NCBI RefSeq assembly: GCF_025602895.1
Contig: NW_026516347.1
Coordinates: forward strand, 34,532 to 98,531
Length of the DNA: 64,000 bases
DNA from: Polychytrium aggregatum
Taxonomy: Eukaryota; Chytridiomycota; Chytridiomycetes; Polychytriales
Direction of reading: 5' to 3'
The notes beneath the pieces are model-generated. The model was given only the letters and a program-made list of their open reading frames with translations. It did no database searches and had not been told where the DNA came from. Each line of letters begins with the position of its first letter. Within the stretch, counting starts at the first letter, position 1. Shown here one piece after another: positions 1 to 64,000 of this stretch. Made by a program: the position numbers and the translations under genes.

Positions 1-1583
1 TTGGTCGGTGATGGTGACGGTTGCAATGGTAGTCGAGTCAGGAGAGGAGGGCAGATGGGGTTGCGTTTAGGATGTGCTGCCTGGCGCCCTGGACAGAATA
101 TGCAAATGGCCCTGGACAGAATGCAGATGGCAGGACGAAGGGCGTGTGGATGCGAGGAACGTGGTGCCAGGCGACGGATGCCAAAGCCGTTTCGCATGCC
201 CCATGCCCAGCAAATCGAAGGAGCCAGCTTCCCGAGCGACTCGCTAGAAATCTCCAGCAGCATCCGCCCCAGCAAGTCCGAAGCGGCATCCAAACAAACC
301 GGCAGAGCCCACAAAGCAAGACGCAGATGAATGCACTTACGACCATGGCGGGACGCTCGCGGGATCGAGTTTGTGGGCAGGCAAGGGCAGGGCAGGCAGG
401 CAGATCAGACTGAGGGCAAGCGAGTCCACACGGGAGGAGAACCAGCGGCTTTGTCAGGCAGGGGGGGGGGCAGACCAGACCCACAAAAGCGAGCGAGCGA
501 GAGGAGGGGGGTAGAAGAGAGCAGGACCGCAGCGGTCACAGGCCGGAGCAATGAGGGGCGGGAGAATGGAGACCAGCAGACCCAGGCGATCCTGTGATGG
601 CGCTCTTTTCGAGCCGGGTGATCGAAAGGCCGGATGGCGGGATGGACTTGGTCCCCCACAGAGGCAGCAGCCGCGACACGCCGAAAAAGAAAGGCGAAAA
701 GATAGAGGCCAAGGTTGCGCAACGGGGAGGGGGTGTGCTGGTGGCCAAGACGCCTTTGCCGACAGCGAGGACAAGTGCAGCCGCTGTGCGAGTGCAGCGG
801 TGGTGCTGCTGGCTCGACTGGCTCCACGGCCAAGTGCCGAAGACTGTGTCGATGTCGCCGCAGAGATGCGTTGGTCGTTGCTTGACATTGCTTGATATCG
901 CTGGACGTTGCTTGATATCGGTGAGCATTACTTGATATCGGGATGTCCAATACGCTCGCGGCCATGATCTCGGACCTGCTGGTCGGCAGGCTCGGCGACT
1001 CGCCCACTGAAACAGCTGTGCGGCAGCTTGGTCACTGAAATAACGGCCCTGCAACTCGCCCCCCGCCGAGCGCCCACAGTGCACCCGCGACGCGCCTGTG
1101 CGTTCCCACGGGCGCGCACAGACGCTGCCGTGTGCGCCGTTGCCGCTGTGCGGCCGCTCTGTGGCGCGTGTCCTCCACATGACCGGGCGGCGCTCGCTCC
1201 CTGCTCGTCACGGGGCTGGCTGCCCCCGCGTTCCCCTTGCGCCTCTGCCCGCGAATCACGCGCGCCGCGCTGCACACGTTGCCGATCCGCCCTCGATCCG
1301 CCCTCGATCCGGCTTGTCACGTGGATAATGCGCAGCACCCTCGCCGCACGCGCATTCGGCAACGACGCGCACAAGGTGTAACGCGTGTGCGCGCCACCCC
1401 TGGTGGAAACCACGTTGCCTTGCGGCGAAGCTGATCGAGCACCGCGACCCAACGTCCCTCGGCAACCAGAGCGGTGTATGGACCCCGGATGCGAGCCTCG
1501 TCGCTGGGGCCAGGATATCGCTCTGCATCTTCGCCGCCAAGCCCTGCCAGCTGTCCTTCTCCCCGCGCTCTATCCTCCCCGCC
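1..1583. other. No gene recognised (left edge of window)
   Basis: Several overlapping open frames exist on both strands, but none shows a recognisable domain, a conserved motif or a convincing exon chain. The stretch is GC-rich with homopurine tracts (a G run near 461-470) and a short tandem repeat at 878-941. It may hold the end of a gene lying left of the window or the promoter of the TIR gene that begins at 1584. Confidence 0.5.
878..941. repeat. Short tandem repeat, TTGCTTGATATCG-like units
   Basis: Four degenerate copies of a unit resembling TTGCTTGATATCG or TTGCTTGACA follow each other with small spacers. The GATATC core occurs three times. No coding role is visible. Confidence 0.6.
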
Positions 1584-3674
1584 ATGTCTGTCGCCGGAGA
1601 CAAGACCGGGCTCCCTGCTGGTGTCGTCCTCGTCCCCGGTCCGACACCGACCGTCTTGGCCCCAAGCACATTCGACCTGATGCTCAGCTACCAGTGGGTC
1701 CGCGCTCCTTGCATTGGACCGCTCTGCTTTGTGCCGATCGAGCCTCTCCCCTCTCCCGGACTGACGCCCTTTTGTTGTCCATGCACAGATGGAGCCATCA
1801 GGAAACTGTCAAAAAGATCCGCGATTCGCTCAAGGCCCGCGGCCTCTCTGTCTGGATGGACTTGGACTGCATGGCCGGCAACATCAACGACGCCATGTAC
1901 GATGGGGTGGTATCGTCCCGGGTCATTGTGCCGTGCCTAACGGCTGCCTATGAGGTCAGACACCGCCGCGCTAATTCATACATTGACCAGGGCTCGCTGC
2001 CTGCTCGACGGTTCTGACATGCCACAATCCTCGGAACTCTGCACAACCCACATCCCCTGCACCCATGTGCTGTCAAACAGGCATCCTACAACTGCAAGAA
2101 GGAGCTCAATTTTGCCGACGCAGAAAAGAAGCCCCTCGTGCCCGTGCGTCTGGACCGAGGGCCGTTCACCTGGTCCGCCATCATCACCTCGGGCCTGCTC
2201 TACGTCGATCTCTGTCATCCCAACGGCAGCGACTCCGAAGCCGCGCCCATGCTCGACACCGACTCGGCCTGGTGGAACTCCAAAATGGACATGCTCGCCC
2301 GGGAGATCCGCGCGAAGCAGAACTCCAAGCCGATTGCGCAGCGTTCTGTCGTAAGTGGGTCGCCCAAGTGTAAAGAGCCAGCAACACACCAAGCGCGAGG
2401 ACAGCCCAGGTCGTAACAGTGGCTGATTTTGACGTCTTGACCAACCCGGATTCTCATCTTCACGACGCACTCAGCAATATCGGTGGAAGTGGGCAATGAT
2501 CACCTCGGGCTCATTGATCGTGCTCGTTGCGATCGTCTACGTCATTATCGCCGCAGTCGAGGGCCGGTTCAACGGACTGTTTGGCAACAACACACCCAAC
2601 TGTGAGTGTTTTGAACGCAATCGTCTGCGGGCCGCTGCTTTGGGTGCCGCTTGTGATCATCATCCACGCAACAATTGCACTGAGGGGCGTGTGTCCCATG
2701 CAGCTAGCTTCATGCGATTTCTGATCCACTTGCTCATGCGCCTCTGATACACTTACTTACACGACCGGATCCACACGACCCGACACCCCAATCCACCCGG
2801 TATCAGTTTCATTCAGCGTATCGACGCCTCAATGGGTCGCTGCAAATGGCCTCTCATGCGACAAAGCCTGTAGCAAGGCCAATCTGACTTTCTACTCCAC
2901 CAGCACCACGGCCAGCACTGCCTATGCCGTTTGTCAGAATCTGCAAGGTGAGTGGCTGCACACACCTGGCTGCATGTCCTCGCGCCTCCGTGCACAGCGG
3001 CCGTCAGCCGACTCTCTGGATGCATGGACAAACTGGCATGCTCATCCCGGCCATGCTTTGGCAATCTCAGACACCGACCCGACCATTGCCATCTCATGGT
3101 CCGAGATCCAAGTCGCAGGCAACAGCACACTCTGCGGCAGCTCTTCATCGGCAAGCTATGAGTGTCTCTGCGTCGATCCAAAGTTTTCGGCCTCCGTGAG
3201 CACAGTGTCCAGCGTCATCGGAAACACTTGTGACGATGCTTGCAGTTTCTCGCCTCCCAATACTGCCACGGTTCCTCACCCCGGTAAGCCTGCCACTCTG
3301 CAGATGAACGTCCCGCACATCACTTCATCCGAAACCAACCCCGCGCCCCCAGTCTGAGATTGCCGACACAGAGATATCCAATGACTGATCCATCTTTGTT
3401 GGTGGTGGTGGTGATGGTGCACACTCTAGCCGATTCTTCCTGGGTTTTTCCTGTCAAGGCCCTCTTCAATTCGCACTTTCCGCAATACTATGGGTGCAAG
3501 ACCCTGACTGGCTCTCAGGCCGGCACCGTCCTCACGGGCGTTTGCCAGACCAAGGTTCTTGACAGCAGTGGTCGCTACGTCTCTGCCAACTCCACGGATC
3601 CGTTTGGACGATCCATCTCCTTCCAGTGCATCTGTGCTGTTCCGCCGGGTTCGCAGCCGACTCACAGCTCGTGA
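1584..3674 (+). CDS. TIR-domain single-pass membrane protein with Cys-rich ectodomain
   Basis: Seven exons join in frame: 1584-1697, 1802-1954, 2081-2350, 2475-2601, 2807-2947, 3071-3283, 3430-3674, giving 420 residues. Residues about 30-170 form a TIR domain: FDLMLSYQW (first strand), GLSVWMDLDCMAG (BB-loop region), VIVPCLTAAYE, SYNCKKELNFA and VPVRLD. Exon 4 encodes a transmembrane helix (about residues 187-208, SLIVLVAIVYVIIAAVEG). The remaining 200 or so residues are rich in Cys, Ser and Thr with recurring CxC motifs (ECLC, QCIC), which suggests a disulfide-bonded extracellular domain. No signal peptide is seen, so the TIR end is probably cytosolic, the reverse of Toll order. TIR domains act in signalling as scaffolds or as NADases. 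The usual catalytic Glu region reads GNINDAM here, so NADase activity is doubtful. Family assignment is firm; role is unknown. Confidence 0.82.
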
Positions 3675-4590
3675 GAAACAACAGAGCGACACGACAGAGT
3701 CGCCGAGGATATGGTCCAGCATTGGCCCAGAGGTGAATCCATGCGTTGCCTCGACGAATACAGGGTTCCCTGAATACATGCGTGGAATCGTGACGCCAGC
3801 GCGGCATGCAGCATGATCATCGTGTGCAGGACAATTGCGGAAACCGGGGAGATCTTGGTTTGGCGGCATGTTGGAAGCAGACCATCAACGACGACATGTC
3901 CTGGGTAAGACGCACACAGTTTCCACCAGAGCACACATTGCCCCCCCCCCAGCGCACCATGCACCATACACCAAACACCATGCACCATGCACCAAACACA
4001 TGCGCCCAGCCCACCAAGCAACACCCGACACCCGCAGCGCCCGTGGCGGCGCCATCACCGCAGGCGTCCAAGGCGCCTGGCTCGAGAAGGGCGCGGCGGC
4101 CTGCGGCACACGCGGTCTGCGCGCCCATGGCCTTCTGTGAGATCAATCCGCTGGCCTGGATCGGCTCCGATCGCTCTCGTCTTCCCACTCCAATTCAATG
4201 CATCTGCACCGATCCGCTCTCCCACGCCCCTTGCTGTCTCTCTTTGCATGTCCTTGCTGCTTCTCGACACACATGGCCACTCTGACGCCGCTCGTTCTCG
4301 GCACCCCCTCCCGCCAGGTCGATGAAAAAGGACATCCGTCGCCGGCCTTTCTCGTCTTGCTCTCTTCCTTGCCCTTTTCTTGACCAGGCCCTGAGTCCTT
4401 TCGTCCTCCGGATACTTGGCCTCCAGCCGGCGCTGTGCTGCCTCCCTCGACTCAATCTCAAATAGTCGAGCCTTGCCCTTTTCCCGTCCACATTCAAGGG
4501 CCTCTGCTGCTCACATTCCCGCTGCAAATCTTGTCGCACCCTCGATATCCTGCCAAACACCATCGCTTCCCACGGACCCACCGTCCTGCC
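3675..4590 (+). other. Intergenic: Cys-rich coding-like debris and CACCATGCAC repeats
   Basis: Just after the TIR gene, 3827-3904 reads as a Cys-containing peptide (DNCGNRGDLGLAACWKQ) followed by a plausible GTAAGA donor. Around 4194-4205 a QCICTDP motif recalls the QCICAVP end of the ectodomain. I could not join these in frame to the TIR gene, so they may be a decayed ectodomain repeat or missed alternative exons. A CACCATGCAC/CACCAAACAC tandem repeat fills 3955-4001. The last 200 bases are probably the 5' leader of the next gene. Confidence 0.4.
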
Positions 4591-7500
4591 ATGCATCAAA
4601 TCATTCGGCTCTTCCTGAGTCTGGCCATCGTCGCCGGCCTCGCGCTCTCCGCTGCTGCCATCCCCAACCCAAAGACTTACACCGTCGGCGCCATCGACCT
4701 CACCGTCTTTGATTTTGTCGAGACCGGCTTCACCAATGACCCGACCCTGCAGTCGCCCATGATGCTGTTCTGGAGCATCCTGAACCTGGGCACCGCCAAC
4801 GAAACTCTGCATGCTGCCCTGGTGCTCGACCCAAAGCGCTCCTCGGACGACGAGGTGCAGAGGGAAACCGTCGCGAACTCGTGGATGGGCTTTGCCCTCG
4901 GCAAGACCATGCTGACCGCCGACTTTGTCATGGTTTGGGCCAACCCTCGCGATAACAGCACTGTCAAGCTCATCGAGGCCCTCTCGCCTGGCCAATACAG
5001 CCCGCCCAAACCCGCTCCGCAGAAGCTGTTGACGCCCGGTGTGCTCTCTCAGCAGGGCAACGTCGTCGTCGCCGAGTTCTATCGTCCAACCCAGGTGTCG
5101 ATTCCGAACCGGCTCTCGATCAACACCGCGGGACTCACCGATACGATATGGTGAGTCTGCTGTCGTTGCCCTGCTTTGGATATGCAGTCGGCCGCAGTCG
5201 GCCGCAGTCCCCCCCCCCGATCTGCATGTGGGACTCACCAATGTGATCGCCATGAGAGCCTGGGCCTTGCACAACGGTGGGATCGTTGAGTGCATCGCCG
5301 TTCGCTGTCTCACACCCCATCGCCCTTTTGCTCCGTCTCTTGCAATCCAGGGCATACAATGTCGATCCAGACCACAACAGCCCCGGCGGATGGCAGTTTT
5401 ACCACGGCTGGAACCGCGGAGGCATCACCTTCAACTTTGCAACGGGCGCAAACCAGGTGCAGCCCTACGGCCTGTCCCGCACGCCAAAGTACATCCACGG
5501 CGGTATCATGATGCTCTGCTGGCTGTTGCTCTATCCCGCAGGCATCTTCTGCGCTCGCTACTGCAAGTCCCTGCCCCGATGGCTCTGGATCCACGTCATA
5601 CTCCAATCTGTCTCCAGCGTGCTCGTCTGGGCAAGCGCCATCTACATGCTTGTGTCGCTGCCGTCCATGAACTGGCTGGTGATCCACCGCCACACCATCC
5701 TTGGCCGTGTCTTGGTCTCATTGCTGGCAGTCCAAGTCCTCTTGGGCTTCTTGAATCGGCTCGGCCTCAGCTCGGAACGGATGGCCCGAATTCGGAGCTG
5801 GATCAAGCTCTCACACGACATCCTTGGCTGGCTGCTGATCCTGGCCTCCATCGTGCAAATCGGCTTTGGCATCCAGAACCTGTGGCCCTGGGAGGTGGCC
5901 AGCACCGGAAGCGGACAGATGTTCACCTTTTATTTCCCGTGGGTGCTGTTCTTTTTCCTCGTTCTGGTGTGGCTCATCCTCTTTTGCGGCGCCGAGGTCT
6001 ACTACCGTATCTCCATCGTCAACTACGACCGGCCAAAGATCAAGACCCGCCTCCGTCTTCTGCGCCGATTCAAAACCATCGACGAGTACGAGGCGCCCGA
6101 TACCATGCGCAAGCCGCAGCTCCAGCTTCAGAAGGGTGTCGACATCCAGAGCCAGTATCTGACCAGCGTCTCGCCCTTCACCTGGAACGACATCAACGAT
6201 CGCGTCTTGAGGGGCGACATCCTCGTCGTCGCCAACGGCAAGTTTGTTTATGACGCATCGCAGTGGCTGACCTCGCACCCGGGCGGACAGGTCATTCTGT
6301 ACTCGTGTGCTGGCACCGACATCACCAACGACTACTTCCAGTACGTATGATGTGTGAGCGACGGCGCATCGGTGCGTACTGTGATGAGCCGGCACCTGGC
6401 CTGCTCTTGCGAACGGGGCAATGTTCGCAATGTTCGCAATATTCGCAATATTCGCAATGTTCGCAATGCACGGGATATGCTGTTCTTCTCCTTGCTTGCT
6501 GTTCTTCTCCTTGCTTGCTGTTCTATTCCTTGCTTTACTTTGCTGTGCTCACCACACACACTCATATCCGCTTTGTTCACGCATACAGCGATGCCGGCTT
6601 TGATGCCGAGGAGTTTGTTCCGCGACCCACCCCAACCGCCGCCAACACCCTTCGCCGCCGCCGCAACCTGTCCCGATTCGACCAGACCTTTTCGAGCCCA
6701 AAACCGGCCGAGCTCTCGCGAAAGCCCACGGTCTCCCCGCCCGTCGACAACTTGCGCTTCCCGTACCTGAGCCAGCAAGAGATCGAAAATGTGATCCGCG
6801 CTCGTCGCACACACGTCCACACTCGCCTTGCCATCGAACGTCTGTCCTCGCTCTTGATCGGACAAATCGTCACCGATCCCGGTCTCTCTTCTCCGAACGA
6901 CGAGCCCCTCTTTGATCCAGCCGAGTTCCGCCGATATGCCTTGGTCCAGTCCATCCGCGAGACTCAGCCATCGTCAGCGGCGCAGCCATACTACCGTCTC
7001 AAGTTTGCCCTGCTGTACCCACACGACACTCGCTACCGCGAGCCCAAGATGCTTCTTCCCGGCCACGTCGTCGAACTGCAGCTCCGAATCCGCGGCAGAC
7101 TGGTGTCGCGCTACTTTACGCCAATCGAGGGTTCGCTCATGTCCGCGATCGAGATCATCGTGCGCCTGAACCCCAAGGGTGAAATGAGCCCGTATCTGGT
7201 TGACCAGAAGCCCGGCGACAAGCAGTTCAAGATCCGCGGGCCGTTTGGTACCCCGCTTGTGAACCCGCAGCGACCCATCAACAACGACGGCCAGTGGTGC
7301 TACCAGCGTATGGCTTTCTTCACCAACGGCTCAGCTCTGACTGCGGGACTACATCTGCTGAACTTTTTGTTCTTCCCGACCGAGGTGCCGATCAAGGTGA
7401 GTTGATTTATCTCGCTGTCGAGCTTGGCGGTGTCGTGATTGTAGCAAAGATTGGCACTGACGGACTGCTTGGCCCCCTGTCCTCACCCAGATCAGCATGG

Positions 7501-8072
7501 ACTATCAAGCGCAGCATCCGGACGAGCTGAATCTCAAGCGAGGCCAGTGGGTCGTTGTGCGGACGCACTACTACGACGGCTGGGCAGAGGGCCAAAACAT
7601 GACCACCAATCAGACCGGCCTGTTCCCGCTCGTCGTCACCAAGCCGCGGTGCGGAACCGAGACACAGCTGACCATCGTCAACGTCGTCCGCAACATCCAT
7701 GAGATCTGCGGGTCGTACCTGATGGAGGGAGCCCTGCTCTCGTATCCCAACCAAGTCCGCATTGTCCATGTTCTGACGGGCGGTCCGCCCTCCGACCCCC
7801 ACGGCGTCGTCAAGACCTATGCTCCCGGTAACATCATGCTCGGCAAAGTCGGCACTGCCATCGTCGACAGCATCCTGGGCGACCCCAAGTACGGCCTTCT
7901 CCGCGACCCGACGGCAGGGGGACAGACTCCATTCGGCAATGTGCGGCAGCGCATCTACATCTGCGGCACGCGGTCGTTCTCAGGACGGATGTACGAGACC
8001 ATCATTGACGAGCTGGGCTATCACCATGGCGACATCTACATCCTGCCCGACGAAGAGAGTGTCCATCGCTAG
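4591..8072 (+). CDS. DOMON / cytochrome b561 / cytochrome b5 / FAD-NAD(P) reductase fusion
   Basis: Four exons (4591-5150, 5351-6340, 6589-7396, 7491-8072) give 979 residues with all joints in frame. The start was chosen because it opens a clear signal peptide (MHQIIRLFLSLAIVAGLALS). Domains in order are: DOMON, a heme or sugar-binding ectodomain (about residues 30-190); a five- or six-helix cytochrome b561 core with His ligands in KYIHGGIMML, IHRHTILGR and LSHDILGW; a cytochrome b5 domain with the heme motif SHPGGQV; and a C-terminal ferredoxin-reductase module with the FAD motif RYFTPIE and NAD(P)-binding segments IVHVLTGG and RIYICGT. This architecture should carry electrons from cytosolic NAD(P)H through FAD and b-hemes across a membrane to an external acceptor such as ferric iron or a quinone. 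The acceptor is inferred, not shown. Confidence 0.88.
6418..6530. repeat. Intronic tandem repeats (AATGTTCGC and TTCTTCTCCTTGCTTGCTG)
   Basis: Within intron 2 of the DOMON-b561 gene, five or six copies of a 9-base unit AATRTTCGC (6418-6467) are followed by two to three copies of a pyrimidine-rich unit containing TTCTCCTTGCTTGCTGTTC (6479-6530). The second block resembles an extended polypyrimidine tract before the acceptor at 6588. Confidence 0.7.
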
Positions 8073-8820
8073 TCCGACCGCCTTCATCACCACATCCCAC
8101 TCCATTTTTGCTGTTATTCTCTGCCTGTTTGTGTTTTCTCAATATCAGTCATACATTGGTCGCCGGCTTAGATGGCCCACCCGCCTGTGTTTGCACCATG
8201 AATGGGGGGGGGTGTTCACGATCCATGTTCTGCACAGGGTGGACCAACCTGCACCAGCCCGATATATGCAGTATCCCACGCCAGCGCCATGGCCAAGAGC
8301 GTCCGCTGGTGGCAACCGCCCCCAATCCATGCGATCCTGGCGACAAACCAGCGCGCCGCGCCGCCCAGCCAAAGCGACCCCTGCTCATCCGGGTCTTGCG
8401 ATCGCCGTTCGTTCGCTCGTCCGTCCATCGTTGTTCGTCCATCGTCCATCGTTCATCGTTCATCGTCGCTCACTCGGTCACCAGCGCACTTCCCGCCGAC
8501 ACGAATAACCTGGATATCGCCCCGTCTGCCGGCTATCGATTCCTCGCACTATCACCACCATCGCTTCGGGCTCTGCACCCGCCACCGTCTTCTGTCCGGC
8601 AACGACTCCCTCGGACGGCACTCGTTTCCCTACAACTGCTACTCGACAAAGGTCGTCGCCTCGTCCTTCGGATACCTCCACCCGCTCATCTTCAGTCGCC
8701 ACGCACAAGTCCCATCGGGCCCATCGTCAGTGTCCTCTCCCATCTCCGCCCCGATCTCCACCGATCCCTCCTCTCCCGCATCACTGTCCGCCTGGCGCAT
8801 CCCTCTCCTCCTCTGTCCAT
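8073..8820. other. Intergenic region with GTCCATCGTT repeats
   Basis: No convincing exon is seen. A run of TCGTCCATCGTTCATCGT-like repeats lies at 8404-8470. The 3' part is probably promoter and leader for the downstream tuberin gene. Confidence 0.5.
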
Positions 8821-11800
8821 ATGCCCCGCACTGGTCTTGAGAAGGGTATCCAGGCCTGGACGCTGAGGCTGCGGGCCCGCATCGAGGCCCTCTCCCGTCC
8901 CCTCAACTCTCCCGCCAGCACAGTTGCCACCAGTCCCAGCACCATCGACTCGGGCTCGGCTGCTTCTGGCCTTACCTCGCTCCAAGTCCTGGCGACCTTG
9001 GTGGACCAGCTCGCTCTCTTCAACCTTGCCCGCCGCCCCGAAGCCAGTGCGTCGCCGCAGCTTGAAACAGTCCCCTCACAGGACGGAACCGAACCGACCG
9101 AGCTCGCCAACAGCAACCTGGTTCAGATCCTGACGGATATTTCGCGTCTCGTCTTGGTCGTCGACTTGCCTTCGGAGGTGGCCGATATCTGGGAGCTGGT
9201 TGCTCCATGGACTGGGCCCGATAAAGAGCCCCAGATTCGCAGGGCCGCTTTGGGCTTTATCCCAGCCTGCCTGAAAGGCCAGGGCAACCACATCGATACG
9301 CTGCGCTATGCCTTCTTCTCGGCCATCAGCGACTCGCAGGACGACGCAGCGCAACGTTCGCAATCGCAGTCGCAACCTCAGCCTCAAGTGATCCCGGACC
9401 TGGATATCAAGTTCGCCATTCTCATCGCCCTCACCAATGATGGCCGAGACATCCGCTACATCGAAAAGGGTGTGGTCGCCTTGATCAGCCTGTGGATTAC
9501 GAGACTGCTGGCTCTCCGGCCGCTGGCTACGGTCGTCCGTCCATCAGCAACTTCGGTCGCCGTCGCCGCCGCCGCTGTCGCCGTTTTCACACCGCTTGAC
9601 GAGCCCAGCCATGAGCACAACGCTGCCGAGACCAACGGTCCCGTTGGGATATCGCCGGCGGATCCCTCGACGGCACATCTTCCGGGCCAGGAACTCGTCG
9701 CTCTCTTTGCGCTCTTTGCCAACCTCCTCCGATTCCACCCGGCGCATTTGCCAGCAGATCAGATCCAACAGCTCCTCGAGATCGTCTATCGCATCAGCAT
9801 CGAGCCTGTAGACGAACTCGCCGAGCACTGTCTCGCTGTGCTCGACATTATGCTGCGGTACGGCTCGCTACGCCTCGACTCGCTCAATGTGTATGTCTTT
9901 GCCCTCTGCCGGTTTGTGACGGACCACAACCGCTCGGGCACCTGCTGGAAGATCATGAAGAATCTGCTCATGTAGGTCAATCGCGCCGGCTCCTGTTCTT
10001 GACCTATAGTTTGAAGCATTGTCTCCTCCTCCTCCTCCTGCTCCTGCTCCTGCTCCTGCTCCTATTTTTCCTCCTTCGTGATCAGGGGCCATGCTTTGCG
10101 TACCGTCCCCACCATTCCTCGACTCACCACCCTGTGTGCGTCTCTTGGTCCTTCCATCTGGCCATGTCGTCGTCCTTGCTATAGGTCGCAGTTCACCCAA
10201 CCCGCCATGAAGATCCTCTGCGGCATCATCCAGGGCAAGATCAGTCTGCCACACCACACTCGACCCAATATTCTGCGCGGCGCCGTGTTCTTCCTCAGCA
10301 TCAGCAACTGGGGCCGCAGTCAGATCCATAACCTCTCCTATTCGCCCATGTATCTGATCCAGTGTCTCCGAGAGGCAGCCCGCAGCCGAGTCGACATTGC
10401 CGATGCCGAGATCCTGATTTCCCTGGTCCGTCTTACCCGCAAGGACTCGCACGTCTTCTCGATGCTGGAGTGGGATCTGATTATGCAGGTCTGGAGCGTC
10501 CTTGGTGAATACTGGACCGACAGAGAGCGGCCCGTGCAGCTGCTGCTCGGCGACCCGGGGCTGGTTCGAGAAGATCTCGTCCGGGCCCAGCTCCCCACCC
10601 TCGAGCTCATCCTGAAGCTCCACAATCAACTCACCATCACCTTGACGGACGTGTATCTCAACTACCGCGGCGCATCGTCCGTTGCCTTCTTTGACCGGCT
10701 GCTCGACTTGGCCCCGCATCTCTTCGATGGCCTTGCAGAGACCCTGATCCAAGTCAACTCCAATTGGTCGTGGTATCCATCCTTCCCACGGTGGATCGCG
10801 GCAATGTCGAGTCTGACGGCGGCATACATGCCGTTGCACGAACGCCCCGCCATCCGCACCAAGCTCTTCGAGATTATGGAGCAGAGTTGGTACAATGTCC
10901 CGCTTGCCGAACAAGATTTGTACTTTGAGCAGATTCTCCGGCCGTTCCTATCGACGCTGACAAGCGAGTCCGATTCCACCATATATCAGCGTGCCGTGGC
11001 CTTTACCGTGCTGCTCGCCAAGGAATGCAACGACGCCCAGTTCAACGTCATTGCTTCGACCCTGATCCAGTGCTCGCTCAACAGCTGCTCGACCCAGATA
11101 TACAGCTGGGGCGGAGAGAACGACTTTGACGTGGCTAATCCCGAGCAGCTCGTGTCGGTGCCCGGCTTGCTTGCAGAAGACGCCTCGGCGAGGGCAGCCG
11201 CTGCCCTTGTGGGACTCTTTGGACAGTGCCTGCAGAGTATGAACGGCCCGAGATGTATCACGCTCTACTGCCATATCGGCAGGATTGCCGCCTTGCAATC
11301 GGCCCCCACGTCGGTCCGCCTGGTGTGCTGGACGTTTCTGACTCGCCTCCGTGCCGATGTCGAGTACTGGCTGATCTGCCCTGTTCAGCAAGATTCTGAT
11401 GCCGGGACGCCCCAGGCCGAACAGGCCAAGGCCGAGGATGCCCTCGAAACCTTCATCGTCAGCCGACATGTGGTCTGCAACACCACCACGTCGGCCCCTC
11501 GCCCGTCGCGGCCCAGCGCTCGCCCAAACGCATCCGAGGCTGTTCTGCTTCCGGTGGACAAGTACTGCAACCTCATTGCCAAGCTACTGCGAGAAGAGAG
11601 GGACTGGCCGGTCCTGTGGCACATCCTGACCTACTTCTCGCCGCAGCTCCGCAACGTTTACTTTTTTCAAGGCGTCTCTCCGATCATTCAGTCGGTGCAG
11701 GACGTCATTCACGACCTGATCACCGGCGAGAAGGCCGGCGCTGCCGTTTCCAACCTTCCCAGCAACGTCCGCAAGACCGATATCTACCTATCCCTCTGCA

Positions 11801-13614
11801 AAATCTTGACGGTGCTGCTCTCGTACCAGCACCACGTCCCGGGTCCTAAGCAGGACGAGCTGATCTCGACGTTCATCTCGGGGATGCAAAAGTGGCCGGC
11901 AATCTCCAAGTTCTGCGTGCACGCCTTGACCTTGGCTTTGATGGAGATCCCCGAGCGGATGGCCAAGCACACCCAAGCCATCACGACCGTGCTCGCGCAA
12001 AAGACTACCTTTGCCATGGGCACACCCAGTCTTGAGTTCCTGTCGACGCTCGCACGTCTGCCCAACATCTGGAAGAACCTGACCCAGCTGGATTTCCGTG
12101 CCATCTTTGGCATCGCCATCCAGTACATCCAGATCGCGCAGGATCACCTCCAGGATACCGAGAAGCAGCTCGGGGAGTACATACTTCATCTCGCCTATCA
12201 CGTTGTCTCGCGCTGGTTTGTCAACATCAAGCTGCCAGACAGGAAAAAGTACATCGAGTTCATCATCAGCCTGCTTCTGGTGTCGGCGGGCGACCGCAAG
12301 TTCGGCGAGAGCGCCGAGTTGGTGCTGGACATGATGATCCAGAACTCCTTTGTCGACTGCTGGCCCAAGCCTCCGCCCGAGGTGATCGAGGAATCGAATC
12401 TCAGAAAAAAGGTTGATCGGGGCTGGATCCAAGGCAACTGCATCATCACCGCCCGGATCCTGACCAAGCCGCGCTGGATGGAGATCAGCATTCGCCGCCC
12501 CTCGGCGATGGTGAGCATGTGGGTCCGCCTCGAGAACCGCTTCAAGACGTCGGACTCGGCATCAGTGTATCTGCCTGCTCCGCTGTCGTCGCACTGGCTA
12601 TCGGAGAAGGACATTTCGGCCATGGCTTCGGCCGAAGAAGGCACTGAGGCGTCGCCCGTGGGCGGCCAGTTACCAGACGGTGCGTCGCCCGCGCCACAGA
12701 TGTCGGCTCTTCGGAAGGAGCAGATCCAGGCACTCGACCCGAGCTTCATCGTTTCCCAGCTGCTGTTCTTCCCTACATTGCAGCCAGCCGAGCGGCCCGT
12801 GCTCCTCCCGGACGACGACGCCACCACTCGGACCATCTCTGTCCTCGACAGGTGTCCTGTTGTGGATCTGCACAAGATTGGCGTGGTCTACTGCGGGCCC
12901 GGCCAAGACACCGAGCAGGCGATCCTCTTGAACAGCTACGGATCGCGTACGTATAGCATGTTCATCCAGTCGCTCGGCAGCACCATCACGCTGAAGGGCT
13001 GCCGCGATGTGTATACGGGCGGCCTCGACACAACAAGCGACGTCGATGGCAAGTACGCCATCATTTGGCAGGACGACTTTACGCAGATCGTCTATCACAT
13101 CGCGACGCTCATGCCCAATCCGCCGGAGGACGCCAACGGAATCTTCAAGAAGAGGCACATCGGCAACGACTTTGTGCTCGTCGTCTTCAACGAGTCTGGC
13201 CTGGACTACAAGTTCGACACCATCCCGGGCCAATTCAACTATGTCAACATTGTCGTTACGCCCGTCGGAGCCAAGAACTCGGCCACGGCCGCGGTGTCGA
13301 TCCCGTCCGAGAGCTACGCCAACCGCCACTTCCAGGTTGCAGTCCAGATGAAAGACTCGATGGAAAAGTACGAAGTGGGCTCGATGCTGGACGCCAAGGT
13401 GGTCTCGGGAGATGCCCTGGGCAGCTTTGTGCGCCAGATCGCCATGCACGTCAACCTGTTTGCCCAGATCCACATGCAGTCCGAGCGCCGCACCGAGTAC
13501 TGCAGCAACATGAGGGAACGGCTTCGTCAGATCAAGCGCTTCCGCGACCGCCTCCCCGCGTCGACTGTGTCGGCAGACCCAGAAAAGCTTCTGGACTTTT
13601 CGCGTTTCACATGA
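8821..13614 (+). CDS. TSC2: Tuberin (TSC2), Rheb GTPase-activating protein
   Basis: Two exons (8821-9971 and 10185-13614) join in frame to 1526 residues, somewhat shorter than human tuberin (about 1800). Most of the protein is a helical solenoid (tuberin N-terminal type). The last 250 or so residues form a RapGAP domain with KYAIIWQDDF, KKRHIGNDFVLVVFNESG and TIPGQFNYVNIVVTP, which closely follow the tuberin family. The Asn of HIGND (residue 1378) is the predicted catalytic Asn thumb that drives GTP hydrolysis by Rheb. In the TSC complex this restrains TORC1 at the lysosome or vacuole. No TSC1 partner is in this window. The single intron contains a CTC/CTG microsatellite. The C-terminus ends shortly after the IKRFRDRLP helix without the long tail seen in animals. 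Confidence 0.92.
10020..10066. repeat. CTC/CTG trinucleotide-type microsatellite in TSC2 intron
   Basis: About eight CTCCTC and GCTCCT units lie inside the only TSC2 intron. They are pyrimidine-rich and about 120 bases before the acceptor, so they may double as splicing signal. Confidence 0.7.
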
Positions 13615-14036
13615 GCGGCTGCCGTATCGATCTGGCCCACGGTGGTCGCCTGGTCCAGACCGGTTTTGGCCTGCGGCACCGCTGCTCCTGGCAGCCCACG
13701 AGCGGACACTACGGTCAATCTCTCGCCGCTGCTGCTCCAGAACGTCATCGGTTATAGCCCACCCCCACCCACAAAGAAGCAATATATCTGCTGTCCCTTG
13801 GCGGTGCATATCCTGGCCGAGGTTCTGAGTCGGCCATGTTTCTGGACAATCCGTGTGGCTTCCCGGCCCGCAAGCGGGATAGAACAACAAGGCACATAGT
13901 ATTGCACACGCAAACAGGCCGCTCACCGCTGCATTGCTGGGGCGGGCCTCCAACCTTTGGGCATGTGGGGCAGCACGGGTGTAAGCATTCAAGTAAATAC
14001 ACATGCACACGCGACTTTGCCTGTGGTGCCGAGAGA
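13615..14036. other. Convergent 3' intergenic region TSC2/UBA2
   Basis: No gene is seen. The stretch separates the stop codons of two convergent genes and presumably holds both 3' ends. Confidence 0.5.
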
Positions 14037-17000
14037 CTAGTCGTCGATCGTGTAAAAGTCGTCGACGGAGATGATCTCGCTTTCGATCTTGGCCCTCTTT
14101 GCATCCTGCGAGTTGTCCGCAGCGCCGTTTTCCAGCGAATGCTTCTCGGCCGAGCCCGCCGCGGTGCGCTTGTGCTGCAGACGAAGTACGCGATCTCCTT
14201 CGATATGGAAATCCGTCGCCCCCAAGGCTCCGCTGCAGATTGAGGAGCGTCACGAAACATGCAAAGCCAGAGACGGGAAGGGTTGAGCACGAGAGGCTCG
14301 CCAGTGTGATCGGGTTGGCAACTGGCGGATTTCCAGATTGTCGGGTGCCCATCACCCCCACTCTCAGCAGATCCGCCCCATCAGCGAGGCCGGGCAGAGC
14401 ACTGGAGGTCGTCCGCGGCCGAGTCATTTCAGGCGCAGGGATGCATGCGACAATGACTTACTCATGCGCCACCGCGATGCTGACAATGTAATTCATGTCA
14501 GGCTGGTCATCGGGCTCGGCCACCGCCGTCAGGAACTTGTGGTGGGTGATGTGAACAGCTTCCAGAGCCTTGTCCTCGTTGTCGGTAAAGTCGAGATCAT
14601 AGATGAGTCTGGTTCCGGTCATTGACAATAGGTCTCGCGCGTTAGACAGGGCCAGCATTCGCTTGATATGCAATGCAAATGCAAGTGCAAATGAGACAGA
14701 ATGCTGCCGCTTTCTCACATAATACATGCTAACTTACGCGCCCGTGTCGCTGGTCAATGCCAGCTCACCAGAAAGACCGAGGCCAGACTTGTCGGCGCTA
14801 TCGTCCGAGCCGCCGAGCAGAACGAGCTGCACCAGGTCCCGGAGAATCATCTTCTCGGTGTTCACGCGGAGAATGATGTGGTTGTGGGCGCAGACACCGC
14901 AGTCTGGATTCGGCTTGTCTGGCTTGTCGGCTGTGAGCACTCGAGGAAGCCGACCACCGTAGCATATCGTGGTCTGATATAATACACATGCGGATTCCGC
15001 CACAGTCTGTCAGAACGGCGTACTGGGGGATGGGAGGTATACAGGGCAAAGCGTCCAGATGAAGCGTCCAAGCCAAGGCGTCGGCACACTCACGTCGATG
15101 CACTTATTAAAGTCCTTGTTGATGATGTTGAATGCCTGGATGATCATGAGCCCTGCGGCGATTGCGTTTGTCGTCGCAACGGCTGCGATAATGTTTCCAG
15201 CCATTTCTGGTGTCGCGCAGAGGTTGTCAATTGAGCAGAATCGGAGTGTAAAAGCGCAAGAAAAACGACACGAGCTCGATCGAGGGGGGGAAGGAATTGC
15301 GCTGGTCGAATTGGACTGGTCGAATAGCACGGCAGTCTTCAGGCTACTCACGCTTGCACGAAAAGCGGCTTTGAATTGGAATGCTGAACACATGGCAGCG
15401 CAGGTTGCACGCTGCTGTCACAAAGTCCATCGCTTCTTCATCGTCCTTGTCAAAGCCCAGGGTGCTGTCGGGGCGATCGGCTCTGTCTTGCAACAATCGA
15501 GCGGACAGGCTGTGCAAGCTGGCGGGTCAGGTCATGCAGAAATGTAAGCATACAAGAACTAGGCGGGCCGCTCAGCCCCGAGGCACTCCAATGTCCGCCC
15601 ATGTCGGGTCGCTAAGGCCGTCAAAGACACCCGAGCTTGCCAAGGGTGGTTCAAGGGCAAATGCGAGTGCACTTACCTGGTGAGAAAAACGGAGAAGTTC
15701 TCGCGCAGTGTCCAGACTTGGTGGTCTCTCGCCACGCCAACCTTGGGTAGGTGCGCCTGGAGATGTTGCGACGAGTCGCGCCGGCGGGTTTGTCTGGTGG
15801 TGCCGATGATGCTCTCGTAATCGAGGGGGGTGGGCTTGGTACGGGTCTTCCAGAGACTGTCCATGTCGACAAGGCGCTGGATGTCGGTACCAAAGATCTA
15901 GAGACATCGAGATGAGGCCATAACATCCGTATGCGCGTGAGATTGATGGGCGCTCGCTCTCTGCTCCTGGTCCGTCCTGGATGGCCTTGACGGTATACTA
16001 TACCTTTTGGAATAGCTTTTGTTCAAAGTCCTCGCTGCCCATGGTTTTCAGCAGGAGCTTGAGCTCGTGTGTCTCCTTGTTGAGCTTTTCAATCTCCTCC
16101 TCTGTCGATGATTTCGTGTGGTCAGTACAACTGCAAGCAACCGAGCTTTCTGTGCGCGACGGCGCATGCGCTTACTGTTATCGTCGCTGATCGTCGTATC
16201 CATGATATCGTCTTCGTCGATTCCAAAGACTTGGCTGCGATGTTGAAATCCATTCCAGAAACAGAGCCAGAAGGAGGAGGAGCAGGCCATTGGTGATCGT
16301 GAAGCCCGTCAGCTCTACATCCTTGCCAATCTTGGGGAAGGCAGCTCGAGTAGCACTGCACTGCCGTTTCTCGAGACGCTGCCAAAATCTGGATGGCTCT
16401 GGAGAGGGACTGCAGTACGCGCGGCCATACCTGAAGAGATACTTTGCCCAGACGACGCAATGCACAGGTGTGCTTGGGGTGCTGCGGATAGTGCAAAACG
16501 GAATCTGCTTTGGGGCCACATGGGGACGGCAGTCATAGCACTGGCTATGGCCCTGCAGCCAGAGACGCACATTACAGCCGGAATCAGTCCGTGAGTCGAC
16601 AGGATCGGGCCAGCAAGCGAGTCAAGCAGAGAGCCCGAGTGCCCGACCTTGATTTGCACAGACGTCTGTCCGCGGAATCCGGCTGTTCCAGATTCTATCA
16701 GAGATACGCCGGCAGAGACACACATCAGGTTGACTCGGCGTCTGGCCTCTGTTACATTATGGACGGCGTATTGGGTTTGTCAGTCAGTAGTGCGGGTGTG
16801 TCCCTGGCACAAGACCGCATCTGCGCTCGATTGCTTGCGAGCGCATTCCCTCGTCCAAGCTCGAAAGACCATTACCGATGTTGTCCAGGGCGTTGAGGAC
16901 CAGGTCAAATCCCTTGAACCACATCACATCGAACTGAGGATCGAAGATGCTGGCGTGGTGGGAGGTGATGTTGACATGGGGATTGAATCGCAGGGCTGCT

Positions 17001-17697
17001 TCACGGGCGGTCTGTTGGACGATATAAGGGCGGTCACCTCGTGGCCATTGCGCAGGGGACAAGACGGGCAACAGTTGCTGACTCTTGGCGGTATAGCTTT
17101 CTGGCGATCCTTTCGAACACGCCGAAGAATCGTTGCAGGCGCACACAAGCTGCGTCGATATGGCCCGAGCAAGCATCTATCCGTGCCCTGAGCGAGTATG
17201 CAACGGCGAGGCGTGATGGCGCAGACAAGGATGGGAGTGCGGGCGTACATGTGCCTTGGACTTTTGGATATGCTGCTTCTGGAAGAGGAACTGTCGGTTG
17301 AGGTTGGAGAGATCGATGGTGTCGAGGTCCACCTGCATCGGTTGAATATTCGGCCATGGCATCAGAATAGTGCGGCACCAAGCACGGACAAGCGAACAGG
17401 GGATGCATCGACCACAAGATCCCAGCCCATGTTCCTCGAACAAACCAACGCGGGCCGAAATACCCCCGCAGTAGCGATGGTAGAAATGGCGACAGCGGCA
17501 GCAGCACATACGATCTCGATGTTGTGGAAGCCGCTCATGACCAGGTTCTTGAGGAGCTCGCAGCCAATGCCGCCAGCGCCAATCATGAGCACGCGGCTCT
17601 TGCTGATCGTTTGCAGGAGCTCCGGCCCGACGGCGACGCCCATGTCGTGGTAGCGGCCGGCGGGCTCCGGCTGGGTTGCGCTGGTCTCTGGAGCCAT
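14037..17697 (-). CDS. UBA2: SUMO-activating enzyme subunit 2 (UBA2)
   Basis: The gene is broken into about a dozen exons on the minus strand. The first (17512-17697) carries the adenylation-domain start with the ATP loop [15 protein letters not shown]. Later exons give [34 protein letters not shown], the zinc-site ECYDC and [15 protein letters not shown], in which the Cys before TIR is the catalytic thioester residue. Further exons encode [19 protein letters not shown], a zinc pair in [10 protein letters not shown] and the ubiquitin-fold domain (TRLIYDLDF). The tail ([12 protein letters not shown], ending at 14037) is acidic. With AOS1, not in this window, it activates SUMO and passes it to UBC9 in the nucleus. 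I chose the Met at 17697 because homology begins just after it; an in-frame Met also lies at 17820. Not every internal splice site was resolved. Confidence 0.9.
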
Positions 17698-17907
17698 GTC
17701 GACTTGCTGGCTGGGCAGGGTGATGGAGGAGAGATGCGTGGCGAAACTTGGTGCGAACAAGCCGCAGCCCAAAGGCGCTCCTGGCTCGAGCCAGGATCCA
17801 GTCTGGAGGCGGCCAGCCAAATCAGGATAAATGGCCAGCGATCGTCACCGACCGCCAGGATGCTTCTGCACATACCCCGCCGTTCACCATCCATACCGAC
17901 AACCGCC
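17698..17907. promoter_or_regulatory. 210-bp divergent promoter between UBA2 and ORC1
   Basis: Start codons of the two head-to-head genes are separated by only 210 bp, so both promoters must lie here or overlap the first exons. No clear TATA box is visible. Confidence 0.45.
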
Positions 17908-20551
17908 ATGCCCAGAGGCGTCAAGGGCACGAAGGCCCAGCAGCCGACCGCCAAGCGGACGCCTCGCAGTGCGATCAAGCCCAAGCACACAGCCGGCGAT
18001 CTCTCCAATGCCGGGGGCACTGGCGCAAAGCAACAACCGGCAGCGAGGCGGAAGCGGAAGGCCGAGGAGCCGCCCGAAAGCCTCGATAAGCCCGCACAGA
18101 AGCGGAAGAGAGCTGCGCCAAGCAGATCACAGAAGACTCGCGGGCCGTCGTCTCGGGGCAAGCGTGTGTCGGCAAAGGCGGGCAAAGACGACGATGCATT
18201 CTCCGAGACAGGCTCCACTGACGGCGACGATGGTGATGCCTACTCTGCCAGTAACGGCGATGAGGACGATGGTAGTGCAGATGAGAGTCACAACGAAAGC
18301 CAGAACAGCGGCAGTGAAGAAGAAGACGACGACGACGAGCGCCGCCGAAAGCCCCGCAAAGGACCGCGAGGAAGATCGCTGCCCTCCAGGCGGGATTCCA
18401 AGAAGAGCGTCGCGCGCCCAGCTCCATCCCGAAAGAAGGCAGCTCGCAGGGGTGCCCAGGACGAAGCCAGAGAGATGCCGGCGACAAACCACAGGTGCAT
18501 CTCATATCAATCAGTATCTGGCTGATCAGTTCCTGCAATGAGTTGCTGGATCGATTCATCGGCTCCAGACCACCGGTATCCAGAGTGAACCAAGTCCAGT
18601 CGGCCGATGTGCTAATCACTTCTGCAATCCATCTGCGATCGGCCGATCAGCGTCGAGACCGACACATCCGTCGTTGGGAAAGCAAGACAACTACTTCACC
18701 CCTCGGCCGTGCCAAACTCGCTGCCGTGTCGCGAGTCCGAGTTCGCCCAGATCCAAGCATATGTCCAGGATGCGCTGGAGTCGGCATCTGGGACCTGCAT
18801 TTGTAAGTGCTCCACGGGCTCAAGCACTACATAATCTGCTGCAAGAGACTGAAGAGACCAATCGACTTTTCTGCTCCATAGATATATCAGGCGTGCCCGG
18901 GACAGGAAAAACGGCGGTAAGTATCTGCCAGACAGCATGAGAACGAGCGCCGGGTGCCACTCGGCACTTTAGTGCGACGAGGTTGCTGACACACCCACAG
19001 ACCGTGAACAGCGTCATGAAGACACTCCAAGAGATGGCCAGGAATAAGGTACTCGCCCTCTCTCCTCTGTGTCGTTGAGCGCATGACGACAGTGCAGTTC
19101 GGCCGAGCAGATTCGCGAGCAGCCACAGAGTGCTCAGCTAATGCAACCGGATACTCCAATGGGCTCCCACCCGTGATAGGAAACGCCGAATTTCAACTTT
19201 GTCGAGATCAACGGCATGAAGCTGACAGAGCCATCCCAGGCATACTGTGTGCTGTGGCAGTCGCTCACAGGGAAACATGTGAGCTCGACCCAGGCCGCGC
19301 GTTTGCTCGAGTCCTATTTCGAGAAAGGTGGCTCGAAAGATCCTCCGTGGTAGGGCCCATGCTACCAACATCGATAGCCTGCTTTTTGGGCTGCCTGTCT
19401 CGAATGCAAACCCGACAGCGCATGGGCTAATGGCAATCTCCCATGGCATCAATAGTGTCGTCTTGATGGACGAACTGGATGTGATGGTCACCAAAAAGCA
19501 GACCGTCATGTACAACTTTTTCGACTGGCCGAATCGCCCAAGCTCGCGCTTGATTGTTGTCGCAATCGCCAACACAATGGACTTGCCGGAGCGCATGCTC
19601 GCCAACCGCATTTCGAGTCGCATGGGTGAGATCCGTGTGCCTGAGTACCACTGGCAGTCGACTGCCCATGCCGTGCCTTGGTGCTGATGACTGTGCCCCG
19701 ACCAACGCAGGCTTGACTCGGATCAACTTCCAACCCTACACGCACCAACAGCTTACCGAGATTGTGGAGTCTAAGCTGTCGGGAACCGAGCTTTTTACGA
19801 AAGATGCCATCACGTTCTGCGCACGTAAAGTCAGCGCGGTAACCGGCGATGCACGTCGAGCCATGGACATCTGTCGGTAAGTGCGCGGCTTGTGAGAGGC
19901 GATGCTTGAAGTTCGTTGACGCTGCGTCAAGATATCGGTGGGCTTTGGCGCACAAGCAGAGCTTCGAGGCAGCAACTGGTCCGAGCACATAGGGGATATC
20001 CTTCGCCATCAACTTCCAGCATGGCGGTGGAGCCGGTCAGTTCGTCGCAATTCTGGCTACTGATGTCATAACTGTATGCCTTGATTCTGCCTATGCTTCA
20101 CAGGAAAGCCATAGATATATTCCAGAGCCATGTCGGGCAAGCAAAGACACCCGATGGCGGCGAGCTGTCCAAGATCAGCATCGACATCATCAACCAAGCC
20201 ATCAAGGAGCTCTCAAGCTCGCCGACTATCCAAGCGATCCAGAACGCCTCTTTGCACCAGCGGATCTTTTTGGTGGCGCTGATTCGGGTATTTCGCAAGC
20301 ACGGGCTTTCGCGAGCGCAGCTTGGAGATGTTTCTCGCGAGCATCTTCGGCTGTGTCAGCTGCTCTCCTATTCAGCCCCCAAGTTCCACGAGCTCTTCCA
20401 GATCTGCAGTACTCTCTGTTGCAACGGCTGCCTCAACATCCAGAGCCACAAAGTTGAGATCAACCACGAGATCGAGCTCAATGTCTCGATCACAGATGTG
20501 GAGACGGCTCTCAAGAAAATCGACGATAAGGCACTTTCGTTCCTCGGCTGA
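17908..20551 (+). CDS. ORC1: Origin recognition complex subunit 1 (ORC1), short form without BAH domain
   Basis: Eight exons (17908-18494, 18687-18802, 18882-18916, 19001-19048, 19180-19349, 19456-19625, 19711-19876, 20104-20551) join in frame to 579 residues. The first 195 residues are low complexity: basic Lys/Arg/Pro stretches, then an acidic Asp/Glu/Ser block. Next come the ORC1 signature SAVPNSLPCRESEF, Walker A SGVPGTGKTA, Walker B VVLMDELDVM, KKQTVMYNFFDWP, sensor 1 VVAIANTMDLPERM, sensor 2 VTGDARRAMD and a winged-helix C-terminus. ORC1 is the ATPase that loads CDC6 and MCM2-7 at origins, including MCM4 encoded at the right of this window. Human and budding-yeast ORC1 carry an N-terminal BAH domain; none is seen here. 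Confidence 0.9.
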
Positions 20552-21131
20552 TATCCCGCCATTCTGTAGCCACCTGTGATGGGAGGATGGAGAGCATGAA
20601 TATACTTGTCGCATGACATACCTGCTACATGAACGTATTTGCCACACGAGCGTACCCGCCCGTTCGGAGCGAAACGACAGTGTGTCCCTGGGTGCCTCTC
20701 ACGCCAATAATTGTTGTTGGTTTCAGGAACGTGGTTCACGCATTCGATCATGGTTTCTCGACACCAAGAGAATCGGGCTGAACGAGTCGCTCGCTATGGT
20801 CTGACATGGATCTGGTGGTGGAACCGATCAAAGTGCTGGGCGAATCTCAGCCTGCGTGGTCGCCACAAGCCCCTTCCCTTGCTTCCCCGAAGCATTTCAA
20901 AGGCAAACACAATACCGGTCTCCTTGGACACTCTGTTGGTCGAGGGCACAGTGAAGGAGCCGCAGCGGGGAGACTGTTGGTCGATGTGGCATGGCCCCAG
21001 CACTGCTTCTGCCGTGGGACATGGAGCCGGACTGGCCAGCACAAAGCCCCGCCCGCCTCCGCTCTTGATCTCCCCTTGCTCTCTCCCCGCCGCTCAAGAA
21101 GCGCTCTGCTCACATCGCCCGAAAGACCGCC
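20552..21131. other. Intergenic, no gene seen
   Basis: The region after the ORC1 stop holds no exon-like sequence that I recognise. It ends in a GC-rich, pyrimidine-rich stretch just before the next start codon and is probably a terminator plus promoter region. Confidence 0.45.
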
Positions 21132-22757
21132 ATGCACCCTGCCAGCGCCGGTGCCATCGCCAAGAAGACTAAGAAGAAAAAGTCCAAGAAAGCCCGTGCC
21201 CATGTCGTCTTGGCTGCAGCATCCAAAGTCGATATCGCCACGGCCCTCAATCCGATGAGCCAGGGCGCAGACGGCGAAGCGGCTGTCGTCGGCAATCCAG
21301 AGCCCGATGCCAGCGTTGGATCACTGATGTCGACGGAGCTTGTCGCTCAACCCCGCTCCCAAGCCCCTGAGTTCCCAGCCGAAAGCCTGCCCGTCGTCGC
21401 CGGCGACAGCACCGTGCTGACCGATCGCCTCGGCGGAATCACAACAAGCAATCACTCCGGTACTTGATGTTCCCTGTGAGCACTCCGCAGCTTGCCCTTC
21501 AACCTCGCCGGTAGTCAACTCACCTGTGCTTTGTTGAATCGTCTACTCGGCCCCTTCCAGATCTGGTCTCGCAGGTTGCTGCTGTCGCCGAGGGAGCAGT
21601 GGCCGAAACCGAACCCAACGGAGCAGCGGCCGACTCAGATCCAGAGACCAACATGCATCCTCTGCTGCGAGAGGCTCGTTTGAATCTTCGCAAGACATCA
21701 AGCGCGACCCTCCAGACCGCATCAACCATCGAGGACGACAAGAGCCAGCGGCTCTATGCGCCGCTCCGAAAAGCCCGTCGCCAGCTTCTTCCCCAGCCGG
21801 CGACTGCTGCTGCTGCCGAAGGACCAAACGGCAACGCAGCGGGGAACAGCGACGGTGACCCCACTCCACCCGAGATACCGCTCCTGGCTGAGATCCGGCG
21901 CAGACTTCGTCCAACCCAGATTGTCCGTCCTGCCAACTCAAATCTCGAGAATGGTCGCGCCGGCTTTCCCATCACCCTGCGCTCCTTCGAAACAGGCTGC
22001 GACCGAGAAGATGCCCCCGCTGAAATCCAGTCGCCTGGCAAGAATCCAATGTACCTCGAAGCCCGAAACCGGCTGCGGTCTGGCCGAAACCGAATGTTTC
22101 CTATCGTCGAACCTGTGGACCAACCTGTGGCTGATCTTCTCGTGACCGAGAGTGAGCTCATGGGCGGTATCGACACCATCCCCAACGACGTCGTGGCAGG
22201 CGAGTCAAGCATCGCAAATGATGCAGACGACGCTGCTTCGGATAGCACGATCGAGCCGCCTGTGTCGCTCAAGCGACCCGCCAGCGACGAGACCTCCGAC
22301 GTTGCCCCTGCGCTCGCGATGGCCGAGGCCACCTCCGATCCATCGGCTGCAGATGAGCATGGCGCCAACCGCAGGACCAAACGCAGGAAGCATCTCAAGG
22401 CCGCCCTGTTCGAGACCCGCGAAGAGCCGAGGAAGCCCAAGGTATAACTGCTACAGTTGCTGGACCGAGGAACGGGGAGAGCCGAGCGTCGCTCGCGATG
22501 CTCAAGTACCCAGAGCTGCTGTTGACATCATCCCACCCCATCCCATGCCATCCTAGACACCGAGGCGATCTGCCAAAGCCGACAGCACAGTTGTTCCCGA
22601 AATCCGCCAGCGCTTCGAGATAGTGACGGGGCTCACACAGGGCATGGCGGCCTCGCCAGCCAAAGCCAAGGTGAAGAAGCTGAACATTGCTGTCTCGACA
22701 CCAAATCGCACACTCAAATCGTCTCGTGAGCAGCTGCGCAAAATTGAAAAGAAATGA
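21132..22757 (+). CDS. Unknown nuclear-type protein with four PLLxEARxxLR repeats
   Basis: Three exons (21132-21459, 21561-22441, 22557-22757) join in frame to 469 residues. The family is not recognised. The N-terminus is very basic (KKTKKKKSKKARAH), consistent with a nuclear localisation signal. The centre holds four copies of a short amphipathic motif: HPLLREARLNLR, APLRKARRQL, PLLAEIRRRLR and NPMYLEARNRLRSGRN, spaced roughly 40-60 residues apart in disordered Ala/Glu/Asp sequence. A second basic patch (RRTKRRKH) and a Lys-rich C-terminal segment (KAKVKKLN, EQLRKIEKK) follow. Repeated short linear motifs suggest multivalent binding to a partner. Further exon-like sequence lies at about 22952-23290, so the true end could be farther right. 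Confidence 0.6.
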
Positions 22758-23610
22758 GCTCCCTCAGGAGGCCCCTGGAAATGAACGGGGATGTCGGTGT
22801 GGGATTGCTCCGCTGGTCTGCAATATAGCGCTGCGTCTGCAATATACACTCATTCCAGAAAACTGGGGCAGTATCCGTTTTCTCTGGCATCGGCGACACA
22901 AGTCTGCCGATCCGTAGGCTGCGGTGAGCAAGCCGTGTAATTGTTTCCAGTTCTGGTTGGCAATATCTTTGATTCCGTTGGTTTGGGGAGCATCGTCTTG
23001 AATGCACTTGGTCGAGCTCCTGTGGCAACGATTGATATCTGGCATTCCGAGATCGAGGTACTTGACTCGCGTCGCATGGCCACCACGCACTCTGAGCACA
23101 GTTTGGTCATGGTGGCGATGGGCAGTGTGTATACTCAGGCCCGGAAATCAGCCACAGCCCTGTCCCGAAACAATCTGACTCGTTTCAGAATGCCCATGCC
23201 GAAGCACTGCGTCTGCGAGAAGCAACGTCGCTCATGGAACCCTGGCCGAATGCATGCCGCCACAGCCCTGGCTGGAGGCCGCTGATTGGCTGGGCGGTGC
23301 GGCCACAGTTTCCTTTTTGGGGCGGCGTGTCGTTCGAGCCGGCTCGAGCCGTCCACGTGTCGCTCGCCTCGTCGAGATTTCGCCCTTTTTGCCATCTCCA
23401 AAAGCGAGGGATTCCCGAGAGCCTCCCCCCGTCCAAAAGGCCAGCGAGCCCTTCTCCCTTCTGCATCGACCTTGCCCCCGTCCGGCTCTGCTTGGATATC
23501 CACTCTGCCCTTGTGTCTGATCCAAAGGGACTGCCTCGTCCGATAACCACTCATCCGCCTGATCCGTCCGTGACGCTCCCGGCAAAAGCACCTCTCCTCT
23601 ATCCATCATT
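22758..23610 (+). other. Intergenic or unresolved exons upstream of SEC31
   Basis: A pyrimidine-CAG acceptor near 22950 is followed by an open stretch (starting VLVGNIFDSVGLGSIVL) to about 23120, then by another possible exon. These may belong to the preceding unknown gene, but I could not find a joint that avoids its stop at 22755-22757. The last 300 bases look like the SEC31 promoter. Confidence 0.35.
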
Positions 23611-26600
23611 ATGAGGCTCAGATCCGTCGACCGAACGGCCACAATTGCGTGGTCGCCCGGAAAGCACTCCCCGCTCCTTGCCACCGGCACCGTCGCTGGA
23701 GCATTCGATGCCTCCTTCAATTCGTCCACCAGCTTGGAAATCTTTGACCTGAATCTCGACTCTGTTCCGGGAACCGAGGGTGCCTCGCGACTCAAGAAAG
23801 TTGGCTCCATCAGCAGCAACGCCAGGTACGGCGCACTCGGTGCATTCATGCCGATGAACGCATCGATCGCATCCAGAGACACCAGCAAGCGTTTGCCTGT
23901 GGCATCGATTGTTGCGTGGGTGTATGGCCGAGCTGCCTTCTCAATGAAGCCACCTCCCCCCCTTGCTCTCTCCTCGCCGCCAACACTCACCGCATGTTCT
24001 CTTCCGGAACGCCAATAGATTCAACCGACTGGCCTGGGGCCTTTCCAGCGATCCATCAAAAACCCACGGCATCCTCGTTGGTGGCAAAGAAAACGGCGAG
24101 CTCGAGCTGTGGAACCCCAAGCTCATTATCGACAACGGCCCCGATGCTCTGGTCCTGCGTCAGTCGGCACATTCTGGCCCTGTGCGTGGGCTGGACTTTA
24201 GCAGCGTGGAAACCAAGCTCTTTGCTTCTGGATCATCGGATGGAGAAGTACGTGCCGAACGCACCGTCGCAGACCAGAACCACCAGCCCGTCCTGTGCTT
24301 GGCATACCCATAGCATAGTATTTATCCAACCTGGGTCTGACCAATCCCGTCAATGTTTTTCAGATCTTTGTTTGGGACCTGAACAACCCCGCCAAGCCCT
24401 ATTCTCCTGGTGCCCGCTCTCTCAAGCTCGAGGACATCACTGCGCTCTCGTGGAACCGTCAGGCCGGGTCGATTCTGGCCACAGCCAGCAACAACGGCCA
24501 AACCGCCATCTGGGACCTCCGCACTCGCAAGGACCTCATCACCCTTTCTCACCCAGGCGGAAGGAGAGCCATCACGAGCGTTGCATGGCACCCGGAGCAT
24601 GTGAGTAACAGGACCGATGACGCTTGGTCGAATCCGTGGAACTGGCAGCCGACTTGTGCGTTGGTCTCCTTTCTCATCGCTTTCTCTCATGCTCCAGGCA
24701 ACTCAAATTGTCACGGCGGCCGATGATGATATGAGCCCCGTTATTCTCACTTGGGATCTTCGCAACGCTCGCGCCCCTGAACGAGTAAGTCCCATTCGCC
24801 TCATCTGTCGTTCTGTCATTCTGTCGTTCTGTCGTTCTGTCATTCTGTCGTTCTGTCGGTCGCCCGTAATAGCACCCGAGTTGAGAATTGTATCGTCTAA
24901 CGGATTGCCCTTCGCTGCGATCTATAGCAACTGGCTGGCCACACCAAGAGCATCTTGTCGCTCTCTTGGTGCCCGAAAGATTCGGATCTGCTGCTCAGTT
25001 GTGGCAAGGACAACCGCACCCTCGTCTGGAATATGTCGTACGGAGAGGTCATTGGCGATCTCGAACACAGCAACAACTGGGCGTTCGATGTGCAGTGGTG
25101 CAGCCGCAACCCTGACCTGATCGGTGTCGCCAGCTTCGACGGCAAAGTCTCTGTGCACTCCCTGCAGGGCTCGTCCACGGCGTACGAGGAGCCCGTCAGC
25201 GTCGTCCACAACCCTGGAGTCCCCAGCGACGATCCCTTCGCCATGCTCCAGCAGTACAGCACCCACACAAACGACACCGGATTTGTGCTGCCCTATCCGC
25301 CAAAGTGGCTCCGCCGCCCGGTTGGTGCCACTTGGGGATTCGGCGGCAAGCTCGCCGTCTTCAACAAGAACCTCGGCCCAACCGCAGTCAGCGTCAAGTC
25401 TGTCGCTACCAACGTCGAATTCTTCAGCCGTGCACAAGAGCTGGAAGGTGCGCTGCAGGACGCAACTGGCGAGAGTCTTTTGACTTTCTGCAAGAAGATT
25501 ACCAGCGAGCAGCCTGCCAGCAAGGGCGGCGACGTTCTGGGATTCCTGCGTGTTATGCTGGAGCGCGGCGAGCGCGAGCAAGTCCTTGAGTTCCTGGGAT
25601 TCAACCGCAACAACATTGCTGGTGACCGCCTGGCTGGCCTCCTGGAGAAGCTCAAGATCCAAGCGCACCCTCCCGCGCAGCCCTCTCCAAAGCCAACAAT
25701 CAAGACCCTTGCGACCAAGGACGATGCTGAAGTCGAGAACAAGGACTCGCTCTCCGATATGTTTGCGGGCGCTGCAGCTGATTTTGCCGTTGGAGGAGGT
25801 GACTCGGCTGCCACAGCCGCGGCCGTGATCTCTCCCAAGCCCAAGCCCAAGCCCACCGTGGGCTCGACGCCATTCAAGCTGTATCCGGTCATCCGCCGAG
25901 GCGAAGAGAGCGATGTCGATGTTCTCATCACTCGTGCGTTGATTCTGGGTGACTTTGAGACCGCGGTTACGGTCTGTCTTGGAGCCGATCGTCTCGCCGA
26001 TGCCGTGATGCTGGCAGTCTGTGGTGGCCACGAACTGCTGGAGCGCACTCAGGCCGAGTATTTCAAGCGCACCCGTGACAAGAAGAGCTATGCCCGCATC
26101 CTGCATAGCGTGGCCAACCAGGATCTGCGCGACATTGTCCTCAATGCCGATCTCGATGGCGTTGAAGGTGGCTGGAGGGACATCCTCGCCCTGATTTGGA
26201 CCTATGCCAATCCCGAGGACTTTAGCGAGTTGCTGAACCTGATTGGCGAGCGCCTCGAGGCCTCTGCCGCTTCCTTGAGCAGCATCAAGCTCGCGGAGAA
26301 GGAGAGCAAGAGTCTTGCGGCGGTACTGTGCTACCTCGGCGCTGGCAACCTGAAGCGCGTGCTCCCCATCTGGACTCGCAGCGATGCCGACGATATCAAA
26401 AAGTCTTCGCTTGCAGCCCCCGGTCGCCAGGCTTCGAACGGCTCGATTCCTCTCCCCAAATTGCAGGCGTTTATCGAAAAGATCTCTCTTTTCCGCGAGG
26501 CGATTCAATACCAGGATGGCGATCTGGTGGAGCAGCCTGCGCAGTACGAGCTCGAGAGTCTCTACAACTATTACGCCGAATATGCCGAACATCTGTCGGC

Positions 26601-28627
26601 GCAGGGAAGCATTTTCGCTGCCCAGCGCTACCTGAACCTTATCCCGATGGCATACGCGTCCGCCAAGTTCATCCACTCAAACGTCGACGCGATCACTGTC
26701 CTCCGTGATCGGGTCTATCAAAGCGGAGGCTACCGCGTTGCGACCACGAGCCAGCCCATGTTCCCTTTCGAGCTGGTTGACGTTTCTCTGGTCAGCAAGC
26801 CCGAACCCGTCGCTCAGCAGCCCGCGCATAATCCATACGCAAGCTACCCGCACGGCACCACAGCCAGTAACGCTGGCTATGACAGCACCAATTATGGCAA
26901 TACTGCCACTTACACAAGCACCACCGGCTATTATAACCCGTACCCCGGCACTGGAGCACACGTATACTCCCCAAGCGGTAAGCATAGCACTCTGGCCAGA
27001 GGGGGCCACGAAAGCCCGCCTGCCAATCTGAGAGCGCTTTGAGATGCAATGTGCCTCTCCCAGACAGCCCCGCGCTGCCTCCGGTTTCTGCTCGCAAACA
27101 TCTGACATGTTGCCGTCCTCAATTGCCACAGGTGCCCCTGCCGCTTACGAGAACACACCCAAGTTCGCGCCGGATACCTTCCCCAACCACCCCAACTATC
27201 CATACGCGCCTGACCGCAGCAGCTCCTATCCCGCGGCTCCTCTCTCGAGCACGGCCACTCCATCGGCAGGCGCGGTCAACTTGCCCCCGCCGCCCATCGC
27301 GCCGATCAATAACGGACTCGCTCGTCCGGGCTCGGCTCAGGGCCCCTTGGGCTATCCTTCGGCCTCTGCCTCCGCCTCCCATCCCGCATACGACTTTGGT
27401 CCCTCATCGGTGCCTCAGCCTAACCCACCGAGCATCAGTCACCACGGCCCACCGGCTGTTTCCCAGCCTCCGCCACGCGTCAACACCCCGCTGATGGCCC
27501 CTCCCCGATCCGTGCCTCCCACTGGTGTCTTTTCTCCCATCGTTCCGTCTGCGCCTGCCCCCGTCCCTGAGCCCGCCGCCCCCACCCGCCATCGTAAGTC
27601 ATGCTCTGCGTTGAATCCGAAATCTTCCGATCTGCCGAATCTGTGCACACACTAACCACTCTCCTCTGGTGCAGCTTTTGGTGATCTGAGCCATATCCCG
27701 GCCGAGCACAAGCCACTGGTTGCTTCTGTGCAAAAGTACATCAAGAGCGCAAAAGACAGTGTCGTCGGGGTAAGTGTCTCACGTGGACCCAGCCCGAGAG
27801 TGCCATTCGATATCTGTGTTCGCGATGTGCATGGCAGCGCTCCTGGACTTTGCGCTGGCTCTGAGCGACCGATCCACTGCCATGTTTCAGGCCCAGCAAA
27901 AGAAGATCATCGAAGATGCCGAGAAGCGTGTCAGCCATCTACTGGATCAGCTGAACAACTCCGAGCTCCCAAAAGACATCACCGACAAACTCTCTGAGCT
28001 TTTCAAGGGTATGTTGGCCATACAACACTCTAGGCCGCCAACAGTGCCGATATGCCGCGCCTGGCGCGGAACTGACGTCGCTTTCCTATCCTTTTCATCG
28101 TCCCAGGTCTCGACTCGGGTGACTACGCCAGCTCCCACGCAGCTCAGGTCAAGCTAATGAGCGAACGATTTGATGTGACTGGCGCCTGGGTTGTTGGCAT
28201 CAAGCGTCTGATTGACTCTGCGGAACAAGCAGCCAAGCGGGCAGCCCAGCCTTCTCCTGCCGTTTCGCATCTCCCCCCGCCTCCCACTGGCGGCATCCCC
28301 TCAGCCAGCGCGCAAGGACGCGGAGCGTATGGCGCTCCTCCTGCCTCAGTCAATGGCTATGGTGCTCCTCCTCCATCAGCCAACCCTTACGGTGCTCCTC
28401 CTGCCTCAGCCAATGCCTATGGCGCTCCTCCTCCATCAGCCAACCTTTACGGCGCTCCTCCTCCATCAGCCAACCCTTACGGTGCTCCACCTGCATCGGC
28501 CAACCCTTACGGTGCCCCTCCACCCGCTGCAAATTACGGTGCCCCTCCGACAGCCGCTAACTATGGCGCACCGCCGGCATCAAACTACGGAGCACCCCCT
28601 CCCCAGGGCCATTCGCGACCTTTCTAG
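23611..28627 (+). CDS. SEC31: SEC31, COPII outer-coat subunit
   Basis: Nine exons (23611-23825, 24019-24247, 24364-24600, 24698-24784, 24928-26977, 27132-27593, 27675-27769, 27891-28008, 28107-28627) join in frame to 1337 residues, the usual size for the family. Residues 1 to about 330 form a WD40 beta-propeller (repeats ending in LELWNP, IFVWDL, TAIWDL, ILTWDL and TLVWNM). A helical solenoid follows (about residues 470-850), then a Pro/Ser-rich linker and a C-terminal helical domain (GDYASSHAAQVKLMSERFD). The end is a run of about ten YGAPPxSANx-type repeats. SEC31 pairs with SEC13 to build the cage that buds vesicles from the ER and stimulates the SAR1 GTPase cycle. The Pro-rich linker is where SEC23 is contacted in the family. 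Confidence 0.94.
28324..28610 (+). repeat. In-frame tandem repeat encoding YGAPPxSANx
   Basis: About ten units of roughly 30 bases (core TAYGGYGCTCCTCC) lie in the last exon of SEC31. Each encodes YGAPP plus a Ser/Ala-Asn spacer, and units are shorter toward the end. The near-identity of units suggests recent expansion by slippage or unequal exchange. Confidence 0.85.
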
Positions 28628-29439
28628 ACTGGAGTGATCAATGCCTGGCTTGACTGTTGCTTCTCGCCCCCGCTTGCCTCTAATCGTGCGCTTGTATGTG
28701 CGCCTCTTACCGTTCCCCAATGTTTCCTCCTCTCCCCCCCCTCCTATCGATTGCCTGCGTTCGCTCTCGCCAAGCGGCGTCGATCGTTTTTCCCCATCCT
28801 CTTTCCATCTGGGCTGTTTGTTGAAATTGGATACAGCTGGCCATCGGTGAACACGCAGTCTCAATCAATTTGCAGCCAGTCCATATGATCCCACGCCACG
28901 CCTTCGCAGGCTCGGCGGCGAACTCGCAGCCAAATCGCCCAATTAGAGGATGCGTGCCGAGACCAAGAGCTGCCGACCGGACATTCAGCACCGGTGCCGG
29001 CAGCTAACCATGCGAAGGAATTGGGAGGTCCAGAAGCGGTCCAGCAGAAGCATGGACGCAAATCTATTACGGGCGGCATCATCAACTGTACAGCCATGCA
29101 TGCTCGGTCCCCCAGGCAACCAGAGCAGCAAATGAAAAAAAAAAAAAAACAATAACATATACGCAGAGACAAACGAGAGAAGCAGACCGCAAATCGTAAG
29201 CAAAGGGAGGACGAAGAAGGGGAGCAAAAAAATCCCAAAGGAGATATCAGATCTCAAAAAAAGCGCCAGGATCTGGCGAGTTTGTATGTAGATCGAGCAC
29301 GACATGTCCCATGGATTTGCTGGTTGCAAATGCGACCGGTTGCTCTGACAAAGATCTGCAATGTAGTCGCAGCCCGTGCAAAGGGGAGACAGGCTCGGCT
29401 GCCGACTGGATTTTCAGGCCGCATAGCGTCTCGACAACA
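28628..29439. other. Convergent 3' region SEC31/GrpE
   Basis: No gene is recognised. An adenine run lies at about 29134-29149 and A-rich sequence at 29221-29265. Both genes end here. Confidence 0.5.
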
Positions 29440-30114
29440 TTAGTTCGAAGGATCCAGCACCACGCCGACCTGGGCGGGTCTCAAGACACGACCGTTCAGA
29501 GAGAAGCCGGGCTTGGTCACCTCCAGGACAGTACCGGGCTCCTTGTTGGGCACGGGGACCTGGAACATGGCCTGGTGATGGTTGGGATCGAACTTTTCGC
29601 CCAAAGGCGAGAACCGCTCGACGCCGTGGCGCTTGAGGGCCTTCAGGAAGTTGTCCTGGGTCATCTTGACTCCCTCCTGGAGGGTCTTCAGGGCACCGCC
29701 AGCCTGGAGATCCTGCTCCGAGACCGAGCCAAGAGCCAGATCCAGCACATCGACCGTCTCCAGCATGTCCTTGGCAAACTTTTGGATGGCGAACTGAGAG
29801 GCGTTTTCGATCTCCTTCCGTGTCCGCTGGCGGATGTTTTCCTGTTCGGCGAGGGAGCGGCGGTACGAGTCGTGCAGGTCCTTGATCTGAGACTCCTTGT
29901 CGGCCAGAGTCTGATGAAGCTTGGCCAACTGATCGCTCAGCTCCTTCTGGCTGGGCGCATTAGCGTCGGCGGGCTGCGAGGCCGACTCGGTGGTGTACAG
30001 ACGAGCGACGGCTGGGACAAGACGTCTTGCCGAAAGAGCAGCCGGGAGCGGCAGGCAGGCCGCTTGGGAGGAGGCAGCGAAGGAGCGTGCGATCTGGCGA
30101 CGGGCAGCAAACAT
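29440..30114 (-). CDS. MGE1: GrpE, mitochondrial Hsp70 nucleotide-exchange factor
   Basis: A single intronless frame of 224 residues. The start at 30114 is chosen because it opens a mitochondrial presequence (MFAARRQIARSFAASSQAA), basic and without acidic residues; an in-frame upstream Met at 30201 would add 29 residues. After the presequence comes a long coiled coil (KELSDQLAKLHQTLADKE to ENIRQRTRKEIENASQFA), then the GrpE core (FAKDMLETVDVLDLAL, FDPNHHQAMFQVP) and the conserved C-terminal strand GRVLRPAQVGVV. It releases ADP from matrix Hsp70 during protein import and folding. It is the only host gene in the window that appears to have no intron. Confidence 0.93.
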   Translation of the reverse strand: MFAARRQIARSFAASSQAACLPLPAALSARRLVPAVARLYTTESASQPADANAPSQKELSDQLAKLHQTLADKESQIKDLHDSYRRSLAEQENIRQRTRKEIENASQFAIQKFAKDMLETVDVLDLALGSVSEQDLQAGGALKTLQEGVKMTQDNFLKALKRHGVERFSPLGEKFDPNHHQAMFQVPVPNKEPGTVLEVTKPGFSLNGRVLRPAQVGVVLDPSN

Positions 30115-32650
30115 GGCAGCGGGATACAACAGCGTGGGCGTGTAGAGGAGCGAGATGGAGATTGGGCGAGCTTGGCAGCGACGGTGTAGATGCGATATCA
30201 AGCTGGATGACGGCGAATCGACAGCCGCAGACGACGGAGAGGCAGATCAGACGGGCTGCGCGACCGCCGACTTTTTTTTCGCCGGCCGCTGATTCGTCGA
30301 TTTGGGCTGCGGATGGTGTGTGTGTGTGCGTACACAAAGTGTGTGGCGTGAACGGCCTGGATGCAGATCCAGAAGCAGCTTGCGATTTCGTAATGTAGTG
30401 AAAGTACTTATCGGCATATCGGATCGGTCTCCGTGAGACCCGAGTGCGAGCGATCGGCACAATACCCTGGAGGGCAGGTGCGAGGCCAGATTTGCTCACA
30501 ACCAATCCCGTTGTCCAAATCGATAGATTGCAACTCACCAACTCCATCTCCTCACGCCTGGACACACCTGCGAGGCTTTGAACCCAAGGAGTGACAGGCT
30601 GAGGACTGGGACGGATGTACATTGCGGATGGACACTGTGGATAGACACTGTGGGTGGATATTGCGGATGGAGTTATGGATGATGGATGCGTGTGTATTCC
30701 CATCGCACAGAAGAGGATCTGTCCTGGGCTCTACGTTCATTCAAGATGGTATCAGCGAGCAGCTCCAGAGTTGTGTAATTGTGCATCGCGTGGCTGATTC
30801 GATTAGCTCTGTACTTGATACCATGTCCGAGAACTAACCTGACGAAGTAAGCTCGGCTCTGTAGAGTGCGGCGAAGCCTGCAGGAGCATCTCACGACCAA
30901 CCGCTCGTAACAGTGGTGATCAATGCCACAGAGGCCGGGTACTCATCCGTGTATTCGTTGGAAAGCCTCCAGTCTAGCCAGTCGAGTCTGCCCTCGCTCA
31001 TTTTACGATGTCCCGAACGGTTCACCGACCAAGTCGAGCAAGGGGGCGAGAGCGTATCGCGAGGGCTTGGGTATCGGCCGTCGGTCGGATCCACCGCTTT
31101 CCCGTCTCGTTTGGAGCGAGCTTCAGAGAAGAGCGAGGGGGCAGCCCAGCAAGTGGGTATCACCGATGATCTTTGCCGGAGGGTATCCCTGGCGATTTGT
31201 TTTAGCGCACAAGCTTGCGCCGGAGTACTGCAACAAGGACGCTGGGCTGAGAACTAGCGCTTTTGCTTGCTATGGGGAAAGACATTGGCCATGTGGCCTG
31301 CACGCCCTTTCATCGCCGCCTGGGCGGCAAATTGACTGCTCCACCAACGCCGCTTTGGAAGGCTGGATACCCTCTCGAAAATCGTTGGTCGTTAGTGGTT
31401 GATTTGAAATGACTCTGATGCTGCGGAGCCTGATTGGTCGGCAATGCCATCGCAGCAGCAGCAATACTCTGTTTCGGCGATGGAGCGCTGCCAACCAATT
31501 CACCCACACTGAGGTATCCCGTGGCTGCCAGTATCGATCGTGCTTGTCCGGACTCAGGTTGAGTAACTCGGATGCCATGGTTTGGTATCCCATTGCACCA
31601 GAGTGACCCTGTGGATCGTTGCTCGAGCGGCGAACTGTGTTGACGCCTCCAGACCTCTGTGTTTTGCATGCAAGTTCGGTCGACAAGCAAACATCATTAC
31701 AGCACCAGCACGCAAGCTTCTCGTTTCCAACGCCAGAGTGGGAATCCGAGCGAGGCGGGCTGTGGGAACGGATTCGTTTGTCCAGCCACGGAGCAAGTGA
31801 TCCGCCACGGAGCCAGCTCCGTCCAAGCGCGCGATCGCCGACTGCCAGTGCTGCGATTTATCTTCGCCACTATTGCCCAGGCAGGCAGGCTGGGCCGTCC
31901 TCGGGTCCGCCGAATGCCCACCACCCGCAAAGCATTCGTATGTTGACAGCGGGGAGTGTGCAATGGCCCTCGCTTGGGCCTGCACACCCGGAATACATCA
32001 ATATCGTGAGCAATCAGCGCAGCTTTGGGATGGTATCTTCCCAGCGACTTTCATATCCACCCCCCCCCAAAAAAAAAATGCCGATTCGGACCATTGGCCG
32101 CCCAGAGATCCTGATCCGGTCTGCTGCCGAGCAGGGTATCGCTCCGGCCACAGCCGCCAAGACGGGTCAGGTTTGGCCAGAGAGCATCGCCACCGCGCCC
32201 ATGGCCTGTTCATGCCCTCTCAACGGGACTTGGAGGGCTCGCCAGACGACGATACGAAGCTGCCCGACGACCCAGTCCGCACCGACCAGAGCAAGAGCAG
32301 CACGACCAAGTCGATGCCGACTTGGCCAGAGACAACCCGGGCAGACCCAGCTTTATCAAAGCCACCAGCCCCGAGCGGTGTTGTGGCTGTTGTGGCTATT
32401 GTGGCTCTTGTGACAGCTTGTTGGGGAGGACAAGGAGAGGGTATCCAGCATTCGACCAATCGTTTTTCGCGCTCCACGTCTGCCCTCGCCGTTAAACTCT
32501 GGGCCAAAGCAGCAACCTCCCTCTCTGCCTTCCCCCCCCTCGATCTCCAAAACCTCTGCCAGTCCGAATACTCGATCATCCTCAACCGCCCCTAGCTGCT
32601 CTCGTCTCCGATCTTTGGTCTTTGCCTCCGCGCATCGCAGACTCGCCGAG
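30115..32650. other. 2.5-kb region with no recognised gene
   Basis: Open frames exist on both strands but none shows a known domain or a clean exon chain. One frame on the plus strand (31873-32595) is open for 240 codons and includes a hydrophobic run GVVAVVAIVALVTACW encoded by a GTTGTGGCT repeat (32386-32415). Another reading of the same bases gives a Cys-rich run. Short repeats such as GGATGGACACTGTGGATAGACACTG are present at 30615-30670. It may hold a non-coding RNA, a rapidly evolving gene or transposon remains; nothing here decides between them. Confidence 0.4.
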
Positions 32651-35600
32651 ATGTCCAAACAGCTCATGGACAAGAAAGCCTCGGATCCGATGGATCCGCT
32701 GTCCTCTTCGCCTTCGGCCCCCTCGCTGCCTGGTGCTGCTCCCCAGAGCCAGCCCTCGCTGGTGCGTCCATCTTTGCCATCCACCTGACTCTGCGATTGC
32801 CTGCGTTGCCACCTCGGTGTCGCACTCTCTGCAGCATCCCATCAGCCCATTTTGCTCTCATCCTCCAAGTTGCCTGTGCTGCTGTCTTGGCGACTCTTGT
32901 TGCCTCGCTCTCGTTCCGCTGGTCTGGCATCTCTGGAGTGGCACCCGTGGCTGCCTATTCTGGTCTCCGCCGTCGCTCACCCGTCCATATCATCTTCGTC
33001 CCTGCATCGCTCGACCCTGAACTGCAGAAAGTGGGAGCTTGTTTCTGCTGTGCCAGTTTGCTCCGGTTCCCGCAAACGGTTTCGTGCTTCAATTGCACCA
33101 TCTGCAACACGAGTAAGCACCGCGTTCGCAGTGACAGCGGCCCTGTCAGCCCCTCTATACTTGAGACAAGACAATACCGATGATCGCGCATGGCCGCATT
33201 CAACGATTCGATCGATTGCTGGCTGATCGGAGCGGATATAAGGGGGGATCAACGTGCGGCTTGTCCAAAGGGGCCGGACCTTCGGACAGTGGCTGCTCAG
33301 CGAGCTAACATTATCGTCTTGCCAACATCACAGTCAATGACCTCACGCCCACCGGGCCGCCAAAAGGTTTGTACCGCGCTCTGCCAAGCACCAGTGTCTT
33401 TCGCAGCATCCACGACTGACACCCGATTCTCCTGAATCTTTCAGCCAGCCACTTTGGCATCGCCCTGACGCTTCCCCTGGTCCACAAGCTGGCATCCGAT
33501 GCCACGAAGGATCAGTCCAAAATCGCGCCGCTGCAGAATGTGCTCGCCGATAGCTTCTCAATATTCCAGTTCCTCAACAGCTCATTTGCGAATGTAAGCA
33601 CCCTCCCAAGCTTGCTCCATCGCCGAGTTTATCACTTGCACATCTGCCGAAGCAGCTTTGGGGGTGTGCCACCCCGCTGGCCTGGTCAATCGTAGTCGAT
33701 GCTTGTCGCAATTAGAGTTGCTAATGCTAGGTGTTCGATATACAGCTACAGATGCCGCCATCACTGCAGAGCACAGGACTGGACACGGACTCGATGGACA
33801 AGACCTTCAGCATCATCTCCTCCGTATGTTCGAGCTAGTCGAAGCAGATGTCTGTGATGGAGCTACCTGCTGCCTGCTGCCTGCCATACTGACTCAAAGC
33901 CACCTTCCGACGCATTTGTCGCTGCTACGCCTCCACACAAAGTCGCCCCAGTTGGTCACGATTGTTTTCGAGGCTATCCTCCGTCTTCTGAAGCGACCCG
34001 GAAGGTAAGCACTGAGTCTGCCAGCAACGCTTCTGCTTCGCCCTAAGGCCGCGGTACCTTAACTCGGCTACGCGCATATCCCAGACCGATTCAAAAATGC
34101 AACGAGCTTCAATTTTTGATGATCATCATCGAGGTATGCATCTACAACCAGCTCAGCTGTCGTGCAGCATGCCTGCGTCGTTGGCCTTCGACTGGTGCGG
34201 AAGCCCTCTCACTGACTCGATTTGGCTTGGCTACTGTTCAGTGCCCCTTTATCGTCGTTCGACCATCGATCCTTGATGATGCGAAGCATCTCGAAGTTGT
34301 TGCCCGACTGCTCGGCCTGATATCCGGACTCGCGAATGAGCTCCACCATTTTATCGTCAACTGGTTCATTCTGTACGTAGCACACAAAGACCACGCCGTC
34401 CTCTCACCTACCGACGCCCCTCACATCAGCCAACTCGATGTTCGAACGGATGCATACTGACACGATGCACACATAACGACATTGGCCCCGTAGCATGCCC
34501 TTTGAACGCTTCCAAAGCAAGGTGACCCTGGTCAATCGCTTCATTGGAACACGGATGACCCGGATGCAGAACTTCCCCTCCATGTATATGAAGGACTGGG
34601 CGATCAAAGCCGCTGCCAGGGTTATGGCACTTTTGTGTAAGCACAGCGCCGGCATCATGCGACCAGTCCGTTGCAAGTTATGGAGTGCAGCCTGAGGACA
34701 GTGAGTGGCGCTTGAGATGACTCTAACTTTTATGCCGTCCATAGTCGCTGCGAACGCCAAGAGATCGCAGCGGCTCCACGTAAACGAGTTCTACAATACC
34801 GTTGTCGACTACTTGGATGTGGGCCAGGACTTTTGGCGGTGGCAGGGCGAGCATGCTGGGTAGGTTTCGCACCTTTACATCCAGCGGCCGAGGTGGGCTG
34901 GCTGGCTGGCTGGCTGTGGTGGGCTTGCAGATTCCTGCGGGCCATGGTGCAGGACCGTGTTGCTGTGCAAGCCATCAATCGTCTCGCTGCGCATCACTAA
35001 CCAGCCTTTCGATTGGACGCTGCAGATCGTTCTCTTTCTGCCAGTATCCGTTCCTGATATCGCTGGGGTCGAAAATTAAGGTATACCATCGATTCGAGAC
35101 AGAGACTCATCCGCACGGATCTTGAACCAAGCTGAGCACCAGCCGCCTTCTGTTGGTACTGATACATACATCGACCTCGATCCGACTCCTCCAAATCGCC
35201 CTCAGATCATCCAAGCCGAGAACTCTCGAATTATGACCGAAAAGTTCAGGTCCGCGTACTATCGTCTGACAGTCCACGGTCTCCCCGCCGATCCGTTCCT
35301 CACGCTCCGGGTGCGACGCAACAACCTCATCCACGACTCGCTGAGCCAGCTGCGAGCACCAAACATCGATTTGCGCAAGAAGCTCAAGATCGAGTTTGCC
35401 AACGAAGCTGGTATCGATGCCGGCGGCCTTACCAAGGAGTGGTTCCTCCTGCTCGTCCGCGATTTGTTTGACCCACAATACGGCATGTTTGTCTTTGAGG
35501 AAGAGAGCCAGCTCTGCTGGTTCAACAAAGCTAGCTTCGAAAACACTGAAGAGTTTCGCCTCGTTGGCACAATCCTGGGACTGGCCATATCCCACGGCAC

Positions 35601-36738
35601 CATCCTGGACGTGCATTTCCCGTTGGCGTGCTACAAGAAGCTGCTCAACGTGCCTCCGACCTTTGATGATTTGATGCAGCTTTCGCCGTCAATTGGGCGC
35701 AGCTTCGAGCAAATGCTTAGATACGACGCGGACGACTTTAGGGACGTATTTGATCTCGACTTTGTGGTCGAATTCGACCGATTCGGCGAACTCGTGCGCC
35801 ACGAGCTTATTCCAAACGGCGCATCGATTCCCGTGACGAAGGACAACGTTCAAGAGTATATCAACAAGTATATCGAGTGGAAGTTCACCACCTCGGTCAA
35901 GGCACAGTTCGACGCCTTTCAGACCGGGTTCCTCGAAGCATGCGGCGGCAACGCGCTCTCACTGCTGCGCCCTTCGGAAATCGAGGCCATTATCATTGGC
36001 GAAACCGAGATCGATTTTATGGGCTTGGAAACGGTTACGGAATATGAAGGGTAAGCACCGATAGCAGGCACTGGCCATGGACCACATCCGCAAACAAGCA
36101 ATCGCAAAGCCGATCCCGCGCGGCTGCAAATGCTGGTTTGACTGACATGGCTGGCTAAACGCATCGGCGAATGTTCCATGTTATCTATTCTCAACCGCAG
36201 ATTCGTCCGAGGCGAGCCCTACATCAAATGCTTTTGGGAGATCATCAGCGCCTACTCGGAGGAAAACAAGCGCCGATTCTTGATGTTTGTCACTGGAACG
36301 GACCGCATTCCGCCTACGGGAATCCAGAACATGAAATTCAAGCTGTCCTGCCTTGGCGAGGTGAGTTCCCAACACGCCAGAACAGATTGCTCTGATTCCA
36401 CCATCCTGTCGCCTGGCCCTCTCCAATGCCTCTCTCTCTGCACAGCCACAGCCGCAGCCACAGTAGCTAACTTCCAGCCGTCTCGGTCTCGCAAACTCCA
36501 TCCACAGGATTCAGATGACTTGCCTCTGTCGCACACGTGCTTCAACCAGCTGTGTCTGTATCGATACTCCTCAAGGGCAAAGCTCATCGACAAATTGGAA
36601 AAGGCAATGCTGTGGAGGTGAGTGACTCGTTGTGTGCTCTGTGTCAATGCCTGTCGTGATCCGGACACAGTCCAATTCTGACATGTTGTGCTTCTCTCTC
36701 CCGGTTCTGTTGGCAGCTCTGGCTTCCATGTAAAATAG
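32651..36738 (+). CDS. HECT-type E3 ubiquitin ligase (HUL4/HECTD2-like)
   Basis: The gene has roughly 14 exons. The first encodes a short disordered N-terminus (MSKQLMDKKAS). An early exon near 33025-33110 encodes a Cys pattern CFCC...CFNCTIC, probably a small zinc ribbon. Middle exons give helical sequence (FEAILRLLKRPGR, VNRFIGTRMTRMQNFPS, FSFCQYPFLISLGSKIK). The HECT domain runs from RVRRNNLIHDSL through EAGIDAGGLTKEWFLLLVRDLF and EFRLVGTILGLAI to the catalytic loop LPLSHTCFNQLCLYRY, in which the Cys codon is at 36538-36540. The last coding exon is tiny (36717-36738, ending in GFHVK after SS). The C-terminal pattern matches the HECTD2/HUL4 group better than NEDD4 types, and no WW or C2 domain is seen. 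It accepts ubiquitin from an E2 on the Cys and passes it to substrates, which are unknown. Confidence 0.85.
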
Positions 36739-37349
36739 TTGCTTGTCACGGCAACATTGGCAACCCAGCGGGGGGAGGTCAGGCGAGGAAACTGCCAGTT
36801 CCAGCCAAAACAACCCCTGTCTTTGTGTGCCATTTTCTGCACACACTAACATCCGCACCATACCTGATCCGCCCGCTCTGCTGCCCACGACATCATTCAC
36901 TCTGTGCCTCATCAATCGACCCCGTCGGATTTCCATCGAAGCTCTGCGGCTCCTCGACCTCGTATATGTTCCCCCTTTCTGATCGATTTTGCACCCAGTG
37001 CCCAGTTGCTCAATACCACCAATGAGATCGTGCGAGATCTAGTAACAGTTTTGCCCCGCTCCTAGAGACAGTGTACTGTTCATGTTGCCAAATAATACTG
37101 CAGTATACAGTCCTCGCGGAGACAGCCGATGGTGTGTGGGTCGTGGTGATGGGCACCGATTCCAGGGCATGGAGCGGTACCAGCTCCCGCCATCATCACC
37201 ACCGTCGCCATCTGGCCATTCCATCATCAGCACCACCGCCGTCGTTGAGCGTCGGCCTGCAAATCCGCAGAATCCGAGGTCGCACCCGATAGCCGACTAC
37301 ACAACACTAATATCGACCCCTGACAACGGGAAAACCGCATTTTCAGGGG
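36739..37349. other. Intergenic, no gene seen
   Basis: The first part is the 3' end of the HECT gene. A near-palindromic stretch ACTGCAGTATACAGT lies around 37098-37112 and a CACCATCATCACC-rich run around 37190-37230. At the right edge, CCCCTGA (about 37318) and TCAGGGG (about 37343) form a short inverted repeat next to the truncated Fanzor copy. Confidence 0.45.
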
Positions 37350-38430
37350 ACACATGACAGCGTAGTATGTGATGGCATGCGTCTAGCTATGCCACAAGAA
37401 ATAAAACAGATCACTTTGGCAGCCTCCGAGTGAACACCACCGGTCGCTCTCCGGTCTCCACAATCGACCTGCATACTGTGATCATGTTGCGCGCCGCATT
37501 GACGTCGCGATTCCACACTGTCCGGCAGCTGGGATTCTTGCAGCTCCTGACAAAGTGGGAATTCGCAACACTGGGCGCATCGAGTCCTTCCAACCGAACT
37601 GGCTCCAGGCACTTGGAGCACACTTGCGAGGTGTTGAACTCGTTCGTCGAGACTACCTTGACGCTTCCATGAGGGTGATTGGGACGGCGTCGGTGGTGCT
37701 CGAACTGCTCAAAGTACCGAGCAAATCGCTGCCTCCGAGGGCTGGATGCATAGCCCTTGCCCTGTCGCCATGACGCATTGCCAAAGGCGATCACCACATC
37801 GGTCCGTATCGGGGCGTGCTTCAGGACGGCCTTGCACATCCTGTCGACGGCCACTTGGCGCCTCTTGTGGCCCGTGAAGCGATGGTGACGGGCCTTCTTG
37901 CCAAGGTGGAAGTCGAGCTGCACCCGAAGCTCCGGTCGCAGGACATGGGTGAGATGGACCTTGAAGGCCTCCGAGGACGACACCTTGGGCGAGGGGGTGG
38001 TCGACATCCAGGTCTCGATGCTGAGTCGATACTTCATGGTATTGTGCCACTTGGTGTTGGACGTATGGCCACACATGTGCTGGTAGTGGCCATTGGAGAA
38101 TGAGACCACCTCGTCTTGGTGGCCCGGTGCTTGGATGACCGCCGTGAAGATGGAGCCGACTCCAGGATCGATGCCAATCCAAGTGGTGCGGTTGGGGTCT
38201 GGGTCGCCGATGTGGGCCTGGATGCGCTGTTCGGCAGTCGGAGGAGGCTCGATGGTCTCGGTGCGATCGGTTCGACGCACAAACTTGACGAGGTCGATGG
38301 TGCATCCAATGCCATCGGTGCTGATCTCGTAGTTGAACAGCTTCTTGTTCACGTCCCGCTCTTGGAAGAGGGAACTACGCAGCTTGAAGCAACTGCGCCA
38401 GAGTCGATCCTGGTTGTTGACACCGTCCGT
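37350..38430 (-). mobile_element. 5'-truncated copy of the Fanzor unit
   Basis: On the minus strand this stretch is nearly identical to about 62880-63960 of the complete element. Similarity begins at the codons for NNQDRLWRSC and extends past the stop codon for about 70 bases (shared TCTGTTTTATTTCTTGTGGC and CATACTAC). No transposase, left inverted repeat or first 450 codons are present, so this is a deletion derivative. The exact right boundary is unclear. Confidence 0.85.
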
Positions 38431-38433
38431 CAA
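37411..38433 (-). pseudogene. Truncated Fanzor: RuvC and zinc-ribbon half only, frame still open
   Basis: The open frame of 340 codons matches residues about 451-789 of the complete Fanzor (61531-63900) with only scattered substitutions, for example DLVKFVRRTDRTETI against GLVKFLPRTDHTETS. RuvC-I (TWIGIDPGVGS), the RuvC-II region (VVIAFGNASW), the zinc ribbon (CSKC...C....C) and RuvC-III (WNRDVNAARNM) are all intact, and no stop or frameshift interrupts it. The N-terminal half, expected to bind guide RNA and target DNA, is missing. The Met at the start is fortuitous, coming from flanking DNA. It is probably inactive as a nuclease but could still be expressed as a short protein. The open frame argues for a recent deletion or retained use. 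Confidence 0.85.
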
Positions 38434-38699
38434 CCCACAGTGGATTCATTCCACTTTTGCTGCGCCACAAACAACGTGACTCTCAGGTGACCGAGATGAG
38501 CAGCCGCGAGGGGCCGGAAAATTGGCACCCGATAAGCCCCCGAGCGCATGCGCGCTTATCGGACACGTCATGCTTTTCACACCGGCTGCCTCTCCTGCAG
38601 CTCCGGAGAGACCTGGTCTATATCCACGCACTGAGCCCTTGGCCGGCATCTGCACATCGGTGCCTCTCTCTCTCCCGCCTCCCAGACAGCCTGATCGCC
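38434..38699. other. Intergenic, promoter side of PRO1
   Basis: No gene is seen. It contains the upstream junction of the truncated Fanzor copy (near 38425) and the presumed promoter and leader of the glutamate kinase gene. Confidence 0.4.
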
Positions 38700-40686
38700 A
38701 TGTCGCAGGAAACACCAAAGAACGTGCGATCTTCGCACCACACTAACCCTTCGGGTGGCCTGACGCTGGTCATCAAGCTCGGCACGTCGTCCATCTGCGA
38801 CGAAAAGACGCACCTCCCCAAGTTGGCGAACCTCTCGCTTCTTGTCGAGACTGTTGTCCAGCTGCGAAACCTCGGCCACCAGGTCGTTTTGGTGACGAGT
38901 GGCGCCGTCGGCGTCGGCCTGAAGCGCCTCAACATGCCCAGGAGACCGAAGCATCTGGCCCAAGTTCAGGTCTGTCCTCGACTGTTGCGGCTCTCCAATT
39001 CGCGATTCTCGGGCCGTTCAATCGCTTATGACAATCAACATGGATGAGCGCACGATGAGCCAGCCCGCGAATGCTGCAGCGAGCAGGAATGGACTGTCAC
39101 CCCGAACGCCTCATCGATCTGACGATCGCTTGTTTCCATTTCTAGGCCGTTGCTGCCGTTGGTCAAGGAAGGCTGATGGCCCTTTACGACGACCTGTTCG
39201 GCAACTTTGACCAGCCCATTGCCCAGATTCTGCTGACGAGAGACACACTTGCCGAGGTAAGCACTGCGTACGCAAAGAGGGGAGAGCAGAAAGTATCTCG
39301 AATGCGGAAGAGGGGCCGATCGCATTCGTATCCGCTTTCTTCAACGCAAAGCAGCGCTTGGAGCATCGGTGGCATCGACTGCATATCTCTCAGTCCCACA
39401 CAAAGTGCGCAGACGCACAACGCCCCGGGTTTCAGTCTCAGTCTAACACAGATATCGATCGCCCGTCGCCTCGCCAAAACCAGCGGTCACAATATCTGAA
39501 TGCCTGCAACACCTTCAATGAGCTGCTCCACATGGGCGTCATCCCCATCGTCAACGAAAACGACACAGTATCACACTCGGAAATCCGTTTTGGCGACAAC
39601 GACACGCTCTCGGCCGTGACGGCCGGCATGATCAACGCCGACTATCTCTTCCTGCTGACCGATGTCGAGTGTCTTTATACCGACAATCCCCGCACCAACC
39701 CCGAAGCGCGGGCCGTCCGTGTCGTCCAGGATGTCGCCAAGCTCCGGGAGGAAGGTGAGACTTGTGCGAACAGCTGTTATCTACCTCCAGCATTTGCCGT
39801 GGACTGTCCTTGGGCTCAGCTGGTATCGACCCACGGACTCGCGATCCGGAAGAATCGATGAGACTGCATGTGCACTGGTGGATGAGCGTCAAGCTGCCAG
39901 CTTCCAAAGATAAAATAAGCAAGCCGAGTCGCACCACCACATTCGATTCCGATTCCGATTCCGATTCCGATTCCGATTCCGAGTGTGAGTCTGAGTCTGA
40001 GTCACCGAGACGTTCCGCTCACCGCATCCATCACTCTGTTTGTAGTCATCGTCTCCTCCCCTGGATCCGCACTTGGCACCGGCGGCATGGTGACAAAGTT
40101 GATCGCTGCCGATCTGGCTACGGCCGCTGGATGCGCAACCATCATTACCCTGGGCTCGATGCCCCAGCGCATCGTCCAGATCCTGGAGGAGATTGGCGAG
40201 CATGCGGCTCAGCACGGTGATTCTCCCCTGGAGCTTACCTACGGCACATATTTTCTTGCAAAGCCCAACCCCATGGTCGACCGCAAATGGTGGATCCTGC
40301 ACGGCCTCGCAACGTACGGCTCGATCACAGTCGACTCGGGGGCAGTCCGGGCGCTCATCAAACAGCGATCGTCGCTGTTTGCCGCGGGCATCGTCAAGGT
40401 GGAGGGTTCCTTTGTCGCGCAGCAGAGCGTCCGGGTGCTGACGGTGATCCAGGACGACGACACTGGCGCAGAGTCGATCGTCGAGGTCGGCAAGGGCATC
40501 GCCAGCTACACGGCCCAGGAAATCTCGCGGATCAAGGGATGCAAGAGCAAGGAAATCGTTGGCCTGCTTGGCTATGTCGACGCCGAGTATGTGATCCACC
40601 GCGACAACCTGGTCGTGACCAACCCCGATCTGGACTGGACCAAGGTGGTTCTGAAGGCCGGAAACCGATCTCCAACCGACAACTAG
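38700..40686 (+). CDS. PRO1: Glutamate 5-kinase (proline biosynthesis)
   Basis: Four exons (38700-38969, 39146-39256, 39484-39754, 40046-40686) join in frame to 430 residues. The amino-acid kinase domain shows [10 protein letters not shown] (ATP site), [48 protein letters not shown] and [11 protein letters not shown]-terminal PUA domain follows (about residues 330-430). The enzyme phosphorylates L-glutamate, the first committed step to proline, in the cytosol; in this family proline inhibits it by feedback. Like yeast Pro1 it is a separate kinase and not fused to the reductase as in animals and plants. Intron 3 contains a GATTCC hexamer repeat. Confidence 0.93.
39944..40002. repeat. GATTCC hexanucleotide repeat in PRO1 intron 3
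   Basis: Seven tandem GATTCC units are followed by several GAGTCT-type variants. The repeat lies wholly within an intron. Confidence 0.85.
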
Positions 40687-41300
40687 GGGCGCCGGGGAAC
40701 TATCTTCCTCCAGCCTAGCCCAGCCCGGAGACTTCTGTAACGAGAGCGCCTTGGCCGCCAATGACTCTGGAGTGGACACCAGAGTCCCTGAATCGATCGA
40801 TCCGCTGGTGCTGCCTCGGTGCTGCCTCCGGTGCTGCCTCCGGTGCTTCCCCAATACAGCGACGCTGAGATGGGCCGAGATGTCATTGCATGTGCTTGGT
40901 GCCGCTCATCCGGTTCGCGGGCGAGAGTGTGCGGTGCTCATGGACTCATCGCTGGAGACAGTCCGCCCGGTCATGTTGTCCTGCGCTCTTCTTGTGCTGG
41001 AAAGTGGGCAAGCTGGGAGGTGGATAAGATGGAGGGATATCGGGTCGATGCCGGCAACGAGGCGGTCTGGACGAGTCTGGCACAGTGGGTTGTTCGGGTT
41101 CCCAGGGACTTCATCCCCACTCTCCGCCTCCATCTGCCCGCCGTCGTTCTCCCGTTCATCTCGCCTGCCACGTTCATCTGCAGGATACCACCCCGACCTG
41201 CAGATATCGCCCAGGCTCCTCCCCGAGCAACTCGGAGTTGGTTCGCCCTCGATCACTCCCCTCTTTGCAAACAAGCTGCTGCGACCCATCCCTTGACACG
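40687..41300. other. Intergenic between PRO1 and katanin
   Basis: No gene is recognised. A small GGTGCTGCCTCC tandem repeat lies around 40808-40845. The 3' portion should contain the katanin promoter. Confidence 0.45.
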
Positions 41301-44880
<3,580 letters not shown>

Positions 44881-45549
44881 ACTGAACGAACCGGGAAGCT
44901 GGCCATCGCCGCGCGACAGGGCGATGTCCCCGCAATCAACACGATGCACTCTGGCCTTGGTCCTTGGCTGCATCGTCCCCAGTCTCGGTGCGTGGGGCAG
45001 TGCCGTGGCAGTGCATTCATGCGCAGCAGCACGGATCGATCCAGCGGCCCGGATCGAGTGCATTTCATTCCCAGCCCCGCGCTCCATTCCGCCTCCGCAG
45101 CCGACCCGCAGGCACACGCACCCGGGCCGGCGACTGGCAAGCAAACACATCACCGCGAGTCACCGCCGAGCGAGCGGCGTGGCGCAGCAGGTGGCTTTGG
45201 CTGGCGCTGTTTGTGTGCTGTCGCTGCCCCTCGTTCTGTGTTGGCGCATAGCCACACACCCCAGTCCATACACAGCGCACACAGACTGTGGCGGCTTGCA
45301 CACGGCCTGCACGCGGCTTGCACGCGGCCTGATCGCTGATTGGCCCCCGGCTGCCCGCGCATTGTCCTTATCGCCACCGCTTCTGTGGAGCCAGCGCCTG
45401 CACGGAATGCGCTTCCATTTTTTTCTCGCCTCTCGTTTTTTTGCTGCCGGCATAAATAAGGCGTGCGCCGGCCATTCATCTGCCCACCGTTTCTCGACCA
45501 GGCTTGTCTCAGACCTCCCTCGCGATTACACCCTCGAATCTTGTTCAAA
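44881..45549. other. Intergenic with cytochrome c promoter
   Basis: No gene is recognised apart from overlapping short frames. The region is rich in CACACA and GGCTTGCACGCGGC-like repeats around 45290-45335. The TATA-like box listed separately lies near its right end. Confidence 0.5.
45449..45460 (+). promoter_or_regulatory. TATA-like box for cytochrome c gene
   Basis: CATAAATAAGG lies about 95 bases before the cytochrome c start codon, at a sensible distance for a core promoter with a short leader. This is a sequence match only. Confidence 0.5.
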
Positions 45550-46635
45550 ATGACCATTCCTGCTGGTGAGCATCCGTCCGTCCCTTCCTGTCTGTCCCTT
45601 TCGGCGGGGCTGCCGCTCAGCTGGCTTCGCGATATCGGCCTGGCGAGCCAATGCCTTCTCGCTGCGACTTGGCGCGAACATGTCGCTCCCGCCCGATTCC
45701 GCATATCGGGGCGCACTCCGGACGCAGCCGCATCGCAGCCAGTTGTGTTCTGGAGGATGCATGAGCATGAGCCTGTGTTTCTGCTGTCTGCGAGGCAGCG
45801 GCAGCCACAAAGACCATCCATCGTGTGCTGCCTTGCACGCGTCGCAGTGGTTTCCGTTCTCAAGCTTTTGCCATCGAGGCCCACCACTTTCTACATCCGG
45901 ATCGTCTTCTGCGCTCCCGTGCTTAGCTCGTTCCTACCGATGGACTGACACTCTCTGCCTGCCATAGGTAACGCTGTCAACGGTGCTAAGCTCTTCAAGA
46001 CTCGCTGCGCTCAGTGCCACGTTGTTGAGAAGGTAATTTCCGTCTCCGGTTGTATTATGCGCGGTGTTACCTGTCCGTTTGCCATCGGATGGGCGGATCG
46101 AAACAGCTGCCGCATCATCGGCTCAAGTCCCGGATTCATCTGTACATGCCAGAAGAAGCTGCCTCCGTGCGCTGGCGATCTGGCCCTCGGTCTGCACGAT
46201 TGGACCGGTGCACCTTCTGCAGCGAGTTGACCGTCCCTTCTCTTGTGATGCTGCCGCTATCGCCAACAGGGTGCCCCCCACAAGGTCGGCCCCAACCTCA
46301 ACGGTCTCTTTGGCAAGAAGTCTGGAAGCGCTGCTGGCTACGCTTACTCTTCGGCCATGACCTCCAAGCAAGTTGTTTGGGACGAGGAGCAGATGTTCAC
46401 CTACCTCGAGAACCCCAAGAAGTTCGTTCCCGGCACCAAGATGGTCTTTGCCGGTTTCAAGAAGGAGCAGGATCGTGCTGGTAAGGCCACCCGAATCCTG
46501 CATGCAGCAGCAGTAGCATTTGCATAGCACCGCAACATTGGTCTCGAGGCGGCGCTATTACCACCGTGGATGCTGACTGTTTGTTGCCTGTCTCTTCCAG
46601 ATGTCATTGCTTACCTCAAGGATGCCACCCAATAA
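45550..46635 (+). CDS. CYC1: Cytochrome c
   Basis: Four exons (45550-45565, 45968-46032, 46270-46480, 46601-46635) join in frame to 108 residues, the normal size. The heme site is CAQCH with the axial His. The second ligand, Met, is in KMVFAGFKK. GPNLNGLFGKKSG and YLENPKKFVPGTKM are diagnostic. The first exon holds only 16 coding bases and is followed by a 402-base intron. The protein carries electrons from complex III to cytochrome oxidase in the mitochondrial intermembrane space. Its 3' end faces CMC2, a cytochrome-oxidase biogenesis factor. Confidence 0.97.
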
Positions 46636-47002
46636 ACGCTTCTGTCTCCAATGATCCACACCATCACAATAAATTAATCATGCCAAACGAACTCCACTGT
46701 GCCTTCATCGCTGTCCAATTTGAATGTCTCATGCAGATGTATGACACCGGCTCAGACCGGCATCCTCCATCACAATATCCCGGCCCTCAACATATTCAGA
46801 TCACTGGCTGCTGACGCACCCGTCTCGCCGCACTCTCAGTGATGGCTGATGGCCGTGGGTGACCCATCGTGCATCCCCAAATCAACATCATCCGCAGCCG
46901 CCTTGGCGCCCGAATGCATCCCTGTCACTTCCCGACCTGTGCACAAGCGTCGCAGCCGCTCACGCCGTTCGTCGGGACTGGTGCGGTGTATTGTTGCGTC
47001 TC
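46636..47002. other. Convergent 3' region CYC1/CMC2
   Basis: No gene is seen. AATAAATTAATCA shortly after the cytochrome c stop (46668-46680) could serve as a polyadenylation signal. Confidence 0.45.
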
Positions 47003-47493
47003 CTACACGTCGCCCTTGGGCGACTGGAATCCAAACGTCTTCACACCGATCGCCTCATTGGCCTTTTGCCACCCCTCGTTCCGCTCCTTGGCCTGCTCGT
47101 GGTTTTGTCGGATCTTGATTTTCATCTGGAGGGGAGGCCCAAGCAGCGTCAGCTACTCTACTGCCACGCCATACCGGCTGACTGTCGCCGCTTCCCTGGG
47201 CCCATCGCATCAGACACGCAATGCTCTCCTGTTCAGCGTAGCGAGCTGCCTCGCCTGGTGTCCACTTCTGCGGCCTCAGAGCCAGCGGCGTTTGCTTGCG
47301 CATGCGGTCCGTGATCGTGCCATCAACCAGAAATCCAAAATCGTCTGGAGATACGCACCTGGTAGGCACTGCACTCCTTGAAGGCGATGAGCGCCGGATT
47401 GCATCGCCCCAGCAGCTTGCCAATGAATCCTTCCCGCTCGAGACAGCTCAGGAACGTTCGGTTCAGGTCTTCGCATTCATCCAGTCGGGTCAT
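47003..47493 (-). CDS. CMC2: CMC2, twin Cx9C mitochondrial protein for cytochrome oxidase biogenesis
   Basis: Two exons on the minus strand (47359-47493 and 47003-47125) join in phase 0 to 85 residues, the usual size. The first exon carries a helix pair with Cys spacing as in the CMC1/CMC2 family: CEDLNRTFLSC then GFIGKLLGRCN and AFKEC. The second encodes a basic helix (KIKIRQNHEQAKERNEGWQK) ending in SPKGDV. Members fold in the intermembrane space through MIA40 and assist copper and cytochrome-oxidase assembly. An additional 5' exon with an earlier start is possible, because animal and yeast proteins have about ten more residues before the first Cys. Confidence 0.78.
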
Positions 47494-47857
47494 GGTTGCG
47501 GGATCTGCTGGAAGCACGAGGCAATTACAGCGTTTCCCGATGCCAATGTCAGTCCGCCTGTCCCGCACCGCTTGCGAGTGCAATCGACGGACACCCTCCT
47601 CGCTTGCGAGCGCCATGGCTGGTGCCAGGACGTACCTGCGAGCTTGCAATGTGGTGTTGGTTGATGAAGGTCAAGCGCTGGCCGAGATCAAAGCCCCAGA
47701 ATTCAAGTTCCGGATCGAGCTGTTGGATCGAGCTGTTGGATCGAGCTGTTGGATCGAGTTGCCGGATCGAGCCAATGGGCGTGTTGCTGGGGCTCTTGTC
47801 GTCGTGGCCCGATGCATTTCCTTCCGCTGGCTGATCTGCACCGCCTGGCTCGGCAGC
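47494..47857. promoter_or_regulatory. 364-bp divergent promoter CMC2/TLS1
   Basis: The start codons of two head-to-head genes flank this region. A GGATCGAGCTGTTGGATCGAGCTG repeat (unit about 14 bases, three to four copies) lies at 47713-47770. No TATA box is visible. Confidence 0.45.
47713..47770. repeat. 14-bp tandem repeat GTTGGATCGAGCT
   Basis: Three near-perfect copies plus a diverged fourth (GTTGCCGGATCGAGC) lie in the divergent promoter of CMC2 and TLS1. Confidence 0.75.
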
Positions 47858-49821
47858 ATGGACAACACCGACAGCGAGAGGGTTGTGTTCAAGGTGCGCA
47901 AGCCCAAGCAGCCCAAGAATGCCCGCAAGAAGGACGACGACGAGAACCAAGACGAACGCAAGGACATAGAAGCTGCAGACCCAGCGCCGGGTTCGCTGGA
48001 GGAGGCATCGAAGGCAGCCACAGCGGACGAAGCCGAGTCCCCATCCATCTCGATCGAGTAGGTCCTATTTGGCCTGCGTCCCCACAGCACGCATCGGCTT
48101 AATCGACCCGTGACATACCGCCATTATTCGTTGCATTGATTCAAGACCGTCGCTTGCGCTGGCAAATCTCCCACTCACTGGCCGCCTTCTTGATCGACTG
48201 GCGCGAACAGCGATATCATCGAATTGCGCAAGCTTCGAAAGCGCACGAACGGAGTTGGCGTGAATGATCTTCTGCGTGGAGATCCAAAGCTGGCCCGAGA
48301 GCGAGCCGAGCAGGAGGAGAAGAAGGACGCCGATCCGTGGAAGTTGGGGTCTGGAGGTCTTGTGGATCTCAACAAAATCAAAGGCATCAGGCAAGTCGGA
48401 GCATCGGCCGACGCCCGCCGGCCAAGTCGACATTGTTGGGTGGAATCGCTGTCGGGCAGGCTGGTATGGAAGTCTCCATCAAATGAGTCTTGGACTGTCC
48501 GCTAACACAGTCTCTCATCGTCGCGCCAGTGTCTTTGGAAGCCAATCGAGCGACAACAGCTCGTTCGCGACGGCCTCTCAGGATATGGACCGATCCAAGC
48601 ACATGTAGGATACCTGCTTCGCCAGTGTGCGGAGACTGTCGCATCCCCTTGGCCTATGCCACATCCACCCGAGCTATATATGTATATGACGCCTATCCGT
48701 CAGTGCGTTTCTCTGCAGGCGTGATTCTCAAACTCACACTTTCGCCTGTGCCTTGTCTCGACCGGCAGGAACGCATTCGTGGAGCGGGAGTTGATGAAGA
48801 AGCGAGGGCAGTCGCTGGACTCGCCGGTGGATGGAGAGAGCTCGTCTCCACAGACGCAGAATCCGACGGATGAGCTCTTTGATATCCCCGAGAACCTCCG
48901 GGTGAAGGACTCGGCCCTGCCCGAGGGCAACGTCACGCTTTCTGCCTCGATGCTGACGGCCATCCCAGAGATTGATCTGGGCATCGAGTATGTACAAAGC
49001 GCAGTGCTGTATCCGGTGGTGTCTCGGCTTTGAGCTGCCAAACTATGGACACGGATCCATTCAGGCGACTACGATTGCAGTAGTCACTAACGACGGCTCA
49101 TGACAATCCGTCGTCTCTGCAGCATCAAGCTCAAAAACATTGCCGAGACTGAACAAGCAAAGCAAAAACTGTCTGGAAGGAAGCATACCAAGAAGGATCT
49201 GGTGAGGATCAGGCCCAGCCCTTCTCTGGATGCTGAAATACCGCGACTTCCAGCACCATCTCTCCCCGTCCATCTCGGCACCTCATCTGGCGTAACAATC
49301 GTATTGTTGGGCAGTCCGCCTACTTTTCATTGATTGCTCTCCCTCTGCCCTCTCGACCCAGTTGGACTATAGCCAAAACGTCACGGCTGCAGAACGATGT
49401 AAGTTACTTGCTCCTTCCCCCCCCTCCATGCTAACCTTGGTGACGAACTTGGTTACCTGGAACTGATCTTCCTGTGTGTCCTCAATCTCTATCAGTCATG
49501 ACTGCACGCTATCACCAACAACAGCGCTCGGACCATTCCCAGCAACACGGCCGCAACAGTAACCATGGCAACAGCGACAATCACAGTCGCAGCCAAGGCT
49601 CGGAGTCGAGGGGACATAGATCGGATCGTCGGTCGATGGCAACAGGTTCGTGAGAGCCGCCCGCGGCAGCATACCCAATATTTCTGCCAGTAGCTGCTTC
49701 CATGCGGAGACGCACTTCGATCGGTTGGTGCGTGAATGCTCTGTTGCATGCATTAACATCACATTCCGTTTTACCAGACGACATTGTGATGGAGCGCTTC
49801 AAAAAGCGAATGAGACGCTAA
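47858..49821 (+). CDS. TLS1: Tls1 / C9orf78-family splicing factor
   Basis: Eight exons (47858-48057, 48211-48390, 48530-48604, 48769-48987, 49123-49201, 49362-49398, 49496-49645, 49778-49821) join in frame to 327 residues. Family motifs are ELRKLRKRTNGVGVNDLL, DPWKLGSGGLVDLNKIKG, FDIPENLRV, AIPEIDLGIE followed by DIKLKNIAETEQAK, FMTARYH and the basic end MERFKKRMRR. In fission yeast Tls1 and in human C9orf78 the protein associates with the spliceosome helicase Brr2 and affects splice-site choice; in fission yeast this influences telomere factors. The sequence is charged and mostly disordered. Intron 2 has a GC donor. The N-terminal 70 residues (Lys/Asp/Glu rich) are not conserved. Confidence 0.85.
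48391..48529 (+). other. GC-AG intron in TLS1
   Basis: The exon ends ATCAG and is followed by GCAAGT. The acceptor is GCGCCAG at 48529. Phase 2 on both sides gives AGT and continues as SVFGSQSSDNSS, and downstream exons stay in frame. Confidence 0.75.
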
Positions 49822-50110
49822 TTGTCTCGCTAGCCAAATCCCCGCCAGCCGAGCAGACTCGATCGTCTGACATCGCACTGACCAGCACACCTGGCACCAC
49901 ACCTGGTACCACACCTGGTACCACACAGCACCGGGAGTCAGTCTTGTTCCCCACTGGAGGCTTCCGATGGCATTAGAGTTTGCTGCCATGCTCTACGTGC
50001 ATCCCACCCAGTCCGTTATTCCCCCCCCCTCTCGCCTCTGAGCAGTAGCTGACTTGTTTCTGCCTTGGACTGTCGCGTGGCGCTCAGAAACGGCCATCGC
50101 TGGGTGTATA
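49822..50110. other. Convergent 3' region TLS1/ROGDI
   Basis: No gene is seen. A CACACCTGGTAC repeat (three copies of CCTGGYACCACA) lies at 49889-49927. Confidence 0.5.
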
Positions 50111-52217
50111 TTAGAGTGCCTCTAGTTTAGTCCGAAGTCCCTGGCACAGTACTTCGATCTTGGTGATAGCATTAAAGATCTTCTCGAGCTTTGGGCTCTT
50201 TGATTCCACCGTGACTTCGTCGATGAGCTCGACCTTGCGTCCCTTGTATGAGCTGTGGTAGGTGCCAGTGACAAGCGGCAGTGCGTGAGGAGGCGAAATA
50301 CGTTTCAGCGGTGCTGTGGTGTATCTCAGGGACACAAACAGTGGTTTGTAGGTCCAGAACCCGCGCTTTCTGGTGACGACGGCAGGCAATTTGTCGAGTG
50401 CAATGGCTCCAGCTTCAGTCCGCAGGACAAACAGCTTGGAAAGATACCCACTCGATTTTGACAAACTCGCGGCTGCGACCCATGAGCTTGTTTTGGATCA
50501 GACTCATTTGGAACTGATTCATGGGGATGGCCGGCAGCCCGACTTGGAAACTGAGGCTGTAGACACAAGTGACCAGGCAGCTGCCACTGACGAAGAACTC
50601 GACGACTAGATCCTCAGGCAGCTCGGGAGAGAAGTGCTGTGCCGGGATGCACGGGAGTAGTGCAATGCGAGGCCAGTGTGTTAGCATCATAGATAGCACT
50701 CGGCCGATGCATCCAGGCTATCCATTCCTACCGACATACCTTTGCGTCGACCTCGTAGAGCGGAAATGCCTGGGCTGTGTCGACGTGCGTCAGCGTGTCC
50801 CTGGCCTTTTTGACAAACTCTGCAACTCGATCGAGGAGCTGTGACCCGCAACGAAAGGTGAGTCAGCCCCACCACCGATATCTCACTCAGATCAAGCACC
50901 GCGATTCATCCGGAGCCGCGGCTTTACTCTGCTGGAGAAACAAAAGTCTGAATACAGCGTTTCACTCGCCTGCTTGAGCGATATGGAGTCGTAGTTGTTG
51001 ATCGGAAAGGTCTCGGCGGCGTCGAGAGCTAGAATGAGGCAGTTTCGAGCCGTTTGGATCTGGAGATGTCATCAAATGGCAAACGACATGGACAGCCAAG
51101 ACATCAGCGCGCGGTGACATGCCGTGCCTCCAGTCTCATCGCCGTGCTGATTATGGCCGATTCGCACCTGCCGAAGAGGAAACGGATGCGCCGGATTCAG
51201 CGTTGCCTTGAGGACCTGGGTTCGTGGATAATGGGGAAACTTGATGTGCAGCTCCTATGCCGTTCAACAGTGTTGAGTCAGTACAAGCAGGCTCGTTGAG
51301 CAGCATATGCGAGCCAAACCGTCGAGGACCTGACAGTGCGGCCGGGGTGCTGGAGCAGGAGCAGCATCGCACTGGCTGACTCACGCCTTTCTTAATGACC
51401 GCTCCGTCCACCGTGACAAATCCCTTCAGCACATCGTTGCTGCATTTGGACGAGCCAGGAGGAATTTGGCATGAACGAGATAGCATTGGGATCGAGATGG
51501 CATCGGGATTGAGGAGATGACAATGATGATCAGCCTCACCACATCGGCATGAGCGGAACGGCATCCTGTTCACTGCCTCGCTGCATTCGAGCACAGCGGC
51601 GCGACGGTCTCAGGCGACGATGCAGGTTATGCATACCCGGCCGATGTGATCGCGAGAGTGGCTCCAATGGCTGCAGCAGGACTTGAAGCTGGATGAATTT
51701 GCCGTTGATAGCAATCGGGAACTTGATAAGCACTCGCAGAACTCTCTCCCACGGCGGTTGATGTGCTTGCTTGTCATTGAACTCCAGGACACGACCAACG
51801 CCGCTCATGCCTTGGGATCTAAATCTCCGCATTGGCTATTGCAATGCACATGTGACGATGGGAGTCCTACCGATGTCGATGGTTTGCGAGCACGCCGAGA
51901 CGCCCTCCTGCAATTCGAATCGAGACAACATCACGGATGGCGGCTGAGTCGCAGCGAACATCCACGTCTGCTATACACGCGATCTCGTTGTCTACCTTGA
52001 TGGTCTGCAGCATGTCTTTGAGCACATGGGGCGCAATGTTCTCGAGGAGCCACGCAAGCTCGGCTTGCTGGATGCGCAGGACTGATTAGCATCGGCCCAG
52101 CGGCCATCAGTCCAGTGCATGGGCAAGCATAGCAAATAACAGCAACAACCGCACCAGATTCTGAGTTTCTTTGGCAGAAAGCCACTCAGGGTCGTTATGT
52201 GCGTTGTGTTGCGACAT
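50111..52217 (-). CDS. RAV2: ROGDI / RAV2-like subunit of the V-ATPase assembly (RAVE) complex
   Basis: About eight exons lie on the minus strand. The first (52155-52217) starts MSQHNAHNDPEWLSAKE. The next reads QAELAWLLENIAPHVLKDML, matching the first helix of the leucine-zipper domain of ROGDI. Later exons match in order: NDVLKGFVTVDGAVIKKG (beta strand pair), HIKFPHYPRTQVLKATLN, IQTARNCLILALDAAETF, LLDRVAEFVKKARDTLTH, FSPELPEDLVVEFFVSGSC with QVGLPAIPMNQFQ, and the C-terminal helix KLEKIFNAITKIEVLCQGL. ROGDI/Rav2 works with Rav1/DMXL and Skp1 to re-attach V1 to V0. The identification rests on remote similarity along the whole length, and several splice joints (one possible intron near 50420-50455 would be very short) are unresolved. 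Confidence 0.68.
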
Positions 52218-53216
52218 TTCCGGGCTGGTTTCGGCCGGCGATGTGTTCGTCCGAAGATTGGATGCTGGAAGTGGGGTGCTGGCTCTGGTATCGGCCGTCG
52301 CTTCTCAACTGCGGTCAGGACGTCCGATGATGGTGCGGGCTCGGCGGACAAGATCAAGCAAGAGCGCAACGGCGGGTCGCTGGGTCGGTTGGCACCTGCG
52401 TCGAGCTCGCCGCCAGCCCAAGCCCCGCTTGCCTCCTGGCCGGGCATGCTCGCGCATCGACACCCTGGCTGCACTTCTGGCGACCACACCGGGGCCTTGC
52501 ATTGTCGGCATTGCCCCATGGCCCCTGTGGTGATCATTGCAGCATGATCTTGGGAAGACTGTGGCCAAAGTGCGGCCAGAGTGCGGCCAGACGTGGCTGC
52601 CTCTCGGTGCGCTCCCGCCTCCTTCTCGGCCCCTCTCGCCTCGCCGTGTTTGGCGGCCGCTGTGTGCCACGTGTCGGTCACGGGACGGCTGTGCCGCCCG
52701 CCTATAAATACGGCCTCTCCCGCCGCCTTCCGAGCAGCGAGCCCGGTATAAAAGGATTTTTCGCCTCTCCTCTCCGCCCAGCGACCCGACCAGCAGGTAT
52801 CCATCCTCGTCTTGCTTGCACCCTGGGCTGCCCATGCTACCCCGGCTGCCGATGGCCTCCACGGCCGGCCCTGCTCCTCGCCGCGCTGCTTCGGCACCGA
52901 GTGCATCCGCAGCGTCGTCTGGGCCGTGCTGCCCCTCGCCCCTCGCCAACGCTGCTGCCGCCGCCGCCGCTCTACTGCTTTGCGAGACTGCGTCATGGAT
53001 TTAACTAAACTGCTTCCGACCGTGGCACCCATGTCTTTTCCGTGCCCATCCATTCCCGACACTCCCTGCTCATGTCGCTTTGTGGACTTGCCGCCTCCTC
53101 GGGTCTGCGTGCCGTGTCGATCCTTCGCTGGCGAAATATAGAGCCCGAATTTCCTGCGAACCCTTATATCGCCGCTCGCATCCCCCGACTGCTTCCCACG
53201 TCTGTTTTCTGCAACA
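52218..53216 (+). promoter_or_regulatory. Divergent promoter ROGDI/TBP with two TATA boxes
   Basis: A GC-rich kilobase lies between head-to-head genes. Two TATA-like boxes face right: CTATAAATA at about 52702-52710 and GTATAAAAGG at about 52745-52754. They are 470-515 bases before the TBP start codon, so a long leader, a 5' intron or another transcript is implied. The frame 52812-53141 is open but shows no family similarity. Confidence 0.5.
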
Positions 53217-54677
53217 ATGTCCATGGTCGCCATGACATCGGGCGAATCTGTTGAGGAGCCCAGAGAATCGTCCGGAATTGTGCCAACGCTCCAGTAAGAT
53301 TCCCCTCTATCCTGATCTTGCCCAACTTTACCCATTGTTCCCGCCTGCTTCCAATCGATCCCTTTCGCTGCAGCGATGGTGCTTTGCCCAGCGTCGCTGT
53401 CTGTGCCGCTCACGCTGCCTGATCACTGCTGTATGCGAGTGTTGGTGGTGGTGGTGGTGGTGGTGTCTTGCCACCATTCAGAAGCCGCCGTGGCCTCGAC
53501 AATCTCGCACTGATCCGCCCGTGCCCCTGCCCTTGATCATCAATGTGCCGCTCACTGTCGTCATTCGTTGTGTCAAAGAAACATCGTCGCCACTGTAAAC
53601 CTGGAATGCAAGCTGGATCTGAAAACCATCGCCCTACATGCTCGAAACGCCGAGTATAATCCAAAGGTGCCTTTCATTGCCCCCACCCGCTCTGAATTTG
53701 CAATTCGGTTGATGGGCAGCTCCCCGGGCTCTGGGCTTTTCTCTGATCTATGGGGTGCTTTGCCTCGTATCGATCTGTGCTTCATCCCTGTACCTTGCCG
53801 CTGCTGCGGACTCTCTGCTGCCGTCTCCTCGCCACCCCATCGCCTTGGTTCTCCAGCGCTTTGCCGCCGTCATCATGAGAATCCGTGAGCCAAAAACCAC
53901 GGCCTTGATCTTTGCCTCGGGCAAAATGGTCGTCACCGGTGCCAAGAGCGAGGAGTCGTCCAAGCTGGCTGCTCGCAAGTATGCCCGCATTATCCAGAAG
54001 CTGGGCTTTGCGGCCAAGTTTGCCGAGTTCAAGATCCAAAACATCGTGGGCTCCTGCGACGTCAAGTTCCCCATCCGCTTGGAGGGCCTGGCATATGCAC
54101 ATACATCGTTCTCCAGCGTACGTTGAGTGAGCCACGGCTGTGTGTCTGTGTCTCGCATTGCTCGACGACCTCACCCTCTCCCATAGCAACCTTCTGCGGT
54201 TCTGACCCAGACCTTGGCTTCTACCCATAGTACGAACCGGAACTCTTCCCCGGTCTTATTTACAGAATGGTCAAGCCCAAGATTGTCTTGCTGATCTTTG
54301 TCTCTGGAAAGATTGTCTTGACGGGCGCCAAGGTGCGAGATTGTTCGTTGCTGCCGTGCAACTACTGAGATTGCTCTGCCGTCGCAACCCGCAACCGCCT
54401 CACAGAGCTCAACTCCCTCCGACAGGTCCGCGAGGAAATCTACCAAGCCTTTGAAAACATTTACCCTGTATTAGCCCGTACGTATCTGAGTGCCAGCCCG
54501 CACGGCTCTGGGGCTCCTCTGCACTGGTCTCCTCGAGATGCGCTAACCTTGCCTCTCGACCATCTCCATTCCAATCCGGATCGTGATCCCGATCTTGTCT
54601 TCTCTACGATCGCCCTTTTCTCTGTCCTGCCGCCGCTTGGTCGTCGGTTGGGCTTGACAGAATACCGGAAGCCTTGA
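53217..54677 (+). CDS. SPT15: TATA-binding protein (TBP)
   Basis: Six exons (53217-53293, 53579-53666, 53857-54117, 54231-54332, 54426-54477, 54661-54677) join in frame to 198 residues. After a short N-terminus ([18 protein letters not shown]) comes the saddle: [106 protein letters not shown] and [21 protein letters not shown]. The saddle is almost invariant among eukaryotes. Small differences such as AYAHTSFSS and the C-terminal KP are unremarkable. It nucleates transcription by all three nuclear polymerases. The last coding exon has only 17 bases. Confidence 0.97.
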
Positions 54678-55191
54678 TCACTCCATCGATGTTCCCCTGC
54701 TCGGTTTCTCCCATTCCCCGCCCCTTCCGCTCCTCACCTCACCTCACCCCCCCCCGCCAACCTGCACTCAATAGACCCGATGTCAGCACTCTTCTTGGTT
54801 GATGAAGCGGTCCAAGATTTTTGACGTAATCACAATGTAATACAGCCGCACCTTCTCACACAGCATCTGCAGCTGCCTCTCTCCCACAGTCTGCTCTGAT
54901 CGTATCGCATCTGACCATGTCGCATCATATTGCATCTGACCATGTCGCATCGCATCGCATCGCATCGCATCGCATTCAGTCTTGGTGCGGTCTGTGTGGC
55001 GGCACCAACCGGGGCGGATGGCTTGTGTGTGTGTGTGCCTCGTTTTGCCTTTTATGGAATTATTACGGCGGTGGGCTGCTGTCCACTCCAAACCCGCTCC
55101 GGTCCGCTCGGCAACACTTCATCCTCAGGCCTGTTTTGCTCTCCCGACGCCCGCCCCAGATCGCATCGCTCCCGTCTCCATAGAGCCAGCC
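54678..55191. other. Intergenic between TBP and MCM4
   Basis: No gene is seen. It holds a C run (54750-54758), CATCGCATCG repeats (54943-54975) and a TGTGTG run (55024-55038). The right part is presumably the MCM4 promoter and leader. Confidence 0.5.
54905..54975. repeat. GCATCGCATC / CATCTGACCATGTCG tandem repeats
   Basis: Two copies of a 29-30 base unit containing GCATCTGACCATGTCGCATC are followed by six GCATC pentamers, all upstream of MCM4. Confidence 0.75.
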
Positions 55192-60060
<4,869 letters not shown>

Positions 60061-60275
60061 CTCTCCTCCTCCTCCTGGCTTGCTTACTCGGTGCTCCTCC
60101 TTCGGCAGCGCTCCGTTGCTGCATCTGTACTGGCACCCAGCACCGGCGCCTTGTGGAATACACTTACTGAGCTGCTGTCCTGGCTTTGGCATATCGGTCG
60201 TTCTGGCCAGCGTTTGGCTCGGCGCCATCGCTTGATACTGAGACATCGCCGAGACACTTTTACAGGCAATCCAAT
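60061..60275. other. MCM4 3' flank up to transposon
   Basis: CTCCTC-rich sequence follows the stop. No gene is seen. A TA dinucleotide at 60275-60276 borders the presumed left end of the transposon, as expected for a TA-targeting Tc1/mariner insertion. Confidence 0.5.
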
Positions 60276-60288
60276 AAAAAACGGGACA
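60276..60288 (+). repeat. Left terminal inverted repeat, AAAAAACGGGACA
   Basis: Perfect 13-base match to the reverse complement of 63973-63985. It begins 71 bases before the transposase start codon and directly follows a T, forming the TA typical of Tc1/mariner targets. Confidence 0.7.
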
Positions 60289-60346
60289 CCCGGGATTTTG
60301 ACCATTCATCGAATATTTTGTTACCCAATGTTATCGCGCGCTGGCC

Positions 60347-61279
60347 ATGACCATTCGCCACACATCCGACTTTCGCACCGCCGCATTGCGATGCTACGCC
60401 CTCATCCATAGCCTGCGTAAGGTCGCCTCCATATTCAATGTGTCCAAAAGCACCATCCATCGATGGCACCGAGGATGCAAGCTGGATGACCCATCCCGGG
60501 TCCCAGCTCGCAGATCCACTTTCTTCGAGCAGGCATGTCCAGTCATTCGCACCCTGATTGAACAGGACCCGTTCCAGACTGGTCCTGTGTTGCGATGCAA
60601 GCTCGAGTCCATCCTCCAGAGGAAAGTATCACTCTCACTCTGCCACACTGCCATCCACCGAGCGGGTCTCTCACACAAGAGGGCAACACACCTCTACAAG
60701 TCCAAGCGACTGGATGAGCGAGTGGCACAGTTCAGGGACCAGGTCCGCTCCATCGACCCACGACGGCTCGTTTTTGTCGACGAGACAGGGATCAGGAGAT
60801 CCATTTTTCCTCTCTACGGATACTCACCGAAGGGTGCTCCGCTTCGCCAGCGCAATCACATGAAACACAAGTCTGTCTCGGCTGCATTTGCCATCAACCA
60901 CTCTGGTGTGCTGCATCGCATGTACATCCCCACATCATTCAAGACACACTCGATGGTCGAGTTCTTTGAGCGAGCGACCTTCCCAGACGACTCTGTGGTT
61001 GTGATGGACAATGTCAGCATGCACAAGACAAGGGCTGTCCTGGACTGCATCGAGCGCCGAGGATGGTCAGTGATCTTCACCCCACCTGCCTCGCCCGACT
61101 TCAATCCCATCGAGAACTTCTTTGGGATTGTGAAGCATCAGTACAGGAAGGCAGCAGCGCTGAATGCGTCCGAGGGGTTCAAGATCGGGATGGTGACCCT
61201 GTTTGAGTCTGCCGTTCGGAGGGTGCTTCCAGATGTCTTCCCACGGCTGATTGAGCGAGCGATGCGCTTCTGGGGTTGA
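60347..61279 (+). CDS. Tc1/mariner (IS630 superfamily) transposase, DD34E
   Basis: An intronless frame of 310 residues. The N-terminus holds a helix-turn-helix DNA-binding region (VASIFNVSKSTIHRWHRG, residues about 26-43) and a second predicted helical domain. The catalytic triad is intact: Asp145 in VFVDETGIR, Asp221 in VVMDNVSMHKT and Glu256 in SPDFNPIENFFG, with 34 residues between the last two. It should cut and paste the element at TA sites. Length and motifs are normal for the family and no stop or frameshift is present, so it could be active. Fanzor starts 251 bases downstream with its own TATA-like box, suggesting a separate transcript. Confidence 0.93.
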   Translation: MTIRHTSDFRTAALRCYALIHSLRKVASIFNVSKSTIHRWHRGCKLDDPSRVPARRSTFFEQACPVIRTLIEQDPFQTGPVLRCKLESILQRKVSLSLCHTAIHRAGLSHKRATHLYKSKRLDERVAQFRDQVRSIDPRRLVFVDETGIRRSIFPLYGYSPKGAPLRQRNHMKHKSVSAAFAINHSGVLHRMYIPTSFKTHSMVEFFERATFPDDSVVVMDNVSMHKTRAVLDCIERRGWSVIFTPPASPDFNPIENFFGIVKHQYRKAAALNASEGFKIGMVTLFESAVRRVLPDVFPRLIERAMRFWG

Positions 61280-61395
61280 GTTCCCTCCAATCAAGCCGCC
61301 ATTTTCACGCTCAAATCCCTGGCTTGAACCTCTCGGCGATTTTTGAACAGGTCGCTTCCCCAACCAACCCGCAAAGACGGGCTCCTGCTCTCGGG

Positions 61396-61402
61396 TATAA
61401 AT
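61396..61402 (+). promoter_or_regulatory. TATA-like box upstream of Fanzor
   Basis: CGGGTATAAATGCC lies 129 bases before the Fanzor start codon, in the gap after the transposase stop. It is the only strong TATA match in that gap. Confidence 0.5.
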
Positions 61403-61530
61403 GCCACACCTTCGTCTCTGCTGCTTTCTTCCCTCATCTCGCCTTGATCTGATCATCGCGCTATTGTACGATAAAAAAAGTCTCTGCTCTGACCAGTACC
61501 ACTGGCAGGCATCCAGCATTCTCTGTCCCC

Positions 61531-63900
61531 ATGCCTCCGAAGCGCAAGGGTACCGGTGATGGCCAGCCTCGGCCACCCAGGCCCAAGAAAGCCAAGTCAC
61601 AGTCGGAGCCTGTCTCTGGTTCGTATTCTGACCCCACGTATGCTTGGTCGTCTGTTGCTCCATCGCTCACCACCACTGCTTCTGCAGATCCAATGGATGT
61701 CGATCCCACCGAGCCTGGTCCATCTACTTCCTCGAGTACCGGCAAGCGATGTCGCCAGTGCGATGGCACCGATCATCAGCGAAGCAACGCCAGCAAATGT
61801 CCAAAATACCGGCCCCTCAAGAGTTCTGTCGTCCCACTCGTGGATGGAAGGTCATCCGCCCCTCAGTTCAGCTGCTTCAAGCAGACGATGGATGGCTGTT
61901 GTCTCAATCCCGCTCTCCGCGACAAGATCCAGGCCACCGTCGAGGCCATGACCCAGATCCAGTTCGAGGCATCCAGGCTGCTCAACCTGCACATCCTCCG
62001 GTGCATCGAGCAGGATCTTCCCGTCCCCGTCATCTCCAAGTCCACCCCTGCTTTCGTTCGCCAATGCTTCACGATTGTCGAGGCCGATGCCCTCTCGACG
62101 GCCAGGGAGACCAAGAAATACAACGAGCATCTGGTCGCTTCCTTTCGCGACTACCAGACCACTCGACATGCAGACCTGCCTCCGGCCCCTCGTCTGCCTG
62201 ATGGTGCTCACAGTCAGCTTCTCACCCTGGCTGTCAATGCCTATGCCACCAACTGCACCACCCACCTCGACCTGGCCTACTGGCGACTCCTTCGCCGCTT
62301 CTGCGCTGCCGTCTTCCCTGCCAACAAGCACAAGCACGAAGCCATCGAGGCTTGTCTCGAGCTCTTCGAGAAACCAGGGCAGACTCCACCCAAGGCCGAT
62401 CTCGAGTTCCTCTATCCAGACTTTGGCCACGTCCTGGACGAGTTTCGGTACAGCAGCGACCAAGACCGCTTCCGGGCCCTCCACCGCCTCTCACACCATG
62501 TGGGTTTCCTCGCCCGAGACAAGATGGTCGACAATGTCCACAAGTGGATCGACTGTGACATGCCCGCCCTCCGAGTCACCGAGCTGCAGCGCCAGGCCAA
62601 GCTGGACGAGCTCACTACCCAAGGCATTCCCTCCGACGACAAGAGGCTCACCACGGCCAAGTCTGAGCTTGGCACCACCAAGTCCAAGATCAACAAGCTG
62701 GCATCCAGGCTCAAGTGGGCACTCAAGCAGCTCGCCGTCGACACTCCGGCCGTGTGCACGATAGTTCCTCTATGCACTGCCACGGCCAAGTATGTCAAGA
62801 TTGACACGGTCACTCTTTGGAATCTCCTTGGTCCAAAGAAGCGCCTTAGACTCACCAGGGACAAGCTCAAGGAAGAAGGTGAGGACGGCATCAACAACCA
62901 GGATCGTCTCTGGCGCAGTTGCTTCAAGCTGCGTAGTTCCCTCTTCCAAGAGCGGGACGTGAACAAGAAGCTGTTCAACTACGAGATCAGCACCGATGGC
63001 ATTGGATGCACAATCGGTCTCGTCAAGTTTCTGCCTCGAACCGATCACACCGAGACCTCCGAGCCTCCTCCGACTGCCGAGCAGCGTATCCAGGCCCACA
63101 TCGGTGACCCAGACCCCGATCGCACCACTTGGATTGGCATCGATCCTGGAGTCGGCTCCATCTTCACGGCGGTCATCCAAGCACCGGGCCACCAAGACGA
63201 GGTGGTCTCGTTCTCCAATGGCCACTACCAGCACATGTGTGGCCATACGTCCAATACCAAGTGGCACAATATCATGAAGTATCGCCTCGACATCGAGACC
63301 TGGATATCGACCACTCCCTCGCCCAAGGTGTCGTCCTCGGAGGCTTTCAAGGTCCATCTCACCCATGTCCTGCGACCGGAGCTGCGAGTGCAGCTCGACT
63401 TCCACCTTGGCAAGAAGGCCCGTCACCATCGCTTCACAGGCCACAAGAGACGCCAAGTGGCCGTCGACAGGATGTGCAAGGCCGTCCTGAAGCACGCCCC
63501 GATACGGACCGATGTGGTGATCGCCTTTGGCAATGCGTCATGGCGACAAGGCAAGGGCTATGCATCCAGCCCTCGGAGGCAGCGGTTCGCTCGGTACTTT
63601 GAGCAGTTCGAGCACCACCGCCGCCGTCCCAATCACCATCATGGAAGCGTCAAGGTGGCCTCGACGAACGAGTTCAACACCTCGCAAGTGTGCTCCAAGT
63701 GCCTGGAGCCAGTTCGGTTGGAAGGACTCGATGCGCCCAGTGTTGCGAATTCCCACTTTGTCAGGAGCTGCAAGAATCCCAGCTGCCGGACAGTGTGGAA
63801 TCGCGACGTCAATGCGGCGCGCAACATGATCACAGTGTGCAGGTCGATTGTGGAGATCGGAGAGCGACCGGCGGTCTTCACTCGGAGGCTGCCAAAGTGA
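61531..63900 (+). CDS. Fanzor, TnpB-like RNA-guided nuclease (full length)
   Basis: An intronless frame of 789 residues. The first 35 residues are basic (PPKRKGTG, RPPRPKKAKSQ), a likely nuclear localisation signal. A CCHC-like zinc knuckle follows (CRQCDGTDHQ...C, Cys74, Cys77, His82, Cys90). Residues about 110-450 are helical, in the position of the REC and wedge regions. The RuvC fold has RuvC-I TWIGIDPGVGS (Asp538), a RuvC-II strand VVIAFGNASW (661-671) with no acidic residue, Glu714 in TNEFNTSQVC, a zinc ribbon (Cys721, Cys724, Cys747, Cys752) and RuvC-III WNRDVNAARNM (Asp759). Fanzors are known to cut DNA guided by an RNA encoded at the element's end. Glu714 probably replaces the usual RuvC-II Glu, as reported for some family members. 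Activity here is inferred. Confidence 0.9.
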   Translation: MPPKRKGTGDGQPRPPRPKKAKSQSEPVSGSYSDPTYAWSSVAPSLTTTASADPMDVDPTEPGPSTSSSTGKRCRQCDGTDHQRSNASKCPKYRPLKSSVVPLVDGRSSAPQFSCFKQTMDGCCLNPALRDKIQATVEAMTQIQFEASRLLNLHILRCIEQDLPVPVISKSTPAFVRQCFTIVEADALSTARETKKYNEHLVASFRDYQTTRHADLPPAPRLPDGAHSQLLTLAVNAYATNCTTHLDLAYWRLLRRFCAAVFPANKHKHEAIEACLELFEKPGQTPPKADLEFLYPDFGHVLDEFRYSSDQDRFRALHRLSHHVGFLARDKMVDNVHKWIDCDMPALRVTELQRQAKLDELTTQGIPSDDKRLTTAKSELGTTKSKINKLASRLKWALKQLAVDTPAVCTIVPLCTATAKYVKIDTVTLWNLLGPKKRLRLTRDKLKEEGEDGINNQDRLWRSCFKLRSSLFQERDVNKKLFNYEISTDGIGCTIGLVKFLPRTDHTETSEPPPTAEQRIQAHIGDPDPDRTTWIGIDPGVGSIFTAVIQAPGHQDEVVSFSNGHYQHMCGHTSNTKWHNIMKYRLDIETWISTTPSPKVSSSEAFKVHLTHVLRPELRVQLDFHLGKKARHHRFTGHKRRQVAVDRMCKAVLKHAPIRTDVVIAFGNASWRQGKGYASSPRRQRFARYFEQFEHHRRRPNHHHGSVKVASTNEFNTSQVCSKCLEPVRLEGLDAPSVANSHFVRSCKNPSCRTVWNRDVNAARNMITVCRSIVEIGERPAVFTRRLPK

Positions 63901-63986
63901 TCTGTTTTATTTCTTGTGGCTTTGCTAGACGCAAGCACAGCACATACTACATGTTCATGGAAACGGCTATATTGTCCCGTTTTTTT
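63897..63986 (+). ncRNA. Candidate guide-RNA region at the Fanzor 3' end
   Basis: In the TnpB/Fanzor family the guide RNA overlaps the end of the nuclease gene and the right end of the element, with the guide reading outward into flanking DNA. Here the 70 or so bases after the stop are conserved in the truncated copy at 37350-37410 (shared TCTGTTTTATTTCTTGTGGC, GCTAGACGCA and CATACTAC), although they code for nothing. That is the pattern expected of a retained RNA scaffold or transposase-binding end. The RNA has not been shown. Confidence 0.4.
63973..63985 (-). repeat. Right terminal inverted repeat, TGTCCCGTTTTTT
   Basis: Reverse complement of the left repeat at 60276-60288. The T run continues for one more base and is followed by CTGAATAAAG, then the window ends. 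Confidence 0.7.
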
Positions 63987-64000
63987 CTGAATAAAGTGTA

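Follow-up and report, generated by a model that had tools for sequence, protein, structure and literature searches.

Mariner elements that encode both a transposase and a Fanzor1 protein were described in 2013 (Bao and Jurka, PMC3627910), in an account that reports Fanzor2 solely from IS607-type elements. Ten years later, a paper showing Fanzor activity called the biological role of these proteins unknown (Saito 2023, PMC10432273). For Spizellomyces punctatus, the same paper reports a conserved CA upstream of the left repeat and a measured target-adjacent motif (TAM) of CATA, which is a precedent for reading a TAM from the left flank. In the literature, we found a homing role for Fanzors proposed but none demonstrated, and a search by titles and openings of abstracts, with most subscription journals outside its reach, returned no paper on Fanzor homing scars.

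We analyzed a window of 64,000 nucleotides from Polychytrium aggregatum and compared an element at its right edge with these systems. Fanzors are known from several transposon types. The element belongs to the described class of Mariner elements with a transposase and a Fanzor1. Like PGv-1 and PUl-1, it holds both genes within one pair of terminal repeats, and it has in common with PGv-1, PUl-1, and PUl-4 both TA duplications and the occurrence of chimeric elements, in which the transposase is shared and the cargo differs (PMC3627910). PGv-1 and three relatives are given there as single-copy, whereas the present element has 308 exact right ends and short derivatives in one genome. The passages of that paper on PGv-1, PUl-1, and PUl-4 are silent on flank scars, which are seen here. 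With Spu-1, the S. punctatus element of SpuFz1, it shares the presence of a Fanzor1, conserved upstream bases (CA there, T here), and short ghost copies that retain the right end; unlike in the present element, no transposase was reported between the Spu-1 repeats (PMC10432273). The TAM of SpuFz1 was measured as CATA (PMC10432273), whereas TTA is predicted here. New in the present family are the asymmetry of the T before the TA and flank scars at the left end.

Borders, genes, and copies of the element

The first-pass annotation had placed the borders of the element at matching 13-base inverted repeats. Both repeats are present, with AAAAAACGGGACA occupying 60276-60288 and the complementary sequence 63973-63985, and their counts in the 64.7 Mb genome (376 + 367, compared with 2 + 0 for the reversed control) rule out a chance origin. 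As borders, however, they fall short: comparison of copies with unrelated flanks put the true ends at 60263 and 63998, 13 and 12 bases outside the annotated ends at 60276 and 63986. The left border reads T-TA-CAGGCAATCCAATAAAAAACGGGACA and the right border TGTCCCGTTTTTTTCTGAATAAAGTG-TA, so that the terminal inverted repeats of 26 bp span 60263-60288 (CAGGCAATCCAATAAAAAACGGGACA) and 63973-63998 (TGTCCCGTTTTTTTCTGAATAAAGTG) on the plus strand. The right end occurs 308 times in the genome as an exact TCTGAATAAAGTGTA, with some sites present on two contigs. A TA had also been noted at the left border; the genuine target duplication lies at 60261-60262, and the TA at 60275-60276 is internal to the terminal repeat. 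Its right counterpart, for which a search beyond the window edge had been suggested, lies at 63999-64000, where contig C52 also ends. The fetched copies carry the TA duplication at both borders except L013 (TT on the right) and L036 (CA on the left).

Both genes are on the plus strand and uninterrupted, as had been claimed from the open reading frames. The transposase (310 aa, 60347-61279) matches Pfam DDE_3 (E = 1.9e-24) and has the catalytic triad D145, D221, and E256. The last two residues are separated by 34 residues, which makes it a DD34E enzyme, and the DDE triad, the TA duplication, and terminal repeats at unrelated sites place it among the Tc1/mariner (IS630-Tc1-mariner) transposases. 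The Fanzor, a predicted RNA-guided nuclease of 789 aa (61531-63900), matches Pfam Cas12f1-like_TNB (E = 6.4e-9). A regular expression for the Fanzor/TnpB motif D-x(125-275)-[TS][TS]xx-C4 zinc finger-x(5-50)-RD, as defined in PMC3627910, was matched by D538, T717 S718, C721, C724, C747, C752, and R758 D759. The sequence DPG at 538-540 (IDPG from 537) is a Fanzor signature at the first RuvC aspartate (PMC10711439) and is not specific to Fanzor1. Searched singly against solved structures, the protein gave no Fanzor match up to E = 1 and only weak LaTranC matches. A profile of two Fanzors from this genome matched SpuFz1 of S. punctatus (8GKH), with weak similarity (E = 0.0018), and GtFz1 weakly as well (E = 0.048). 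From the profile matches and the mariner setting, the protein best fits Fanzor1.

In the fetched copies, the same pair of terminal repeats encloses the transposase and the Fanzor at many places whose flanks are unrelated. These copies support the proposal of a single mobile unit made up of both genes (60263-63998), and they rule out an arrangement in which the Fanzor always lies outside the repeats. Both genes are open in 9 of the 25 full-length copies read, and the family presumably still transposes today. Among these nine, dN/dS is ~0.22 for the transposase and ~0.30 for the Fanzor; both genes are under purifying selection. Other copies have lost the transposase and kept an open Fanzor (10 of 19 transposase-deleted copies, with a dN/dS of 0.34 among 9 of them), and short copies hold neither gene whole. 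The window itself contains a second, truncated copy on the minus strand (37362-38428; 95.8% identity over 1068 nt by blastn), which covers Fanzor codons 452-789 and has no terminal repeat. Copies C23 (L037) and C334 have a common right flank and different left flanks; thus, some joins at the element repeat may be wrong or recombinant.

The base before the TA

Of 43 deduplicated local copies that are in register, 42 have a T before the TA; the 43 are what is left of 49 rows after removal of L029 (another family), three out-of-register copies, and two duplicates. Two of the out-of-register copies, L021 and L043, have the T as well, and the third, L036, reads TCA. Across the genome, the T was present at 267 of 302 left ends of the element family and related families. 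At the mirror position of the right ends, A stands in just 57 of 308, which leaves a symmetric transposase preference for TTA unsupported. A fixed T on the left and a free base on the right would be expected if TTA were the recognition motif of the nuclease and the right flank its guide. From the flanks, we thus predict TTA (60260-60262, plus strand) as the TAM of this Fanzor, a prediction that can be checked.

A second, different Fanzor family coexists in this genome. In this sister group, T precedes the TA at 5 of 8 loci; thus, the preference is not all-or-none and may in part be that of the transposase. The difference from 42 of 43 (Fisher P = 0.0099) involves a group whose transposase was read in L044 alone, where it is 96% identical. 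The comparison is suggestive only of a flank motif that follows the Fanzor rather than the transposase. In L044, a nearly identical transposase is coupled to the other Fanzor, which makes this copy a natural test of whether transposase or Fanzor sets the motif.

Scars at the left ends

Among the left ends that begin with a base other than the usual C, 25 could be matched to an exact right end. In 23 of them, the first base equals the first base of the right flank, compared with 5.65 expected. Grouped by shared flanks, the 25 ends represent 16 loci, 15 of which start with the first base of their own right flank; the one that does not is the locus represented by C386 and C400. The shared tracts at these 15 matching loci are 1-9 nt long, with at least 4 nt at 10 loci. 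Two of the matches consist of only one T, which a C-to-T mutation could have produced. L039, which does begin with C, shares 9 nt with its own right flank, and the out-of-register copies L021 and L016 share 6 and 8 nt, respectively. Among the in-register local copies, 3 of 42 have tracts of at least 5 nt, with a permutation mean of 0.07; none of 20,000 permutations reached 3. For the copy at C112:281169, the left end served to predict the right flank ahead of its retrieval, and 7 nt matched, of which the first base (G) was known already. A second prediction of this kind failed at C112:890843, where the left end reads CAATC and the right flank CTTTT. Eight of the 15 matching loci recur on two contigs with identical flanks and scar, and therefore assembly error is an unlikely source of the scars; the non-matching C386/C400 is a ninth such pair.

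Shared sequence on both sides of an element, together with the out-of-register copies L016 and L021, might also point to plain target duplications that vary in length where the transposase cuts imprecisely. Against such an origin, length-neutral replacement is common: it was seen in L039 and, of the left ends of fixed length, at 15 loci. The left end is one base longer at 2 loci that match their flank (C8/C135, which is L021, and C112:281169), from 3 compared places out of 10, in an incomplete comparison that spans the fixed-length and one-base-longer left ends. Moreover, resemblance to the standard left end is greater for the flanks of the 16 scarred loci than for those of 37 copies without a scar (one-sided P = 0.008), which plain duplication does not predict. 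We regard irregular duplication as very improbable.

The scars suggest instead that the nuclease helps the element to re-enter empty sites by copying. We lean towards reading them as a natural record of Fanzor homing, in which an empty allele would be cut at TTA plus guide, repaired from a filled copy, and left with a retained flap. The counterpart on the other side was sought in a mirror search that covered the seven-T form, found in 36 of 48 local copies and thus about three quarters of the right ends. It revealed no right-end scars: non-G right ends occurred at 2 places, with one and the same text and neither with a T before the TA, compared with 27 non-C left ends behind TTA.

This asymmetry bears on a reading in which the Fanzor is a passenger. 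The scars would then stem from repair after transposase excision, with the broken left end copying a few bases of an empty homologue before switching to a filled copy, and the T at -1 would reflect an orientation preference of the transposase complex. Tc1/mariner excision leaves breaks at the TA, and a switch of template should leave bases in common at the junction, which is what was observed. Copies of two lengths with identical flanks and scar at one site, C156 (284 bp) and C223 (3.58 kb), would be accounted for by gap repair that was abortive or ectopic, and the sister group leans to T as well. Symmetric excision breaks, however, should scar right ends as often as left ends, contrary to the mirror search of about three quarters of the right ends, and a symmetric transposase should favour A at right +1, which it does not (57 of 308). 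Purifying selection on the Fanzor also argues against a passenger. We hold this explanation to be unlikely, though worth weighing.

A candidate omega-RNA and a proposed homing model

The end of the Fanzor frame and the 98-nt trailer up to the element border form a candidate omega-RNA region (63785-63998, plus strand), past which a guide would begin after the TA. This region is kept in the 282-bp copies L011 and L018. Within the last 79 Fanzor codons, fewer fourfold sites are variable (3 of 31, compared with 81 of 284; one-sided P = 0.015). The RNA fold of the last 109 nt was no better than that of shuffled sequences (z = -0.49) and was dropped as proof of an omega-RNA. Across 8 sister-family right ends, only 1 of 24 pairs shows a two-sided change, and no Rfam match was obtained within the window at the gathering threshold. 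In the Fanzor1 of a Spodoptera frugiperda ascovirus, the scaffold of the guide RNA (reRNA) includes the target duplication before the guide (Yoon 2023, PMC10711439); a UA is placed likewise here, in an RNA that was measured there and is predicted in the present case.

As judged from the flanks, the Tc1/mariner transposon probably carries a Fanzor nuclease that serves self-retention or homing, by which the element is copied into empty sites. In the proposed reaction, the transposase inserts the element into a TA, as the anatomy of the element indicates. Transcription of the 3' end would yield an omega-RNA: a scaffold that closes with the right repeat and UA, followed by a guide taken from the host DNA adjoining the insertion on its right. 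The target of the nuclease would be TTA with this right-flank sequence after it, an arrangement found only in an empty chromosome (the sister after excision, or the homologue); the filled site would escape because the right end of the element places G, not T, before the TA. A break slightly inside the right flank, within the guide match, would then be repaired from the filled copy, and the element would be copied in. The left broken end may retain non-homologous flank bases that pair with the left end of the element and are sealed in as the scar. None of 11 joined flank pairs was found in the genome as an empty allele, so the substrate of this reaction is unseen; the search turned up a second filled copy for L014, L021, L024, and L031 and, for L038, the left flank of another copy at a contig end. 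Eight of the 16 scar loci hold a copy of less than 400 bp, which would depend on a nuclease made elsewhere, presumably one that acts in trans on short copies that retain the right end.

The model resembles the plasmid gene drive by TnpB of IS200/IS605, in which the guide records the insertion site, element-less molecules are cut, and cutting biases the outcome towards filled copies (PMC11870625). That system is bacterial, with an IS200/IS605 transposase, whereas the present one is eukaryotic, has a DDE transposase, and rests on comparative evidence. If the homing reading is true, the biological role of Fanzor would be to keep and spread its transposon, the TAM would be readable from flanks, and past homing events could be counted by sequence alone. 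The scars matter more than the element itself: with the many copies of a single genome, breaks within the right flank, as expected from a nuclease, can be told apart by their signature from breaks at the TA, as expected from a transposase. Comparing left ends with their own right flanks is applicable to any Fanzor transposon family.

A Fanzor that acts mainly on other targets in trans, be it in defence against related elements or in regulation, could leave such scars at its own sites as a side effect. The open Fanzor frames in transposase-deleted copies, with their dN/dS of 0.34, and the presence of two different Fanzor families in one genome would suit this role, and trans help to other transposons has been suggested for S. 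punctatus (PMC10432273). We consider it quite improbable as the main function. What speaks for cutting at the element's own site is that the scars agree with the flank of the very copy that bears them.

Extent, copies and coding capacity of the element

The contig carrying the element (C52) comprises 98,531 bases of the 64.7-Mb assembly, and the window end coincides with the contig end. As the first-pass annotation had described, the transposase gene (60347-61279) and the Fanzor gene (61531-63900) are complete on one strand, both being uninterrupted + strand frames. The 13-base inverted repeats that it had taken as borders are present, but comparison of copies revealed them to be only the inner portion of longer ends. 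The span conserved among copies at unrelated sites starts on the left with CAGGCAATCCAATAAAAAACGGGACA and finishes on the right with TGTCCCGTTTTTTTCTGAATAAAGTG, with TA outside both. Because the span flanked by TA has these limits, the element occupies 60263-63998 (3736 bp), between TA at 60261-60262 and TA at 63999-64000. The conserved ends with TA at unrelated sites also bear out the proposal that the two genes form one mobile unit.

Other copies, sought in the host assembly with the inner 13-mer, gave 376 forward and 367 reverse places; the reversed-sequence control gave 2 and 0. Genome-wide, searching with the exact right end TCTGAATAAAGTGTA extended by one base gave 57 + 102 + 80 + 69 = 308 places, more than the number of loci since some sites appear on two contigs with identical flanks. 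We aligned 25 full-length copies (window counted) and 19 without part of the transposase gene, a set that includes the two-contig pairs L056/L059 and L051/L061. Both frames are open in 9/25 full-length copies, and the Fanzor is open in 18/25 of these and in 10/19 transposase-deleted copies. The genes are under selection: among the nine doubly open copies, mean dN/dS was 0.22 (transposase) and 0.30 (Fanzor), and for the Fanzor 0.29 over the 18 open full-length copies and 0.34 over nine of the 10 open transposase-deleted ones, values somewhat biased by selecting open copies. Irrespective of open frame, the transposase value was 0.23 over 22 of the 25 full-length rows. Both ends are present in short copies of 282 bp (L011, L018; 1-84 + 3510-3711) and 1084 bp (L023, L025; 1-650 + 3277-3711), numbered from the start in the first-pass annotation. 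Elsewhere on the contig, two outward-facing right ends lie ~4.1 kb apart (L053, C52:6854-11203); a short copy seems to adjoin a longer one.

Homology and the retention of the right end in short copies point to a putative omega-RNA, the Fanzor guide RNA. Variable fourfold sites number 3/31 in the last 79 Fanzor codons vs 81/284 before (one-sided P=0.015), although 14/285 sliding windows are equally low or lower. The folding energy of the candidate region was ordinary.

Fanzor class and module exchange

The Fanzor carries the published Fanzor/TnpB motif, with the first RuvC aspartate within DPG. A profile from both Fanzors found here matches that of Spizellomyces punctatus (SpuFz1, 8GKH; E=0.0018) and GtFz1 (E=0.048), and we file the protein as a putative Fanzor1.

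The second Fanzor occurs in copy L044 (C2; L044:371-3943), whose transposase is 96% identical to that of the window over 310 residues, while the Fanzors are ~40% identical (39.7%; 43% in another alignment). DNA similarity of 95.7% covers positions 1-999 and ends where the transposase gene ends. L044 shows exchange of the Fanzor module, with the breakpoint just past the transposase stop, like the exchange in viral Mariner elements described by Bao and Jurka (PMC3627910). We found no right end within 1.2 kb past its Fanzor (L098), which may mean that the copy is incomplete. Of 1399 first-look candidates for the second Fanzor, 53 were scored, all of them at least 80% identical, and the genome holds many further copies. 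Those on C63 and C72, read at the right end, terminate in CTGGTTTGACTG followed by TA. Nine of 13 fetched right ends of this family (L110-L118) have similar host sequence past TA (AAGTAT...CGACAGTGGATGCCGGGTCGCC, close variants) and therefore seem carried within a larger repeated unit rather than independently inserted. In a short sister-type copy (L042, C1:272278-276900, about 280-650), the copy's right flank recurs in its left end, TATAGCCT. Besides the intact element, the window holds a truncated second copy of that element's family, without terminal repeat (37362-38428, - strand).

Flank asymmetry and a predicted target-adjacent motif

Of 43 deduplicated, in-register local copies, 42 have T immediately before the left TA, and 36 have A or T one position further out. 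On the right, no base is strongly preferred in the flank; A at +1 is inflated, as 20 of these copies were fetched from the list with A at that position (N1=A). Genome-wide, T precedes TA at 267/302 left ends (family and sisters pooled), and in the sister group at 5/8 loci, excluding C326, which repeats the C63 flank, and C5, whose fetched piece missed the end. If the TTA preference were due to the transposase alone, either insertion orientation should make A equally frequent after the right TA, but A follows it at only 57/308 exact right ends. An RNA-guided nuclease would read the motif on the left side only, beside a target corresponding to the right flank. The filled site would escape cutting because G, not T, precedes TA at the element's own right end. 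We predict TTA as the target-adjacent motif (TAM) of the Fanzor. In S. punctatus, CA is conserved ahead of the left repeat, in keeping with the measured TAM CATA (PMC10432273), whereas here T adjoins the left TA and the predicted TAM is TTA.

Left-end scars and their origin

In 4/33 listed family copies (L016, L021, L039, L040; window counted, L029 of another family left out), the left end is replaced by at least four bases of the copy's own right flank. Reading the same list by eye, we found no right end replaced by left-flank bases; right ends vary just by point changes or T-run length. Left ends that combine TTA and the fixed spacing with A, G or T as first base number 27 in the complete genome list, and an exact right end could be assigned to 22 of them; three from a second fixed-length pattern bring the pairs to 25, both patterns detecting only replacements of unchanged length. 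Left base and right-flank base agree in 23/25 pairs (A in 6, G in 6, T in 11), against 5.65 expected. These ends represent 16 loci, 15 of which match their own flank (sole exception C386/C400), and 8/16 have a copy <400 bp. Scar tracts, taken as the leading match between left end and right flank, measure 9 nt (C102/C124), 7 nt (C24/L040, C179:411689), 5 nt (C6, C68/C363, C156/C223), 4 nt (C157/C416, C179:131106, C168/C362, C334), 3 nt (C105/C366, C124/C401), 2 nt (C9/C79) and 1 nt (C2/L017, C358). A one-base-longer pattern gave 10 places, at least three of which (2 loci) match their own flank. At C112:281169 we predicted the right flank from the left-end text, its first base being known beforehand, and found GACGGCAGAG vs GACGGCAATC on the left, a 7-nt match; the same guess at C112:890843 failed.

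A transposase break at TA would affect both sides equally, whereas a break right of TA would leave flank bases on the left broken end only; we therefore prefer the nuclease as the source of the scars. A mirror search, for right ends in which another base replaces the G before TA, covered seven-T right ends (36/48 local copies) and returned two places with one text, AATGCACTA before TA (C88:1737-1764, C101:348984-349011). T before TA, the product expected of left-flank copying, was present in neither. Retained flank bases would pair with the element and guide repair, in which case scarred flanks should resemble the standard left end; the mean longest shared run was 3.1 at the 16 scarred loci vs 2.1 in 37 unscarred copies (one-sided P=0.008). 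We infer cutting and homing by the Fanzor. At up to 9 nt, the tracts fall short of the 16-21-nt cut distance reported for SpuFz1 (PMC10432273). Empty alleles were found at 0/11 sites tested.

Content differs between alleles of one site. C156:29283-29595 and C223:383610-387216 have identical left flank, scar and right flank, with a 284-bp vs a 3.58-kb copy; at another site, C9 (L023) and C79:128135-131774 likewise agree in both flanks and scar, with a 1.09-kb vs a 3.61-kb copy. Short copy L064 and the C156 copy share their breakpoints and one base change that is absent from the allele of the C156 copy. The content at C156 likely came from repair off another copy; plain deletion is possible. An allele of the window element (C334:316600-320420; L101, L102, L119) has its right flank in common with L037 (C23), and their left flanks differ, either because copies recombined or because the sequence was misjoined in assembly.
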